Part shown: positions 1 to 64,000 of the stretch, piece after piece
Position numbering within the stretch: the first letter of the stretch is position 1
Layout of the letters: every line of letters begins with the position of its first letter
Program-made: the position numbers and the translations under genes
Notes under the pieces: generated by a model
The model's database searches: none
What the model was told of the DNA's origin: nothing
Seen by the model: only the letters and a program-made list of their open reading frames with translations
NCBI GenBank assembly: GCA_015075225.1
Contig: JABTUQ010000005.1
Location: forward strand, 107,075 to 171,074
Reading direction: 5' to 3'
From: Burkholderiales bacterium
GTDB lineage: Bacteria; Pseudomonadota; Gammaproteobacteria; Burkholderiales; Nitrosomonadaceae
DNA length: 64,000 nt

Positions 1-1393
1 GTACCAGAGGCACTGCCCAGCGCTGCCACCATGGCGCTCCGGGAGCCGTCACGTATTCACGTGGCCAGCCGATATTGATCAGTTCGAATAATGCCCAGGC
101 AAAAGCCACACCATTGATTACCAGACCCCATCTTCCCAGCCGGAGGGATCCCAGCGCGGGATTCCACCGGCCAGTTATCCGTGCATACAGGCCCACTCCG
201 GTTGTCATGGAAAACATGGCGTACAAGCCGCCCGTGCCAAACGCAATAATGGTTGCAACGGCTCCGTCATTCAGTCCGAAAAGCAGCCCGAGACCGGCCA
301 TGAACACGGTTCCGCCAATGGCATTGCGCGGTAATTGCGTTGTTTTGGTCACTTGAGAAAAGAAGGCAGGCAGATTACCTTCGCGTGCCATCGAAAACAC
401 GATACGCGAAGCATAGTTGACCACCGATGACCCGCAGGAAAGAAAAGCGGTGACGACGATTACCAGGAATGGTTTGGCGGCCCAGGCGCCGATCGTGCTT
501 GCAATGATGGGCGATACAGGGTCAGTGGTAGCGCTGGCTTCGATCAAGGTGGCATGATCTATCGACAGCATCAGCGCAGAAGAATTGAACAGCACGACAC
601 TTCCCACCGCCAGCAGTGACAAGAAAATGGCGCGCGGAATCATTCTTTCGGGGTGGCACACCTCCTCGGCAATGGTGGAACAGGAATCAAAACCGATGAA
701 TGCCCAGCCTGCAATGGCCAGTGCCGCTAGGAAGGCGGCCAGGCTGGTGGGGGCAAGCCCCGTTCCAATGTGTTGAAACAGCTCTGAAACTGGATAGATC
801 CGGAAAAAGGCAAACAGAACTAGTGCCACACAGATTGAGCCCAGTATCTCGGCACTGACACCGAGCAGATTGATGATCTTATAGACACGCTGACTGACGA
901 CGTTGACTGCCGTGCAAATCAGCAAAAAGAGAAATCCCCATAATACGACCGGGATTTCCTGCATGTTTTCCCCGGCAATTACCGCAGAAAGCCACATTCC
1001 ACCTGTATAGGCGGTTGTGGTCAGCATGGCGATGGTCGAGCTGACATAAATAGCCCCGGCATACTGCCCCGTTCTGGGGCCGACCAGCTGCCGTGACCAT
1101 TTGTAAGCGCCACCCGCTATGGGAAACTGCGATGAAAGCTCGGCATAGACCGTTGCCACCATGAGCTGCATGAACAGGCACAAGGCGAGCGCGGCGATCC
1201 ATCCGCCACCAGTCACCAGATTTTGGACACCAAAAATGGCGTACAGCCCCACTACCGGGGATACCACGGAGAAACCCAGCATAAAGCAGTTCCAGACGCT
1301 CATGCTGCGGCAAAGTTGGCCTGTTCCGGTTTCACTACCAGCCGGACTGTTTTTTTCTGTAAGGAGCGAATTTCCTGTGTCTTCTACCGGCAT
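1..1393 (-). CDS. APC-family permease, partial (guanidine/urea-associated)
   Basis: Reading the minus strand from the ATG at 1393 gives an open frame of 464 codons that leaves the window at the left edge without a stop. The start has a strong AGGGAGG ribosome site a few bases upstream. The product is a multi-spanning membrane protein with the early glycine/serine-rich helix of amino acid-polyamine-cation permeases and about a dozen hydrophobic segments. It faces the carboxylase gene at 2371 and has its own guanidine-I riboswitch at 1670-1768, so I infer import of guanidine or a related compound. Members of this family beside urea carboxylase genes are usually annotated as urea-carboxylase-related permeases. 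Substrate is inference; the family call is firm. Confidence 0.82.
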   Translation of the reverse strand, partial: MPVEDTGNSLLTEKNSPAGSETGTGQLCRSMSVWNCFMLGFSVVSPVVGLYAIFGVQNLVTGGGWIAALALCLFMQLMVATVYAELSSQFPIAGGAYKWSRQLVGPRTGQYAGAIYVSSTIAMLTTTAYTGGMWLSAVIAGENMQEIPVVLWGFLFLLICTAVNVVSQRVYKIINLLGVSAEILGSICVALVLFAFFRIYPVSELFQHIGTGLAPTSLAAFLAALAIAGWAFIGFDSCSTIAEEVCHPERMIPRAIFLSLLAVGSVVLFNSSALMLSIDHATLIEASATTDPVSPIIASTIGAWAAKPFLVIVVTAFLSCGSSVVNYASRIVFSMAREGNLPAFFSQVTKTTQLPRNAIGGTVFMAGLGLLFGLNDGAVATIIAFGTGGLYAMFSMTTGVGLYARITGRWNPALGSLRLGRWGLVINGVAFAWALFELINIGWPREYVTAPGAPWWQRWAVPLV

Positions 1394-1669
1394 ATCGATG
1401 CCTCCCTGGAAAAAATCAGGAACGTTGAATACCGCCCGGAAATGGAAATAACAGAATGCGCTGGAAAATCACTTTCGGCGGTAAACGGTTCTGGTTCCGG
1501 AATATCATCGCCGGGAAAGCCGACATCTGATGAAGCACTGGCTGCCGGATAGCAGCCATCATTTATTGAAAGTGAAAGCGGGGGTATTTGAGAACAATCC
1601 GGGGTTTGAACAACTGTGTGTGCATACGATAACTTTTCCACTTTGCCCTCCAGGAGTTAATGTTTAAAC

Positions 1670-1768
1670 ATCACCTCCCGGGCTTTTATCCCTCCGTGGA
1701 GCCCTGCAGCAGGGCCCGAAACTCTCGGACCAGCCACTTTCCCGTGGAAAGCCGGAACCCTAGTTTCG
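1670..1768 (-). promoter_or_regulatory. Guanidine-I (ykkC) riboswitch, minus strand
   Basis: The minus strand has the conserved blocks of the ykkC class I aptamer in order: CTAGGGTTCCGGC, then TGGTCCGAGAG, then CCACGG-GGGATAAAAGCCCGGGAG. A GC-rich hairpin of variable sequence lies between the second and third blocks, as expected for the P3 arm. The aptamer opens toward the APC permease at 1393. The 3' end GGGAGG is itself a possible ribosome site for a tiny ORF, so control could be translational as well as transcriptional. Known members bind guanidinium and switch downstream genes on. Confidence 0.93.
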
Positions 1769-2007
1769 TAAAGTTGTTGCGCTTCTGTTTACGTTGTTGG
1801 CCGTTAAACCCTGGCTGATTCCAGCTAGCACAAGCCAAAACATGGTGGCTATTATATACACCGGAAATTTTGAAAAACAAGAAAAAAGTTTCATCTTTCA
1901 ACGGAAAGGTTGCTGTTATTCAATGTATCTGGAACGCGAAATATTGTCGCGATGTGAAAGATCAGCTAACCTTGAAACCGCGATGACCGTTTTCAGGTAG
2001 CGCATTT

Positions 2008-2104
2008 TCAGGCTAGGGTTCCGGCTTTGCTGCAAGCGTCTGGTCCAAGAGCCCGAGGCTTCGCCATAACGAAGCTCCACGGAGGGATAAAAGCCCGGGA
2101 GATT
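2008..2104 (+). promoter_or_regulatory. Guanidine-I (ykkC) riboswitch, plus strand
   Basis: The plus strand carries CTAGGGTTCCGGC at about 2013, TGGTCCAAGAG at about 2040 and CCACGGAGGGATAAAAGCCC ending near 2096, with a hairpin between the last two blocks. This matches the ykkC class I consensus and is closely similar to the copy at 1670-1768. It faces the carboxylase gene that starts at 2371. Confidence 0.94.
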
Positions 2105-2329
2105 ACATAATGCCGCGTGCATTACCGGTTTCAGCCATTTCCCGATGACCTGGAGGTTCGTTATATGTGTTATCTGCCTGCCCGTTCCCATTTCCGGCTT
2201 GAGCGTCTGCCAGGCCTGCGTTTCCTGTGTTATCTGTCCTCGATTTGCCGCGATGGTTGCGCAGGTGCGCGTGCGTATCCGTTTCCACCAGCGCCATCGG
2301 CATACATTCCACCGGCACATATCATGGTG

Positions 2330-2349
2330 CGGCCTGTCTGATCAGGCCG
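2330..2349 (+). other. Hairpin just before carboxylase ribosome site
   Basis: A perfect 7-bp stem, CGGCCTG and CAGGCCG, closes a 6-base loop (TCTGAT) about 12 bases ahead of the AGGAG ribosome site of the carboxylase gene. No U-run follows, so it is not a classical terminator. It might be part of the expression platform, but nothing in the sequence proves this. Confidence 0.4.
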
Positions 2350-2370
2350 AATCCACTGCAAGGAGCATTT

Positions 2371-5300
2371 ATGTTTACAAAAATTCTGATCGCTAATCGT
2401 GGCGCTATTGCCTGTCGTGTCATCCGTACCTTGCGCCGTATGGGTATTGGCAGTGTGGCTGTTTTTACCAGGGCGGATGCGCAGTCAAGGCATGTGCTGG
2501 ATGCGGATGAAAGTATTTGTATCGGCGAGGGAATTGCCAGTGAGAGCTATCTTCGCGCGGATAAAATACTGGCAGCGGCACATCGTACTGGCGCCCAGGC
2601 CATTCATCCGGGATATGGATTTCTGAGTGAAAACGCTCTGTTTGCCGAACAATGTGCTGCAGAAGGAATCTGTTTTCTCGGCCCCACGCCGGAACAGATA
2701 CGCACTTTTGGCCTGAAACATACTGCCCGTGCACTTGCACAGCAACTTGGCGTGCCGATGCTGCCGGGCACCGGGCTGCTGGAAGATCCCGGCACAGCTT
2801 GCGAGGCAGCGCAGCGGATCGGTTACCCGGTGATGCTGAAAAGCACGGCGGGCGGGGGCGGTATTGGTATGCGCCTGTGTCATAACCAGCAGGAATTGAT
2901 CGATGCCTATGAATCCGTCAAAAATCTGGCACAAAGCAATTTCAGCAATGCCGGTTTGTTCCTGGAAAAATATATTGGCCAGGCTCGCCATATCGAAGTA
3001 CAGATTTTTGGTGATGGCCGGGGGAATGTGATTGCGCTGGGGGAGCGTGATTGTTCCATGCAGCGGCGCAACCAGAAAGTCATCGAGGAAACGCCAGCAC
3101 CGGGACTGTCCGCTGCTACCCGGAAGGCACTGCAGGAAACAGCTGTGCGTCTGGGGGAATCAGTGCGGTACCAGTCTGCCGGGACGGTGGAATATGTCTA
3201 CGATGCCGCTACCGGCCAGTTTTATTTTCTGGAGGTCAATACCCGTCTGCAGGTAGAGCATGGCGTCACCGAGATGGTGACCGGTGTCGATCTGGTCGAA
3301 TGGATGGTGCTGCAGGGTGCGGATGCCTTGCCGCCACTGGAATCATTCACCATCCAGCCACAGGGTGTTTCCATACAGGCCCGTGTTTATGCGGAAAATC
3401 CGGCCAGGAATTTTCAGCCATCCAGCGGCCTGCTGAGTGAGGTTGAATTTCCGGAAATGGCGCGGGTTGAAACCTGGGTGGATGCGGGTTGTGAAGTATC
3501 AGCCTTTTACGATCCGATGCTTGCCAAAATCATTGTTCATGCGGATGACCGTGATCAGGCCATCGCCCGTTTGATTGCCGCACTGGGAAATACCACGCTT
3601 TACGGCATTGAAACCAATCTGGACTATCTCGGGCAGGTGTTATCCGGGGCGGTGTTCCGCAGCGGGCAGGTCAGCACCCAATTTCTTTCCGGGTTTCACT
3701 ACCAGCCGCATACGCTGGATGTGCTCAGTGCCGGAGTGCAGACAACCGTGCAGGATTATCCCGGCAGAACGGGCTACTGGAATGTAGGCGTGCCCCCATC
3801 CGGACCGATGGACGGCCTGGCTTTCCGTCTGGCCAATTATCTGGCGGGCAATCCCGATGATACAGCAGGGCTGGAAATCACGTTGGCCGGGCCAACGCTG
3901 CAATTCAACTGCGATACTGTCATTGCCGTGACCGGCGCACCCATTGATGTTTGGCTGGACGGCAAGCCTCTGGCGCAATGGCAATCGCACTTCATCCGGG
4001 CAGGTTTGCAGCTACGGTTTGGAAAAATCTGCCAATCGGGTAGCCGATCCTATTTGGCTATCCAGGGTGGAATTCAGGTGCCGGCTTATCTTGGCAGCCG
4101 CTCCACTTTCACACTGGGATTATTTGGCGGACACGCCGGGCGCGCGTTGTGTGCGGGGGATGTGCTGCATATTCTGCCTGCAGAAAATGTGGAGCCCAGG
4201 GTGGTGCTTCCGGAAAATATCCCGCAATACACCTGCCATTGGGAAATCGGTGTGCTGTATGGTCCGCATGGCGCACCAGATTTTTTTACCGAAACCGATA
4301 TCGGGATCTTTTTCGCTACTGACTGGAAAGTGCACCACAATTCCAGCCGCACTGGTGTGCGCCTGATCGGCCCGAAGCCGCAATGGGCACGCAAGGACGG
4401 GGGTGAAGCCGGATTGCATCCGTCCAACATCCATGACAATCCCTATGCGGTGGGTGCAGTTGATTTTACTGGCGACATGCCGATTATCCTGGGCCCGGAT
4501 GGCCCCAGTCTGGGGGGGTTTGTCTGTCCTGCCGTCATCGTGCAGGCTGAATTATGGAAAACCGGCCAGCTCAAGCCGGGTGATAGTGTGCGCTTTTACC
4601 CGCTGACACCGGAACAGGCACTGCAGCTGGAAAAGCAGCAGGATGAAATGGTACAGGCACCGGATTCCATCTCTCGTACCCTGCCTGCAATTTCCGCTTC
4701 CTCGATCAGGCCAGGCAGCCCTGTATTACATCGGATTCCTGCCAATGATGGACAGGTACAAGTGGTTTACCGGCAATCAGGAGATAAATATCTGCTGATC
4801 GAATATGGCGAACCGGTACTCGATATTGCCTTGCACTTCCGGGCACATGCCTTAATGGCCTGGCTGCAGCAATCCGTGGAAAAAGGTGATTTGCCCGGCA
4901 TTCTTGATCTGACGCCCGGCATCCGCTCCTTGCAGATTCACTATGATTCCCGGCTGCTCTCCCGCGACCATCTCCTGAACAGGCTCATTGCAGCCGAGAC
5001 AGATTTGCCGGCAGTTGATGATATGGAAATTCCCTCGCGCATCGTGCATTTGCCGCTTTCCTGGGATGATGCTGCCACCAGGCTGGCCATTGAAAAATAT
5101 ATGCGATCCGTCCGTCCGGATGCGCCCTGGTGCCCAAGCAACATCGAATTCATCCGCCGCATCAACGGGCTGGACAGCATGGAGGAAGTCCGGCGTATTG
5201 TGTTCGATGCCAGCTATCTGGTCATGGGTCTGGGGGATGTTTACCTCGGTGCACCGGTTGCCACACCGCTTGATCCACGCCACCGGCTGGTCACCACCAA

Positions 5301-6009
5301 ATACAACCCGGCGCGCACCTGGACACCGGAAAATGCGGTGGGAATAGGAGGGGCTTATCTTTGCATTTATGGAATGGAAGGGCCTGGCGGATATCAATTT
5401 GTCGGAAGGACCGTACAAATGTGGAACCGTTACCGCCAAACCCGGGACTTTACTGCGGGCAAACCATGGTTGCTGCGCTTCTTTGATCAGATCAGGTTTT
5501 ATCCTGTTTCAGAACAGGAATTACTCGAATTACGCCAGGATTTTATTACCGGACGCTTTGCGCTGCGTACCGAAGAAACAGTATTCAGCCTGCGTGGCTA
5601 TCAGGCATTCCTGCAACAACACGCTGACAGTATTCAGGCATTTAAAGTCCGGCAGCAAAACGCTTTTGAGATCGAACGTGAACACTGGAAGGCCGGGGAT
5701 ACCCAGGAAAGCAACATCAGCGAGGAGGATGCGGGAGATAGCTACGATCCATCCAGCGCAGAAAGCAGACTCCCGGATGTACCCGACGGAGCACATGCCA
5801 TTAGCGCGGATGTCACCGGCACGGTATGGAAACTGTTGATCGAGACCCGGCAAGTGGTCAATGCTGGTGATCCGGTCATCATCATCGAATCCATGAAAAT
5901 GGAAATCACCCTGAGTGCGCCGGTTAGCGGCATCGTGCAACAGATCAGCTGCAGACAGGGCGATTATGTGTTTTCAGGCCAGATGTTGCTGATCGTTCAG
6001 GAAGAGTAG
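2371..6009 (+). CDS. Urea/guanidine carboxylase, biotin-dependent (1212 aa)
   Basis: The protein carboxylates guanidine (or urea) using ATP, bicarbonate and a bound biotin. Domains in order: biotin carboxylase N-terminal part (~1-110), ATP-grasp (~115-330, with GGGGIGMRLC), biotin carboxylase C-terminal part (~335-440), AHS2/KipA-like part from ~448 (with GVPPSGPMDG near 475), AHS1/KipI-like part around 800-1000, and a C-terminal biotinyl domain with ESMKME, the biotin lysine being K1176. The ATG at 2371 has AGGAG in front; upstream in-frame starts have none. Length fits free-standing urea carboxylases, without a fused allophanate hydrolase. The upstream guanidine-I riboswitch favours guanidine as substrate; that part is inference. 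No hydrolase gene for the product lies in the window. Confidence 0.92.
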   Translation: MFTKILIANRGAIACRVIRTLRRMGIGSVAVFTRADAQSRHVLDADESICIGEGIASESYLRADKILAAAHRTGAQAIHPGYGFLSENALFAEQCAAEGICFLGPTPEQIRTFGLKHTARALAQQLGVPMLPGTGLLEDPGTACEAAQRIGYPVMLKSTAGGGGIGMRLCHNQQELIDAYESVKNLAQSNFSNAGLFLEKYIGQARHIEVQIFGDGRGNVIALGERDCSMQRRNQKVIEETPAPGLSAATRKALQETAVRLGESVRYQSAGTVEYVYDAATGQFYFLEVNTRLQVEHGVTEMVTGVDLVEWMVLQGADALPPLESFTIQPQGVSIQARVYAENPARNFQPSSGLLSEVEFPEMARVETWVDAGCEVSAFYDPMLAKIIVHADDRDQAIARLIAALGNTTLYGIETNLDYLGQVLSGAVFRSGQVSTQFLSGFHYQPHTLDVLSAGVQTTVQDYPGRTGYWNVGVPPSGPMDGLAFRLANYLAGNPDDTAGLEITLAGPTLQFNCDTVIAVTGAPIDVWLDGKPLAQWQSHFIRAGLQLRFGKICQSGSRSYLAIQGGIQVPAYLGSRSTFTLGLFGGHAGRALCAGDVLHILPAENVEPRVVLPENIPQYTCHWEIGVLYGPHGAPDFFTETDIGIFFATDWKVHHNSSRTGVRLIGPKPQWARKDGGEAGLHPSNIHDNPYAVGAVDFTGDMPIILGPDGPSLGGFVCPAVIVQAELWKTGQLKPGDSVRFYPLTPEQALQLEKQQDEMVQAPDSISRTLPAISASSIRPGSPVLHRIPANDGQVQVVYRQSGDKYLLIEYGEPVLDIALHFRAHALMAWLQQSVEKGDLPGILDLTPGIRSLQIHYDSRLLSRDHLLNRLIAAETDLPAVDDMEIPSRIVHLPLSWDDAATRLAIEKYMRSVRPDAPWCPSNIEFIRRINGLDSMEEVRRIVFDASYLVMGLGDVYLGAPVATPLDPRHRLVTTKYNPARTWTPENAVGIGGAYLCIYGMEGPGGYQFVGRTVQMWNRYRQTRDFTAGKPWLLRFFDQIRFYPVSEQELLELRQDFITGRFALRTEETVFSLRGYQAFLQQHADSIQAFKVRQQNAFEIEREHWKAGDTQESNISEEDAGDSYDPSSAESRLPDVPDGAHAISADVTGTVWKLLIETRQVVNAGDPVIIIESMKMEITLSAPVSGIVQQISCRQGDYVFSGQMLLIVQEE

Positions 6010-7373
6010 GGCGCAGCCAGCGACAGTACAGGTTGCGCTGGCTTGAATGTGAGCTTCTGCCCCACGGAAAGCCGGTCGCTTCCCTTGTTCCATAAACGGA
6101 TTGTCTTGACATCGATCCCGTGACGCCTGGCGATCTCGTGGAGCGTGTCGCCTTTTTTGACGGTGTAAACGATATGCTCTTCCGGTTGAACACGTTTTGC
6201 AGCCGGTTTGAGCGAGTGGCTGGCGAGATAGGTCATTTCTCTTGCACTGCTACCGTCACGCGGGACCAGCAACGTCTGACCCTTTTTCAGTGTGGCGCGT
6301 TCGGAGATACCATTGATTTGAGCCAACCGGGCAACCGAGATACGATGCCGCTCTGCTAGATCACGCAAGGTTTCAGGTTTTTCTGCCTGGTAAACATGCC
6401 ACGACACCAGTACTTTGTCATAGCTTTCAAGGTTGTCTACAAAGATCTTGACATTGGTAACCGGTAACAACAAGGTGCGTGGAGAATCTTCCGCTTTGAT
6501 GACCGGCCTGTGATACGCCGGATTCAGTGCATTGAATTCATTTTCTGTAATTCCAGCCAGCCTGGCAGCCAGTTTTACATCAATTTGCTGATTTATCGTG
6601 ATCTGTTCGAAGTAAGGCCGGTTTGGTATCGGTTTCAGTTTGATGCCATAGCGGCGAGGGTTGGCAATGATATTCCGGATGGCGATCAGCTTGGAGATGT
6701 AGTTCCTGGTTTCAGCTGGCAAACCGAGTGCCTGGTAGCTGACCGCCTTATTTCCACCGTGATCTGTATCAATCACTTTTTTGAGGGATCCCTCTCCCCA
6801 GTTGTACGCAGCCAATGCCAGATTCCAGTTACCAAACATTTTATGCAGCATCTGCAGGTAATCCAGTGCGGCCTGGGTGGCTGCGATGATGTCACGCCGT
6901 TCGTCATGCCACCAATTTTGCTCCAGCCCAAACGCTTTTGCTGTCGAAGGCACAAACTGCCACAAGCCTGCTGCATGCCTGTGGGAATAGGCTTCCGGAT
7001 CAAACTCGCTCTCGATGATTGGCAGGAGCGCAATCTCGGCCGGCATGCGCCGGCGTTCTACTTCCTCAATGATGTAATGCAGGTAACGCTGACTGCGCTC
7101 AACAATATGATCCATGAATCGCTGGTTTTTGCTGAAATTGCTTTCATGTTGCCGTACTTCCTGGCTTTGGATATTGGCCAGGGAAAATCCGGTCCGTACG
7201 CGCATCCATAGATCATCCTGCTGCCTGTGCGACTGCACCTGATACTGTCTGGTATCGAGGGCAGTGATACTCATATTTTTTTCTAAAGCTTTGCCGGCTT
7301 GCGCCGTAACGGGAAGGGAGGCTAGTACTACTGCGGCAATCAATGCTAGTGAGGTCTTCGATTTTGTCTTCAT
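5997..7373 (-). CDS. mltD: Membrane-bound lytic murein transglycosylase D
   Basis: This 458-residue periplasmic enzyme cuts peptidoglycan glycan strands. It has an N-terminal signal sequence (residues 1-26), a soluble lytic transglycosylase domain with the catalytic glutamate at about residue 121 in PIIESEFDP, then GLWQF and AAYNWGEG motifs, and two LysM peptidoglycan-binding repeats at about 320-370 and 400-450. The internal ATG at 7373 was chosen because the signal peptide starts there. The lipobox seen in some MltD proteins is not evident. Its 3' end overlaps the 3' end of the carboxylase gene by 13 bases on the opposite strand. Confidence 0.88.
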   Translation of the reverse strand: MKTKSKTSLALIAAVVLASLPVTAQAGKALEKNMSITALDTRQYQVQSHRQQDDLWMRVRTGFSLANIQSQEVRQHESNFSKNQRFMDHIVERSQRYLHYIIEEVERRRMPAEIALLPIIESEFDPEAYSHRHAAGLWQFVPSTAKAFGLEQNWWHDERRDIIAATQAALDYLQMLHKMFGNWNLALAAYNWGEGSLKKVIDTDHGGNKAVSYQALGLPAETRNYISKLIAIRNIIANPRRYGIKLKPIPNRPYFEQITINQQIDVKLAARLAGITENEFNALNPAYHRPVIKAEDSPRTLLLPVTNVKIFVDNLESYDKVLVSWHVYQAEKPETLRDLAERHRISVARLAQINGISERATLKKGQTLLVPRDGSSAREMTYLASHSLKPAAKRVQPEEHIVYTVKKGDTLHEIARRHGIDVKTIRLWNKGSDRLSVGQKLTFKPAQPVLSLAAPYSS

Positions 7374-7672
7374 CCTGAATAAAACGAACGATTCGCCCGC
7401 ATAATTGGTTTCCTGAAAATAAAAAAGGCTGGTCACTCGTATTTTTTAATTTTAAAGTGAACCAGCCGGCTCGCTGCCATTTTACCTGAATTTACCAATC
7501 GACAATCTGCTGATTATCAACCATATCGAGTGACAGCTGATTTTTCATTGAAAATCGCCGTAACTCTCGTCAAGAGATTGTTCCCATTTATCAGACTGGA
7601 CTAATCTGGCGCTGCGTCTTAAACTTCCATGGGAGTTCATATTCTGCGTCAACTACATATAAGGAAACGGCA

Positions 7673-8235
7673 ATGTCACTGATTAACACCACGGTTAAAC
7701 CATTTAAGGCAACTGCGTATCACAATGGCGATTTGTCGAGGTTACGGACAAAACCCTGAAAGGCAAATGGTCGGTTATCGTTTTTTACCCGGCCGACTTT
7801 ACTTTTGTATGCCCGACCGAACTGGAAGATCTGGCGGACAACTATACTGAATTCCAGAAAGCCGGGGTTGAAGTTTACGTTGTTTCTACCGACACGCATT
7901 TCACACACAAAGCATGGCACGACAGCTCCAGTGTGGTTCGTAAGGTTCAATATCCGATGGTGGGAGATCCAACCAGAGAGCTGGCGCGCAATTTTGATGT
8001 ATTGATCGAAGAAGCCGGGCTGGCGCTGCGCGGCAGTTTCATTATCAATCCGGAAGGGCAGATCAAGGCATTTGAAGTCCAGGATAACAGCATCGGCCGT
8101 AATGCTGCCGAGCTGCTGCGCAAAGCCAAGGCTGCACAGTATGTCTCGATGCATGATGGCGAAGTTTGCCCGGCCAAATGGACGGAAGGTGCTGCCACAC
8201 TGAAGCCGTCAATCGACCTGGTAGGCAAAATTTAA
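7673..8235 (+). CDS. ahpC: AhpC-type peroxiredoxin, one frameshift
   Basis: Two-cysteine peroxiredoxin that reduces peroxides. After an ATG with an AAGGA site, the frame reads [20 protein letters not shown] and then breaks at the T-run at 7732-7734. Restoring one T gives a continuous 187-residue AhpC, the normal length. The peroxidatic cysteine sits in FTFVCPTE and the resolving cysteine in GEVCPAKW near the C-terminus. A strong terminator follows at 8263. No ahpF or oxyR is adjacent. The deletion looks like a base-calling error, because the rest of the gene is perfectly conserved, but a true mutation is possible. Confidence 0.87.
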
Positions 8236-8262
8236 TCTCTTGCCGGTTCGGCTTGTCCTGAT

Positions 8263-8316
8263 ACTGGTCGGCGGTATTTCCTGTTTCCGGGAAATGCGCC
8301 GACCAGTTTTATTTTA
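8263..8316 (+). terminator. Rho-independent terminator of ahpC
   Basis: An 11-bp perfect stem (ACTGGTCGGCG with CGCCGACCAGT) encloses a loop that can form an inner TTTCC/GGAAA hairpin, followed by TTTTATTTTAT. It lies 28 bases behind the ahpC stop. Confidence 0.85.
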
Positions 8317-8331
8317 TCTATCATCAGCATC

Positions 8332-8922
8332 ATGATAAGCAACCATTGGTTTAAATCTTTATCGGCTCGCAAGAAGAGCAAGATTCCCTGGAAATTCAGC
8401 AGTCCCGCAAATACTGTATTGCAATTGGCATTGATTTTGTGTGTTACCGCCTGCACTAGCCAGAGTAAATTTTTCGATACACTTGATTACAAAAAGGATT
8501 GGGACACGATCCAGTCCGGACTTCCTGCCTATCCGCAACCGGAAAATCTGCTGGAATTTGACGCAGGCCCTGCAGCCAATCTGCGCTATTTCATTGATGC
8601 CAAATCCATCAGTGTCGATGAAAAACGCGTTATCCGCTACAGCATGGTGGCTCAATCCCCCCAAGGGGCGAGCAACGTATCATACGAAGGATTGCGCTGC
8701 GAAACGCGCGAGAGAAAGCGTTACGCCACCGGCAACAACGACACCCGCACCTGGGTGCGTGCCGGCATTTCGGAATGGCAACCGCTGGAGAGGGTGTCTC
8801 AGTTACAAGCCCAGCGTGAACTGGCCAAATTTTATTTTTGCCCACGCGGGCTGGTAGTTGGCTCATCTGCAGAAGCCATACGTGCACTCAAGGCTGGCGT
8901 GCATCCAATGGCGATTCGCTGA
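8332..8922 (+). CDS. CNP1-like family lipoprotein (196 aa)
   Basis: A conserved betaproteobacterial protein of the CNP1-like family, function unknown. The N-terminus is charged, then hydrophobic, ending in a lipobox-like LCVTAC at about residues 36-41, so it is probably an outer or inner membrane lipoprotein facing the periplasm. The C-terminal part has the family's conserved region ending in a cysteine-containing FYFCPRG segment. It stands alone, and ends directly against the convergent slipin gene (stop codons abut at 8922/8923). The N-terminal start is uncertain; the ATG at 8332 has only a weak ribosome site. Confidence 0.75.
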   Translation: MISNHWFKSLSARKKSKIPWKFSSPANTVLQLALILCVTACTSQSKFFDTLDYKKDWDTIQSGLPAYPQPENLLEFDAGPAANLRYFIDAKSISVDEKRVIRYSMVAQSPQGASNVSYEGLRCETRERKRYATGNNDTRTWVRAGISEWQPLERVSQLQAQRELAKFYFCPRGLVVGSSAEAIRALKAGVHPMAIR

Positions 8923-9729
8923 TTATTGTTTGCCCGTTTCACCTGTCTTCCCGGTTTGATTGTCAGGTTGTTTTTCAGCCATTTTCTGCAGGATTGTCAG
9001 GAGCTCGATCGGCAGCGGAAAAACGATCGTAGCGCTTTTTTCGCCTGCAATTTCGGTCAGGGTTTGCAAATAGCGCAGTTGTAAAGCCTGTGGCTGGCCA
9101 GCCAGGATTTGCGAGGCTTCAAGCAGGTGATGTGATGCCTGCAATTCTCCTTCTGCATGAATGATTTTGGCACGGCGTTCACGTTCAGCTTCGGCCTGCC
9201 TGGCAATCGCCCGTACCATGGTTTCATTGAGATCAACGTGCTTGAGCTCGACATTCGATACCTTGATTCCCCATGCTTCAGTCTGCTCGTCCAGAATCAG
9301 CTGAATATCCGTATTGAGTTTATCCCGGCTGGCCAGCATCTCATCCAGCTCATGCTGTCCCAGCACGGAACGCAAGGTTGTTTGTGCCAGCTGACTGGTT
9401 GCCATGTTGTAGTCTTCTACCTGAATAATGGCTTTTTGTGGGTCAACCACACGAAAATACAGTACGGCATTGACCTTGACTGAAACGTTGTCGCGCGAGA
9501 TGACATCCTGAGCCGGTACATCCATCACAATGGTGCGCAGATCCACCCGCACCATGGTTTGAATGGCAGGAATTACGATGACCAAGCCCGGCCCCTTGAC
9601 CCGCCAGAAACGTCCCAGCATGAATACGACACCGCGCTCATATTCTTTCAACACCTTGAGTGCGCTGGCGAGGAAAAAGATGGAAAAGATCAGTATAGGC
9701 GTAACGATAGATATGGTATCCGTGTACAT
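8923..9729 (-). CDS. Slipin, SPFH/stomatin-like membrane protein
   Basis: A 268-residue band-7 protein: one N-terminal transmembrane segment (residues 8-27), then the SPFH domain with [13 protein letters not shown] and [13 protein letters not shown], then a charged helical region ([19 protein letters not shown]) typical of oligomerising stomatins. The ATG at 9729 follows the nfeD stop after one base, so it is translationally coupled to nfeD. Slipin-NfeD pairs are common and are thought to act in membrane quality control. Confidence 0.9.
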
Positions 9730-9730
9730 A

Positions 9731-11152
9731 TCAATTCTCCGTTGTATGCGTTGAGTGATCGGATTGGCAAGGCTCCACTTCCAGCAGCAAGCCCCGCATG
9801 GCTGTAACTTTGATCTGCTGCCCGGGTAACAATGGTGTACGGGTGCGCGCACGCCACCGTTCCCCATGAACCCGTACCCAGCCTTCCTGCTCAAAACCTT
9901 CCAGTACTTCACCCGTGCTGTGAATCAGCTCTTCACTGCCTGTAATCACTGGCTTTTTTCTGGATTTAAGCACCATGCCGAACACCAGCATGAAAAATCC
10001 GGCTGACATCAGCGTAAACGTGGCGATCAATGGAATCGAAATGCCATAACCAGGCATTTCCGTGTCGATCAGCATGATTGAACCGATGACAAAAGCTGCA
10101 ATGCCGCCGGTACCCAGTGCGCCCACACCCGGTAGTAGAGCTTCTGCCAGCATGAACGTGATCCCGAGCAGAATCAGCATCAGACCAGCATAGTTGATCG
10201 GCAAAACCTGAAAGGCAAACAAGGCCAGTAATAGACTGATTGCTCCAACTACACCAGCTATAATTGTTCCGGGCATAGTAAATTCCAGAACCAGGCCATA
10301 GAAACCAATCAGCATCAGGATGTAGGCAATATTGGGGTCCGCAATCACTGCCAGCAGGCGGGTGCGCCAATCCTGTTCGAAGTGCTCCAGCGTCAGGGAC
10401 CGGGTGGACAATTTAATGCTCTCACTGGATAAATCGACTGTACGCCCGTCTATCTTGGCCAGCAGATCACTCACATCATCTGCCACCAGATCAATGACGT
10501 TTTTATCAAGTGCTTCGGCAGCTGTCAGACTCGCTCCCTCACGCACGGCCTGCTCCGCTCAATCCATATTACGTCCGCGCATCTGGGCAAGCCCGCGGAT
10601 ATAAGCGACGGCATCATTGATAACTTTTACTGTCATGGCATCCTTCACCCCGGATGTATCGGTTCGATCACCCGTTCTGTCAGGTATTTCCGGCGCTGAT
10701 GTCAAAGTATTTATTTTTACCGGTGTAGCGGCGCCCATATTGGTAGCGGGCGCCATTGCCGCGATATGGCTGGCATAGAGGATATAGGTTCCGGCACTGG
10801 CAGCACGTGCGCCACCAGGCGCAATGAAACTTACTACTGGTACCGGAGAAGCAATGATTTCCTGAATAATTTTGCGCATCGACACATCCAGGCCACCTGG
10901 TGTATCAATCTGCAGAATGACTATTTTTGCCTGCTGCTCGGCAGACCTGGACAGTCCGCGCTGAATATAACCGTACATGGCCGGGCCGATTGTCCCGTTA
11001 ATCTCCAGCAACACAGCGATATTGCCAGTATCGCGCTTTGCAGCGCCGGATATGCCGGGAGATTGGGCGAATAGCGTACCCATCCATAACAGACACGCCA
11101 GTAACAGGCCGTATTGTGTCCGGTAAAGCCATGAGGATTTACTGGCACACAT
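9731..11152 (-). CDS. nfeD: NfeD-family membrane serine protease, split by in-frame TGA
   Basis: Long NfeD (about 473 residues). The N-terminal part has a signal peptide, then a ClpP/SppA-like protease domain with IDTPGG and [14 protein letters not shown]. The central part has four to five transmembrane helices, and the C-terminal part is the OB-fold NfeD domain. The frame is interrupted at 10559-10561 by TGA, where relatives usually have tryptophan (TGG); the reading frame on both sides is the same, so this is a nonsense substitution or read error and not a frameshift. The downstream half could restart at a GTG at 10546 and would keep the membrane and OB-fold parts. It is cotranscribed with the slipin gene. 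Confidence 0.85.
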
Positions 11153-11160
11153 GCGCTTCT

Positions 11161-11763
11161 CTACTCTCGCAGCCAGCGTTGTCGTACAGAATCGCAGTTC
11201 AGGGCTAGCCACTGCAACGCGATGATGGCGCTGGCAGAATTGATCCGACCGGAGCTTAGCAGTTTGATGGCGTCGTTCAGCGGCATGATGTGTACCTTGA
11301 TATCCTCATCTTCACCATGATTACCATGAATGGCACCGGCTTCGATCGTTTGCATATCAACCCGGCCACAGAACAAAATGATTCGCTCGGTAGTGCCACC
11401 GGGACTGACTAGATAATCGTACAGCGGAATCAGATTGCTGATTTGGCAACTCGCTTCCTCTATTGATTCTCTTGCAACTACCTGTTCCGGTGTTTCGCCG
11501 GTCTCGATGACTCCCGCCACGATTTCCAGCAGCCAGGGGCCCCCGGGAGCAGACATGGCACCAGCACGAAACTGTTCGATCAGTAAAACTTCATCTGTTT
11601 GTGGATCATAAGGCAATACCGCAGCAGCGTGTCCCCGCTCAAATAATTCGCGGGTAAATGGACGACTCCATTCGCCATTAAATTTATGGTGACGTAACTG
11701 GTACTGTTCCAGGCGAAAAAATCCCTGATAACAGATGGTTTTATCCAGGATGTCAAAGTCCAT
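11161..11763 (-). CDS. nudF: ADP-ribose pyrophosphatase (Nudix hydrolase)
   Basis: This 200-residue cytoplasmic enzyme should hydrolyse ADP-ribose to AMP and ribose-5-phosphate. The Nudix box is clear: GVIETGETPEQVVARESIEE, with the REXXEE metal-binding core. Flanking segments (PWLLEIVAG, YDYLVSPGGTTERI) match the NudF/YffH subgroup. The nfeD start lies 8 bases downstream on the same strand, so the two may be cotranscribed. Confidence 0.88.
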   Translation of the reverse strand: MDFDILDKTICYQGFFRLEQYQLRHHKFNGEWSRPFTRELFERGHAAAVLPYDPQTDEVLLIEQFRAGAMSAPGGPWLLEIVAGVIETGETPEQVVARESIEEASCQISNLIPLYDYLVSPGGTTERIILFCGRVDMQTIEAGAIHGNHGEDEDIKVHIMPLNDAIKLLSSGRINSASAIIALQWLALNCDSVRQRWLRE

Positions 11764-11844
11764 TACAGGTATCCGGGAGTGTGGCCCGCAGCCGGAATCT
11801 TGCTCCGGAAGGCAGGTGGGTAGTGCTACGAACGAACGATTATC

Positions 11845-11887
11845 GGGCGTGAGTCAGCCAACCTGAGTAGAGTTGGTCGCCACGCCC
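11845..11887. other. Two-step hairpin downstream of the Tim44-like gene
   Basis: An outer 7-bp stem (GGGCGTG with CACGCCC) holds an inner 5-bp stem (CCAAC with GTTGG). It lies a few bases behind the Tim44-like stop codon and upstream of nudF. There is no U-run on either side, so its role as terminator or processing signal is unproven. Confidence 0.4.
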
Positions 11888-11894
11888 GGTACTA

Positions 11895-12806
11895 TTAGTG
11901 TTTCAGGTCAGCTGCTTGCTGAATACCAGCCAGCAACCAGGTGGAATCGGATGCTGCAAGATCTTTTTCAACGTGCCAGATTTCATCAAATGGCTCCGGT
12001 TGTGCGTTGGGTGCATCACGTAGTTCACCGGTAAAGCGCACGCTGGCAATAGCATGATTATCCTGATGAGTTACATCCAGCAGTGCTGCGTCAACAAAAA
12101 TAACATCAGTCTGTTGTGCTGTGCCACGTTCGGCAACCTGTTTGCTGATTTCAGCAAACAGATCAGGCGTCGTATAGGCGCGGATTTCTTCCAAATCTCC
12201 GGAATCATGTGCCAATTGCAGGGCGATAAATGAGCGTTTGGCCTGTTTGAGGAAGGATTCGACATCGAAATCAGCCGGAATATCAGGAGCATCCGTGCTT
12301 GCGGGTTGCGCAGCATAGCCAGCACCCACGCCGCCTGCCGGAGCAGCTGTGTCCCGCCCCGGGAACGGAATACCGCCCATGCCCTGACTAGCGCCAGCAC
12401 CTGAATACTGCATCGGCCGTGGAGTTTGCCTGCCTCCGGAAGCACCACGCATCATGCGCATGATGAAGAAAATGGCAACAGCGATGCCAACTAGTACCAG
12501 AATATCCATCATGTTGATGCCATCAAAGGCGCCACCCATGAGCAAGGATGCCAGTAACCCGCCAGCAGCCAGTCCGGCCAGCGGTCCGAGCCATTTGCTT
12601 GCTCCCGATGCAGCCGGGGCAGCAGGTGATGCAGTCTGCCCCTGTTGCTGGGCTTTGTTGGGAGCAGCCTGTTGCTGCCGGTTAAGATTGAGTGACTGGC
12701 GCTGTTTTCCGATACTGCTACCACCACCCATGCGACGCGCTTCAACATCAAGCGTAGTCAGGCCAAAGGCAAACAGGGCTATGGTCAGAAGTGTTACTAT
12801 CCGCAT
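11895..12806 (-). CDS. Tim44-like domain protein (303 aa)
   Basis: An exported or membrane protein: signal-like N-terminus, then a glutamine-rich stretch (about 35-65), a glycine/alanine-rich hydrophobic region, a transmembrane helix around 100-120, a low-complexity linker rich in glycine and proline, and a C-terminal Tim44-like domain from about 180 (DFDVESFLKQAKRSFIALQL). Proteobacterial Tim44-like proteins are common but their role is not settled. The ATG at 12806 was preferred over the upstream one because GGAGGT lies 7 bases before it. Confidence 0.82.
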   Translation of the reverse strand: MRIVTLLTIALFAFGLTTLDVEARRMGGGSSIGKQRQSLNLNRQQQAAPNKAQQQGQTASPAAPAASGASKWLGPLAGLAAGGLLASLLMGGAFDGINMMDILVLVGIAVAIFFIMRMMRGASGGRQTPRPMQYSGAGASQGMGGIPFPGRDTAAPAGGVGAGYAAQPASTDAPDIPADFDVESFLKQAKRSFIALQLAHDSGDLEEIRAYTTPDLFAEISKQVAERGTAQQTDVIFVDAALLDVTHQDNHAIASVRFTGELRDAPNAQPEPFDEIWHVEKDLAASDSTWLLAGIQQAADLKH

Positions 12807-12899
12807 TATGACTACCTCCAAGATTCAAAAACACAATTCAGGGGCTGAGTATAGCACCAACCCCGGCTCCACTAGACTATCCGCCTGGAGGAAAAGTTC

Positions 12900-13766
12900 A
12901 TGATCGCAAGCATGACTGGCTATGCTGCGGTCTCCCGGGAAATCCCGCAGGGGTCGCTGGCAGTGGAGCTGCGTTCAGTCAACAACCGTTATCTTGATCT
13001 GCAATTCAAACTCCCGGATGAATTGCGCGCACTTGAAACCGAAATGCGCGATTTTCTCGGTGCCGGGCTGACACGGGGAAAAATTGACTGCCGTCTGACT
13101 TATTCAGCCTATTCAGGCAATGCTCGTCAGCAAAGGCTAAATCATGATCTGCTGAATAATCTGCGCGGCATGAACGATGAAATAAAATCGTTTTTTACCA
13201 CTGCAGGAGATCTTTCCGTTGCCGAAATTCTCCGCTGGCCTGGAGTACTCGACAGTAACCAGATTTCAGTTGAAGAATTGCGCGCACCTTGCATGGCGCT
13301 TTTACAAGCCGCTTTGCAGGAGCTTGTATTTTCCCGGAAGCGTGAAGGTGAGAAATTGCAAAATCTGCTGCTGGAGCGTGTTCAGCGCATGCGTCAGCTG
13401 GTAGTGGAATTGTTACCCAATCTCCCGGCCATACTGGCAGGTTTTCAGGAAAGATTACTGGCCAGCCTGCAAGCAGCGGGGCTGAATGAAAAAGACGAAC
13501 GAATCCGCCAGGAATTCACTCTGTTTGCCAACCGGGTTGACGTAGACGAAGAATTATCGCGCCTGCAAGGGCACCTCAACGAATTTGAACATATCGTACT
13601 TGCTGGAGGCGTCGTCGGCAAACGGCTGGACTTTTTGACACAAGAGCTGAATCGGGAAGCAAATACACTGGCATCCAAATCGGTAGCGAGGGAAGTCTCG
13701 CGAATAGCGGTGGAAATGAAAGTGTTAATCGAACAACTACGTGAGCAAATTCAGAATATTGAATAA
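12900..13766 (+). CDS. yicC: YicC-family endoribonuclease
   Basis: A 288-residue protein that begins MIASMTGYA, the family hallmark, and contains VELRSVNNRYLDL near residue 25 and the C-terminal LTQELNREANTLASKS typical of the domain. YicC of Escherichia coli has been linked to RNA decay. A good GGAGG site precedes the ATG. The gene stands alone and diverges from the Tim44-like gene. Confidence 0.9.
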   Translation: MIASMTGYAAVSREIPQGSLAVELRSVNNRYLDLQFKLPDELRALETEMRDFLGAGLTRGKIDCRLTYSAYSGNARQQRLNHDLLNNLRGMNDEIKSFFTTAGDLSVAEILRWPGVLDSNQISVEELRAPCMALLQAALQELVFSRKREGEKLQNLLLERVQRMRQLVVELLPNLPAILAGFQERLLASLQAAGLNEKDERIRQEFTLFANRVDVDEELSRLQGHLNEFEHIVLAGGVVGKRLDFLTQELNREANTLASKSVAREVSRIAVEMKVLIEQLREQIQNIE

Positions 13767-13798
13767 TGTTCTGAAAATTTCAAAAATCGGCAGTTTCC

Positions 13799-13942
13799 AG
13801 GGAACTTCTGAAAAACGTCAGCGAGGCAGTCAGCTTAAGGCAAAAATCGGCGAAGAAACGGAGTTTTTACGTAGTAAATGAGTATTTTAAGCCGGTTTTT
13901 AACGAAAAAATGACAATGCAGGTAGTTTTGCAGAGACTCCCT
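13799..13942. repeat. MITE-like element with IS5-type ends
   Basis: A 144-bp non-coding segment is bounded by imperfect terminal inverted repeats: AGGGAACTTCTGAAAAAC on the left, and on the right the complement of AGGGAGTCTCTGCAAAAC (13 of 18 match). These ends resemble the tips of IS5-group elements. The right end overlaps the parB stop codon, so the insertion has supplied part of the TAG. I cannot identify a clean target duplication. Confidence 0.55.
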
Positions 13943-14774
13943 AAAACTTTGCCAGTATTCCATCAAGCTGATCAAGGCTGTCATAATGGATAACAACATT
14001 ACCCGAGCCTTTTTTTCCGGGTTTGATGGCGACATTGGCTCCCAGGCGAGCTGAAATATCCTCCTGCAAGCGCAATAGATCCCGGTCCTGAAGTGCTCGC
14101 TTGGGTGTGGAAGGCGCCTGATTCATCCGCTTGAGCAGTTGCTCGGTTTCACGCACGGATAGCTGTTTTTGCATGATCAGGCGCGCAATTTCAAGCTGTT
14201 TTCTGGCATCCAGGGCAAGCAGGGCGCGCCCATGTCCCATATCGATTTTTCCCTGCATGATCAATTCCTGAACCGGTGCCGCCAGATTGAGCAGACGCAA
14301 CAGGTTCGAGATGGCGCTACGAGAATATCCCAATGATTTCCCGGCGGTCTGGTGAGTCATGCCAAACTCTTCAATCAGGCGCTGTATCCCCAGTGCCGCT
14401 TCCAGCGGATTGAGATCTTCACGCTGAATATTCTCGATCAGCGACAGCGCCAGGGCAGATTCATCCGGTACTTCACGCACAATTGCCGGAATCTGCTCCA
14501 ATCCCGCAATTTGCGCTGCACGCCAGCGGCGTTCCCCGGCAATGATTTCATATCCACCTGTAAGCAGCGGGCGTACCAGTATGGGCTGCATGATCCCCTG
14601 TGCCTTGATCGATTCGGCCAGATCTTGCAAGGAGGTTTCATCCATTCTGGTTCGCGGCTGATATTTGCCGGATTGCAACAAGCCAACATCAAGATTCTGC
14701 AGAGAATCCGTTTCCGGAGGATGACCTGCCAGCAGTGCGTCCAGCCCTCGTCCCAATCCTCTTGGTTTAGCCAT
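13941..14774 (-). CDS. parB: Chromosome-partitioning protein ParB
   Basis: A 277-residue DNA-binding CTPase that loads at parS and spreads. It has the N-terminal RGLGRGLDALLAG, the nuclease-like domain with GERRWRAAQIAG, the HTH with TAGKSLGYSRSAISNLL and a C-terminal dimerisation segment. The ATG at 14774 is used because MAKPRGLGRGLDALL is the normal start. It lies 47 bases behind parA; the stop codon lies within the end of the MITE-like repeat. Confidence 0.95.
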   Translation of the reverse strand: MAKPRGLGRGLDALLAGHPPETDSLQNLDVGLLQSGKYQPRTRMDETSLQDLAESIKAQGIMQPILVRPLLTGGYEIIAGERRWRAAQIAGLEQIPAIVREVPDESALALSLIENIQREDLNPLEAALGIQRLIEEFGMTHQTAGKSLGYSRSAISNLLRLLNLAAPVQELIMQGKIDMGHGRALLALDARKQLEIARLIMQKQLSVRETEQLLKRMNQAPSTPKRALQDRDLLRLQEDISARLGANVAIKPGKKGSGNVVIHYDSLDQLDGILAKF

Positions 14775-14821
14775 GGTTACCGTATCAAATTTATATTTAT
14801 GGGTTCTGGCAAAGACAGCGA

Positions 14822-15586
14822 TCAATCGGCTGTTGCCAGAATTTCATTGGCCAGCTGGCAGTAAGCCTGCGCTCCCCGTGATTGTTTGTCGTGATAGAGC
14901 ACCGGCAAACCAAAGCCAGGTGCTTCCGACAACCGGATATTACGGGGAATGATGGTTTGATAAACCTTGTCGCCAAAATGTTGTTTTAGCTGATCCGAAA
15001 CTTGTTGCGCCAGCAGATTGCGGGGATCAAACATGGTGCGCAGCAAGCCCTCGATTTTGATGGATGGATTAAAGCCCATTCGCACTCTTTTGATTGTATT
15101 GACAAGATCGCTCAACCCTTCCAGCGCGTAATATTCGCACTGCATGGGAATGATAACGGCATGTGCGGCACACAGCCCGTTCAATGTCAGGAGATTAAGA
15201 GCGGGAGGGCAGTCGATCAGAATAAAGTCGTAGTCAACCTGAATCGTTTGCAGCGCATTTTTCAGACGAGCCTCACGATGCCCCAGTGAAACCATTTCCA
15301 CTTCTGCGCCAGCAAGCTCCTGATTGGCGGGAATCAGGTCATATTTTCCCGGACTGACTGATAAACGAACATCGGCCACAGTGTGTTCACCCAGCAATAG
15401 CTGGTAAACCGTGCGGGCAAGCCCTCGTTTATCCACGCCGCTGCCCATGGTTGTATTGCCTTGCGGATCCAGATCCACAAGCAGCACGCGCTTGCCAATA
15501 CTTGCCAGACTGGCAGCCAGATTGATGCTGGTGGTTGTTTTGCCCACCCCGCCTTTCTGATTGGCGATAGCCAGAATTCTGGCCAT
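14822..15586 (-). CDS. parA: Chromosome-partitioning ATPase ParA (Soj)
   Basis: A 254-residue Walker ATPase of the ParA/MinD group. It starts MARILAIANQKGGVGKTTT, with the deviant Walker A lysine early in the motif; LVDLDPQGN and LIDCPPALN are the following motifs. No N-terminal HTH extension is present, as usual for chromosomal ParA. It sits between rsmG and parB in the conserved mnmG-rsmG-parA-parB order. Confidence 0.95.
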   Translation of the reverse strand: MARILAIANQKGGVGKTTTSINLAASLASIGKRVLLVDLDPQGNTTMGSGVDKRGLARTVYQLLLGEHTVADVRLSVSPGKYDLIPANQELAGAEVEMVSLGHREARLKNALQTIQVDYDFILIDCPPALNLLTLNGLCAAHAVIIPMQCEYYALEGLSDLVNTIKRVRMGFNPSIKIEGLLRTMFDPRNLLAQQVSDQLKQHFGDKVYQTIIPRNIRLSEAPGFGLPVLYHDKQSRGAQAYCQLANEILATAD

Positions 15587-15649
15587 TAAATTGGTTTTTG
15601 GCGTTTGCTGTGAAGTCACGGGATAAATTTATCTGTTATCCGGAAGAGA

Positions 15650-16294
15650 TCACGCAGGCCGGTAACGTAATACAACCAAATGCCGCTTGGCTTTCAACCC
15701 GGGTACTGAGACTGCGACAATATTCTCAACTACAAATTGTGGAGATAACTGCATTAATTCCATATCCGGGAAAGCGCCTTTCATGGCAATAAAGCGGCAA
15801 TGTTCGGCGTTGCTTTCACACAAGTGTTTCGATAATTGCATGAACCGTTCGAGACTGGAAAATGCACGTGAAATGACAGTATCCACCTTGTTTTCCAGGA
15901 TTATTTTTTCCACGCGTCCTTGTTTGACAGATATATTCGGCAAATTCAGCTCTACTGCAGCCTGCAGCAGGAAGGCCGCCTTCTTCTGACTGCTTTCCAC
16001 CAGCGTTACGTGCCAGTCCGGGCGCGCCATGGCAATCGGGATCCCGGGCAGACCGGCACCACTGCCGATATCAACAATATTTGATCCGGTAATATGTGGC
16101 AAGGCAACCAGGCTATCCAGCATGTGGCGGGTCACCATCGACTCCGGATTGCGGATAGAAGTCAGGTTGTGTGTGTTGTTCCATTTTGTGATGAGCTCAA
16201 TGTAGCGCAACAACTGGCTCTCCAGATGCGCTACATCAGCATTCAAGCCTGGAATTGCCTCCAGGCCGTCATGCAACTGTTTTTCCAGATCCAT
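15650..16294 (-). CDS. rsmG: 16S rRNA m7G527 methyltransferase RsmG
   Basis: A 214-residue SAM-dependent enzyme. The SAM-binding motif is [16 protein letters not shown] at about 73-88, followed by [13 protein letters not shown]. The first 26 bases overlap the end of mnmG, indicating translational coupling. Confidence 0.94.
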
Positions 16295-18200
16295 TGTTTA
16301 TTTCTTCCTGTTTGACTGATTGGCGTGCGATGCCACGCTTCAGATGTACCAGCAATAAGGCGATGGCAGCGGGTGTAATACCGGAAATTCGCGAAGCCTG
16401 CCCCAGTGTTTCCGGCTGATACAAATTAAGTTTTTGTGTGACTTCGTTGGAAAGCCCGCGTACTGCGCGATAATCCATGTTTTTCGGCAGAGTCATGGCT
16501 TCGTGTTGCGCGTGTCTTAACACTTCTTGTTTCTGTCGTTCTATATAACCTTCATATTTGACAGCAATTTCCACCTGTTGCACAACCTGATCATCCAGTA
16601 CGGGCCTGTCCATATCTGGTAATGACATAAGTTGTGCGTAGCGAAGCTCGGGACGTCGCAACAAATCGTATAGTGAATAGGTGCGGTCATCCACCACCTG
16701 GTCCGGTATTTGAGCCGTTTGCAATTTATGCAAGGCACTGGGAAAAATCCAGGTATTACGCAATCTTGTTTTCTCGGTTTCAATCGCTTCACGTTTGGCA
16801 GCAAACGCCTGCCAACGGTCTTCGCTTACCAGGCCAAGCCGATAACCTGTTTCGGTGAGGCGCATATCGGCATTATCTTCACGCAATTGCAGACGAAATT
16901 CTGCCCGGCTGGTAAACATCCGGTAAGGCTCCGTCACGCCGCGTGTAACAAGATCATCTACCAGCACGCCGATATAGGCTTCGTCACGACTCGGGCTCCA
17001 AGGCTCCTGTTCCTTTAGCTTGAGGCTGGCATTCAGGCCCGCAAGTAAACCCTGAGCGGCAGCTTCTTCGTAACCGGTGGTGCCATTGATCTGGCCCGCG
17101 AAAAACAGGCCATTGATTGTTTTTGTTTCCAGCGATCTTTTGAGGCCACGTGGATCGAAATAATCATATTCGATTGCATAACCAGGCCGAGTAATGTGTG
17201 CATTCTCTAATCCGGTAATGGAATGCACCAGCTCAACCTGCACATCAAAGGGAAGACTGGTTGAAATTCCATTTGGATAGATTTCGCTGGTCTCCAGCCC
17301 TTCCGGCTCCAAAAAGATGGTGTGTGCCTCTCTTTCAGAAAAACGCACCACCTTATCTTCAATTGACGGACAGTAACGAGGCCCGATACCTTCTATTTTT
17401 CCGGTGTAGAGCGGTGAGCGATCCAGCCCCATCCGAATGATTTCATGTGTTTTTACGTTGGTGCGGGTCATCCAGCAAGAAATTTGCCGGGGGTGTTGGG
17501 CGGCATTGCCCAGAAATGAAAACACTGGAATGGGTTCATCCCCAGGCTGTTCGCGCAAAATCTGAAAATTGATAGTGCGCGCGTCAATACGCGGTGGTGT
17601 GCCGGTTTTGAGCCGTCCGACGGCCAGTTCCATTTCGCGCAGGCGATGGGCAAGCCTGATCGAAGCAGGATCACCGGCCCGGCCGGCCTGAAAACTTTGA
17701 TCACCCACATGCGCCACGCCACCCAAAAAGGTGCCGACTGTCAGCACCACGGCACGGGCAGAAAAAACAAGGCCAAGATGGGTAACAACCCCCGTAATTT
17801 TGTCGCCATGCAGCAGCAGATCATCAACGGTTGATTGCAATATCAGCAAATTGGATTGTGCTTCCAGGCGCCGGCGAATGGCCTGGCGATATAACACACG
17901 ATCTGCCTGTGCGCGGGTTGCGCGGACAGCGGGGCCCTTGCTTGCGTTGAGCATCCTGAATTGAATGCCTGCTTCATCCGTTGCCGCAGCCATTGCGCCA
18001 CCCAGCGCGTCGATTTCTTTAACCAGATGCCCTTTGCCAATACCACCAATCGATGGATTGCATGACATTTGCCCCAGGGTGTCCAGATTTTGTGTCAGGA
18101 GCAGCGTTTTGTGACCCATGCGTGCAGTAGCAAGCGCAGCTTCTGTTCCAGCATGCCCGCCACCAACAACGATGACATCAAATTCTTTTGCGGAATACAT
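16269..18200 (-). CDS. mnmG: tRNA uridine-34 carboxymethylaminomethyl enzyme MnmG
   Basis: A 643-residue FAD-dependent partner of MnmE that modifies U34 of certain tRNAs. The FAD-binding motif [14 protein letters not shown] lies at residues 11-24, followed by [15 protein letters not shown], and the GidA-type C-terminal segment ([20 protein letters not shown]). Length and motifs are normal. It leads the cluster rsmG-parA-parB. Confidence 0.96.
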
Positions 18201-18421
18201 AATAGGGACACTGATTTAACAGTGCGGCAAGGATAAATGGAGACTACGCTGACCGATGGTGGCCATGTCACAAAGCTGGGCTATTTTATATGAATTTGAT
18301 TAGATCGGTACAAATACGCCGCCGAGCCGATACGAAACACCCAAAAAACCACAATTGAATCCGATCACGGCCGTGGCGTATTGGAAAGCAACAGAAGTTT
18401 TTTTATTAATGGGATGAATGA

Positions 18422-18437
18422 TGTTTCACGTGAAACA
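18422..18437. promoter_or_regulatory. parS centromere site
   Basis: The 16-base palindrome TGTTTCACGTGAAACA is the exact consensus ParB-binding site. It lies 221 bases upstream of mnmG and about 3.6 kb from parB, which fits an origin-proximal position. It is in the gap between mnmG and flgN. Confidence 0.96.
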
Positions 18438-18462
18438 TATTGCAAGCAGAAATCGAAGAATA

Positions 18463-18924
18463 TTACGTGACCTGGCCTTTGGTGTTGTAAAGAATGGTAC
18501 TCCCGGTGGCCCCATGAAGGGCATTCAGTGTTTGGCGCGTATATTGAAGCCAATTGGCAGTGATGGCTGCGTTGGATTGATTAAGTTGTTTCGCCAATTC
18601 AGCAAGATTGAGCAATTCTTCCCAATCGCGAACAGCAGTTGATTCTGTATCGTCAGCAGATGTCCATGCCTGCATGCCTTTTGCGCCATCTGGCAAACCG
18701 GCCATGTTTAGAAAATGGCTGCGACGTGCATCCAATCGTGAAAACTGATCAATAACCCGATCCTTGTCGGCAACCAGAGAAGGCAGATCATCCAGATTGC
18801 CCGCAGCAAGCAAATTGCGTTCCTGTTCCAGGAGCTCAAGGAACAGGCGAATATTATCCAGTTCCAGCTGGAGAATATGTTCCAGCGAATCCTGATTCAA
18901 TGTGCTCGTCTGCATGTTGTTCAT
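18463..18924 (-). CDS. flgN: Flagellar export chaperone FlgN
   Basis: A 153-residue helical protein with the FlgN-family N-terminal pattern (LELDNIRLFLELLEQERNLL) and the central ADKDRVIDQFSRLDARR segment. FlgN escorts the hook-filament proteins FlgK and FlgL to the export gate. It follows flgM after 7 bases, the usual order. Confidence 0.88.
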   Translation of the reverse strand: MNNMQTSTLNQDSLEHILQLELDNIRLFLELLEQERNLLAAGNLDDLPSLVADKDRVIDQFSRLDARRSHFLNMAGLPDGAKGMQAWTSADDTESTAVRDWEELLNLAELAKQLNQSNAAITANWLQYTRQTLNALHGATGSTILYNTKGQVT

Positions 18925-18931
18925 TTTGGAT

Positions 18932-19228
18932 TTATTTTTTGTTTTGAATCAATTCTTTTACCGTTTCCAGCAACCGATCAGCAACCACTTCCGGGTTCAC
19001 CTTGAAACGGCCTTCGCTGATTGCCTGTTTGATTTCTTCCACCTTGGCTGTATTGATAGTTTCCCTGCTTGCATCTGTTGATTGAACGCCCATCGAAAGC
19101 GAACTGATGTGTACGCTATCAACCTCGTTGACAGCATCCGGTTTGCCGACAGGTGCTTTATCCACCTTTTTCGGGGTGTTGCTAGAAACGGCGTCGGCTC
19201 GTCCTGGATTAATCTGGTTTATTTTCAC
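18932..19228 (-). CDS. flgM: Anti-sigma-28 factor FlgM
   Basis: A 98-residue protein with the basic-polar N-terminal export region and the C-terminal sigma-binding segment (VEEIKQAISEGRFKVNPEVV, then ADRLLETVKELI). FlgM holds FliA inactive until it is exported through the finished hook-basal body. A FliA-type promoter lies 46 bases upstream. Confidence 0.9.
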   Translation of the reverse strand: MKINQINPGRADAVSSNTPKKVDKAPVGKPDAVNEVDSVHISSLSMGVQSTDASRETINTAKVEEIKQAISEGRFKVNPEVVADRLLETVKELIQNKK

Positions 19229-19273
19229 GGTTGAATCCCTTTCAAAATAGATATTTACGTATATTACGATTGT

Positions 19274-19300
19274 TTAACGGTCATTGAGCGTATAACTTTA
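19274..19300 (-). promoter_or_regulatory. Sigma-28 (FliA) promoter for flgM-flgN
   Basis: On the minus strand TAAAGTTA is followed by exactly 11 bases and ACCGTTAA. The consensus is TAAAGTTT-N11-GCCGATAA, so the -35 matches 7 of 8 and the -10 matches 6 of 8. The position ahead of flgM makes class 3 flagellar control likely. Confidence 0.8.
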
Positions 19301-19572
19301 GCCAAATACAGAACATTTCTGTCATTTTTTCTGCTCTTGCATCCGTACTAAACCCAACAATTTGCCGGAAAAATATCCGGGAAGTGATTTTTCCCAAATG
19401 AGGTAACTTCATACAACGGCTTTCCTGTTGCCAACTTTAGCTCGAAAAAATCTGCCACTTTAATCACGCTGATTCACGAAAAAACCACAACTGCTATTTG
19501 CCTTGATTGATGTCTCTCGTGGTTATTGCACTACAATACCGCCTGTTACCGTTTACCTTTGATCCGTGAACC

Positions 19573-21087
19573 ATGTTCTTCGAACCCGTCATACTCTGGA
19601 CAGACGCGCTGATTTATTTGCTGCTGGCAGTCGGCATTGCCTTTGCTCTATATGCCAGGCGGCATGAACATGCGCTGGCATCGTGGCGCAAGGTAGCGCA
19701 CAGCGCCAGCGGTATGTCGGCGCTGACCATTTTGCTGTGCTTTGTCTTGATCGGATTACTCGATACCGTGCATTTTCGTCCGATACTGGAACAAACCGCG
19801 CAAAGTGATGGAAAACAGCTATATAGCGTGGAAGTGTTAAGTTTGCTGGATTTGCTGACAGAATCGTTACGGGCGCAAACGGAAAAAACTTATTCCGCAC
19901 CGTTGTCCGCTTTTCTTTACGCCAAGGAGACGATTACAACGCCAGATGGAAACCAGATCAGGGATTTTGCCCGACTGTCCTATGGCGGCGCTCATCTGAA
20001 TAATCCACAGGCCGAATTGAGCGGAGATGTGTTATGGCGATCCATCTCCGGTATTTCTGCCGGATTGCTGATCTGGGTCGGGCTGGTAGCCGGTGTGGGT
20101 TTTGCAAAGGCCAGGCAATACCGGGTTGCGTTTTTTTACATGCAGGCAGCGATATGGCGTGGCGCAACTGAAATTCCATGGCGCGCCATTCTGATAACCC
20201 TGGCTGTCATTTTGGCCACATGCGGCGCGATTACAATGCTGGCTTCCCACTATCATGTGCTGGGCACGGACAAGGTTGGACAGGATGTGTTGTATCTATC
20301 TCTCAAAAGCATTCGAACAGGTCTTGTGATCGGAGCGCTGACGACGTTGATCATGCTGCCGTTTGCCCTGTTGCTGGGAATAGGAGCTGGCTATTTTCGT
20401 GGTTGGGTGGATGATGTCATCCAGTATGTTTATACCACGCTCAGCTCCATCCCCAGCGTGCTGCTGATTGCCGCTGCGGTGCTGATGATGCAGGTTTATA
20501 TTGAAACTCACGCCGACATGCTCGATACCGCCGCTGCTCGTGCCGATCTGCGCCTGCTGTTTCTTTGCATCATCCTGGGCATCACTAGCTGGACCGGGTT
20601 ATGCAGATTGCTGCGTGGCGAAACCATGAAGCTGCGGGAAATGGAATATATCCAGGCGGCGCATGCCTTTGGCGTATCTCACTGGCGCATTGTCACCCGC
20701 CATATTTTGCCCAATGTCATCCATATCGTGCTCATTACTACTGTGATGGATTTCAGCAGTCTGGTGCTGGCTGAAGCTGTCTTGTCCTATGTTGGTGTAG
20801 GGGTGGATCCCTCGACCATCAGTTTCGGGACAATGATCAACGCTTCCAGGCTGGAAATGGCGCGCGAACCGATGGTCTGGTGGACACTGTTTGCATCGTT
20901 CACATTTATGTTTGCACTGGTTTTGAGCGCCAATCTGTTTTCGGATGCAGTACAAAATGCATTCAACCCGCGTAATCGGATAATGGCTGGCAATGCAAAC
21001 GGCTTGCCTGAAAACCAGACTGCCGTGAAAAACACAGAGGAAACGACAGAAACCTTGCCCATCGAGCGGAATACCCCTCGTACATGA
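19573..21087 (+). CDS. Peptide ABC transporter permease, DppC/OppC type, long form
   Basis: A 504-residue inner-membrane subunit. The C-terminal ~290 residues form the standard binding-protein-dependent permease domain with an EAA loop (YIQAAHAFGVSHWRIVTRH). The first ~200 residues are an extension with two to three extra helices and a long periplasmic loop, much longer than OppC (about 300). No partner OppB permease or binding protein is adjacent, so these must come from elsewhere. It overlaps the ATPase gene by 4 bases (ATGA). The gap upstream (19301-19572) shows no gene. Confidence 0.82.
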   Translation: MFFEPVILWTDALIYLLLAVGIAFALYARRHEHALASWRKVAHSASGMSALTILLCFVLIGLLDTVHFRPILEQTAQSDGKQLYSVEVLSLLDLLTESLRAQTEKTYSAPLSAFLYAKETITTPDGNQIRDFARLSYGGAHLNNPQAELSGDVLWRSISGISAGLLIWVGLVAGVGFAKARQYRVAFFYMQAAIWRGATEIPWRAILITLAVILATCGAITMLASHYHVLGTDKVGQDVLYLSLKSIRTGLVIGALTTLIMLPFALLLGIGAGYFRGWVDDVIQYVYTTLSSIPSVLLIAAAVLMMQVYIETHADMLDTAAARADLRLLFLCIILGITSWTGLCRLLRGETMKLREMEYIQAAHAFGVSHWRIVTRHILPNVIHIVLITTVMDFSSLVLAEAVLSYVGVGVDPSTISFGTMINASRLEMAREPMVWWTLFASFTFMFALVLSANLFSDAVQNAFNPRNRIMAGNANGLPENQTAVKNTEETTETLPIERNTPRT

Positions 21088-23140
21088 CCGCCCTGCTTGA
21101 AATAAACAATCTCAATGTGCTGCTGCATACCGGTCGGCAGCCGGTACATGCGGTAAATGGACTATCGCTCGTTATTCATCCGGGTGAAACCTTTGCCCTG
21201 CTGGGGGAATCCGGCAGTGGAAAATCGATTACGGCACTATCTGTCATGCGCCTGCTGCCGGATGCCGGAGAAATCGTGCACGGTAGCATCCGGCTGAACG
21301 GAGATGAATTGCTGACCTTGCCGGAATCGACCATGCGCCATATACGTGGCAACCGTATCGGCATGATTTTTCAGGAACCGATGCTGAGTCTGAACCCGGT
21401 CATGACCACCGGCGCACAAATTGAGGAAGTGTTGCTGCAGCACTCCGGTTTGCGTGGCACTGCATTGCAAACCCGTATTCTGGAGCTGTTGCGCCAGGTA
21501 GGAATCCCTGATCCGGCCCAGCGTATGGCCGAATATCCATTCCAGTTCTCGGGCGGGATGAAACAGCGGGTCATGATCGCGATGGCGCTGGCAGGAAAAC
21601 CGGAACTGCTGATTGCGGACGAACCTACGACTGCACTGGACGTAACGATTCAGGCCCAAGTACTTGATCTCATGCGGGAATTGCAGCAACAGGAAAATAT
21701 GGCTGTTCTGCTGATTACGCATGACCTGGGTGTGGTGGCGGAAATGGCGCATCGCGTTGCCGTTATGTACGCGGGGCAGATCATCGAAACGGCAGATCGG
21801 GAAAGTTTTTTTCAATCTGCCGCACACCCATATTCCCACAAACTGTTTGCCGCTTTACCGGCCAGAAACAAGCGTAATCACGGATTAACCGTCATCTCCG
21901 GAAATGTGCCGGTTCTTTCAAAAAAATTTACCGGTTGCCGTTTCGCTGATCGCTGTGACCGGGCGTGGGAAAAATGTCATCAAATCACCCCGCCGTGGGT
22001 GGAAATTGCACCGCAGCATCATGTCCGGTGCCATCTTTATCCGGATCATCCTGCCGATGCATTGCCCCGCACAAATCGCCCGTCGCAGGATCATCCCGCA
22101 ATCAATCCCTCCGCGTCCGGATTAAATAAAACCGCCCCACTATTGCGGGTTGAGCAACTGAAGATACATTTCCCGATCTACAAAGGGCTGCTAAAACGGG
22201 TGGCGGGTTACATCAAAGCCGTAGATGGCGTATCGCTGCAAATCGATAGCGGAAAACACTGGCGCTGGTGGGAGAATCCGGTTGCGGAAAAACTACGGCA
22301 GGCAAGGGAATCATGCAGCTCATACGGGCGACATCGGGCAGCGTTCGTTTGCAAAATGAAGAACTATGCGGTCTGAATCGCAAACAATTGCTGCAAAAGC
22401 GCACCGCATTCCAGATCATCTTTCAGGATCCCTATTCCTCGCTCAATCCGCGCATGCGTATCATTGACATCATCGAAGAGGGGATGAAAGCGCTTGGCCG
22501 GAATCCGGCCCAAATTGCCCCCGATGAAAAACACCGGTTCGATATTGATATCCTACTGATGCAAGTGGGTCTGCCAGCAGAAGCCAAATGGCGCTATCCG
22601 CATGAATTTTCTGGTGGCCAGCGCCAGCGGATTGCCATAGCGCGCGCACTGGCGGTAAATCCGCAACTTTTGATCTGCGATGAACCCACCAGCGCACTGG
22701 ATGTCTCGGTACAGGCACAAATACTGAATCTGCTGAAAACGCTGCAACAGGAACGCGGGCTTGCTTATTTGCTCATTACCCACAATATAGCGGTAGTGGA
22801 TTATCTGGCGGATGAAGTCGCGGTCATGTATCTGGGAAAAATTGTGGAAAGCGGGCGTACCGAAGAGGTGCTGGATACCCCGAAACACCCGTATACCCAA
22901 GCACTGCTGTCTGCTGTTCCCGGTGCGGAATCAATGCATGAACCCGGAACCCGGCGTGAGATCATACGGCTACAGGGCGAACCTCCTTCACCGGCTAATG
23001 TGCCGCAAGGCTGCCATTTTCACCCACGCTGCCCGCATGTTATGCCGATCTGCCGGGAAATTTATCCGGCAGCCAGCCGGTTCAGTGCCAGCCACACCAC
23101 TTATTGCCATCTTTATTCTCAGGAACCTCAGGATCTTTAA
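21084..23140 (+). CDS. Fused double ABC ATPase (DppD-DppF type), one frameshift
   Basis: Two complete nucleotide-binding domains in one protein of about 685 residues, energising peptide uptake with the permease at 19573. Domain 1: Walker A GESGSGKS, signature FSGGMKQRV, Walker B LLIADEPTTAL. Its tail has the oligopeptide-transporter C-terminal domain with cysteines (FADRCDRAWEKC). Domain 2 repeats these: GESGCGKT, FSGGQRQRI, LLICDEPTSAL. The frame breaks at the A-run 22253-22256, at the start of Walker A of domain 2. One extra A restores SGKTLALVGESGCGKTT. I read this as a sequencing slip or a recent mutation. Confidence 0.85.
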
Positions 23141-23142
23141 CG

Positions 23143-24747
23143 ATGATTGATCAGGAAGTAAAACGCCGCCGGACATTTGCCATTATTTCTCACCCGGATG
23201 CCGGCAAAACCACGCTTACGGAAAAATTGCTGCTGTTTGCCGGTGCCATTCATATTGCTGGAAGTGTCAAGGCACGCAAAGCCAGCCGTCACGCCACATC
23301 CGACTGGATGGAGATCGAAAAGCAGCGCGGCATTTCCGTTGCCAGCTCGGTCATGCAAATGGAGTACCGCGATTGCGTGATCAACCTGCTGGACACACCC
23401 GGCCACCAGGATTTTTCGGAAGACACCTACCGTGTACTGACCGCCGTCGATGCCGCACTCATGGTCATCGATGCGGCCAATGGCGTGGAATCGCAAACCC
23501 TGCGCCTGTTGCAGGTTTGTCGTGCCCGTAATACCCCGATCATTACTTTCGTCAACAAACTCGACCGCGAAGTGCGCGAACCGCTCGATCTGATCGACGA
23601 AATCGAGCGTACACTCGGTATGGATGTGATTCCGTTCACCTGGCCGATTGGCTCAGGCAAGCTGTTTCATGGCGTCTACGACTTGCGCCATCAGCTGATG
23701 CGCGTTTTTCGTGCCGGTATGGATCGTGTCGATCAGGATGAAACCGCCATCATTACCGATCTGGATGATCCGGCCGTCTCGGAACGCTTTGGTGCCAACC
23801 TGGAACAGGCGCGCCAGGAAATCGACCTGATTACCGGCGCCGCACCGGAATTTGACCAGGAAGCCTTCCTTGCCGGGCGGCAGACACCGGTATTTTTTGG
23901 CTCCGCCATCAACAACTTTGGCGTGCAGGAAGTGCTCGATACATTGGTCGAACTGGCACCGCCGCCGGGTATGCGCAAGGCTATCCAGCGCGAAATTCAG
24001 CCTGCCGAGAAGAAATTTTCCGGTGTAGTTTTCAAGATACAGGCCAACATGAATCCAGCTCACCGCGATCGCATCGCCTTCGTGCGGATTTGTTCCGGCG
24101 AATTCCGGCGCGGGATGAATCTCAAGGTCGTGCGCAGCGGCAAGGATGTACGTACCAGCACCGTGGTTTCATTTCTCTCGCAACGGCGCGAACTGCTGGA
24201 AACTGCCTACGCAGGCGACATCATCGGCATTCCCAACCACGGCACACTGCAACTGGCGGACACCCTGACCGAAGGTGATAACCTGCAATTCACCGGCCTG
24301 CCCTTTTTCGCCCCGGAAATTTTCCAGACGGTCGAAATTGCCGATCCATTGCGTAGCAAGCAACTCAAGCTGGGATTAACTCAGCTGGGCGAAGAAGGCG
24401 CCATCCAGGTATTTCGTCCGCACATCGGCAGCATGTTGCTGCTGGGCGCTGTTGGTGTATTACAGTTTGAAGTCGTTACCCACCGGCTCAAGCACGAATA
24501 TGGCGTCGATGCGCGTATCGCCCCGGCCAAATACCAACTGGCAAGATGGGTTACTGCTGAAAATTCCCAGGAATTACAACGTTTTATTGATGCCAACGCC
24601 CACCGCATTGCCTATGATGCAGTCGATGCCCCTACCTTCCTCGCCTCCTTCTCTGCCGAAATCAGCGTGGCCGAGGAAAACTGGCCCGGCATTCGTTTCC
24701 ACAAAATGCGGGAACACGCCGGTTTGATGTTCCAGACCGCCAGCTGA
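23143..24747 (+). CDS. prfC: Peptide chain release factor 3
   Basis: A 534-residue translational GTPase that recycles RF1/RF2. G-domain motifs are HPDAGKTTLTEK, DTPGHQDF and NKLDR; the long middle and C-terminal domains match RF3, which is longer than EF-Tu and lacks EF-G domains IV-V. The ATG at 23143 was chosen because MIDQEVKRRRTFAIISHPDA is the family start and an AGGA site precedes it. It begins three bases after the ATPase gene. Confidence 0.95.
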   Translation: MIDQEVKRRRTFAIISHPDAGKTTLTEKLLLFAGAIHIAGSVKARKASRHATSDWMEIEKQRGISVASSVMQMEYRDCVINLLDTPGHQDFSEDTYRVLTAVDAALMVIDAANGVESQTLRLLQVCRARNTPIITFVNKLDREVREPLDLIDEIERTLGMDVIPFTWPIGSGKLFHGVYDLRHQLMRVFRAGMDRVDQDETAIITDLDDPAVSERFGANLEQARQEIDLITGAAPEFDQEAFLAGRQTPVFFGSAINNFGVQEVLDTLVELAPPPGMRKAIQREIQPAEKKFSGVVFKIQANMNPAHRDRIAFVRICSGEFRRGMNLKVVRSGKDVRTSTVVSFLSQRRELLETAYAGDIIGIPNHGTLQLADTLTEGDNLQFTGLPFFAPEIFQTVEIADPLRSKQLKLGLTQLGEEGAIQVFRPHIGSMLLLGAVGVLQFEVVTHRLKHEYGVDARIAPAKYQLARWVTAENSQELQRFIDANAHRIAYDAVDAPTFLASFSAEISVAEENWPGIRFHKMREHAGLMFQTAS

Positions 24748-25068
24748 TACCAGGAAATTGGCATGCTTTACCTGAAACACTGGCAGTCTATGGGTTTCCA
24801 ACAAATGGGGATTATAATAACTTCAAATGACCTGTCGGATTCCTCATGTTGATGGGTAATAGCTTTTCCTGTTTGTGGGGTATTGATATAGATCGCGAAT
24901 ACACCGTGCACCACGTTTGAAACGTTGCCGGACAAGGCTCGTTACTGGCGACACGTGTGCGGCTACAGATTGCACAACTACCTCATACAATTCCATCTTT
25001 CGCGGCTTGGCTCGCTTGCGTGGCTGCCTCAGAAATGATCTAATTTTTTACCTTTTTTATTCTTTCCT
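24748..25068. other. 321-base gap between prfC and the MBOAT gene
   Basis: I see no gene, tRNA or clear terminator here. The only notable bases are an AT-rich GATTATAATA at about 24811 that could serve as a promoter element. Confidence 0.5.
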
Positions 25069-26555
25069 GTGCTTTTCACATCTGCCTTATTTTCCTATTT
25101 ATATCTGCCGATCGTCGCAGCGGGCTTCTTTTTGCTCGGTCGCACTCCTCGCGCAGCGGCGACTTGGCTCGGACTCGCTTCGATATACTTCTACGGCTAC
25201 TGGATGCCGGAATATGTTGCACTGCTGCTTGTTTCGATCGTTACCAACTATGGATTCGGGATTATTATTGGCAGGCTGCGTGACCAGGCTGGCGACTCCA
25301 GTGAAATATCAGCGCGCATTGCACTGATTTTCGGCCTGATTTTCAATTTTGGCTTGCTGTCCTGGTTCAAATACGCAAACTTTCTACTCGATATGCTGCG
25401 AACGGCTACCGCCCTGAGCTTGCCAGGAATCGAGGTAATCCTGCCCATTGGAATCTCATTTTTCACTTTCACACAGATCGCGTTTCTAGTCGATACCTTC
25501 ACCAAAGGAACACGTGAGTACCGATTCACTCACTATCTGTTGTTCGTTACCTATTTTCCACATCTGATCGCCGGGCCTGTTTTGCATCATTCACAGATGA
25601 TGCCCCAGTTTGCCGATCCGGATATCTATCGACCGCGGGTGGCAAAGATAGCTGCGGGACTCGGGTTATTCGCATTGGGTCTGATCAAAAAAATCGTGCT
25701 GGCAGATGGCATTGCTCCTTATGCCAATGCGGTATTTGACGCTACATCAGCCGGTTACTTGCCAACCACGCTCGAAGCCTGGGTAGGGGCCGTGGCCTAT
25801 ACGCTGCAACTCTATTTTGACTTCTCAGGTTATTCCGATATGGCCGTAGGTTTGTCTATGATCTTCGGGTCCGATTGCCCTTCAATTTTGCCTCGCCCTA
25901 TCGCGCTACCAACATCTCCGAATTCTGGCGTCGCTGGCACATGACACTGTCAGCTTTTTTGCGCGACTATCTGTATATCCCGCTCGGCGGCAATCGCCGC
26001 GGAAATTTGCGGCGCGTCATCAATCTCATGGTGACCATGCTGCTTGGCGGTCTCTGGCATGGCGCCAGTTGGACATTCGTGGCCTGGGGTGGCCTGCACG
26101 GATTTTATCTGGTGGCACACCATGGCTTTGGCGGCATGTTTACACGATGTCTTGCCCATCTTCTGCCCCGTACTGCAACTGTGCTGGTGGCCTGGCTGAT
26201 TACGATGCTTGCTGTCGTTGTGGCTTGGGTGTTTTTTCGCGCTGTTGATTTCACGACAGCCAGCACCATGCTGTTGGCCATGTTCTCGATTATGGATACC
26301 GATTCTTTCCCGAAGATTCTGTTCAATGCCGGGCTCGACACATCTCGCGGTATCTGGTTGATCCTGACATGGAGTCTGGTCGCAGTATCACCGATAAATT
26401 CAAACAACCTGTTTGATCGACACCTCGGGACCTGCATGCAATCTCAGTCGGTTGCATGGTTCAGTATCGGTGCAGCTGTTACCATGATCGCGGCGCTAAT
26501 AGCAATCAACGAACTACGCGCTAGCACAAGTCCATTCATCTACTTCAATTTCTGA
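25069..26555 (+). CDS. MBOAT-family O-acyltransferase (AlgI-like), one frameshift
   Basis: A polytopic membrane acyltransferase of about 495 residues that transfers acyl groups to an exported polysaccharide or cell-wall sugar. Conserved segments: SWFKYANFLLD, LPIGISFFTFTQIAFLVD, FPHLIAGPVLHH, FDFSGYSDMAVGLS, and the catalytic-histidine region MLLGGLWHGASWTF. The frame breaks at the G-run 25867-25869: one extra G gives GLSMIFGVRLPFNF and joins both halves. The GTG at 25069 is the best start by family comparison, though the ribosome site is weak. The stop overlaps the next start (TGATG), so it is coupled to the SGNH gene. Confidence 0.87.
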
Positions 26556-27586
26556 TGTTGCGCAAAATCCTGCTCATAGCACTCGGTTCCCTGGCTTCGC
26601 TAATCGCCATAGAACTGGTGCTACGTATCCTGCCCACTCCAACCGCTACTCGTATGGGCCAATACATAGATCCGCTTATAAGTACCTATCCACCAAATTT
26701 TGAATTCCAAAGTGCTACTGGATGGGCGTTCCTTAATCCCCAACAACAACGTTCAAATGAGTTCGGATTTATCCCTGATCGCCCTTTCTCATATTCACCC
26801 GATGCTATTGCACTGATCGGAGACAGTCTAGTCGAGCAATCAATGCTTATTTCATCGGATCGTCTGGCGATGCAGCTCGAAAATGGACGCAGTGGTGCTC
26901 CTGTTTTTTCGCTGGGGATTCCTGGCAGCAGTCTTTTCGACTATCTCGAACGGATCAGGTTTGCGCGCGACAAGCTTGGTGTAAGGAAGTTCTGGATTGT
27001 TGTCGAGGGTGCAGATGTTCGACAAAGCCTCTGCGAACACGCTGCCTATGTGGATGTCTGCCTGGATACCAACGGTGAAATCCTTCGCAAGAAGAAGCCA
27101 CCTCGTGACCCTCTGCGTGATATTTTTGCACACTCCGCAGTCCTGCAGTACTTCATCGGCGTACTTCGTTTGTCACCCAAGGCATTGGTCGAAAGCATCA
27201 ATCGGCCCGCTTTGTCAAAAATGGAAGAAGGTACAGCTACGGTAGCTGATAAACCTTCCGGCACACCCCTCTCGTCGGCCGAGGTCAGCGTCATTGAGCG
27301 ATTTTTCCGGGAACTCTCAAGTTTCAGTTCGATAAAAGTAGGCCTTGTAATCGATCCACGGCTTGGTGATCTGAATCGCAACGACGAATTCATCAATCCC
27401 GCACTTGAGTCAGTGTACAGACAGGCAATTGCAGCAGGCATTGCGGTGGTTCATCCATTTCGGGATTTAAAACAATATTCAGATTTGACCGGTCTGGAAA
27501 TGCGTGTAGGCCCCTACGATGAACACTGGAATGCACGGGCAAATGCGGTTATTGCGAAAGCTATCCTCAGAAAGGCGCCAATGTAA
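26555..27586 (+). CDS. SGNH/GDSL-hydrolase-like protein, membrane anchored
   Basis: A 343-residue protein with one N-terminal transmembrane helix (4-24) and an exported SGNH-fold domain. Block I is ALIGDSLVEQS with the candidate nucleophile serine; the final block is DEHWNARAN, supplying Asp-His. This matches the AlgJ/DltD-like partners of MBOAT acyltransferases. It is coupled to the upstream MBOAT gene, so the pair probably O-acetylates a surface glycan. The actual glycan is not identifiable here. Confidence 0.78.
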   Translation: MLRKILLIALGSLASLIAIELVLRILPTPTATRMGQYIDPLISTYPPNFEFQSATGWAFLNPQQQRSNEFGFIPDRPFSYSPDAIALIGDSLVEQSMLISSDRLAMQLENGRSGAPVFSLGIPGSSLFDYLERIRFARDKLGVRKFWIVVEGADVRQSLCEHAAYVDVCLDTNGEILRKKKPPRDPLRDIFAHSAVLQYFIGVLRLSPKALVESINRPALSKMEEGTATVADKPSGTPLSSAEVSVIERFFRELSSFSSIKVGLVIDPRLGDLNRNDEFINPALESVYRQAIAAGIAVVHPFRDLKQYSDLTGLEMRVGPYDEHWNARANAVIAKAILRKAPM

Positions 27587-27614
27587 AACAAATATCTCGA
27601 ATAGCAATTGCTGC

Positions 27615-28495
27615 TCAATCCCGGTTGATCCGCGCAGAAAACAGGCTGGCGGATACGATCATGAGTCCGCCAGCCCAGTCTCGTGCCGTCAGGCGTTCTT
27701 CAGTGAGAAAATAGGCAGCAATGGCAGCAGCCACCAGTCTCGAACAGCATGATCACAATGGCTTGATTGGCGGGTATATGAGTCATTCCATTGCAGCAAT
27801 ATGCACAGAAAAAATACCAGGCCACCTGTGCCTGCCAGTATCAGCCATCCGTGCGTATGCAGGTGGGTGATGCCGGAAAAGCTCCCCATCAGCAGTGTTG
27901 CCACAAACCCGGTCAAAACAGCGCCGGAGAGAACAGCCAGCAGTTTTAGCCGGATGTCGTGCTGCTGATCCTTGCGTATCAACACATTGGTCAGTGCAAA
28001 GGCAAATCCGGCGGATAATCCCATCCAGTCACCATACGAGTTTGGCAAAGGCAGGTTGCTACCCGGCTGCCAGAGCAAAAGCAAGGCACCCGCAAGCGAC
28101 GACAGGATGATTGCGTAACCCTGCCTGCTTAGCCGTTCCTGAAGCAGGATGCGGGAAAACAGGATGGTCCATAGCGGTGCCAGGTAAAACAGGAGCAGCA
28201 CCCGCATGACTTCTCCGTGAATAATGCCGAGCACATAGGCGATGCCGGTCCAGCCTGCACTGAGATTGATCCAGAGCAAAATGAAGGCTGCCGGATCACG
28301 CAACTCGGAAAACCGGATCTGCTTTCCAAACAGAATAAGCCCGATCAGCAATGCGATAGAGTAAGCCAGCGCTGTGGATAATTCACCGCTCATACCGGCC
28401 TGTTCCAGCAACCGGTAGGGGTACCAGGTCACTCCCCAGGTGGCGGCACCCAGCAACAGGCTGGCGATTGGCAATAGTTTTTTTTGTTTGGTCAA
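27615..28495 (-). CDS. EamA/DMT-family transporter, two indels
   Basis: A drug/metabolite transporter of about 293 residues with ten predicted helices in two EamA repeats. It starts MTKQKKLLPIASLLLGAATW. The second repeat is broken twice: near 27784-27790 (CAATGGAATG, where relatives read QWGMTHIPANQAIVIMLFE) and near 27738-27740 (one extra base before LVAAAIAAYFLTEERLT). Correcting both gives an intact end, ARINRD, and a TGA at 27615. The substrate is unknown. It diverges from dapC. Confidence 0.75.
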
Positions 28496-28596
28496 GGTTA
28501 GTTGCGCCCTTTATAATAAGCCTTTCACTTTTTACTGCCTTCCTGAGAGCGCATCCATACCGCAAGCGTAACCCTTGCGGGCAATCCTGACAAAGT

Positions 28597-29796
28597 ATGA
28601 ACCCTTCACTGGAAAACCTGCAGTTATATCCCTTTCAGAAGCTCGCCAAATTATTCGAGGATCTCGAACCCAGTGATGCCTCGTTAAAACATATTGGCTT
28701 GCATATTGGCGAACCCAGACACAGCACGCCAGAATTTATCAGGCAGGCGCTGGTCAATAGCCTGGAAGGGCTGGCGCATTATCCCACAGTCCTCGGATCG
28801 GATTTGCTACGCACCAGTATTGCTGCCTGGCTGACAAAGCGCTATCACCTTTCAGCCATCAATCCTGATACGGAAGTAATCCCGGTCAATGGCAGCCGGG
28901 AGGCGCTGTTTGCATTCGCGCAGGCGGTGATTGACAAGCATGAAGGTTCCCGCCCGGCTGTGGTTTGCCAAAATCCCTTTTACCAAATCTATGAAGGGGC
29001 AGCACTGCTGGCAGGAGCCACGCCCTATTTTCTCAATCAGTTGCCGGAAAACAATTTTTCAGTCGATACCACGCAATTGCCCGATGCAGTGTGGGAACGA
29101 ACCCAGCTCGCCTATATCTGCTCTCCCAACAATCCTACCGGCAGGGTGCTGACACTGGATGAATGGCGGCATTTGTTTGATCTGTCTGATCGCTATGGAT
29201 TTGTGATTGCCGCAGATGAGTGCTATTCGGAAATCTATTTCGACGAAGCGAACCCTCCTCTGGGTGCGCTGGAAGCGGCCGAAAAACTTGGGCGCAGCGG
29301 TTTTCCCCGGCTAGTTGTGTTCAGCAGTTTATCCAAACGCTCCAATGTGCCGGGGATGCGTTCCGGTTTTGTCGCGGGAGATGCAACCATTCTCAAGAAA
29401 TTCCTGCTTTACCGCACTTATCATGGCAGCGCGATGAATCCGGCCGTGCAGGCAGCCAGTACGGTTGCCTGGAATGACGAGCAGCATGTGGCCGAAAACC
29501 GTAAGCTGTACCGTGAGAAATTTGCTGGTGCCATGCGCATACTGGGAGATACCCTGCCTGTCAGCATGCCGGATGCCGGGTTCTATTTATGGCTGCAAAC
29601 ACCTGTCAGCGGCGTGGAGTTTTGCAAGCGTTTGTACCGTGAAGGAAACGTGACCGTGTTGCCAGGCAGCTATCTGGCGCGCGTGGCGCATGGCATTGAT
29701 CCCGGTGGAAATTTCGTGCGGATCGCGCTGGTAGCGCCGGTTGCAGAATGTATGGAAGCAATGGAGCGAATCAGGGATATCGCCAGAAAATTCTGA
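28597..29796 (+). CDS. dapC: N-succinyldiaminopimelate aminotransferase
   Basis: A 399-residue class I/II PLP aminotransferase of the betaproteobacterial DapC type, in lysine/peptidoglycan precursor synthesis. The PLP lysine is in SSLSKRSNVPGMRSGF, with NNPTGRVL and ADECYSEIYF as neighbours in the active site. It precedes dapD by 27 bases, so the two consecutive pathway steps form one operon. Confidence 0.93.
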   Translation: MNPSLENLQLYPFQKLAKLFEDLEPSDASLKHIGLHIGEPRHSTPEFIRQALVNSLEGLAHYPTVLGSDLLRTSIAAWLTKRYHLSAINPDTEVIPVNGSREALFAFAQAVIDKHEGSRPAVVCQNPFYQIYEGAALLAGATPYFLNQLPENNFSVDTTQLPDAVWERTQLAYICSPNNPTGRVLTLDEWRHLFDLSDRYGFVIAADECYSEIYFDEANPPLGALEAAEKLGRSGFPRLVVFSSLSKRSNVPGMRSGFVAGDATILKKFLLYRTYHGSAMNPAVQAASTVAWNDEQHVAENRKLYREKFAGAMRILGDTLPVSMPDAGFYLWLQTPVSGVEFCKRLYREGNVTVLPGSYLARVAHGIDPGGNFVRIALVAPVAECMEAMERIRDIARKF

Positions 29797-29823
29797 TCTG
29801 ATTATTTTTAAGTTAGGAGTCAC

Positions 29824-30645
29824 ATGGAGCAATTACAGGCTGTTATCGAAAGTGCCTTTGAAAGACGTGCTGAAATCACCCCCCGGAATGTCGAGGCCAA
29901 TCTCAAGGAATCAGTTGGCCAGGTTATGAACCTGCTGGATACCGGCAAATTGCGGGTGGCTGAAAAAATCAATGGCGAATGGGTGGTCCATCAGTGGATC
30001 AAAAAAGCGGTGCTGCTATCTTTTCGCATGGAAGACAACAGCTTTATCAAGGGTGGGTTTTCCAATTATTTCGACAAAATCCCATCCAAGTTTGCCGATT
30101 ACAGCTCGCGTGATTTTCGTGATGGCGGGTTTCGTGTGGTTCCCCCGGCAGCCGTTCGCAAGGGATCTTTCATTGCAAACAACGTCGTGCTGATGCCTTC
30201 CTATGTGAATATCGGTGCCTATGTTGACGAGGGCACCATGGTGGACACTTGGGCAACAGTAGGTTCCTGTGCACAGATTGGCAAAAATGTACACCTTTCA
30301 GGCGGTGTTGGTATCGGCGGAGTGCTGGAGCCAGTGCAGGCAAGCCCTACGATTATCGAGGACAACTGCTTTATCGGCGCCCGTTCTGAAATCGTCGAGG
30401 GCGTGATCGTTGGCGAAAATTCGGTAATTTCAATGGGGGTTTATATTGGCCAGAGCACCAAGATTTACAACCGCGAAACCGGCGAAATCACCTATGGCCG
30501 GATTCCACCGGGATCAGTGGTGGTTTCCGGAAATCTGCCGGCTGAAAATGGCCGCTACAGCCTGTATTGTGCCGTGATCGTAAAACAGGTCGATGCCAAA
30601 ACCCGCTCCAAAACCGGAATCAATGAATTATTGCGTGGCATCTGA
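29824..30645 (+). CDS. dapD: Tetrahydrodipicolinate N-succinyltransferase
   Basis: A 273-residue left-handed beta-helix acyltransferase. The hexapeptide repeats run from about 105 to 215 ([40 protein letters not shown]). It makes the substrate precursor for DapC. An AGGAG site precedes the ATG. Confidence 0.95.
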
Positions 30646-30821
30646 TCATTGACATCGGCGGCACTATCTGTTGGCAATGATCTGTGATATAAAAACAATC
30701 GTGTGGATTTTGCGGAAGGTTTGGCGGGGGTGTAGATCAGTTGGCTTTTTCCCTGCTTATTTACCGTGTTGTTACAGGAATTCATACATCTTGAGCAACC
30801 AATATAAGAGGAGAAGCTATT

Positions 30822-31166
30822 ATGAAAACAACCCTGATAAAAGTGCTTGCAGCTTCTGTTACCGCACTGTTTTTGAGCATGCAGGTATATGCAAGCTCAC
30901 ATACCGTTCATGTGGATGAAGCAATCAAGCATGCTGATGAGGCCATAGTTCATGGTAAAGAGGGACACACCAAGGAACTGCTGGAGCACGCAAAAGAAAG
31001 TCTGGAACATGCCAAAGCTGCCAATGAAGCAGGTGGCAATGCGCACGTGGGTCATGGCATCAAGCATCTGGAAGATGCCATCAAGCACGCTGAAGAAGGC
31101 CATGTCGGTGCTGCTACCAAACATGCACAAGAAGCAGTCGAGCATTTGCGTGCATCAGAACGTTAA
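30822..31166 (+). CDS. smbP: Small metal-binding protein SmbP
   Basis: A 114-residue periplasmic protein: signal peptide 1-24 ending VYA, then a mature part of about 90 residues made of repeated seven-residue units with histidine at the key position ([25 protein letters not shown]). This matches SmbP of Nitrosomonas europaea, a four-helix protein reported to bind several copper ions and other divalent metals. An AGAGGAGA ribosome site and a strong downstream terminator show a single-gene unit. A role in copper handling is inferred from the family. Confidence 0.93.
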
Positions 31167-31227
31167 TTAGTACTTAATAACTGAAACAAGGGCGCCTCTG
31201 GCAAAATTTGTCCGTTGCACGTCCTGC

Positions 31228-31255
31228 AAAAAAAGCGGAGTAATCCGCTTTTTTT
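31228..31255. terminator. Terminator behind smbP
   Basis: GCGGA and TCCGC form a stem with a GTAA loop, flanked by seven A on the left and seven T on the right, so it can work in both directions. Confidence 0.88.
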
Positions 31256-31340
31256 GTTATGGCGCCCTGGATCAAGATAATGAAAGCCCACAACCCGGAG
31301 TCGCTGGATTCCAAATGTTTGTCATGATCGGAGGTGCGTT

Positions 31341-32354
31341 ATAAGGCCGCTCACATTCGCCATCCTGAGAATGCTGAGTGATGGCAATTACCATTCCGGT
31401 ACGGAATTAGGGCAAGCGCTGAATGTTTCCCGCGCCAGCATATCCAACACCCTGCAAAATCTGGAAAGTTACGGCTTGACCATCCATAAAATTTCCGGCC
31501 GGGGATACCACTGGCTGAATCCGGTGCAATGGCTGGATAACGGACAAATACGCCAGCATTTGGGTGAAAGCGCTGATTCCATGCAGATAGAAATTGTGGA
31601 TATGGTCGAATCGACCAACGCATTATTGCTGCAGCGTGCAATTGACCACGGCATTTTTACCAATCGAATCAAACAAGTGCTGGCTGCAGAATTGCAGACA
31701 CATGGCCGGGGCCGTCGTGGGCGTTCGTGGTCATCAGGGTTGGGAGACAGCCTGACTTTTTCTGTGTTATGGCCGTCGCAGTGTGCAGTCAACACCCTTT
31801 CCGGATTGAGTCTGGCCGTGGGTGTGGCCATTATCCGCGCATTGGCATCGCTTGGTATTCATGGCATGGCGCTGAAATGGCCGAATGATGTGTTGTCCGG
31901 TTCCGGCAAACTGGCAGGTGTGTTGATCGAATTGCACGGCGATATGTTGAGCCCCGGAACCGTGGTGATCGGTATCGGATTGAATCTCAAACTATCCGGC
32001 GTTACGAAAGATCGGATAGATCAAGAGGTGGCCGATCTTGCCAGCATCACCGGGCAAGTACCAGACAGAAACCAGCTGCTGGCCGTGCTGCTGAAAGAGT
32101 TGGCAGCGGTGCTCGATACCTTCGAGCAACATGGTTTCGAGCCTTTCAGGGAAGAATGGACGTACTACCACGCCTTTCAGGACAAAATGGTGCAAATCAG
32201 CCTTCCGGATAGTTCTGTCAGGAACGGAATCGCAACCGGTATCGCGCCGGATGGCGCATTGCTGGTCAGCACATCTGCGGGGGTGTTGCAGCTGCGCAGC
32301 GGAGAAGTATCACTGCGCAAACTGGCGGAACATGAACATCAGCCAGGCAATTGA
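31341..32354 (+). CDS. birA: Biotin-protein ligase/repressor BirA, unusual start
   Basis: Attaches biotin to carboxylases such as the one at 2371. N-terminal winged-helix part ([20 protein letters not shown]), then the ligase domain with GRGRRGRSW and KWPNDVL. The first in-frame ATG is at 31371 but has no ribosome site and would cut the N-terminal helix. A GGAGGT at 31330-31335 lies 5 bases before an in-frame ATA at 31341, giving the residues [11 protein letters not shown] that relatives share. Either AUA starts the gene or the true base is G. With the extension the protein is 337 residues, the usual length of the HTH form. Confidence 0.9.
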
Positions 32355-33126
32355 ATTGAACTCATCCTCTTTATTGCTGGCAATTGATTCAGGTAACACC
32401 ATCCTCAAATGGGGATTACACGACGGGCGACAGTGGCAGGCGCGTGGCAGCGTATCGCAGAGCGAACGCATGTCGCTGCAACAAGCCTGGTCAGCACTGC
32501 CGGTACCTGCTCATATTCTGGTTTCCAATGTAGCGGGATCACAGACAGCAGATGAGCTGGCGGCATGGCTGGCGCGCTGGCATATACAACCGGAGTGGAT
32601 CCGCTCCCGGGCCAGTCAGTGCGGTGTTATCAATCGCTACACCAACCCGGAGCAACTGGGTTGCGATCGCTGGGCAGCCCTGATTGCTGCATGGCACAAA
32701 CTGCAACGGGCATGCCTGGTGGTGGATGTTGGCACGGCCATGACAGTCGATGCGTTATCCTCCGCCGGTGAATTTCTGGGGGGAATCATCGTACCCGGTC
32801 CGGATACCATGAAACAGGCATTGGCAGAGCGTGCCGAAGCATTCGCAATACCTGTTTCCGGCAATTTTCAGGATTTTCCGGTCAATACCGGAAATGCTTT
32901 ATTCAGTGGAATAATCCAGGCGTTGGCCGGCGCAGTGGAGCGCATGTACAACCAGCTATGCGATTCCCGGCAAAAAGAAATGGCGGCAGAAGTTATCATG
33001 ACAGGCGGCGGCGCGGCACTACTGTCTCCCCACATGCGTATTCCTCACCGGATCGTTGATAATCTGGTGCTGGAGGGGCTGGTCGTCATGGCCAGAGCGC
33101 AAGCCAGGCCGCAGGCAGCCGATTAA
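32332..33126 (+). CDS. coaX: Type III pantothenate kinase CoaX
   Basis: A 264-residue ASKHA-fold kinase for the first step of coenzyme A synthesis. Motifs: [13 protein letters not shown] at about 15-27, [27 protein letters not shown], and MTGGGAALL. The ATG at 32332 lies within the last codons of birA (23-base overlap), a frequent birA-coaX arrangement in betaproteobacteria. Confidence 0.93.
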
Positions 33127-33145
33127 ATATCAGGACAATACACCA

Positions 33146-33820
33146 ATGACACACCCGCTTTTCAGACACGCCGAGTTTTATATCACGGTCAACCAGTTGC
33201 AGGGTTTGCCACCTGCCACCGGTATCGAAGTTGCGTTTGCCGGACGCTCGAATGCCGGAAAATCGAGCGCAATCAACACACTGGTGGGAAGAACACGCTT
33301 TGCCTTTGTCAGTAAAATGCCTGGCCGGACACAGCACATCAATTTCTTCAAGCTTGCAGAAGGGCGTTTCATGGTTGATCTGCCCGGATACGGCTATGCC
33401 CAGGTGCCGCAAGCCATACGCGAACACTGGGTACATTTGTTGAGTTCCTACCTGAAAACCCGGCAATCGTTGTACGGCATGGTACTCATCATGGATATAC
33501 GCCATCCGTTGACCAAGCTCGATCTGCAGATGCTGGACTGGTTTAGACAGACAGGAAAACCGGTTCATGTCCTGCTGACCAAGGCGGATAAACTGAGCAA
33601 AACCCGGGCACGGGAAGTATTGAACGAAGTCAGGCAGTTTTTGTCAGCCAACTACCCTCACTGCACCGCCCAGACTTTTTCCAGCCTGAAAGTGGAAGGC
33701 GTGGATGAAGCTGGTTATTGCAAGGCTGGTTTGATGCGCCAGCTGCAGCAGAAGAACAGCAGTAAAAGCAGCGCGAAAACCCGGCCAAAGGGATTGAGCC
33801 GGGAGAATCGCCTTGCTTAG
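33146..33820 (+). CDS. engB: Ribosome-biogenesis GTPase EngB (YihA/YsxC)
   Basis: A 224-residue GTPase needed for 50S subunit assembly. Motifs: [12 protein letters not shown] (G1), [16 protein letters not shown] (G3), LTKADK (G4). The C-terminal tail is basic. The ATG at 33146 follows coaX by 19 bases. A GC hairpin lies just behind the stop but lacks a U-run. Confidence 0.94.
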
Positions 33821-33932
33821 TGCCAGGCCTCGCCTCAGGGAGGGAAGGCGAGAGGTAATACCAACCACCCGTCATGAGCGGGGCAACAAATTAGTTCCAT
33901 CCCTTATCAATTTTTTCTGATAAACAGACAAC

Positions 33933-34925
<993 letters not shown>

Positions 34926-35244
34926 GGCAAAGCGTCATCACCAAGCCAGCCTGCCAATGCATGTTTTTCCAGCACGCGGGCTTGCCCAATCGCAAGAATT
35001 TTTACGACTGCCGCAGGGTTGTTGCAATAACACAACACAATTTGGCTGTAGATGCGTAAAAAGCTTGTTTAATGTTGCACAACAGAATCGGCTTGGGCAC
35101 AATCCGTTCAACCCTTCTGATTAAAAGGTATGAAATACGCAACACTTCTGATCAGACCGGAACAGTGTTGGAAAGAATGTGCTGTACAGGTATTACCATC
35201 TATCTTTATTGACCCAGGTTGTTTTTCTTTAAGGAGAGTTTCAA
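34926..35244. other. 319-base leader region of the porin gene
   Basis: No gene seen. It holds the porin promoter region, with several near-repeats of GTTGCA/CAACA (for example around 35017-35040 and 35072-35085) that can pair, and ends in an AAGGAGAG ribosome site 7 bases ahead of the porin ATG. Confidence 0.5.
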
Positions 35245-36442
35245 ATGAATAAAAGACTAATCGCACTGGCAGTAGCTGGCGCATTGGCAGCTCCGCTGGC
35301 AGCTTCAGCAGAAGGTACCCACGTCACCATTTTCGGCCGCTTGCAGGCTGAATATGCAACTGTTGATGTGGACGGTTTCAACGCACAATCCGCTGTATCA
35401 GACGATGCCCTGCAATCCCGCTGGGGTTTGCAGATCGCTGAAGATCTGGGTGCAGGGTTGCGTGCAATCGGCCGTATCGAGTACGCACTCAATCCAGGTG
35501 GCGATGTGCATAGCACCGCACGCGAACAGTGGGTAGGTCTGGGTGGCGATCAATGGGGTGAAATCAAATTCGGCCGCGTTCAGTCCGTTCTGCGTGATTT
35601 TGCCGGTGGCCACAACATTGATCCATTTGCTGACACCAGCCCGCACGCTACCGGTAGCGGTGGTTTGATGGTGTCATCCGCTAATGGTTATGGTTCTGGC
35701 GATCACGGCTTTGTCAACAGCGCCGTGCGTTACGATTCTCCAGTAGTGGAAGGTTTCTCCGTAGCAGGTTTGCTGATGCCAGGCGATGCAGACAAAAATG
35801 ATCCAGTAGTACGCGCTGTACTTGGTGATTCAGAATATTCTGGTGGTGAAACGGCGAGTGGATTCCAGATTGGCGCCAAGTACAGCGGCCAGTTTGACAT
35901 CGTTGGTGTCGATGGTCGGTGCATATTCCAGATAACGTGCATTCTCCTGAAAGCTTGAATTTAGGGAACAAAGATGAGCAAATCTGGCGTGGTGGCGCGA
36001 TTTTCAGCGTGGCCGATTTCCGTCTGCGTGGTCAGTTTGACTATGTAATCAACGCTAACCTGCTGGGTGGCGCAGCTAGCCGTACCAATGCAGCTGCTTT
36101 GGTGATATTACTGCTCCTGGCAATAATGGTCGTGCACAGTGCAACTCCGCCATGAATGCCAATGGCAACGGCTATCTGTGGATTCTTGGTGCTGATTACA
36201 CCATCGGTAACACCCAGCTGATCGCTCAAGGTGGTATGACCAGAGCAAAAAACAATGTGGGCGAGGCGTTTGGTGGATTCAGACGTAACGTTGAAAACAT
36301 TACCGTGGGTGTCATTCATAACCTGAGCCGCCGTTCCAGCCTGTTTGGTGGTTACCAACGCGTTTGGGTGGATGATAAAACACCTTTGGTAGCTGATTCC
36401 GATCGTAACGTTTACTCGGTAGGCGTACGCCACGACTTCTAA
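35245..36442 (+). CDS. Gram-negative outer-membrane porin, at least three indels
   Basis: A trimeric-type general porin of about 400 residues. It starts with a clear signal peptide (MNKRLIALAVAGALAAPLAA, cleaved after ASA), then beta-strand pattern with TIFGRLQAEYA and GGDQWGEIKFGRVQS, and ends YSVGVRHDF, with the terminal phenylalanine needed for outer-membrane insertion. The frame is lost near 35913-35935 (twice) and again at the T-run near 36096, after which it continues to the natural end. The middle segment reads well in another frame (WRGGAIFSVADFRLRGQFDY). It is closed by a strong terminator. Confidence 0.87.
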
Positions 36443-36468
36443 TCGTAACTGGTTAGTAAGTGGTTGAT

Positions 36469-36498
36469 AAAAAGGGCAGAGCAATCTGCCCTTTTTTT
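36469..36498 (+). terminator. Terminator of the porin gene
   Basis: AAAAAGGGCAGA, loop GCAA, TCTGCCCTTTTTTT: a perfect stem followed by a T-run. Confidence 0.9.
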
Positions 36499-36631
36499 AT
36501 TGGAGAAATGCTGAGAATAAACTGGTACGCCCATTGCAGGGCTGTGGTTTTAGCCGTCGTGTGCTGAATGAAGCGATCCAGCGCTCTGGCTACCATTGTT
36601 ACCAGATAACTGTGTCAACCTGCGACCTTCC

Positions 36632-36688
36632 TCGCAATGACCAGTTTATTGCAGGTGAGCGGTATTTTTGAGCGTACCGTCATTGCGA
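36632..36688. repeat. Inverted TCGCAATGAC / GTCATTGCGA repeat
   Basis: A 10-bp perfect inverted repeat with a 37-base spacer between the porin terminator and rnpB. The arms belong to the widespread CGTCATTGCGAGG-type dispersed repeat. Function unknown. Confidence 0.55.
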
Positions 36689-36724
36689 AATCCGCAGGAT
36701 TGAAGTAATCCAGGTCATCCTGGG

Positions 36725-37013
36725 GGGGAAGCCGGCCGATAAGCCGGGTTCTGTCGTGGACAGTCATTCCTCTAGACCTGCAGTTACCCGCAGGCTCAAG
36801 CGATCTACCCGCAGACTCGACGAGCAGCGTCATCATCTGCCTATTTGATCTTGCTCCGGATGGAGGTTACCGCGTTTCACCGCAACTAATACGCCCGTCT
36901 CTGTGGTCTGTTCCTCGCCTCACGGCGGCCGGCCATTAACCGGCATCCTGCTCTGTGGAGCCCAGACTTTCCTCTCCCTGTTACCAGGCGGCGACTGTCT
37001 GGCCGACTTCCCG
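36725..37013 (-). ncRNA. rnpB: RNase P RNA (class A)
   Basis: Reading the minus strand, the RNA begins near GAAGTCGGCCAGACAGTCGC, contains GAGGAAAGTCTGGGCTCC (conserved region I, normally GTCCGGGC), GAAACGCGGTAACCTCCATC in the middle, and ends with ACAGAACCCGGCTTATCGG. About 290 bases is short for the class; the core helices are nevertheless recognisable. It processes tRNA 5' ends. Ends are approximate. Confidence 0.95.
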
Positions 37014-37091
37014 TAACGATTCTAACAGAGTCGCTTGCTAAACTCATACGGATGAACCGGATTGGATTCTTCAATTCGAGATACGGCAAGT

Positions 37092-37634
37092 TCAGACAAG
37101 ATTCAGTGGAGTGGTGTTTTCCAGTAGCGCAAGTATGCCTTGCAGTGCTGTAGCGGCAGATTGTCGCCGGATAGCTTCACGATCGCCGCTGAAATGGCGA
37201 GTTTGGCTATTTGCCGATGTTGTGAATGCGGTTTCAAGTACCCAGGCGAAACACACTGTGCCAACCGGTTTTTCTGCAGAACCGCCGGATGGCCCGGCAA
37301 TTCCAGTTACGGCGATGGCTATTTGTGCTTCGCTCCGGATAAGCGCGCCCTGCGCCATTTCGCGTGCGGTTGGTTCGGAGACCGCGCCATGCTGCGCCAG
37401 GGTTTGCGGTTGAACATGCAGCATTTGCTGCTTGGCTGCATTGCTGTAGGTGATGAAACCCCGGTCATACCAGCTGGAGCTGCCGGGGATGGCGGTGATG
37501 ATTTGCCCAACCCACCCGCCAGTACAGGATTCAGCCGTAACCAGCTTCAGCCCGCTTTGTTCGAGCTGCTTCCCAGTTTGCTGGGCAAGTTCCAGCAGGG
37601 TTGCGTCATCCGGGATGGTTGGGCTGGTGCTCAA
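37092..37634 (-). CDS. pncC: Nicotinamide-nucleotide amidase (CinA C-terminal family)
   Basis: A 180-residue enzyme that deamidates NMN in pyridine nucleotide recycling. Conserved: TAESCTGGWVGQIIT with the catalytic serine/cysteine region, GFITYSNAAK, and AVTGIAGPSGGS. It is the free-standing CinA C-terminal form without the MoCF-like half. Its start overlaps the pgpA stop by 4 bases. Confidence 0.92.
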   Translation of the reverse strand: MSTSPTIPDDATLLELAQQTGKQLEQSGLKLVTAESCTGGWVGQIITAIPGSSSWYDRGFITYSNAAKQQMLHVQPQTLAQHGAVSEPTAREMAQGALIRSEAQIAIAVTGIAGPSGGSAEKPVGTVCFAWVLETAFTTSANSQTRHFSGDREAIRRQSAATALQGILALLENTTPLNLV

Positions 37635-38173
37635 AAGTAGCTTTCAAACAGAACCATGGATTTCCAGCCGGCGATGCAAAGCAGTGTGAAGAATGCAGCC
37701 ACCAGGTCGTCCAGCATCACACCCAGCCCGCCTTTGAGTTTGTCGTCCAGATAACCGATGGGTGGGGGTTTGACGATATCGAAAAACCGGAACAGGAGAA
37801 AAGCGGCAAGCTGCCATATCCAGTGGTCCGGTATGAAAAACAGTATCAGCATGAATGCAACGATTTCATCCCACACCATGCCGGAGTGATCAGGGGAATT
37901 GAGCGCGCGGCCAGTGACGGCGCACGCCCAGATGCCCAGAATGAAAAAAACATCAATGATCAGCAGCAGCGATACCGGTTCGAGGATGGAATCAAGAAAA
38001 CGGTACAAAGGATAAGCGGCGATGGTGCCGAATGTGCCCGGCGCAAAGCGCATCAACCCGACCCCTGCGCCCATGGCGATGAAGTGCGCAAGCCGGACAT
38101 GCACGAAAGTGATATCCGGTTTGACCGGAATTTGTCGTTGCGGCGAGTAGTTATCGGGCAAGGAAGTGATCAT
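37631..38173 (-). CDS. pgpA: Phosphatidylglycerophosphatase A
   Basis: A 180-residue inner-membrane phosphatase that makes phosphatidylglycerol. Motifs: RFAPGTFGT near 42-50 and VWDEIVAFM, the acidic active-site segment; four hydrophobic stretches. It overlaps thiL (23 bases) and pncC (4 bases), so thiL-pgpA-pncC is one operon, an order common in betaproteobacteria. Confidence 0.92.
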   Translation of the reverse strand: MITSLPDNYSPQRQIPVKPDITFVHVRLAHFIAMGAGVGLMRFAPGTFGTIAAYPLYRFLDSILEPVSLLLIIDVFFILGIWACAVTGRALNSPDHSGMVWDEIVAFMLILFFIPDHWIWQLAAFLLFRFFDIVKPPPIGYLDDKLKGGLGVMLDDLVAAFFTLLCIAGWKSMVLFESYF

Positions 38174-39137
38174 AGCCTTTTGTCTCCAGAATGAGCGGGT
38201 TCCCGTCGGCGGTGAGTACGGTCAGCCCTTTCCCTGTTTTGATTGTTCCGATGTGGGAGAGGTTGACGCCGGTTGTCTGCACCAGCCCGGCAATGGCATC
38301 GCGCCTGACTTCCGGGGCGGTGAAACACAGTTCGTAATCATCACCGCCAGCCAATAAACAGTCAATGGCTAATTGGCGGGCGGGGTTTTCCGGTTGCAGA
38401 CGGTTTTCTAATGCCGGGGAGCGGGGGATACGCTCGAAATCAATCGTGGCGGCCACGCCGGAACATTCCAGAATATGGCCGAGATCGGCCAGCAGGCCAT
38501 CCGAAATATCAATGGCGCTGTGTGCCAGGCCGATCAAGGCTCTGCCAAGTGCGACACGGGGAGCGGGCGTATGCAGCGCAGCAAGGCACGATGCGGCTTC
38601 TGGCGCAGACAATGTGACTTGCTGTTGCAGGTGGCGCAATCCCAGCGCGGCTTCGCCCGGGATGCCGGATACCCAGATATCATCCCCCGGCCGGGCGCCA
38701 CTGCGCCGCAGTGCTTTTCCCCGCTCGATTTCGCCGATGATCTGTACCCCGATGTTGAGCGGGCCGCCGGTGGTATCTCCCCCGATCAGTTCGACCTGAT
38801 ACTGGTCGGCCAGCGCAAAAAAACCACTGGAAAATGCCTTGAGCCAGGTATCGTTCTGTGCGAGTGCGCTGGTCAGTGTCAGCGAAAGGGTGATCCAGCG
38901 CGGGATGGCGCCCATGGCGGCCATATCGGAAAGATTGACCGCCAGCACCTTATGCCCTAGTGCGGCGGGTTCGGTATCAGGAAAAAAATGCCGCCCCGCT
39001 ACCAGGGTATCGACCGATACGGCCCAATCCATTCCCGGTGTGCAGGCAATCAGCGCGGCATCATCACCCGTGCCCAGCAGTGCATTGCGCGCGGGGCGGG
39101 TAAAGTAGCGATGGATGACATCAAATTCCGAGTTCAT
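38151..39137 (-). CDS. thiL: Thiamine-monophosphate kinase
   Basis: A 328-residue AIR-synthase-fold kinase that makes thiamine diphosphate. Motifs: LLGTGDDAALI near 20-30, the VSVDTLVAGRHF segment, VNLSDMAAMGA, LIGGDTTGG and DISDGLLADLGH. The internal ATG at 39137 starts at MNSEFDVIHRYF, as in relatives. Confidence 0.94.
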   Translation of the reverse strand: MNSEFDVIHRYFTRPARNALLGTGDDAALIACTPGMDWAVSVDTLVAGRHFFPDTEPAALGHKVLAVNLSDMAAMGAIPRWITLSLTLTSALAQNDTWLKAFSSGFFALADQYQVELIGGDTTGGPLNIGVQIIGEIERGKALRRSGARPGDDIWVSGIPGEAALGLRHLQQQVTLSAPEAASCLAALHTPAPRVALGRALIGLAHSAIDISDGLLADLGHILECSGVAATIDFERIPRSPALENRLQPENPARQLAIDCLLAGGDDYELCFTAPEVRRDAIAGLVQTTGVNLSHIGTIKTGKGLTVLTADGNPLILETKGYDHFLAR

Positions 39138-39209
39138 GGCTGCCTGGTAGCACAACAGCAGAAAATTGTCGGCAGGGCTGGTGTTGTGACCACTGCCTGC
39201 ATAACCAGA

Positions 39210-39722
39210 TTAGCCGGAATTCCTGTTCCGGGAGGGTGAATGCTGAAGCTCGGCAGGACGCAACCGGGCAGCCAGTTTATCCAGCACACCGTTGACGTAT
39301 TTGTGTCCGTCCGTGCCGCCGTAGGTTTTGGCCAGCTCGATGGCTTCATTGATGATGGCGCGGTAGGGAATTTCCGGATGGTGAATTATTTCATAGCAGC
39401 CGATCAGCAAAATGGCAGATTCCACCGGGCTGAGCTCGGCCAATTGCCGATCCAGGTGGGGCTGGATATGCGCCTGCAGATCGGTAGCATGTTCCAGCAC
39501 ACCTTGCAGCAAGTCGGTGAAATAGGAGCCATCTGCCCTGCCGTAAAAATTGACACGCTGCATCTGAATGTCAATATCCCGGGCGCTGCCCCCGGCGATT
39601 TGCCATTGGTAGATGCCCTGCAGTGCAAGTTCGCGCGACAACCGGCGGCGATTTTTGTAACTTTTCCTGGCGGGTTGATCTTGTTCCGGTTTGACGGGCG
39701 GAGTGGATTCTGTTGGCATCAT
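39210..39722 (-). CDS. nusB: Transcription antitermination factor NusB
   Basis: A 170-residue helical RNA-binding protein that, with NusE, drives rRNA antitermination. Conserved: [16 protein letters not shown] at the N-terminus and [17 protein letters not shown] with the [11 protein letters not shown] end. It follows ribH with an ATG overlap at 39719-39722. The N-terminal ~18 residues are a lysine/proline-rich extension. Confidence 0.94.
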
Positions 39723-40213
39723 GTGGGTGTGGATTGATCCATTTCATCGAGTGTGAGTACCAGATTGGCCATTTCCACAGCCACGCGCGCGGCTTCGGCT
39801 CCTTTTTCAGCCATGCGCGCAGTGGCCTGATCGTCGTCATCGGTGGTAAGGATACCGTTGGCAATGGGTACGTTGTATTCCAGTCCGACGGCAGCCAGTC
39901 CGCGAGCCGATTCATTGGCAACCACTTCAAAGTGATAGGTTTCTCCACGGACGACCGCACCCAGAGCGATCAGGGCATCAAACCGGTCGGATGCGGCCAG
40001 TTTCTGCAGCGCAATCGGGATTTCCAGTGCACCCGGCACGGTGACGAGAACAATATCGGCATCCAGCACGCCCAGCTGGGTCAGTTCAGCCGTGCAGGCA
40101 CCGAGCAGCCCTTCACTCATGTCGAGATTGAAACGGCTCATGACAATACCGATACATAACCCGCTTCCATCGAGGTTCGAATCTATTTCGAGAATATTGT
40201 CATAGTGGGACAT
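39719..40213 (-). CDS. ribH: Lumazine synthase (riboflavin synthase beta)
   Basis: A 164-residue enzyme that makes 6,7-dimethyl-8-ribityllumazine. Motifs: [42 protein letters not shown]. An AAGGAGAT site lies ahead of the ATG at 40213. It is between ribBA and nusB in one leftward operon. Confidence 0.95.
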
Positions 40214-40265
40214 GGTGTATCTCCTTGTTGTGATCGGTTTGATGCTTGCTGATGGAAAAAACGGT

Positions 40266-41375
40266 TTATCTGCGGGACAGGGTTTCCGGTTCAACATACC
40301 CGGATACTTCCAGACCAAAGCCGGTCATGCTGGGCATGCGGCGCGGTGTGGCCAGCAGGCGCATTCTGCCCACGCCGAGATCCTTGAGAATCTGCGCACC
40401 AATGCCGTGCTGGCGTAAATCCGGCACGGGTTTATCCGCCTGGCGCGGCCGGGTCTGCAAAATCCGCCCGGTTAGCACACTGGCATCGTTTTTACGGCTT
40501 AGCAGCACAACCACACCCCTTCCGGAGCGGGCTACTGCTGCCATGGCATCATGAATGTTCCAGGAGTGGCTGAGGTCATCGATTTCCAGCAGATCAATCA
40601 CCGATAATGGCTCATGCACCCGCACCAGCACTTCATCACTGACATCCCAGGTTCCCTTCGCCAGGGCAAGATGGGTGACGCCGGCGATTTTATCATGGTA
40701 GGCAATCAGCCTGAATTCGCCATGGATGGTTTGCAGAGGGCGCTCGGCGATGCGTGTCACCAGGCTTTCCGTGCGGCTGCGATGCTGGATGAGATCGGCA
40801 ATCGTCCCGATTCTGAGATCGTGTTTGCTGGCAAATTCTATTAAATCCGGCAGCCGCGCCATTTCCCCATTTTCTTTCAGAATCTCGCAGATTACTGCTG
40901 CTTCCGTCAAACCGGCTAGCCGGCCGAGATCACAGCCCGCCTCGGTATGACCGGCACGCGCCAGTACGCCGCCTTTTTGCGCCTTGAGCGGAAAAATATG
41001 GCCCGGCTGAACCAAGTCGTCCGGTTTGGCGTCTGCCTTGACTGCCGCCTGAACGGTACGGGCGCGATCGGCTGCGGAAATGCCGGTTGTCACGCCGCTG
41101 GCGGCTTCGATCGAAACCGTGAAATTGGTGCCCAGCGGTGAATGGTTGTCCGCCACCATCATCGGCAGCTTGAGCTGGTGACAGCGCTCCTCCGTCAAGG
41201 TCAGGCAGATCAGCCCCCTGCCAAATTTGGCCATGAAATTGATGGCGTCGGGTGTGACAAAATCGGCAGCCAGCACCAGATCACCTTCGTTTTCACGGTC
41301 TTCCTCGTCGATGAGGATGACCATTTTGCCATTCCTGAAATCTGCCAGAATGTCTTCAATCGCGGAAATTGTCAT
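40266..41375 (-). CDS. ribBA: RibB with degenerate RibA-like domain
   Basis: A 369-residue fusion. Residues 1-200 are 3,4-dihydroxy-2-butanone-4-phosphate synthase with [11 protein letters not shown] and [14 protein letters not shown], all catalytic acids present. The C-terminal half has the GTP cyclohydrolase II fold remnant ([18 protein letters not shown]), but the zinc cysteines and the SxRCDCG segment of true RibA are absent. I therefore expect only RibB activity, with a separate ribA elsewhere, as in many proteobacteria. It overlaps the ribE stop by 4 bases. Confidence 0.92.
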
Positions 41376-41977
41376 GGCTGCCTGCCTTGTGCCTGATCGA
41401 AAAAATGTGCTACGTACTTCGCTATCATGTCGGTTTCCAGATTTACCTTCTGTCCGGGTTTGCATTGCCCGAAAGCAGTATTGGCCAATGTATGGGGGAT
41501 AAGGTTGATTTCAATCCGACCGTCACTGATCTGGTTCACCGTGAGGCTGACCCCGTCAACCGTAATCGAACCCTTGGGAACAATGTATCTGAGCAGTTGC
41601 GGCGGTGGCTCGATTGCCAGCAGGCAACGGTCACCCGTCTGCGCAAATGCGACAACTTCGCCGATTCCTTCCACATGGCCGCTGACCAGATGACCGTCCA
41701 GCCGGTCAGAAAACCGCAGCGCCTTTTCCAGATTGACCGGGTTGCCGGGAATATCCAGGCCATACGTGCAGCCCAGCGTTTCTCCAGAGACATCGGCAGT
41801 GAAGCATCCCTCTACCAACGCAGTGATGGTCAGGCAGACACCATTGACGGCAATGCTGTCGCCAATGAGGCTGCCCGCCAGATCCAGATTACCGGGGTCG
41901 ATATGAATACACACCACATTCTCTTTTGGCTGGATCTGCCTGATGCTGCCAACCGCTTCAATGATCCCTGTAAACAT
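41372..41977 (-). CDS. ribE: Riboflavin synthase alpha subunit
   Basis: A 201-residue lumazine-binding enzyme with two similar barrels; starts MFTGIIEAVGSI and contains GDSIAVNGVCLTIT in barrel 1 and GSITVDGVSLTVN in barrel 2. It is the first gene of the operon ribE-ribBA-ribH-nusB. No FMN riboswitch is seen in the 128-base gap toward typA. Confidence 0.95.
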   Translation of the reverse strand: MFTGIIEAVGSIRQIQPKENVVCIHIDPGNLDLAGSLIGDSIAVNGVCLTITALVEGCFTADVSGETLGCTYGLDIPGNPVNLEKALRFSDRLDGHLVSGHVEGIGEVVAFAQTGDRCLLAIEPPPQLLRYIVPKGSITVDGVSLTVNQISDGRIEINLIPHTLANTAFGQCKPGQKVNLETDMIAKYVAHFFDQAQGRQP

Positions 41978-42105
41978 ACCCTGTAAATATTGAATAAATC
42001 CTGCTTAAAACAGATAACACCCTGACCAATCGAATCATTCGATCACTGATATAATTCACGGTTTTTCTGGAATAGCCCAGACCGACCCCCGAGGAACTCT
42101 CAATT

Positions 42106-43920
42106 ATGACACGCCTGCTCCGTAATATCGCCATTATCGCCCATGTGGATCACGGCAAAACCACGATGGTGGATAAGCTGCTGCATCAGGCCGGCACTTT
42201 TGCCGCCCATCAGACCATCGCCGAACGGGTGATGGATTCGGACGATATCGAGCGCGAGCGCGGGATCACGATTTTTTCCAAAAATTGCGCGATCGACTAT
42301 GCCGGTGTCCATATCAATATTGTGGACACCCCGGGCCACGCTGATTTTGGTGGAGAGGTCGAGCGTGTGTTGTCGATGGTGGATGGCGTGCTGCTGCTGG
42401 TCGATGCGGTGGAAGGTCCCATGCCGCAAACGCGGTTTGTCACCCGCAAGGCACTGGCTGCCGGTCTGCACCCGATCGTGGTCATCAACAAGATTGACCG
42501 GCCCGGTGCCCGCCCTGATTGGGTAGTCAATCAGACTTTCGATTTGTTCGACAAGCTGAATGCAACTGAAAAACAACTGGATTTTCCAGTGGTGTACGCT
42601 TCCGCACTCAATGGCTTTGCCACACTTGATCCTGATCAGCCCAGCAGCGACATGCGCCCGTTGTTCGACATGATTCTCAAGCATGTTCCAGAACCGACAG
42701 GGGATGCTGACCAGCCTTTGCAACTGCAGATCAGTGCGCTCGATTATTCCAGTTTCGTCGGGCGGCTTGGTATCGGCAGAATCAGTCGCGGTCGCCTGAA
42801 ACCCGGGCAGGAAGTCATGGTGATGACCGGTAATCAAACGCCGAAAAAGGCGCGTGTCAACCAGGTATCCGGTTTTCGTGGCCTGGAACAGGTTCCGCTA
42901 AACGAAGCGGCTGCTGGCGAGATTGTGCTGGTCAGCGGAATCGAGGAACTCGGTATCGGAACGACGCTGGCAGACCTCAATCGTCCCGAGGCATTGCCGA
43001 TGCCGAAAGTCGATGAACCGACACTTTCGATGAATTTTCAGGTCAATACCTCGCCTTTTGCAGGTAAGGAAGGTAAGTTCGTGACCAGCCGTCAGATACG
43101 CGAGCGGCTTGAAAAGGAATTACTGACCAATGTAGCCCTGCGGCTGGAAGAAACCGGCGAAACGGATTCATTTCTGATTTCCGGGCGCGGTGAGCTGCAT
43201 TTGACCATCCTGCTCGAAAACATGCGCCGGGAAGGCTATGAACTGGCGGTATCCCGCCCCAGGGTGGTCATCCGCGAAATTGATGGTGAGAAATGCGAGC
43301 CGTTCGAGGTGCTGACCATCGACATCGACGAAACCAATCAAGGCGCGGTAATGGAAGCACTGGGAACGCGCCGTGGCGATTTGCTGGATATGATCAGCGA
43401 CGGGCGCGGCCGCGTCAGGCTGGATTACCGCATTCCCGCGCGTGGCCTGATCGGATTCCAATCCGAATTCATGACGCTCACACGCGGTACCGGCATCATG
43501 AGCCATGTTTTCGACGAATATGCACCAATGCGCCCGGATATGTCCTCGCGCAAAAACGGGGTGCTGATTTCCGCTGAACAGGGCGAGGCAGTGGCCTACG
43601 CACTGTGGAAACTGCAGGATCGCGGCCGCATGTTTGTTAGCCCCGGAGAACCGTTGTATGAAGGCATGGTGATTGGTATCCATAGTCGCGAAAATGATCT
43701 GGTCGTCAACCCGGTCAAGGGCAAGCAGCTGACCAATATCCGGGCATCCGGACATGATGAGGCTGTGGTGCTGACGCCGCCTATTCAATTGACGCTGGAA
43801 TCGGCCATTGAATTTATCGCGGATGACGAGCTGGTAGAAATCACACCCAAAAGTATCCGCATCCGCAAACGTTTTCTGCTGGAACACGAACGCAAGCGCG
43901 CTTCTCGTGCCTCTGCCTGA
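42106..43920 (+). CDS. typA: Ribosome-associated GTPase TypA/BipA
   Basis: A 604-residue EF-G-like GTPase. Motifs: [55 protein letters not shown], and the BipA-specific C-terminal domain ([18 protein letters not shown]). It supports ribosome assembly under stress. AGGAA lies ahead of the ATG. Confidence 0.96.
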
Positions 43921-43922
43921 TA

Positions 43923-44558
43923 ATGCTTGAAAAACCGGTGTTATGGTATGTTGCCGACCCCATGTGCTCATGGTGCTGGGGGTTTGCACCGGTTATCGAA
44001 AATATCCGGCAGGAATATGCAGCGGCATTTACCGTGAAGGTGCTGCCGGGTGGATTGCGGCCGGGAACGGATACGCCGCTACAGCCTGAAAAGAAAGCCC
44101 AGATCCTGCATCACTGGCATGTGGTGCATACCACCACCGGCCAGCCGTTCACCTTTGAAAATGCCTTGCCGGAAGGTTTTATTTACGATACCGAGCCTGC
44201 CTGTCGTGGGGTTGCCAGTGTTGCATTGATCGAACCGGAACAGGTATTTCCCTTTTTTTCCGCAATCCAGCATGCCTTTTATGTCGGACAGGAAGATGTA
44301 ACACAACGTGCTGTCCTGCAAAAACTTGCTGCCAACCTCGCTATCCCGGAATCATCATTTACCGCGATATTCCAGTCAGATGAAATAAAACAGCAAACAC
44401 AGGCCGGTTTCCAGCAGGCAGCGCAATGGGGCATCAGTGGATTTCCAACGCTGGTAGTGGAAGATGGCACCCACCGCTACCTGATGACTTCCGGTTATCG
44501 CCCGCTTGCAGCCTTGCGCCATTCTTTGGATAACTGGCTGCATCAGCACAGGCACTGA
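43923..44558 (+). CDS. DsbA-family thioredoxin-fold protein (FrnE-like)
   Basis: A 211-residue protein with a CSWCWGF active site at about residues 15-21, then an inserted helical domain and the cis-proline segment ISGFPTLVVEDG near the end. No signal peptide is seen, so it is probably cytoplasmic. It starts 2 bases behind typA and is cotranscribed. Its reductant and substrate are not predictable. Confidence 0.85.
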   Translation: MLEKPVLWYVADPMCSWCWGFAPVIENIRQEYAAAFTVKVLPGGLRPGTDTPLQPEKKAQILHHWHVVHTTTGQPFTFENALPEGFIYDTEPACRGVASVALIEPEQVFPFFSAIQHAFYVGQEDVTQRAVLQKLAANLAIPESSFTAIFQSDEIKQQTQAGFQQAAQWGISGFPTLVVEDGTHRYLMTSGYRPLAALRHSLDNWLHQHRH

Positions 44559-44584
44559 CTGATTCAGGCTGATCTGGCCGGTTT

Positions 44585-45400
44585 CTATTGCTGGCACTGC
44601 GCGCAGAAGAAGGTAGAACGCTGGCCTTGCCGGGTTTTACTTACCTGCGTACCACATTGGCGGCATGGCTGATCCGCCCGTCCGTATACCCAATACTGCT
44701 GCTGAAAATAACCCGGATTACCTTCGCAGTCGGTGAAATCGCGCAGACTGCTTCCCCCCGCTTCGATGGCACGCAACAGGGTTGCCTTGACTGCTTCGGC
44801 CAGCCGTTCGCACTGCGCTCTGCTCAAACTACCGGCAGCAACCAAAGGGGAAATGCCGGCATGAAACAGGGCTTCGTTGGCGTAGATATTGCCTACACCC
44901 ACCACGATATGCTGATTCATGAGCACTTCCTTGATGCTGGCATTGCGGCCATGTATTTTTGCCTGCAGGAATTGCCCATCAAAATCGGCGCTCAAGGGTT
45001 CGGGGCCCAGTTTCTGTAATAGCGGATGCTGACGAATATCGTCATCCCACCACAGAATGGCGCCAAACCGTCGCGGATCGCGAAAACGCAACATCGCTCC
45101 ATTATCCATTTGCAGATCGAAGTGATCATGCCGTAGAGGTGGTGTGGATGCAGGCAGCACGCGCAAACTGCCGGACATGCCCAGATGCACGATGAGTGTG
45201 CCTTTGCTGCAGGCAAACAGGAGATATTTTGCCCGCCGGTTAACTGCACAGATCTGCTGCCCGGGCAACAGCGTGGCGAGATCGTCAGGAACCGGCCAGC
45301 GTAAAACGGAATGACGAATCTGCGCCTGTGTAATGGATGCGCCGGTCAGGTGAGTATGAATACCACGCCGGGTAACTTCGACTTCAGGTAGTTCCGGCAT
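44585..45400 (-). CDS. mutM: Formamidopyrimidine-DNA glycosylase
   Basis: A 271-residue base-excision enzyme for 8-oxoguanine. Starts [14 protein letters not shown], with the catalytic Pro2 and Glu3; the helix-two-turn-helix ([18 protein letters not shown]) and the C-terminal zinc finger CRQCG...CAQCQQ are intact. Confidence 0.96.
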
Positions 45401-45445
45401 GATCGGAAGAAGGTCGGGAGAAAACTGCGGATACCGAGGTACGCA

Positions 45446-46798
45446 TCATCTGCGTTTGCGATACCAGTGGATGAAAATACCGCTGCCAAGAAATACGACT
45501 GGCAGGATGATCAGAAAGACGGTGACAATCAGGGTCAGTTGCAGTTCGCTCAGTGCCAGGCGACTGTCTGTCGTGACACGTGGCTGTATCGGGATAAACG
45601 CTTCATCACCCGCCAGCCAGTTGATCATGTTCAAACCGAGATCCAGATTGCCGCCATTGCCCAGATAGCCATTGGCCAGGAAATGCCCACTGCCCACTAC
45701 GATGATGCGCTGTTCGCGATCATCTATCACCCGGCTCAATGCCAAAGCCACACTGACCGGGCCAGCAACGTCATTTTCCGCATCGAAAGTGATTTCACCT
45801 TCCAGCGGGCCGGTTTCCACCCAGCCCTGCGGCGCGACTTCGGCCAGGATGACACGGCGCCAATCGGTGTTTTCTTCCGGGACAAGCTGCCGGGCAAAGG
45901 GGAATACAGTCATGTATTCAAAGTTCTCCGTCACGGCATGCGCGCCGTAGAGCGTAGCCAGTGCAAACGTGGTGGGGACACGCAGCTGGCTGGCTTGCGG
46001 ATCGACGATCACTCCCGGGGTAAATACAATGCCAAGTTGCTCGGCCAGCGGTTGTAATCCGTAAAGCGAACCGGCATCTACCAGCCAGAGCAGGTTTCCG
46101 CCCTTGGCGAGGTAATCCAGAATTTTTTTCACCTCCCCTTCCAGTAATTCCATTTGCGGAGAAGCAATCACCAGGATGTCGTTACCCGGAATTTCCGGTT
46201 GATCGGTCAAGCTGAAAGATTTGCTTTCAATGCCAGTTTCAAACAGTTTTTTACCGAAATTGCCCAGATCGCGCTGGGTGATACCGTCTATTTTGCGCTC
46301 GCCGTGGCTTGCCAATAGCCATAATCGCTTCCTTTCACTACGCGCTAGCCGCATCAATGCATTTGCGAATGCCTGTTCGTTGATGGTGGCAAGCCGTTCC
46401 TTGCGTTCCTTGTACGCAACGACAATTTCGCCATTGAGCCGGACACCTTCACTTTGCGCCTGCTGCGGCTGTTCTGCCGGGTCAACGAAAGTCAGAATGA
46501 GATCGGGTTTGATTCTCTGGTAGACGCCAATGAAGTTGCTGATGATGCCGCGAATGTCGCCCAGCTGCAGATCCTGTTGTGTGGCATAGACGGTCACGTG
46601 CAGCGGAGCATCCAGTTTGTGCAGCAGGTCGATACTAGCCTGGCTCAGGCTGTTGCGGCCGTTCTGGCTGATATCCCACTGCAAGCGGAATTCCTGTGCC
46701 AGATAGCCGAGCGCGCCCATCAGTATCAGAAACAAAACGATGAACAGGCTGTTACGCCAGCGGAAACGTGAATGTGATTTTTTAGCAGCGTTGGCCAT
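45446..46798 (-). CDS. GldG-like ABC transporter auxiliary protein
   Basis: A 450-residue protein with one N-terminal and one C-terminal transmembrane helix flanking a large periplasmic domain of the GldG/ABC_transp_aux type (RLQWDISQNGRNSLSQASID; LLASHGERKIDGI; LWLVDAGSL). It forms an exporter with the permease and ATPase genes upstream in the same operon. The cargo is unknown; gliding genes are not implied. Two candidate starts, 46819 and 46798, differ by seven residues. Confidence 0.87.
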   Translation of the reverse strand: MANAAKKSHSRFRWRNSLFIVLFLILMGALGYLAQEFRLQWDISQNGRNSLSQASIDLLHKLDAPLHVTVYATQQDLQLGDIRGIISNFIGVYQRIKPDLILTFVDPAEQPQQAQSEGVRLNGEIVVAYKERKERLATINEQAFANALMRLARSERKRLWLLASHGERKIDGITQRDLGNFGKKLFETGIESKSFSLTDQPEIPGNDILVIASPQMELLEGEVKKILDYLAKGGNLLWLVDAGSLYGLQPLAEQLGIVFTPGVIVDPQASQLRVPTTFALATLYGAHAVTENFEYMTVFPFARQLVPEENTDWRRVILAEVAPQGWVETGPLEGEITFDAENDVAGPVSVALALSRVIDDREQRIIVVGSGHFLANGYLGNGGNLDLGLNMINWLAGDEAFIPIQPRVTTDSRLALSELQLTLIVTVFLIILPVVFLGSGIFIHWYRKRR

Positions 46799-46821
46799 GA
46801 AAAATGGGGTATGGGTCAAAT

Positions 46822-47568
46822 TCAGCCATTTAATCGTTCACTTTCCAGCTGACGGATGGTCAGTATTAAAAAGGTGGCGGTAAACAGAAGAAAAAAAGCC
46901 AGGCTGAAGGTATCAATCAAGCCAATATTGAAGTTCTCGAAATGTCTAAACAGAGAAATGTGATGTATGGCATTTTCTGCCCCGATTGCCATGAGGTCCA
47001 TAACCCATAAACCCAGCAATACACCCAGGCTACCCAGTGCAGCCACGGCCGGATGAGAGGTGAGGCTGGAAATGTAGAGTCCTAGTGCGGCAAAACAACT
47101 TGCCAGCAGAATCAGCCCGATCAGGTTGCTGCCGAGCAGGCCAAAATCCAGCATGCCTCCGGCCAGCAATGAAACAGCCAGCGCCACGATCAATAATGGA
47201 ATCAGACTGAAGAAGAGCATGAGCGCCAGAAATTTGCCCAGCACGATGGCTGTGATGGAAACCGGCGCGGAAATCAGCATGGTCAGCGTGTGGTTGCGGC
47301 GTTCTTCGGCAAACAGGCGCATGCTCAGGATGGGTGTAACAGCCAGAAGTACGATGGAGGCCACAGAAAAAACCGGGGAAACGATGACCTCGGTCACACC
47401 CGGTGGATTGGCCAGTTGTGCTAGTTGCGGCTGTAATTCGAGAAAGGTGTTCAACCGGCCAAGAAACACCCAGGCCAGTGCCAGCTGCATTGCGGCCAGA
47501 AAGACCCATATCAGCGATGAAGCAAACAACTGCTTCATTTCCTTGTTCATCAGTGTAAACGCCATCAT
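46822..47568 (-). CDS. ABC-2 type permease (GldF-like)
   Basis: A 248-residue inner-membrane protein with six hydrophobic segments and the ABC-2 hallmark PILSMRLFAEERRNHTLTML after helix 2. It overlaps the ATPase stop (one base) and precedes the GldG-like gene by 23 bases. Confidence 0.88.
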   Translation of the reverse strand: MMAFTLMNKEMKQLFASSLIWVFLAAMQLALAWVFLGRLNTFLELQPQLAQLANPPGVTEVIVSPVFSVASIVLLAVTPILSMRLFAEERRNHTLTMLISAPVSITAIVLGKFLALMLFFSLIPLLIVALAVSLLAGGMLDFGLLGSNLIGLILLASCFAALGLYISSLTSHPAVAALGSLGVLLGLWVMDLMAIGAENAIHHISLFRHFENFNIGLIDTFSLAFFLLFTATFLILTIRQLESERLNG

Positions 47569-48338
47569 TACATGCCCTCCCCGACAGGTATTTTTCCAGC
47601 AGTGAGCCGGGTGAACAGGATTTCCAGATGCTTGTTTTGCTGTCTCAGGTTTTCCATGCTGTCATCCAGTACCAGTTTGCCCTGGTGCATGATTTGCACG
47701 CGGTTACAGACACTCTCCACTTCCGGAAGAATATGTGAGGAAAGAATGATGGCGTGATTTTTACCGAGCTCACGAATCAGCGCACGTATTTTTTGGATTT
47801 GGTTGGGATCAAGACCGGCGGTTGGCTCATCCAAAATAATCAGCGGGGGCTGGTGAATAATCGCCTGCGCGATTCCGACACGCTGCTGATAGCCTTTCGA
47901 TAGCACACCGATCAGCCGTTTTCCCACATCAGCCAGCTCGCACTGGTGTTTGGTCCGATCCAGAGCCGTTTGCAGCGAGGCTCCGGCCAGACCATGCAAG
48001 CGGGCGGCAAAGCACAGATATTCATCGACAGTCAGCTCTTTATAGAGCGGCGGGATTTCGGGCAGATAGCCAAGATGGCGCTTTGCTTCGAGCGGATGAT
48101 CCAGCAAATCGCTACCGCAAATACGTACGCTACCGCTGTCTGGCGCCAGATTACCGGTCAGCATCCGCATGGTGGTGCTTTTGCCGGCGCCATTCGGTCC
48201 AAGGAACCCAAGAATATCGCCTTTGTGCAATTTCAGGCTGACATCCTGCACAACAACATGCGGGCCAAAGTAACGGGTCAGCCCCTCTGCTTCAATGGTA
48301 GGGTATGTATTATTTGGGATCACACCATTAATTATCAA
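47568..48338 (-). CDS. ABC transporter ATPase (GldA-like)
   Basis: A 256-residue nucleotide-binding subunit: Walker A GPNGAGKSTT, signature LSKGYQQRV, Walker B LIILDEPTAGLDP, switch SSHIL. It is first in the leftward operon ATPase-permease-GldG-like-mutM. The exact start is uncertain; the ABC core begins near residue 13. Confidence 0.9.
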   Translation of the reverse strand: MIINGVIPNNTYPTIEAEGLTRYFGPHVVVQDVSLKLHKGDILGFLGPNGAGKSTTMRMLTGNLAPDSGSVRICGSDLLDHPLEAKRHLGYLPEIPPLYKELTVDEYLCFAARLHGLAGASLQTALDRTKHQCELADVGKRLIGVLSKGYQQRVGIAQAIIHQPPLIILDEPTAGLDPNQIQKIRALIRELGKNHAIILSSHILPEVESVCNRVQIMHQGKLVLDDSMENLRQQNKHLEILFTRLTAGKIPVGEGM

Positions 48339-48671
48339 TTTTGCATATTATTTATTATTGCCCGCTCCAGCTTTTTCACTAAAAAAGAGCACCAAGTGGA
48401 GTCGATGGTTGTCGTATGTATCTGAAATTTATCATGTTGGGACTTTTGAAAACCAGGTATGCAACAAGCCGTATGCCATGCCACAGTGTTGTGTGAAAGA
48501 TACACTTCGGTTTGACAAAGATAAAAGGATCAAACCATAATCGGCACCAGTAGTATGCGAGCAGTTACGCTGGTTGCGGTGAGCGGGAGTATCGTAATAG
48601 TGCAAGTGATCGTATAAAAAGGGTGAGTGTGGTTACACAGAATTTTTATACTAGAAGACAAGGACAATAGC
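48339..48671. other. 333-base divergent gap before the OmpA-family gene
   Basis: No gene is supported here. It separates the leftward ABC operon from the rightward OmpA-family gene and should hold both promoters. The leader ends in ACAAGGACAATAG before the ATG at 48672. Confidence 0.5.
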
Positions 48672-49367
48672 ATGAAAAAAATGATATTAGCCAGGAAATA
48701 TCTGATTGGGGCCGTTATATTACCCGGGTTGCTGGCATCCGGTGCTGTTATGGCTGATTCACACGGAGAAGAAAGACAAGGTTTGAGCGCTGCAGACAAA
48801 CCCGAAGCCTATGCTACGGATGATCGTGGCGTGGTTGCAAGAAATTCAACCGGCTTGTGCTGGCGTACCGGCTACTGGACACCTGCCAAGGCCATCTACG
48901 AATGCGATCCTGATTTGGTTAAACAACCAGTACAAGTGGCTGAAGCACCTGCCCCGGTAGCTCCTGTTATAACCGAGCCTGAAAAAGTTTCCTTCTCAGC
49001 CGACGCCCTGTTTGATTTTAACAAAGCTGTTCTGAAACCCGCTGGCAAGCAGGCTCTGGATGATTTTGCCGCTAACCTGGAAGGCATAAACTACGACCTG
49101 ATCATTGCGGTAGGTTACACCGATCGTATCGGTTCGGAAGCTTATAACAAGAACCTGTCAGTAAAACGTGCTGAAGCTGTTAAAAGCTATCTGGTTTCCA
49201 AAGGAATCGGTGCAGATCGCGTCTTTACTGATGGTAAAGGTAAAACCAACCCGGTAACGGGCGATTCCTGCAAGGGTACCAAGGCAACCAGAGCATTGAT
49301 TGATTGCCTGGCTCCTGATCGTCGTGTGGAAATTGAAGTTGCCGGTACGAAAGCACCTGCTAACTAA
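48672..49367 (+). CDS. OmpA-family outer-membrane protein
   Basis: A 231-residue protein with a signal peptide cleaved near residue 27 (AVMA-DSHG), a linker containing GLCWRTGYWTP with a cysteine pair, a proline/alanine hinge near 90-100, and the C-terminal OmpA domain that binds peptidoglycan (LFDFNKAVLKPAGKQAL; NLSVKRAEAVKSYLVSKG; PDRRVEIEV). It lacks an N-terminal eight-strand barrel. The extra cysteines CKGTKATRALIDC interrupt the last helix as in betaproteobacterial relatives. Confidence 0.9.
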   Translation: MKKMILARKYLIGAVILPGLLASGAVMADSHGEERQGLSAADKPEAYATDDRGVVARNSTGLCWRTGYWTPAKAIYECDPDLVKQPVQVAEAPAPVAPVITEPEKVSFSADALFDFNKAVLKPAGKQALDDFAANLEGINYDLIIAVGYTDRIGSEAYNKNLSVKRAEAVKSYLVSKGIGADRVFTDGKGKTNPVTGDSCKGTKATRALIDCLAPDRRVEIEVAGTKAPAN

Positions 49368-49387
49368 AATTATCCATCTGGATTATC

Positions 49388-49422
49388 AAAAAGCCCTGCC
49401 AGTGTGCAGGGCTTTTTGATAT
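49388..49422 (+). terminator. Terminator behind the OmpA-family gene
   Basis: AAAAAGCCCTGC and GCAGGGCTTTTT form a 12-bp stem over a 6-base loop, with a T-run at its end. Confidence 0.9.
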
Positions 49423-49503
49423 GAAAAACATATTCTGCCCGGGGAGCGCGTTGTATATTGGCAAAAGCACTTTTCCGATGGAAATTTTCAGGTAAGTAAT
49501 TGT

Positions 49504-50211
49504 ATGAAAAATGATGGCATCAATGCAGATCCAATGGAGCTGGAGAAATTCAGCCAGCTGGCACACCGTTGGTGGGATCCAAACAGTGAATTCAAGCCAC
49601 TGCACGAAATCAACCCGCTCCGGCTAGGTTATATCGACGAAATTGTGGGTGGTCTCAGCGGGAAAACGGTTGTTGATGTCGGCTGCGGAGGCGGAATTTT
49701 GTCCGAATCCATGGCGGCACGTGGTGCCAACGTGACAGGCATTGATCTGGGTGACAAGGCGCTGAAGGTGGCGAAATTACACTTGCTGGAAAGCGGTCAT
49801 CAGGTGGATTACCGGAAAATAACCGTGGAAGCGCTTGCGTCAGAACAGCCGCATCACTATGACGTTGTTACCTGCATGGAAATGCTGGAGCATGTGCCTG
49901 ATCCTGCCAGTGTCATCCAGTCTTGTTCGCGCCTTGTAAAAAGTGGTGGGTGGGTGTTTTTCTCGACTCTGAACCGCAACCCGAAATCCTATCTCTTCGC
50001 GATCATCGGTGCGGAATATATCCTTAAACTGCTACCACGGGGAACGCATGAATACGCCAAGTTCATCAAACCTTCAGAGTTGGCGCACATGGCGCGTACA
50101 GCGGGACTCATGGAATCCGGAATTATTGGCATGACCTATAACCCCATCACAAAAATCTACGATCTGGAAGCGGATACCAGCGTCAACTACATCATGGCTT
50201 TCAAGGCGTGA
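49504..50211 (+). CDS. ubiG: Ubiquinone biosynthesis O-methyltransferase
   Basis: A 235-residue SAM-dependent enzyme that performs both O-methylations in ubiquinone synthesis. It has the family start [23 protein letters not shown] motif [16 protein letters not shown] and [11 protein letters not shown]. It is followed by gph, the usual order ubiG-gph. Confidence 0.95.
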
Positions 50212-50238
50212 TCGAAGAGAATCTGCAAAAAACAATGC

Positions 50239-50894
50239 ATGACCAAAGCAGTTTTATTTGATTTCGACGGCACGATTGCCGACACTGCACCGGATCTTGG
50301 TCATGCACTCAACCGGCAGCGTGTTGCCCGCAACCAGCCTCCGTTGCCAATCGAGCTGATCCGTACCGAAGCCTCGGCCGGTGCGCGCGGGTTGCTGGGA
50401 CTTGGTTTTAATCTGACACCGGACGACCCCGAATATCAGTTCATGCGGGAAGAATTCCTTGCTTTTTATACCGAGCAGCTATGTCAGGATACACGTCTGT
50501 TTCCGGGTGTTCCCGAATTGCTTGAACAACTGGATAGCCAGGCTATTCCGTGGGGAATTGTTACCAACAAACCGGCAAGATTCACCCAGCCACTCATGCA
50601 CCTACTCGGTTTGCACCAGCGTGCAGCCTGCATTATCAGCGGGGATGATACCCCTTACAGCAAACCACATCCCGAGCCATTGCTTGCTGCTTGTCGCCAG
50701 ATAAACGTTGTCCCCGATGGCTGCATCTACCTCGGTGATGACATCCGTGATGTGCAGGCCAGTCTGGCTGCCGGTGTCAAACCCATCGTGGCACTCTACG
50801 GCTATCTTGGTAATTGCGCCCCACCGGAAATGGGTGCTTCCGGGCTGATTGGCCACCCAAGGATCTGGTTTCAATTACATTTAATCTGTTATAA
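50239..50894 (+). CDS. gph: Phosphoglycolate phosphatase, frameshift near the end
   Basis: HAD-superfamily phosphatase of about 218 residues. Motif I is FDFDGTIADT, motif II IVTNKPARF, motif III KPHPEPLL and motif IV YLGDDIRDVQAS. The frame is lost at 50859-50860 (CCCAAGG): one extra A gives HPKDLVSITFNLL and a TAA at 50892, the usual end. As written the frame runs on to 50949 into the tmRNA gene, which is not credible. Eight of the last residues differ, so activity would hardly be affected. Confidence 0.9.
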
Positions 50895-50949
50895 TCGCCA
50901 ATTGAACTTTCTGGCAGCACCAACCTTAATCGTCAAGAATTCACGTTAG

Positions 50950-51288
50950 GGGCGATCCGGTTTCGACGTGGGTTGCAAAGCAGCGAGGATACTGAGGTTC
51001 AGCACTTCGTAAACAGCTGAAAAAATAGTCGCAAACGACGAAAACTACGCTTTATCGCTTAATCCGGCTAAACTCCGCACCGGTGGCCTCAACGCCGGGT
51101 CTGCAACAGACAGCGGAGTCACCAACGAGGATCGCGTTTTGTAGGGTTACTTTGCAGAACGCCAAAGCAGGTAACTCGCCCGTCGTCAGCCTGCCGGCTG
51201 GCGGATGCCAGCCAACCAAACAACATGGCGGCATGTAGAACTGTCTGTAGAGGACTTAGGACGCGGGTTCACCCCGCCGCCTCCACTA
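50950..51288 (+). ncRNA. ssrA: tmRNA
   Basis: Rescues stalled ribosomes. The 5' part GGGGCGATCCGGTTTCGACG and the 3' part with CGCCGCCTCCACTA form the acceptor arm. The tag begins at GCA 51031 and reads ANDENYAL, the standard tag start. Three oddities point to lost bases: only four Gs at the 5' end where pairing with CGCCTCC needs five; a one-base shift after ANDENYAL so the expected GCT TAA is out of frame; and a T-loop of five instead of seven bases. The terminal ACTA replaces ACCA. Confidence 0.93.
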
Positions 51289-51290
51289 CC

Positions 51291-51322
51291 CAAAATCCCA
51301 AACCTCATCGGTTGGGATTTTG
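51291..51322. terminator. Inverted repeat behind ssrA
   Basis: CAAAATCCCAA and TTGGGATTTTG form an 11-bp stem with a 10-base loop that can extend by CC/GG. It begins three bases behind the tmRNA end, so a bidirectional terminator is likely. It also marks the junction with the element. Confidence 0.65.
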
Positions 51323-51537
51323 CCTGCCCCCAGCGTTGGCGCGGCTCCCGGGCTTGGTCTCGCGAGCGCCACCCCTGCGAAGTCGGCGTTTTCGCCCCCG
51401 CTGACGCCTCTGCCCTGCCTTTTCTGGTGGTCACGCGAGCGTTCTCGAGGCCACTTCCTTTGCTGGCGCGGGTTTAGATGCGGTCGGTTGTGGTTGGCAA
51501 CTCCTGTAGCGGTGGCGACCGAATCCCGAGCGGCCAC

Positions 51538-51557
51538 AAAACCGCCCGTAGGCGGTT
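51538..51557 (-). terminator. Terminator of the recombinase operon
   Basis: On the minus strand AACCGCC, loop TACG, GGCGGTT then TTGTGG: a 7-bp stem with a short T-run, 22 bases behind the last gene of the leftward operon. The stretch 51323-51537 next to it shows no gene. Confidence 0.6.
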
Positions 51558-51579
51558 GCTGGCGCTGAGCGCGACGCGC

Positions 51580-52053
51580 TCACCCGGGTGGCACGAGCAC
51601 GCGCATCTGGTCGCCCCAGCCGTTGGGCCAGGGGCGGCGCATAACCTTCTCCAGCACGGCGTCAGGCGAACCCGCCAGCCGTTCCACGACATCCGGGGCC
51701 AGGAGCGTCAGCCGCATGACCCGGCGCACCTAGTGTCACGTCCATGCCTCGGCCTCGGCGATCTCGGCTACTGATGCCGCCCGCTGCTCATCCAGAAGGC
51801 GTTGCCAGTGGTGCGCCAGTCCGAGCGCCCGCATCAACGCGGTGTCCTGCGCGGCCGACCGGGCTTCCCGCTCCCGGGTGGCCTCGGACAGAAATTCCTG
51901 CGGCGCGTCCAAGGGCGTGATGACCTGCTTCTTCAGCCCCCGCTTCACCAGCGTCCAGGGCACGAAGGTTTCCAGTTGCACGCCGCCTGCCGGGTTCGGC
52001 AGTTGATAGGTGACCGGATCACCCTTGAACCGGCCCCGGTGCTTCTTGCTCAT
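51580..52053 (-). CDS. Small HTH protein, second copy, with disrupted middle
   Basis: The intact frame gives 105 residues and stops at 51736, but the same frame continues with VRRVMRLTLLAPDVVERLAG to a TGA at 51580. Two in-frame stops separate the parts. One base added before ATG and one removed after it restores EAEGMDVT-VRRVMRLTLLAPD, with no net shift. The repaired protein (~157 residues) aligns with the gene just upstream: SVAEIAEAE/SGSDIARAE and the shared MRLTLLAPD. I take it as a paralogue, possibly a DNA-binding helper of the recombinase. It overlaps the upstream gene by 4 bases. Confidence 0.6.
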
Positions 52054-52421
52054 GCGTCCTCCTCAAAGCGCTTCACGATCTGGCGTTGCGCCTCCCAATC
52101 CACCGGCAGCGGGTTGCGCTGGAACCAGATCAGGTTCATCCGGCGCGGCTGCCGCCCGGCCATCAGCAGTTCGAGGATGTCAGGCGCGAGCAGGGTCAGG
52201 CGCATCAGCTCGTTGGGCACCGAGGGGTGCAGTCCTTCGGCCCGGGCAATGTCTGATCCACTCTTCATCACACCGGTGTCCACGAGGTGCTGCCAGTAGA
52301 AACCGCGTGCCACCCCCTCCAGCAGCGTCACATCGTGAACGTGGCGGTCGTCGGCGGCCACCCGCCGCGCGCCCCGGCGGCGAAACGTCAGGGGCACGAA
52401 GGTTTCCAGTGTGTCGTCCAT
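52050..52421 (-). CDS. Small HTH-like protein linked to serine recombinase
   Basis: A 123-residue protein with a helix-turn-helix-like core (SGSDIARAEGLHPSVPNELM) and the segment MRLTLLAPDILELLMAG, followed by WFQRNPLPVDWEAQR. Proteins of this kind commonly follow serine recombinase genes in proteobacterial elements; function unknown. The start overlaps the recombinase stop (TGATG), so it is translated together with it. Confidence 0.72.
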   Translation of the reverse strand: MDDTLETFVPLTFRRRGARRVAADDRHVHDVTLLEGVARGFYWQHLVDTGVMKSGSDIARAEGLHPSVPNELMRLTLLAPDILELLMAGRQPRRMNLIWFQRNPLPVDWEAQRQIVKRFEEDA

Positions 52422-53800
52422 CAGGCTTCGACCTCCACCAGTTCCGCGCCGATGCCCCTTGGGGCGAACTCACCGATAAGGGCGTCCCAGCCCAGTTCCC
52501 GCCACTTCACCTTGATGCCCTGCACCTCGCCAACGTGGACGAGGTCGATGCGCTCGATCATCAGGTTGGCGATGCGATGGCGCTCGACCAGGAACAACTG
52601 ATCCCACACGTCGTTGAGCCGTCCCATCGCCATCACCGTGGTGGCTTCATCGACCTGTCCGCCGTTGCGCTGGATGTGGCGCACCACCGATGCGATGGAT
52701 TCTGGGCTGGTCAGCACCGTGCGGATTTGGGCCACCACTGCCGCCTCAATCTCCGGTGCAGGCAGGCGTTCGTAGCTCTTGCCCGGTGCCCCGAACCGGC
52801 TTTCCGACTTGGACACGTAGTAGTGGTACTTGCGCCCGTTCTTGCGTGAGTAGGTTGGGTACATCCGTTCGCCCGAGGGGGCGTACAGCAGGCCACGCAG
52901 CAAGGCGTCGGTGCGCGACCGGATCTTGGTTTCCACCGACCGGGCGTGCCCATCCCTGGCCAGCACCGCGTGAACCTTGTCCCACAGTTCCCGGTCGATG
53001 ATCGGCAGGTGAGCGCCGGGGTACCAGTTCCCCTTGTGCGACAACTCGCCCAGGTAGATGCGGTTGCGCAGCAGCTTGTGCAGGTACTTTTTGTCGATGC
53101 GCGTGCCGTTGCGGGTCTGGCCCTCCTGCGTCGTCCAGGCCTTGGTTGTGATGCCGTCGGCGGTGAGATTGACGGCGATCTGGGTCGGAGAGCCGATGGT
53201 CAGCATCTCCTCGAAGGTACGGCGCACCACAGCCGCCTCCGCCTCGTTGATGACCAGGAGGCGGTTGTCGACGTCGTAGCCCAGGGGCGGGACACCGCCC
53301 ATCCACATCCCCTTGCGTTTGGCGGCGGCGATCTTGTCGCGGATGCGCTCGCCAGTGACCTCGCGCTCAAACTGGGCAAAGGACAGCAGGACGTTGAGCA
53401 TCAGCCGACCCATCGAGGTGGTGGTATTGAACTGCTGGGTGACTGACACGAAGGACACCTCGTGGCGCTCGAACACTTCGACCATCTTGGAGAAGTCGGC
53501 CAAGCTGCGCGTCAGGCGGTCGATCTTGTAGACCACGACGATGTCAATCTGGCCGCGCTCAATGTCCGCCATCAGACGTTTCAGCCCGGGCCGATCCGTG
53601 TTGCCGCCTGAGAAGCCAGGGTCGTCGTAGTCGTCAGCCACCGGAATCCAACCCTCGGATCGCTGGCTGGCGACGTAGGCGTGGCCCGCCTCCTTTTGGG
53701 CGTCGATGGAGTTGAACTCCTGGTCAAGCCGTTCATCCGAGGACACCCGACAGTAGACGGCGCAGCGCTTGCGAGCCTTGGTGCTGGCGATCTCGCTCAT
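52421..53800 (-). CDS. Large serine recombinase
   Basis: A 459-residue site-specific recombinase that should integrate and excise the element. The N-terminal resolvase domain has AVYCRVSSDE with the catalytic serine at about residue 20, then DIVVVYKIDRLTRSLADF. The recombinase domain follows (GYDVDNRLLVINEAEAAVV), then a zinc-ribbon-like part with GLLYAPSGERM and a C-terminal coiled segment. The ATG at 53800 has GGGAGGTG upstream and overlaps the DUF2924 stop by 4 bases. Confidence 0.93.
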   Translation of the reverse strand: MSEIASTKARKRCAVYCRVSSDERLDQEFNSIDAQKEAGHAYVASQRSEGWIPVADDYDDPGFSGGNTDRPGLKRLMADIERGQIDIVVVYKIDRLTRSLADFSKMVEVFERHEVSFVSVTQQFNTTTSMGRLMLNVLLSFAQFEREVTGERIRDKIAAAKRKGMWMGGVPPLGYDVDNRLLVINEAEAAVVRRTFEEMLTIGSPTQIAVNLTADGITTKAWTTQEGQTRNGTRIDKKYLHKLLRNRIYLGELSHKGNWYPGAHLPIIDRELWDKVHAVLARDGHARSVETKIRSRTDALLRGLLYAPSGERMYPTYSRKNGRKYHYYVSKSESRFGAPGKSYERLPAPEIEAAVVAQIRTVLTSPESIASVVRHIQRNGGQVDEATTVMAMGRLNDVWDQLFLVERHRIANLMIERIDLVHVGEVQGIKVKWRELGWDALIGEFAPRGIGAELVEVEA

Positions 53801-54246
53801 CGGGCACCTCCCTTGCTCAGGCCAAAGAACAGCGGCCCCGACCAGTGCGCGCCGGTGATGTGGCGGGCCACCGCCGTCAGGCTCTTGAAGTTGCGCCCCT
53901 GGTACTCGAACAGCCCCTCGGCGGTGACCGTCACCCGGTGCTCGCGCTCGCCCCATTCGCGCAGCAGGATCGTGCCCGGCGCGAAATCGAACTCGCGCGG
54001 CTTGGCCCGCAGCTTGATCTTGGAGTGTTTTGCGCCGATGGCTTCTAGGCGCTGCTTGGTCTCGGGCGCAAGGCCACCGAAGGCCTCCTCCTGCAGCTTG
54101 TAGGCGATCCGGGACTCGACGTGCGTGCGGTTGGGGTAGTCCGGGCGGCGCGGGAAATACCGATCCCATACGGTCCAAAGCTCGGACATCGGCAGGCAGG
54201 CCAGCTCCGCGATACGTGCGGCGACGGAAGCTTGTTTCTCGTTCAT
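53797..54246 (-). CDS. DUF2924 protein
   Basis: A 149-residue protein of the DUF2924 type, with the N-terminal LACLPMSELWTVWDRYFP and the C-terminal FKSLTAVARHITGAHWSGPL, which resembles a small DNA-binding fold. These genes almost always sit next to serine recombinases in phages and elements, as here. Start and stop overlap the neighbours on both sides, so it is in the same coupled operon. Confidence 0.85.
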   Translation of the reverse strand: MNEKQASVAARIAELACLPMSELWTVWDRYFPRRPDYPNRTHVESRIAYKLQEEAFGGLAPETKQRLEAIGAKHSKIKLRAKPREFDFAPGTILLREWGEREHRVTVTAEGLFEYQGRNFKSLTAVARHITGAHWSGPLFFGLSKGGAR

Positions 54247-54449
54247 CACAACTTCTCCTCTTGATAGGGGGTTGTATGAACGCGCTGGTCGGGCAGGAAG
54301 CCAAGGCCTCCCCTTGTCGAATTGGCTCTCTGTTTTGGCTCATCCGCAGCAAGGGTGCGGACGATGGCAGCCGCAAGGATGGCGGCGATTTCGCCAGCAC
54401 GGGCGCTGGCGCTCATCTCCGTGGGAGATGCGAGTTCGATGTTCTTCAT
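54246..54449 (-). CDS. Small protein heading the recombinase operon
   Basis: A 67-residue protein with an alanine-rich central helix (AGEIAAILAAAIVRTLAADE) and a polar tail. I do not recognise it. GGAG is 7 bases ahead of the ATG at 54449, and its stop overlaps the DUF2924 start (TGATG). Confidence 0.6.
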   Translation of the reverse strand: MKNIELASPTEMSASARAGEIAAILAAAIVRTLAADEPKQRANSTRGGLGFLPDQRVHTTPYQEEKL

Positions 54450-54539
54450 GACGGCTCCGAGGAATTGCAACCGTCAGAAATAGTGAGCCTGATCGTCCGA
54501 AGCGGATGGCAATTCCGGGTAATCGGCGGCAAAAACTTT

Positions 54540-54605
54540 CGCGTTAACTAAACAGTTGACAGACGGAACTTCTCGCAGTACGCTCCAGGCATTAACTAAT
54601 CACGC
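54540..54605. promoter_or_regulatory. Divergent promoter region with TTAACTAA repeats
   Basis: Between the leftward recombinase operon and the XRE gene, TTAACTAA appears twice: in GTTAACTAAACAGTTGAC at 54543-54560, which is itself an imperfect palindrome, and at 54592-54599. A related palindrome AGTTAACAACT is at 55765. These are good operator candidates for the adjacent XRE repressor. Confidence 0.5.
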
Positions 54606-54620
54606 AACTAGGAAACGACC

Positions 54621-54899
54621 ATGCCTTTCGGAGCCTTCATTCGCAAAAAGCGCGAAGAGAAGAACATCCAGATGAACGAGTTCGCGCGTCAGCTTGAGAT
54701 TTCGCCTGCCTACTGGTCCCGCATCGAACGCGATATGGAAAAACCGCCCAAGGACGAGCTGATCCGCAAGGCAGCAGAGATCTTGGGCATCGACCCGGAC
54801 GACGCCTTTGTCGAAGCCAGTCGCCTGCCGCCGGATATGCGTGAGGATGTGGGCAACGTGGTGCGGATGTACCGCCGGGAAGTCACGGAGAAAAAGTGA
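54621..54899 (+). CDS. XRE-family transcriptional regulator
   Basis: A 92-residue repressor-type protein with a single Cro/C1 HTH (FIRKKREEKNIQMNEFARQL, then ISPAYWSRIER) in residues 5-60. AGGAAACG lies before the ATG. It ends directly at the start of the IrrE-like protease gene, the usual pairing in which the protease cuts the repressor. Confidence 0.9.
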   Translation: MPFGAFIRKKREEKNIQMNEFARQLEISPAYWSRIERDMEKPPKDELIRKAAEILGIDPDDAFVEASRLPPDMREDVGNVVRMYRREVTEKK

Positions 54900-55712
54900 A
54901 TGCCGGTTCTGACCCTCGACTACCGGCATTGCGACCGCAAGCGCCCCAAATTCATCAAGCACGTTGAGATCGAAGCCATCGCAGCACTCGCCCGCCAGCA
55001 ACTGGTGGGAAGCGGTGTTGATGCCATTGCCTTCGACACGCTGCGCCAGATCGACCGTTTGAAGATCAACGGTATCGACTTCGCGCTCGAGGTCAGCACT
55101 GATTGCGAGGTGCATGACGAGGATGGCAACCACGTTTTCGGCATCTGCGAGTATGACCCCTACGCACCAGACACCGCGATGGTGTGCGTGTCGCCCGTCG
55201 GCGAAAAACTCAGTGAGCTGCTGGCTCTGAGCACGCTGGCACATGAACTCGGCCACGCTGTGTTCGATGCCCCAGGCTGGATCATGGACGGCGGCAAAGG
55301 CCCAGGACTGTTCGATGCCCTGGAGCCAGTCGTGCAGCGCGCCTACCGCACCACCACGCCGGACAGCGAGCACTTGGCAAAAGTACCTACAGCCCCATCA
55401 GCAGCAATGGCGACGGAAGTGCATTTTGCCGAGCTGCGTGCCAACGAATTCATGGGCTCGCTGCTGGTGCCGCGCAAGCTCTTGAGCACGGCAGCTGAGG
55501 AGCTGGCATCGGAATACAACGTCAGCATTCATCGTGGCCCGTCGCTTGATCCGGAGATTCCCGGCACCAGCATGCAACTCGCCGCCAGCGACGCCGCCGA
55601 CATGGAATTGCTGCAACGTGCGCTGGCCCTGCGTTTTGGCGTCAATCCACGCTTTGTGCAGGTGCGCCTGCAACGCTACGGCCTGATCCGCCCGGAGAAC
55701 GCCGTGCGCTGA
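54900..55712 (+). CDS. ImmA/IrrE-family metallopeptidase
   Basis: A 270-residue zinc protease. The motif LAHELGHAVF (HEXXH) is at about residues 118-122, followed by ELRANEFMGSLLVP, which supplies the third ligand and the fold signature. The C-terminal part has a helical tail. ImmA-type proteases relieve repression by cutting the partner XRE protein. No gap separates the two genes, so they are coupled. A terminator follows. Confidence 0.9.
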   Translation: MPVLTLDYRHCDRKRPKFIKHVEIEAIAALARQQLVGSGVDAIAFDTLRQIDRLKINGIDFALEVSTDCEVHDEDGNHVFGICEYDPYAPDTAMVCVSPVGEKLSELLALSTLAHELGHAVFDAPGWIMDGGKGPGLFDALEPVVQRAYRTTTPDSEHLAKVPTAPSAAMATEVHFAELRANEFMGSLLVPRKLLSTAAEELASEYNVSIHRGPSLDPEIPGTSMQLAASDAADMELLQRALALRFGVNPRFVQVRLQRYGLIRPENAVR

Positions 55713-55731
55713 TCATCACCATCCCATCCGC

Positions 55732-55755
55732 GCCGACCTCGCGTCGGCATTTTTT
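55732..55755 (+). terminator. Terminator between IrrE gene and the unknown pair
   Basis: GCCGAC and GTCGGC form a stem over CTCGC, followed by ATTTTTT. It separates the XRE-IrrE unit from the two unknown genes downstream. Confidence 0.8.
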
Positions 55756-55809
55756 GAATCTCGCAGTTAACAACTCGCGCAATCGCGCACTTTACGAAGG
55801 AGTCTGCCT

Positions 55810-57234
55810 ATGCCTACCGGTCACACCACCACCGCCCAGCAGGAGAAAGCGGTCAACCCGAAGTCGTCACCGAAGCGGGCGCGCGAGCAACGGTCAGATG
55901 ATGGCCCTGCCATCCTGCCCGGAATGGAGCATTTCGTCGATCTGCTGCGCAAGGTCAAGCGTCCGGCGCTGGTGGTGCGCCTGCTTGAACTGGCCAGCGG
56001 CGATGCGTTGCCGGAACTTCAGGCATTGGCCGATGCCTCGAAAGGAAAACTGCCGGTCGAATCCCGTCAGGCATTTTTCCACTGCGTGGCCAAACTGGAT
56101 GCTGCCATCCGCCTGCGCCTCGAGGATGCCGTCGAACGAGTGATCCTGCTCAGCGATGACTACGGCGCTCAAGCTGTTCAGGCGGTGCTCGACGCCAGGC
56201 GCGAAGACGATGCCACCGTGCTCGCAATGCCCAGCGACCGCCATAGCCGCGCATTGCACCTCTATCTCCTGCAGGAGTTTCCCGAGGCTGGAGCACGCCG
56301 CGAAGCGCGCTTCGATCACGCGGAGCACGAACAGGTGATGCACCGCCAGTGGAAAAGCGAGCACTTCTCCAGCCACTACCTTGGCCCCAAGGGCGTGGAG
56401 CCGAAAAATGGCGATGACATCCAGGAAGCACTTCGCACACGGATTGCAGAGCTGTTCCCGCATGTGCCGAAAGAGCAAATCCTGATCGAGCAGTTTGTGC
56501 GGTGCGGCTTGTCCCACGCACAGCGCGATGACGATGAAGATGCCGACGACGAGCCGCTGACACAGCTGCACACGCTGTGCGCAACCTTCAATGGTTCTAC
56601 GGCGCATTACCGGCAGGTGGAAGACGGCCAAGTGGTCGACCACGAGGAACCAGCTGCCATGTCGGCACGCTTTTCCTGGGAACCGGCAACCGGGGCGCTG
56701 ACAGTGTTCTGCGAAGACCGGGAAAAGCGCCGGGAGCTTGCCACCATCTTCCGCGACGTGGCGCTGGCGCACGAGGGCGCGATTGACGACATGCCGATGC
56801 GTCAATTCGATCTGCTCGGGTTCTCGACCTCGGCCATGCTCAAGCGGCTGGAGCAGGATCGCATCGCGGACATCGAGCGCATCGACATTCTTCAGATCAA
56901 GGTGGCCAAGCCCTTTGAACAGTTGCTCGAGCTTGGCGGCAAGACCGTCGCTCGGCAGCTGGCGAGCAAGATGGAGATCACCCGCGATCGGCGTGACAGC
57001 CGCAACGTCTATCAGGTCGCCTACGAGGATTACAGCGCCGAAGATCTGAGCCAGTACGCACTGGTACAGGTGAAGCTGGTGATGCGCATGGCGACACAGC
57101 CCCACCGCAAGGCGCACAACGTCGCCGTCCAGATCACAGCCCCCAACGGCCTGAACGACAAGAGTAAGACCGAGGACGACCGCAAGCGCGTACTGGAGCA
57201 GTTGATTCGCCTCGGCGTCTTGAGCGAATTCTGA
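55810..57234 (+). CDS. Unrecognised 474-residue protein
   Basis: I do not recognise this protein. The N-terminus is basic and polar; then a helical domain to about 115; a histidine/charged segment around 143-190 (PSDRHSRALHLYLL, DHAEHEQVMHRQW); an acidic stretch at about 239-248; and a C-terminal domain from 270 that looks alpha/beta (ARFSWEPATGALTVFCED) and ends QLIRLGVLSEF. No signal peptide or membrane helix. ACGAAGGAG precedes the ATG. A frame on the other strand of equal length is a GC-rich shadow. The gene forms a pair with the next, 13 bases away. Confidence 0.8.
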   Translation: MPTGHTTTAQQEKAVNPKSSPKRAREQRSDDGPAILPGMEHFVDLLRKVKRPALVVRLLELASGDALPELQALADASKGKLPVESRQAFFHCVAKLDAAIRLRLEDAVERVILLSDDYGAQAVQAVLDARREDDATVLAMPSDRHSRALHLYLLQEFPEAGARREARFDHAEHEQVMHRQWKSEHFSSHYLGPKGVEPKNGDDIQEALRTRIAELFPHVPKEQILIEQFVRCGLSHAQRDDDEDADDEPLTQLHTLCATFNGSTAHYRQVEDGQVVDHEEPAAMSARFSWEPATGALTVFCEDREKRRELATIFRDVALAHEGAIDDMPMRQFDLLGFSTSAMLKRLEQDRIADIERIDILQIKVAKPFEQLLELGGKTVARQLASKMEITRDRRDSRNVYQVAYEDYSAEDLSQYALVQVKLVMRMATQPHRKAHNVAVQITAPNGLNDKSKTEDDRKRVLEQLIRLGVLSEF

Positions 57235-57247
57235 GGGAGCGTCGACG

Positions 57248-58177
57248 ATGTCATTGCATCTACGCTTCTTCACCGCCATCGACAGGCTGTCGAGCCTGGA
57301 TACACCAGTGCTGGCCACAACGTTCGGACGTGACCGTTCTCAGCTCCTGCAGCGGGGCTGGATCACCGACGAGGGTCATCTCACGCATGTCATGGCCCCG
57401 TTCCTCGACTCTGAATGCGAGGTCGAGATCGAGGCCGATCCCGATGCGGGCTGCTACCGCTATCGCAGTCCGCTGGATGGGCGCACTGTGGTGCAGCCCT
57501 TGAACGAGATCGCACTGTGCGGTATCCAGATCGAACGATGGCTGACCGATCTGGCACGCATGGTGGGCATCGAAGATCGGCGACGTGCCAGCCGCCCATG
57601 CCTCACGCCACAGCATCTCTGGCATCTCGGCGACCTGCGCGTCGCCGGGACGCATGATTTTGCCCCGGTGTTTGTTGGGCGCGCGTGGGCACGTGCGCCA
57701 GCCGTCAATACATCTTCTGTTCTGGCTGATCCTGCATGGTCACGCGGCGGTGTGATTTTGCAGGCCCGCCAAGTTCAGGCAGATCTGCCCCGTGATCATG
57801 TGATCCGGGCGCTCGATGAGTTCGTTCGCCTGGACGATGGGCAGGATGTTTTCGATGCAAGCGCATTCGACCGCGTGCTGCGCGGCTACGTCACGCCTAG
57901 CGGTGAGTCCGAGCCATTGCAGTACCTGCAGGGCACCCGCGTGAAATTGCCTCACTTTGCTTCATCACGATTGGTGAGTGATACGCGCGCAGCAATTCTG
58001 AAAGTGATGTGGGGCGTGGAAGGCAAGACACCTCCGGCCATGAAGTGGGCAGACGTCAAGACGCAAGTTCACTCTGCTGCCCGGTCATTTGATGAGGCCT
58101 TTGGTGACAAGGAAACAAGAGAGGACTTCCTCGTTCTCGTGAAGTCTGGCGGCTACTACCAAGTGCGCCGCCAGTAG
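57248..58177 (+). CDS. Unrecognised 309-residue protein
   Basis: I do not recognise this protein either. It is soluble, with an N-terminal helix-turn-helix-like start (FFTAIDRLSSLDTPVLATTF), a mixed core with HLWHLGDLRVAGTHDFAPVF near 120-140, and a helical C-terminus ending YYQVRRQ. No Walker, HEXXH or nuclease motif is evident. AGGGAG lies ahead of the ATG, and it follows the 474-residue gene by 13 bases, so the two are cotranscribed and probably act together. Confidence 0.8.
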   Translation: MSLHLRFFTAIDRLSSLDTPVLATTFGRDRSQLLQRGWITDEGHLTHVMAPFLDSECEVEIEADPDAGCYRYRSPLDGRTVVQPLNEIALCGIQIERWLTDLARMVGIEDRRRASRPCLTPQHLWHLGDLRVAGTHDFAPVFVGRAWARAPAVNTSSVLADPAWSRGGVILQARQVQADLPRDHVIRALDEFVRLDDGQDVFDASAFDRVLRGYVTPSGESEPLQYLQGTRVKLPHFASSRLVSDTRAAILKVMWGVEGKTPPAMKWADVKTQVHSAARSFDEAFGDKETREDFLVLVKSGGYYQVRRQ

Positions 58178-58271
58178 AAGTCGTAGTTTTTTCCGGAGCC
58201 CGATCCGGATTCAGTCCGTAGTTCCATGCGGAGACTTCGATGTGCCCATTTCATCTAGGAGGCACATCGAA

Positions 58272-58535
58272 ATGCAAACCCAAGTTCCAGCAACCCAAAC
58301 AGGTCGGGATTCCTTCCGACCCAACCCCGGCAGTGCCGTGTGCATCGCCCTCGACGAAAACGAGCTCGCCATCCGCTGGGGGCTCTCCGTCAAGACCCTG
58401 CGCCGCTGGCGTCAGGAACAGCTCGGACCGATCTACTGCAAGCTCGGCCGCCGGGTCACCTACCTCCTGCACGAAATCGAAGCCTTTGAGCGGCGCGTCT
58501 CGCGTTACTCCAGCTTCACTCGTGCGTATCAGTGA
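58272..58535 (+). CDS. Small HTH (MerR/AlpA-like) protein
   Basis: An 87-residue protein with a winged HTH of the AlpA/excisionase type: LDENELAIRWGLSVKTLRRW, then KLGRRVTYLLHEIEAFERR. Such proteins act as excision or transcription factors of elements. AGGAGG is ten bases ahead of the ATG at 58272; a GTG at 58242 would add ten residues. Confidence 0.8.
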   Translation: MQTQVPATQTGRDSFRPNPGSAVCIALDENELAIRWGLSVKTLRRWRQEQLGPIYCKLGRRVTYLLHEIEAFERRVSRYSSFTRAYQ

Positions 58536-58546
58536 GGAGGACGGCC

Positions 58547-59023
58547 ATGAGCGATCTAACCATCTTCCCCGCCGACATCGCCGAGATGTCCGTCAGCCAA
58601 CTGGCTGCACTGCCGCCCGAGCAGAAGCGCGAGATCGACAAGAACCTCCACGCGGCTATCGACTGGCTCAAGAAGGCCCGCACCAAGTTCGACGCGGCGC
58701 TGGATCAGTGCTACGGCGAGCAGGCCCGCGCCGCGCTGCGTGAATCCGGCCGCGATTTCGGCACCGCCCACATCAGCGATGGCCCGCTGCGGCTCAAGTT
58801 CGAGTTGCCCAAGAAGGTCAGCTGGAACCAGCAGCAATTGACCGAAATCGCCGAACGCATCGTGGCATCAGGCGAGAAGGTCGAGGGCTACCTCGACATC
58901 AAGTTGTCCGTCTCCGAATCCCGCTTCACGAACTGGCCGCCTGCCTTGCAGCAGCAGTTCGCCGCCGCTCGCACCGTGGATTCCGGCAAGCCGTCTTTCA
59001 CTCTTTCCCTTGATTCGGAGTAA
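58547..59023 (+). CDS. Phage-type hypothetical protein (158 aa)
   Basis: A 158-residue acidic, mostly helical protein (EQKREIDKNLHAAIDWLKKA; SWNQQQLTEIAERIVASGE). It heads the run of genes that ends in the primase and is found in similar modules, but I know no function for it. GAGGAGG precedes the ATG, and its stop overlaps the next start (TAATG). Confidence 0.65.
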   Translation: MSDLTIFPADIAEMSVSQLAALPPEQKREIDKNLHAAIDWLKKARTKFDAALDQCYGEQARAALRESGRDFGTAHISDGPLRLKFELPKKVSWNQQQLTEIAERIVASGEKVEGYLDIKLSVSESRFTNWPPALQQQFAAARTVDSGKPSFTLSLDSE

Positions 59024-59790
59024 TGGCCATGAGTGCAATCATTCCCTTCCAGTTTGAAGCGCACGCTGTGCGCGTTCAGGTCGACGACGCGGGCCAGCCG
59101 TGGTTCAACGCCGCCGACGTCTGCGCGGCTTTGGAACTCTCGAATCCGCGCGATGCTCTCGCCAAACACGTCGATTCGGATGATGTCGCAAAACGCGACA
59201 TCATCGACAACCTTGGACGCACCCAGCGCGCCAACCACGTCAACGAGTCGGGTCTCTACGCCCTGATCCTCGGCAGCACCAAGGATGCCGCTAAGCGCTT
59301 CAAACGTTGGGTGACCAGCGAGGTGCTGCCCGCGATCCGCAAGACCGGCAGCTATGCCGTTCCCGCTGCGCTGGCGGCCTTGCCTGCACCGACCCATGAC
59401 CGTGTATCCGCGATTCTGCTGATCGGCGAGGCTGTGGCGAAGGTGCCGGGCGTCAAGCCGGGCATCGCAGCTGCGGCAACGCTCACCTGCATTCAGGAGA
59501 ACACGGGCATCACCACCGAGGTGCTGCGCCGCGCGCTGCCGTCGGCCAACGAACCGATCTGCGCGCTCAACGCCACCCAGCTCGGCAAGCTGCTCAACCG
59601 CTCGGCCAAAGCTACGAACCAGATGCTGGCAGCGGCTGGCCTGCAGTTCCGGAACGACCGTGACGAATGGGAACTGACCGAGGCTGGTGAAGCATGGGCC
59701 GAGGCCATGCCGTACTCGCGCAACGGCCACAGCGGCTACCAGATCCTCTGGAATCCCGCCGTCGCCGATGAACTGAAGGAGGCCGCGTGA
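59023..59790 (+). CDS. Bro-N domain protein (phage antirepressor-like)
   Basis: A 255-residue protein with the BRO N-terminal DNA-binding domain: VRVQVDDAGQPWFNAADVCA, ALELSNPRDALAKHVD, and LYALILGSTKDAAKRFKRWV with VLPAIRKTGSY. A different helical domain follows from about 120. The usual role is phage antirepression or DNA binding. Starts at 59023 or 59029 are both possible. It overlaps the genes on both sides. Confidence 0.85.
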   Translation: MAMSAIIPFQFEAHAVRVQVDDAGQPWFNAADVCAALELSNPRDALAKHVDSDDVAKRDIIDNLGRTQRANHVNESGLYALILGSTKDAAKRFKRWVTSEVLPAIRKTGSYAVPAALAALPAPTHDRVSAILLIGEAVAKVPGVKPGIAAAATLTCIQENTGITTEVLRRALPSANEPICALNATQLGKLLNRSAKATNQMLAAAGLQFRNDRDEWELTEAGEAWAEAMPYSRNGHSGYQILWNPAVADELKEAA

Positions 59791-60647
59791 TGAGCCTTCC
59801 CATCATCTCCGCGCAGCAGCGCATGGCCGAACGCAAGGGCGTGAAGCTCTTGATGCTGGGCAAATCCGGCATCGGCAAGACCACCCGGCTCAAGGATCTC
59901 GACCCGGCCACCACGCTGTTCCTCGACATTGAGGCTGGCGATCTCGCCGTGGCCGACTGGCCCGGCGACACCATCCGTCCGGCATCCTGGCCAGAGAGCC
60001 GCGACTTCTTCGTGTTTCTCGCGGGCCCGGACAAGTCGCTGCCACCGGAGTCGGCGTTTTCGCAGGCGCACTTCGATCACGTCGTCGAGAAGTTCGGTGA
60101 CCCGGCGCAACTGGGCCGCTACCAGACCTTCTTCCTCGACTCGATCACGCAGCTGTCGCGCCAGTGCTTCGCGTGGTGCAAGACGCAACCCGGCGCGGTC
60201 AGCGACCGTACCGGCAAGCCTGACATGCGCGGCGCCTACGGCCTGCTCGGGCAGGAAATGATCAGCGCTTTGACCCATCTGCAGCACGCACGCGGCAAGA
60301 ACGTGGTGTTCGTGGCCATCCTCGACGAGCGGCTCGATGACTACAACCGCAAGGTGTTCGTGCCGCAGATCGAAGGCAGCAAGACCGCACTGGAGCTGCC
60401 CGGCATCGTCGACGAGGTTGTGACGCTGGCCGAGATCAAGGCCCAGGAAGCAGACGGCAGTGGCAGCACATACCGCGCCTTCGTCACGCACACCGTCAAT
60501 CCCTACGGCTTCCCCGCCAAAGACCGCAGCGGTCGCCTCGATCCGCTCGAGCCGCCCAACTTGCGCGCACTGATCGCCAAGTGCGCGGGTGAGTCCGCCA
60601 CGCCCGTTCGCACTGCCACCACCCAATCCCACGAATCTCAGGAGTAA
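59790..60647 (+). CDS. Phage AAA ATPase (AAA_24, RecA-like)
   Basis: A 285-residue nucleotide-binding protein with Walker A MLGKSGIGKTT near residue 28, LFLDIEAGDLAV and a Walker B-like FFLDSITQLSRQ. This is the phage nucleotide-binding family found beside single-strand-annealing and nuclease genes. AAGGAGG is seven bases ahead of the ATG at 59790; the upstream GTG is not needed. Confidence 0.83.
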   Translation: MSLPIISAQQRMAERKGVKLLMLGKSGIGKTTRLKDLDPATTLFLDIEAGDLAVADWPGDTIRPASWPESRDFFVFLAGPDKSLPPESAFSQAHFDHVVEKFGDPAQLGRYQTFFLDSITQLSRQCFAWCKTQPGAVSDRTGKPDMRGAYGLLGQEMISALTHLQHARGKNVVFVAILDERLDDYNRKVFVPQIEGSKTALELPGIVDEVVTLAEIKAQEADGSGSTYRAFVTHTVNPYGFPAKDRSGRLDPLEPPNLRALIAKCAGESATPVRTATTQSHESQE

Positions 60648-60652
60648 TCGCC

Positions 60653-61300
60653 ATGACCCAGCAATCCACCACCAGCAACAACTGGAACGACTTCAACGAC
60701 GCCGAATCACAGCAATCCGGCTTTGACCTGATCCCCAAGGGCACCGTTGTCCCTGTGCGCATGACCCTCAAGCCCGGTGGTTATGACGATCCCAGCCAAG
60801 GCTGGGGCGGCGGTTACGCCACCGAGTCCTTCGACACCGGTTCGATCTATCTGGCCGCCGAGTTCGTGGTCACCGCTGGCGACCACGCCAAACGCAAGAT
60901 GTGGTCGAACATCGGCCTGCATTCGCAGAAGGGGCCGACCTGGGGTCAGATGGGGCGCAGCTTCATTCGCGCCGCGCTCAACAGCGCCCGCAACGTCCAC
61001 CCGCAGGACAACAGTCCCCAGGCCGCCGCCGCGCGCCGCATTCAGGGCTTCCACGAACTGGATGGCCTGGAGTTCCTCGCCCGCGTCGACATCGAGAAGG
61101 ATGGGAAGGGCCAGGACCGCAACGTGGTCAAGGTCGCGGTCGAACCCGATCACCCCGACTACGCCAAGTTGATGGGCGTGCCGCCCAAGTCCACGGGTGG
61201 GGGCACTTCCGGTGCTCCGGCACAGCCAGCGGCACCCGCGTATCAGGCAGCGCCTGTCCAACGCGCACCCGTGACGGGCAAACCGTCGTGGGCGCAGTGA
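60653..61300 (+). CDS. DUF669-like single-strand-binding-type protein
   Basis: A 215-residue protein: an N-terminal acidic stretch (NNWNDFNDAESQQSGF), a beta-rich central part (LIPKGTVVPVRMTLKPGG; YLAAEFVVTAGDHAKRKMW) and a proline/alanine-rich tail. It resembles DUF669 proteins, thought to be phage single-stranded-DNA-binding proteins. It follows the ATPase gene by five bases. Confidence 0.7.
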   Translation: MTQQSTTSNNWNDFNDAESQQSGFDLIPKGTVVPVRMTLKPGGYDDPSQGWGGGYATESFDTGSIYLAAEFVVTAGDHAKRKMWSNIGLHSQKGPTWGQMGRSFIRAALNSARNVHPQDNSPQAAAARRIQGFHELDGLEFLARVDIEKDGKGQDRNVVKVAVEPDHPDYAKLMGVPPKSTGGGTSGAPAQPAAPAYQAAPVQRAPVTGKPSWAQ

Positions 61301-61309
61301 GGGAGGCCG

Positions 61310-61810
61310 ATGAAATGCTGGGTCTGCAAACGACAAGCACGCGGCTACGGCCACACGGACGGTCGATTCAAGACCGGCGATGCGCGCCGCTACGTGCTCG
61401 ACTGGGTGTTCTGTTCCCGTCGCTGCCAGGACGCGTTCCACGCGCTGTACGGCAACTGGCAACAGGCCAAGGATGGCTACATCGGCAAGACGGAGGTCGC
61501 CATGATCGATCCGTCTGAAGTCGAACTGGCCGCCATGCGCCAATGCCTCAAGTCCTTCGGCGAGGCGGCGGGCGAGATCGGTTTTACCAAGCCTCTGGGC
61601 GACTACTCCGAGGCCGAAGCGCTGCGGGTGATCGATGCCATCGTCACTTGCTGGTCGGAGGCGATGGTCGCGCACCACGAGGTCACCAAGTTCCCGCCCG
61701 TGCGGGGCTTGCCGCCCACGCCCGATCCGCTGGCACCCGATGCCGCCAATCCGTTCGCGGATCTGGAGGATGACCTGCCTTGGAATGAACCGAAGGGGAA
61801 GAAGCCATGA
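61310..61810 (+). CDS. DUF6511-like zinc-finger protein
   Basis: A 166-residue protein starting with a two-part zinc-knuckle pattern: CWVCKRQARG near residue 3 and VFCSRRCQDAFH near 33. The rest is helical, with an acidic proline-rich tail. The match to the DUF6511 group is by memory of its cysteine pattern, hence moderate confidence. Its stop overlaps the next start. Confidence 0.62.
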   Translation: MKCWVCKRQARGYGHTDGRFKTGDARRYVLDWVFCSRRCQDAFHALYGNWQQAKDGYIGKTEVAMIDPSEVELAAMRQCLKSFGEAAGEIGFTKPLGDYSEAEALRVIDAIVTCWSEAMVAHHEVTKFPPVRGLPPTPDPLAPDAANPFADLEDDLPWNEPKGKKP

Positions 61811-62544
61811 TGGACTTCAATTCCTCATCAAGCATCGCGGGCCAGGTCACCGCCCTGGTCGACGCCGGGTTGCAACAGGCCCGAGCCCGTCAATCCGAGC
61901 GCCAGTACCTCGGGGCCTCGCGCCTCGGGGTGGCCTGCGAGCGCGCCCTGCAATTCGAGTACGCCAAGGCTCCCATCGACCACGGGCGGGACACCCCGGG
62001 CCGGATGCTGCGCATCTTCGAGCGTGGCCATGTCATGGAGGACTGCATGGTCGCGTGGCTGCGGGAGGCAGGCTTTGACTTGCGCACCCGCAAGCCTGAC
62101 GGCGAGCAGTTCGGTTTCTCGGTGGCAGACGGTCGCCTGCAGGGCCACATTGACGGCGTCATCGTGGGTGGCCCTGAGGGCTTTGCCTATCCCGGACTGT
62201 GGGAATGCAAATGCCTGGGCAACAAGTCCTGGAGCGATCTGGAGAGAAAGGGCTTGGCGATCTCCAAGCCCATCTACGCCGCGCAAGTGGCGATCTACCA
62301 AGCCTATCTCGAACTGCACGAGCACCCGGCGATCTTCACGGCGCTCAACGCCGACACGATGGAGATCTACACCGAGCTCGTGCCCTTTGATGCAGCCCTT
62401 GCCCAGCGCATGTCGGATCGTGCGGTGAAGGTCATCTCAGCCACGGAAGCAGGCGAACTGCTGCCACGTGGCTTCCATGACCCGACCCACTTCGAATGTC
62501 GGATGTGTGCATGGCAAGACCGCTGCTGGAGGACACAAGCATGA
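61807..62544 (+). CDS. PD-(D/E)XK nuclease, Cas4/RecB-like
   Basis: A 245-residue nuclease. Active-site motifs are GHIDGVIV (Asp) and LWECKCLG (E-X-K) with AAQVAIYQAYLEL behind. An early cysteine (VACERALQFEY) and a C-terminal cluster (FECRMCAWQDRCW) are spaced as for an iron-sulphur cluster of Cas4/AddB-type exonucleases. In a phage this would supply 5'-3' resection for recombination with the neighbouring ATPase and binding protein. No cas1/cas2 or CRISPR repeats are in the window. Confidence 0.86.
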   Translation: MMDFNSSSSIAGQVTALVDAGLQQARARQSERQYLGASRLGVACERALQFEYAKAPIDHGRDTPGRMLRIFERGHVMEDCMVAWLREAGFDLRTRKPDGEQFGFSVADGRLQGHIDGVIVGGPEGFAYPGLWECKCLGNKSWSDLERKGLAISKPIYAAQVAIYQAYLELHEHPAIFTALNADTMEIYTELVPFDAALAQRMSDRAVKVISATEAGELLPRGFHDPTHFECRMCAWQDRCWRTQA

Positions 62545-62795
62545 CCGACAACACCCTTTCATCTACCGGCATCGAACCGATGATCGACGCCAAGCAGGCG
62601 GCTGCCGCGCTGCGCCTGCCGTATTACTGGTTCGCCGATCACGCGATGCGCAGCAAATACCGGATTCCCCACTACCTGATGGGTGGGCTGGTGCGCTATC
62701 GCCTGTCAGAGCTTTCTACGTGGGCGGCACGCAATGCGGCAGCGCAAAGCCGCTTCGCGGGAGATACGGATACCGCCGTCGAGGAGGCCGAATGA
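62541..62795 (+). CDS. Small helix-turn-helix protein
   Basis: An 84-residue protein with an excisionase-like core (MIDAKQAAAALRLPYYWFAD) followed by HYLMGGLVRYRLSELSTWA. GGAGG precedes the ATG at 62541. It overlaps the nuclease gene by four bases and the primase gene by four bases. Confidence 0.72.
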   Translation: MTDNTLSSTGIEPMIDAKQAAAALRLPYYWFADHAMRSKYRIPHYLMGGLVRYRLSELSTWAARNAAAQSRFAGDTDTAVEEAE

Positions 62796-64000
62796 TCGAC
62801 TTCAACGACACCGCCGTCCCCACCGGAAACCAACCACGCATCGTCAGCGATGCCGAGCGGGAGGAACTGCGCGCAGAACTGCTCGCCCGGCTGGAATCGG
62901 TGCTGTTCACTCTGTTCTCGGCAGGCAAGAAGCGCCGGGGCAAGTTCCTCATCGGTGATGTGCTGGGTAGCCCTGGCGACAGCCTTGAGGTGGTGCTTGA
63001 GGGCGAAAAGGCAGGCCTATGGACGGATCGTGCCGACAACTCCGGCGGCGATGTGTACGCGCTGATCGGCAATCACTTCGGCATCGATGTGACCCGCGAC
63101 TTTCCCCGCGTGCTTGATGCCGCTGCCGATCTGCTCGGACGCTCGCGCTCCGCACCAGTACGCAAGGCCAGCAAGAAGGACGTGCCGGTCGACGAACTCG
63201 GCCCCGCCACCGCCAAGTGGGACTACCTCGACGCCCAAGGCCATCTCATCGCCGTTGTCTACCGCTACGACCCGCCCGGGCAGAGGAAGCATTTCCGGCC
63301 CTGGGATGCCAAGCGGCGCAAGATGGCACCGCCCGACCCGCGTCCGCTCTACAACCAGCCAGGGATGACCAGTGCCGCGCAGGTGGTACTGGTCGAAGGC
63401 GAGAAGTGCGCGCAGGCCCTGATCGACGCGGGCATCGTGGCCACCACGGCGATGCACGGCGCGAACGCTCCGGTAGAAAAGACCGACTGGTCGCCGTTGG
63501 CCGGCAAGGCCGTGCTGATCTGGCCCGACCGTGACAAGCCGGGCTGGGAGTACGCCACGCAGGCGGCACAGGCCATCCTGTCGGCGCGAGCCAAATCCTG
63601 CCACATCCTGTACCCGCCCGAGGAAGCCGCCGAGGGCTGGGACGTGGCCGACGCCATCGCCGAGGGCTTCGATGTCGCCACCTTCCTCACCCACGGCCCA
63701 CGTTTGCAGATGCACGACGTCGCCGATGACGTTGATCCGGTGGTCAGCAGCGACGAATCCGTCTGGGGCACGGAGGACGCGCTGGCGCTGTCCTTCACGC
63801 GCCGCTACCACCGCGACTGGCGCTACGTGGCTGGTTGGGGCAAGTGGCTGGTGTGGGACGGGCAACGCTGGCGCACCGAAGACACGCTGGCGGCCACGGA
63901 CCTGATTCGCAGCGTTTGTCGCCAGACGGCTGTACGCGCCGACAACCCCAAGGTCGCCGCCAAATTGGCCAGCGCAGGAACGGTCGGCGGTGTGGAACGC
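62792..64000 (+). CDS. Phage-type primase/helicase, partial
   Basis: An open frame of 403 codons that leaves the window. It begins with a zinc-free N-terminal part with GDVLGSPGDSLEVVLEG, then a TOPRIM-like domain (VVLVEGEKCAQALIDAG; VLIWPDRDKPGWEYA), then the start of a D5-type N-terminal domain (LSFTRRYHRDWRYV). This is the architecture of primase-helicases in phages and mobile elements. The helicase part lies outside the window. Confidence 0.86.
   Translation, partial: MIDFNDTAVPTGNQPRIVSDAEREELRAELLARLESVLFTLFSAGKKRRGKFLIGDVLGSPGDSLEVVLEGEKAGLWTDRADNSGGDVYALIGNHFGIDVTRDFPRVLDAAADLLGRSRSAPVRKASKKDVPVDELGPATAKWDYLDAQGHLIAVVYRYDPPGQRKHFRPWDAKRRKMAPPDPRPLYNQPGMTSAAQVVLVEGEKCAQALIDAGIVATTAMHGANAPVEKTDWSPLAGKAVLIWPDRDKPGWEYATQAAQAILSARAKSCHILYPPEEAAEGWDVADAIAEGFDVATFLTHGPRLQMHDVADDVDPVVSSDESVWGTEDALALSFTRRYHRDWRYVAGWGKWLVWDGQRWRTEDTLAATDLIRSVCRQTAVRADNPKVAAKLASAGTVGGVER

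Follow-up and report, generated by a model that had tools for sequence, protein, structure and literature searches.

Two Guanidine-I riboswitch aptamers lie back to back in the window, that is, in the whole stretch of 64,000 nucleotides analysed here, and each is followed by a short open reading frame and then by one of two divergent gene arms (Table 1). A first-pass annotation had recognised a ykkC class I core in both, and this was borne out by a covariance search with the Rfam model, which gave a match on each strand, both over the gathering cut-off of 63 bits for Guanidine-I (RF00442). By these scores both aptamers are members of RF00442, and the bounds proposed for the pair (1670-2104) were correct to within 3 bases. 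Two perfect inverted repeats, of 28 nt and of 16 nt, are common to the two. They had been described as differing mainly in the variable arm, which does differ, but P1 and P2 differ too and belong to the main differences. A search of the whole genome (2.48 Mb, 19 contigs, 95.5% complete) gave no third RF00442 match at E <= 0.001. The window also holds genes for RNase P RNA and tmRNA. The ykkC fold is common to several ligand classes, subtype 2 recognising ppGpp, PRPP or a nucleotide, and the aptamers might bind one of these other ligands. This is very improbable, as RF00442 is the guanidine class, both scores are well over its cut-off and the downstream genes are guanidine genes.

Table 1. Features of the locus and related positions in other stretches (window coordinates unless a locus, L, or a genome and contig, G and C, is given).
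Feature	Position	Strand	Remarks
APC-superfamily permease, predicted guanidine importer, 497 aa	2..1393	minus	PF13520, PF00324
Short upstream ORF, GTG start, 85 aa (VEKLS...)	1384..1641	minus	Stop overlaps permease start
Downstream hairpin	1650..1681	minus	5' strand is the aptamer 3' end (CCGGGAG); 3' strand touches the short-ORF Shine-Dalgarno
Guanidine-I aptamer, permease arm	1774..1673	minus	RF00442 97.5 bits, E 1.5e-16, model 1-107 end to end
Promoter-like TTGTTT, 18 nt, TATAAT	-10 1856..1851; -35 1880..1875	minus	About 80 nt before the permease-arm aptamer
Guanidine-I aptamer, carboxylase arm	2002..2103	plus	RF00442 85.2 bits, E 8.7e-14, model 1-107 end to end
Short upstream ORF, ATG start, 58 aa	2165..2341	plus	Ends 29 nt before carboxylase start
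Full-length guanidine carboxylase, 1212 aa	2371..6009	plus	TIGR02712 1979.5 bits, cut-off 1303.85
LysM/SLT lytic transglycosylase, convergent neighbour	5997..7436	minus	PF01464, PF01476
RNase P RNA gene	36724-37010	minus	230.7 bits
tmRNA gene	50948-51288	plus	125.6 bits
cgdA (UAAP1), outside window, left	L003:11249-11971	permease strand	336 bits, over cut-off
cgdB (UAAP2), outside window, left	L003:10593-11252	permease strand	343 bits, over cut-off
Half carboxylase, 784 aa, outside window, left	L003:8163-10517	permease strand	
Biotin-synthesis genes	L169 6793-10761; L170 1841-3199; L074 6861-8249		
Stand-alone homologues of AH C-terminal domain (examples)	G075 C1:548079-548489; G034 C1:1437236-1437607		

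The plus arm encodes a full-length carboxylase with biotin carboxylase (BC), carboxyltransferase (CT) A-D and biotinyl domains (Pfam). In a hand-counted alignment its Asp698 and Asp956 correspond to K. lactis positions 1330 and 1584, and Asp at both positions separates guanidine from urea carboxylases according to the available part of PMC11410670. With the full TIGR02712 match and both aspartates, the enzyme qualifies as a guanidine carboxylase. The minus arm starts with the permease, the last 33 aa and stop of which lie beyond the left window edge and which matches TIGR03428 with 152 bits, under the cut-off of 740. The annotation had placed a divergent permease and carboxylase behind the two aptamers, one arm serving uptake and the other carboxylation. 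The divergent layout stands and the permease is indeed the first gene of its arm, but that arm is not a permease alone and holds more than uptake: its order is permease-cgdA-cgdB-half carboxylase, and the carboxyguanidine deiminase is therefore present. CgdA and CgdB, which the complete guanidine carboxylase pathway requires, are both there. The last protein of the arm, the half, has only CT_A_B, CT_C_D and Biotin_lipoyl over the Pfam cut-offs. Like the urea and guanidine carboxylases (TIGR02712; K. lactis 5i8i, 3va7) it is built of the CT-BCCP part, over the whole of which it aligns with K. lactis urea amidolyase (5i8i residues 1053-1828). In contrast to them it has no BC domain, its TIGR02712 match beginning at 433 of 1201 and reaching 1135 of 1304 bits, under the family cut-off. 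Compared with the guanidine carboxylase operon of AOB (permease-cgdA-cgdB-carboxylase-allophanate hydrolase, as in the Nitrosospira-type genomes G120, G121 and G117; the N. multiformis arrangement is drawn in Fig. 1c of PMC11410670, a source available in part), the permease, deiminase and carboxylase families and the switch class are the same, and by gene content the locus is a variant of the guanidine carboxylase system. Here, however, there are two divergent arms, allophanate hydrolase (AH) was not found, and the half ends the permease arm.

Among the 85 genomes of the genus (taken to be Nitrosomonas), 10 have two RF00442 matches (G000, G001, G012, G020, G035, G063, G064, G078, G083, G100). 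They include all seven half-bearing Nitrosomonas, in which the permease-arm aptamer is over the cut-off in 7/7 and the carboxylase-arm aptamer in 6/7, the exception being G064 with 56.6 bits. The divergent pair sits on one contig, flanked by permease and carboxylase, in G000, G001, G035, G063 and G064; the aptamers of G012 are mid-contig on two different contigs, and those of G020 are on two contigs, one close to the contig end. The divergent layout is thus seen in at least 5 of the 7, the arms being apart in G012 and on two contigs in G020. In G064 (L072 ~7091-7190), by eye, unrelated, repeat-like sequence stands in place of the 5' part of the carboxylase-arm aptamer. Within each of the genomes G001, G063, G012 and G035 the two aptamers have P2 stem-loops that match exactly or to within 1 base, and P1 is type-specific; P2 divergence is larger in G000 and G020. 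Such near-identity within genomes suggests gene conversion, also between the copies of G012, which are on different contigs.

The leaders of the two arms differ in strength of signal. At the promoter-like site of the permease arm, TGTATATAAT is present in 7/7 permease arms by eye; the box was not reported by a consensus scan, and no equally conserved promoter-like box was seen in the carboxylase arm. In the hairpin downstream of the permease-arm aptamer, 5-7 of 8 aptamer bases pair in all seven genomes, with z from -3.2 to -6.2 (36-nt single-sequence folds, mononucleotide shuffles). Its counterpart in the carboxylase arms of this clade is weak (z -0.4 to -3.5; four of six above -1.2 and two below -2; -0.92 in the window). 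Among 44 leaders, from loci and with lengths of our own choice and with the damaged carboxylase-arm aptamer of G064 omitted, the last strand of the aptamer pairs downstream with 5 or more of its 8 bases in 43 minimum-energy folds. Whole leaders (~390 nt) gave no informative folds (z 0.48 and -1.67). One expression platform known for the Guanidine-I class, though outside the Rfam definition, is an intrinsic terminator. No convincing one was found behind either aptamer: positions 1380-2400 hold two weak sites against a shuffle mean of 1.2, one on the strand opposite the permease arm and the other, with a stem of 5 pairs, 27 nt ahead of the permease start; the carboxylase arm has none.

The short ORFs offer another form of output. 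Their starts are kept in 7/7 genomes in both arms. In the permease arm the stop falls within -35 to +12 nt of the permease start in 6/7, three overlapping by 10 nt and three ending 19-20 nt before the gene (54 nt in G035), while four carboxylase-arm stops lie 25-34 nt and three 80-132 nt before the gene; counting both arms, 10 of the 14 ORFs stop at the main gene or a short distance ahead of it. First-order Markov shuffles gave P ~1e-8 for the stop position in the permease arm and ~5e-4 in the carboxylase arm, both too small because the accepted distance was set post hoc and the genomes are related. In many single-operon Nitrosomonas the permease start itself lies ~60 nt after the aptamer, and in Nitrosospira and some Nitrosomonas a short ORF does. 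A Shine-Dalgarno and start codon ~50-70 nt past the aptamer are common among the listed betaproteobacterial Guanidine-I leaders.

The simplest reading of these leaders is a guanidine-on switch of translation that is passed on by coupling. The two aptamers would head two divergent transcripts, most likely both switched on by guanidine, the first giving the importer, the CgdA/CgdB deiminase and the half and the second the complete guanidine carboxylase. Guanidine binding would hold the last strand of the aptamer and prevent the following hairpin, which would open the ribosome site of the short ORF, translation of the ORF being coupled to that of the main gene. A Rho-dependent step is possible. 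Alternatively, the ORFs could be frames that occur by chance in leaders of this length, with the switch acting on transcription via Rho or an unseen terminator. The N-terminal peptide is conserved over a few codons only and the carboxylase-arm signal is modest (4/7), which fits such chance frames. Against them, the stop lies no more than 20 nt from the permease start in six of seven genomes, and a start site past the aptamer is common in the listed betaproteobacterial leaders; we regard this alternative as possible, at odds clearly short of even. The coupled switch resembles the B12 riboswitches of M. tuberculosis (PMC11260477) and the SAM-II riboswitch of metA (PMC9373788), which, in the available parts of these sources, are linked either with short-ORF translation or with distant translation. 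Those belong to other ligand classes, whereas here two divergent arms serve one pathway. Compared with known Guanidine-I switches, the end-to-end model match is the same, here on both strands, and so is the control of guanidine degradation and permease genes, which such switches precede in AOB and comammox (PMC11410670, available sections). The differences are the two back-to-back copies, each with a short ORF mostly ending at or near the gene start, and the lack of an intrinsic terminator above chance behind the aptamers.

The half is a conserved protein. In a tree of 50 CT parts, from loci of our choice, the 13 halves found in the family form one clade (100/100) within an AOB group (100/100); the branch uniting the AOB full-length enzymes is weak (89/67), and with it the support for any particular sister of the halves. 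Its dN/dS of 0.06-0.12 (36 within-genus pairs) is similar to that of the full enzyme (0.04-0.11), and judged by these ratios the half is under purifying selection. We read it as an old, maintained gene. The ESMKM biotinyl motif is intact in 13/13 halves, and the guanidine-type Asp pair is found in 13/13 halves and 37/37 aligned full enzymes. We also considered a urea-type half (Asn at K. lactis 1330) beside a guanidine-type full enzyme, which the aspartates in both sets reject. As a whole domain is missing, the half could be taken for a decaying remnant of a duplicated carboxylase; with 13 intact frames in two genera and one clade, rates much as in the full enzyme, and intact active-site and biotinyl motifs throughout, this is hardly credible. 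At 12 positions the residue is fixed differently in the halves (13/13) and the full enzymes (at least 36/37). Four of these are no more than 8 residues away from the signature aspartates (hypergeometric P 0.012, 285 eligible positions), a width picked post hoc, P being 0.57 at 6, 0.03 at 10 and 0.10 at 15.

In the six half-bearing Nitrosospira-type genomes, frames resembling biotin-synthesis genes lie between or beside the half and the full carboxylase by eye. Among the biotin genes tested, bioB, bioF, bioH and bioC of G123 and bioA of G126 are over the curated cut-off, and in G020 bioA is next to the permease switch and divergent from it.

The half-type match (profile ~432-1201) occurs in 7 of the 85 genus genomes (G000, G001, G012, G020, G035, G063, G064). 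AH over the cut-off was found in 34 of the 85 and in none of the seven, and urease also in none of the seven. Across the family, 13 of 125 genomes are half-bearing, namely the seven Nitrosomonas and six from g27, the Nitrosospira-type genus (G123, G126, G127, G130, G133 and the Nitrosovibrio G136). Of the 125, 51 have AH over the cut-off, none of them half-bearing, and two others hold weaker pieces. Within g27 (23 genomes) 16 have AH without the half and six the half without AH; the fragmented G132, with no AH found, is undetermined for the half and was not counted as half-bearing. Nor was G148, in which a 778-aa frame runs off the contig start in a 51% complete genome; in G027 and G071 the carboxylase matches are broken or cut within the BC part. 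Urease is present in five of the six half-bearing g27 genomes, G126 being the exception, and all 13 half-bearing genomes also carry the full-length enzyme. Among the best 80 of 590 related stretches, eight half-type frames were seen (four Nitrosomonas, three Nitrosospira, one Nitrosovibrio) and none outside AOB, in a scan by six peptide patterns that is no proof of absence. Eleven other short frames among these 80 run off the contig, contain part of the BC domain, are split or belong to other BC enzymes, one of them (L130) running off the contig with its half status undecided.

The exclusion of half and AH is one-sided in Nitrosomonas, where many genomes have neither, including G065 and G068, the sisters of the half-bearing clade in the MnmG tree, so that loss of AH possibly predates the arrival of the half. 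Half and AH are also parts of two operon versions, perhaps exchanged as blocks, in which case the exclusion rests on few events, and with so few independent events no P value was assigned. The MnmG tree is a single-gene tree from a short search, covering 70 of 117 genomes with an MnmG match. In it the AH-bearing G119 falls among half-bearing genomes (supports 86-95), and in the cassette tree its permease, cgdA and cgdB fall with the AH type, so that there was probably more than one change between half and AH versions in Nitrosospira. G105 (MnmG L189), complete-looking and within the half-bearing MnmG clade, gave no full carboxylase, switch, AH or urease.

The divergent arrangement seems to have a composite origin. 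The lytic transglycosylase beside the full carboxylase, which we take to be mltD-like, is outside the system and is a marker of the native carboxylase locus. It adjoins the full carboxylase in 7/7 half-bearing Nitrosomonas, and in the sister genome G065 it adjoins a single ordinary operon without AH. In the cassette tree (permease, CgdA and CgdB; 30 rows, with four of the six half-bearing Nitrosospira-type genomes, G127 and G130 having no permease in the stretch), the seven Nitrosomonas form a clade with Nitrosovibrio G136 (SH-aLRT 100), which the other three join next (100), and the remaining AOB lie outside. The half tree gives the same G136 link (100/99). In the full-carboxylase tree, which omits five distant outgroups (Polaromonas, Azospirillum, Alkanindiges, Acidithiobacillus and Methylovorus), the same seven group with Nitrosomonas G065 (100), inside Nitrosomonas. 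The conflict between these trees suggests that the cassette permease-cgdA-cgdB-half was imported and the full carboxylase inherited vertically. Together with the mltD locus, it points to a native carboxylase that was kept, upstream genes that were lost, and a cassette that came in divergently with its own switch, and import beside the native carboxylase would explain the back-to-back switches. The ancestor would have had an ordinary single operon beside mltD, in which place the carboxylase stayed; the cassette and its switch would have arrived from a Nitrosovibrio-like relative and settled divergently, so that the switches face away from each other.

The annotation had proposed that the pathway would give an ammonia oxidiser a route from guanidine to ammonia. 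Of this, the carboxylase and deiminase are present, but neither AH over the cut-off nor a urease alpha subunit was found in the genome of the window. The best TIGR02713 match, an amidase that is presumably GatA, reaches 197 bits against 511. An AH gene was possibly missed, as the genome is 95.5% complete. As it stands, the route to three ammonia is incomplete in its known form, and by known enzymes it would stop at allophanate, after one ammonia. Five loci of AH-less Nitrosomonas (L077, L078, L081, L087, L088) were inspected by eye past the carboxylase for another gene that could substitute for AH. No gene is common to all five there, although one is found in both L078 and L081. In several AH-less Nitrosomonas a stand-alone homologue of the AH C-terminal domain (profile ~420-562) was noted, in some with an internal stop.

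The system could accordingly serve detoxification or nitrogen salvage and not the feeding of ammonia oxidation. This reading, to which we give odds somewhat below even, fits the missing AH and urease and also the physiology in the available parts of PMC11410670, where N. europaea is inhibited by 1 mM guanidine and guanidine supplied on its own was not used by the AOB tested. Among AOB that have the full gene set, three of five strains used it, and then only partially and only with ammonium present (same source). On the other hand, the first gene of its arm is a permease of importer type and not an exporter.

What the half does depends on how the missing BC domain is read. Biotin-dependent decarboxylases and transcarboxylases are numbered as classes II and III, and the propionibacterial transcarboxylase is a CT plus biotinyl enzyme without BC. 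The half is the same as these enzymes (e.g. oxaloacetate decarboxylase) in its CT and biotinyl domains without BC; they, however, belong to other CT families, and we know of no urea-type CT that acts as a decarboxylase or transcarboxylase. Among biotin enzymes BC is confined to carboxylases according to the available part of PMC3199775, and by this definition the half, with CT and a biotinyl Lys and no BC, has the make-up of a decarboxylase or transcarboxylase. Since no half-bearing genome yielded AH over the cut-off, allophanate would be its natural substrate, and we tentatively propose, with less than even confidence, that the half may act in place of AH, using biotin to decarboxylate allophanate or to transfer its carboxyl group. 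If it removes CO2 from allophanate the product would be urea, usable by the five of six half-bearing Nitrosospira-type genomes that have urease. A counterpoint is that the signature residues of the half are guanidine-type and not urea-type, and if it makes urea, no urease that could use the product was detected in the seven Nitrosomonas.

A more specific form, which we consider unlikely, is a guanidine:allophanate transcarboxylase, in which CO2 would pass from allophanate to the next guanidine with release of urea. With CgdAB this would make a cycle, net guanidine + water -> urea + ammonia, in which the ATP used by the full carboxylase would serve priming only. Were it true, the cycle would do the work of guanidinase without nickel and almost without ATP, under the control of two guanidine switches. 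In Nitrosospira it would feed urease (present in 5/6), and Nitrosomonas eutropha-type strains would excrete the urea. Another doubtful but conceivable view, which we rate at around one chance in three, holds that the half is a second guanidine carboxyltransferase borrowing the BC of the full enzyme or of AccC and adding capacity only, the allophanate decaying or leaving the cell. The guanidine-type aspartates of both proteins, their 59-63% identity over the CT part in the seven Nitrosomonas, a stand-alone AccC-like BC (G000 C1:15773) and the full-length enzyme in all 13 genomes are consistent with such a partner. It does not account, however, for the restriction of the half to genomes without detected AH, nor for the 12 fixed differences with four of them near the signature aspartates.

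Taken as a whole, the best explanation is a locus of two switched divergent arms with an imported cassette and coupled short ORFs, to which we give a probability of about 0.7; the proposed role of the half at the allophanate step, which belongs to it, is on its own less probable, as stated above. What can be read directly from the DNA is the aptamers, the gene content, the signature residues, the selection on the half, the lack of detectable AH and urease and the conflict between cassette and carboxylase trees. No report of a BC-less guanidine carboxylase, a divergent switch pair or the exclusion of half and AH was met in the open PMC literature searched, as far as its texts were available, and in the available text of PMC11410670 the words 'truncated' and 'eutropha' are both absent. 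Guanidine is named as one possible role in N. europaea in the accessible text of PMC13356812 (section 13), and we infer that the three 'urea amidolyase' genes described there include the half. The same section concerns phage-infected Nitrosomonas, and guanidine could appear within infected cells.

Guanidine use separates ammonia oxidisers, and its use by strains is predicted from gene lists. The half-bearing Nitrosomonas clade has the carboxylase, the deiminase and the switches without detected AH or urease, and instead a conserved biotin enzyme without the ATP-using domain, and in g27 the half stands in place of AH, one or the other being present in each of the 22 genomes scorable for both. 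The back-to-back switches provide both a readable history, namely import of a cassette beside a native gene, and a testable design of a switch plus a short ORF. If the half returns CO2 from allophanate, the urea-carboxylase family would gain a new reaction, and the nitrogen yield per guanidine would be different.
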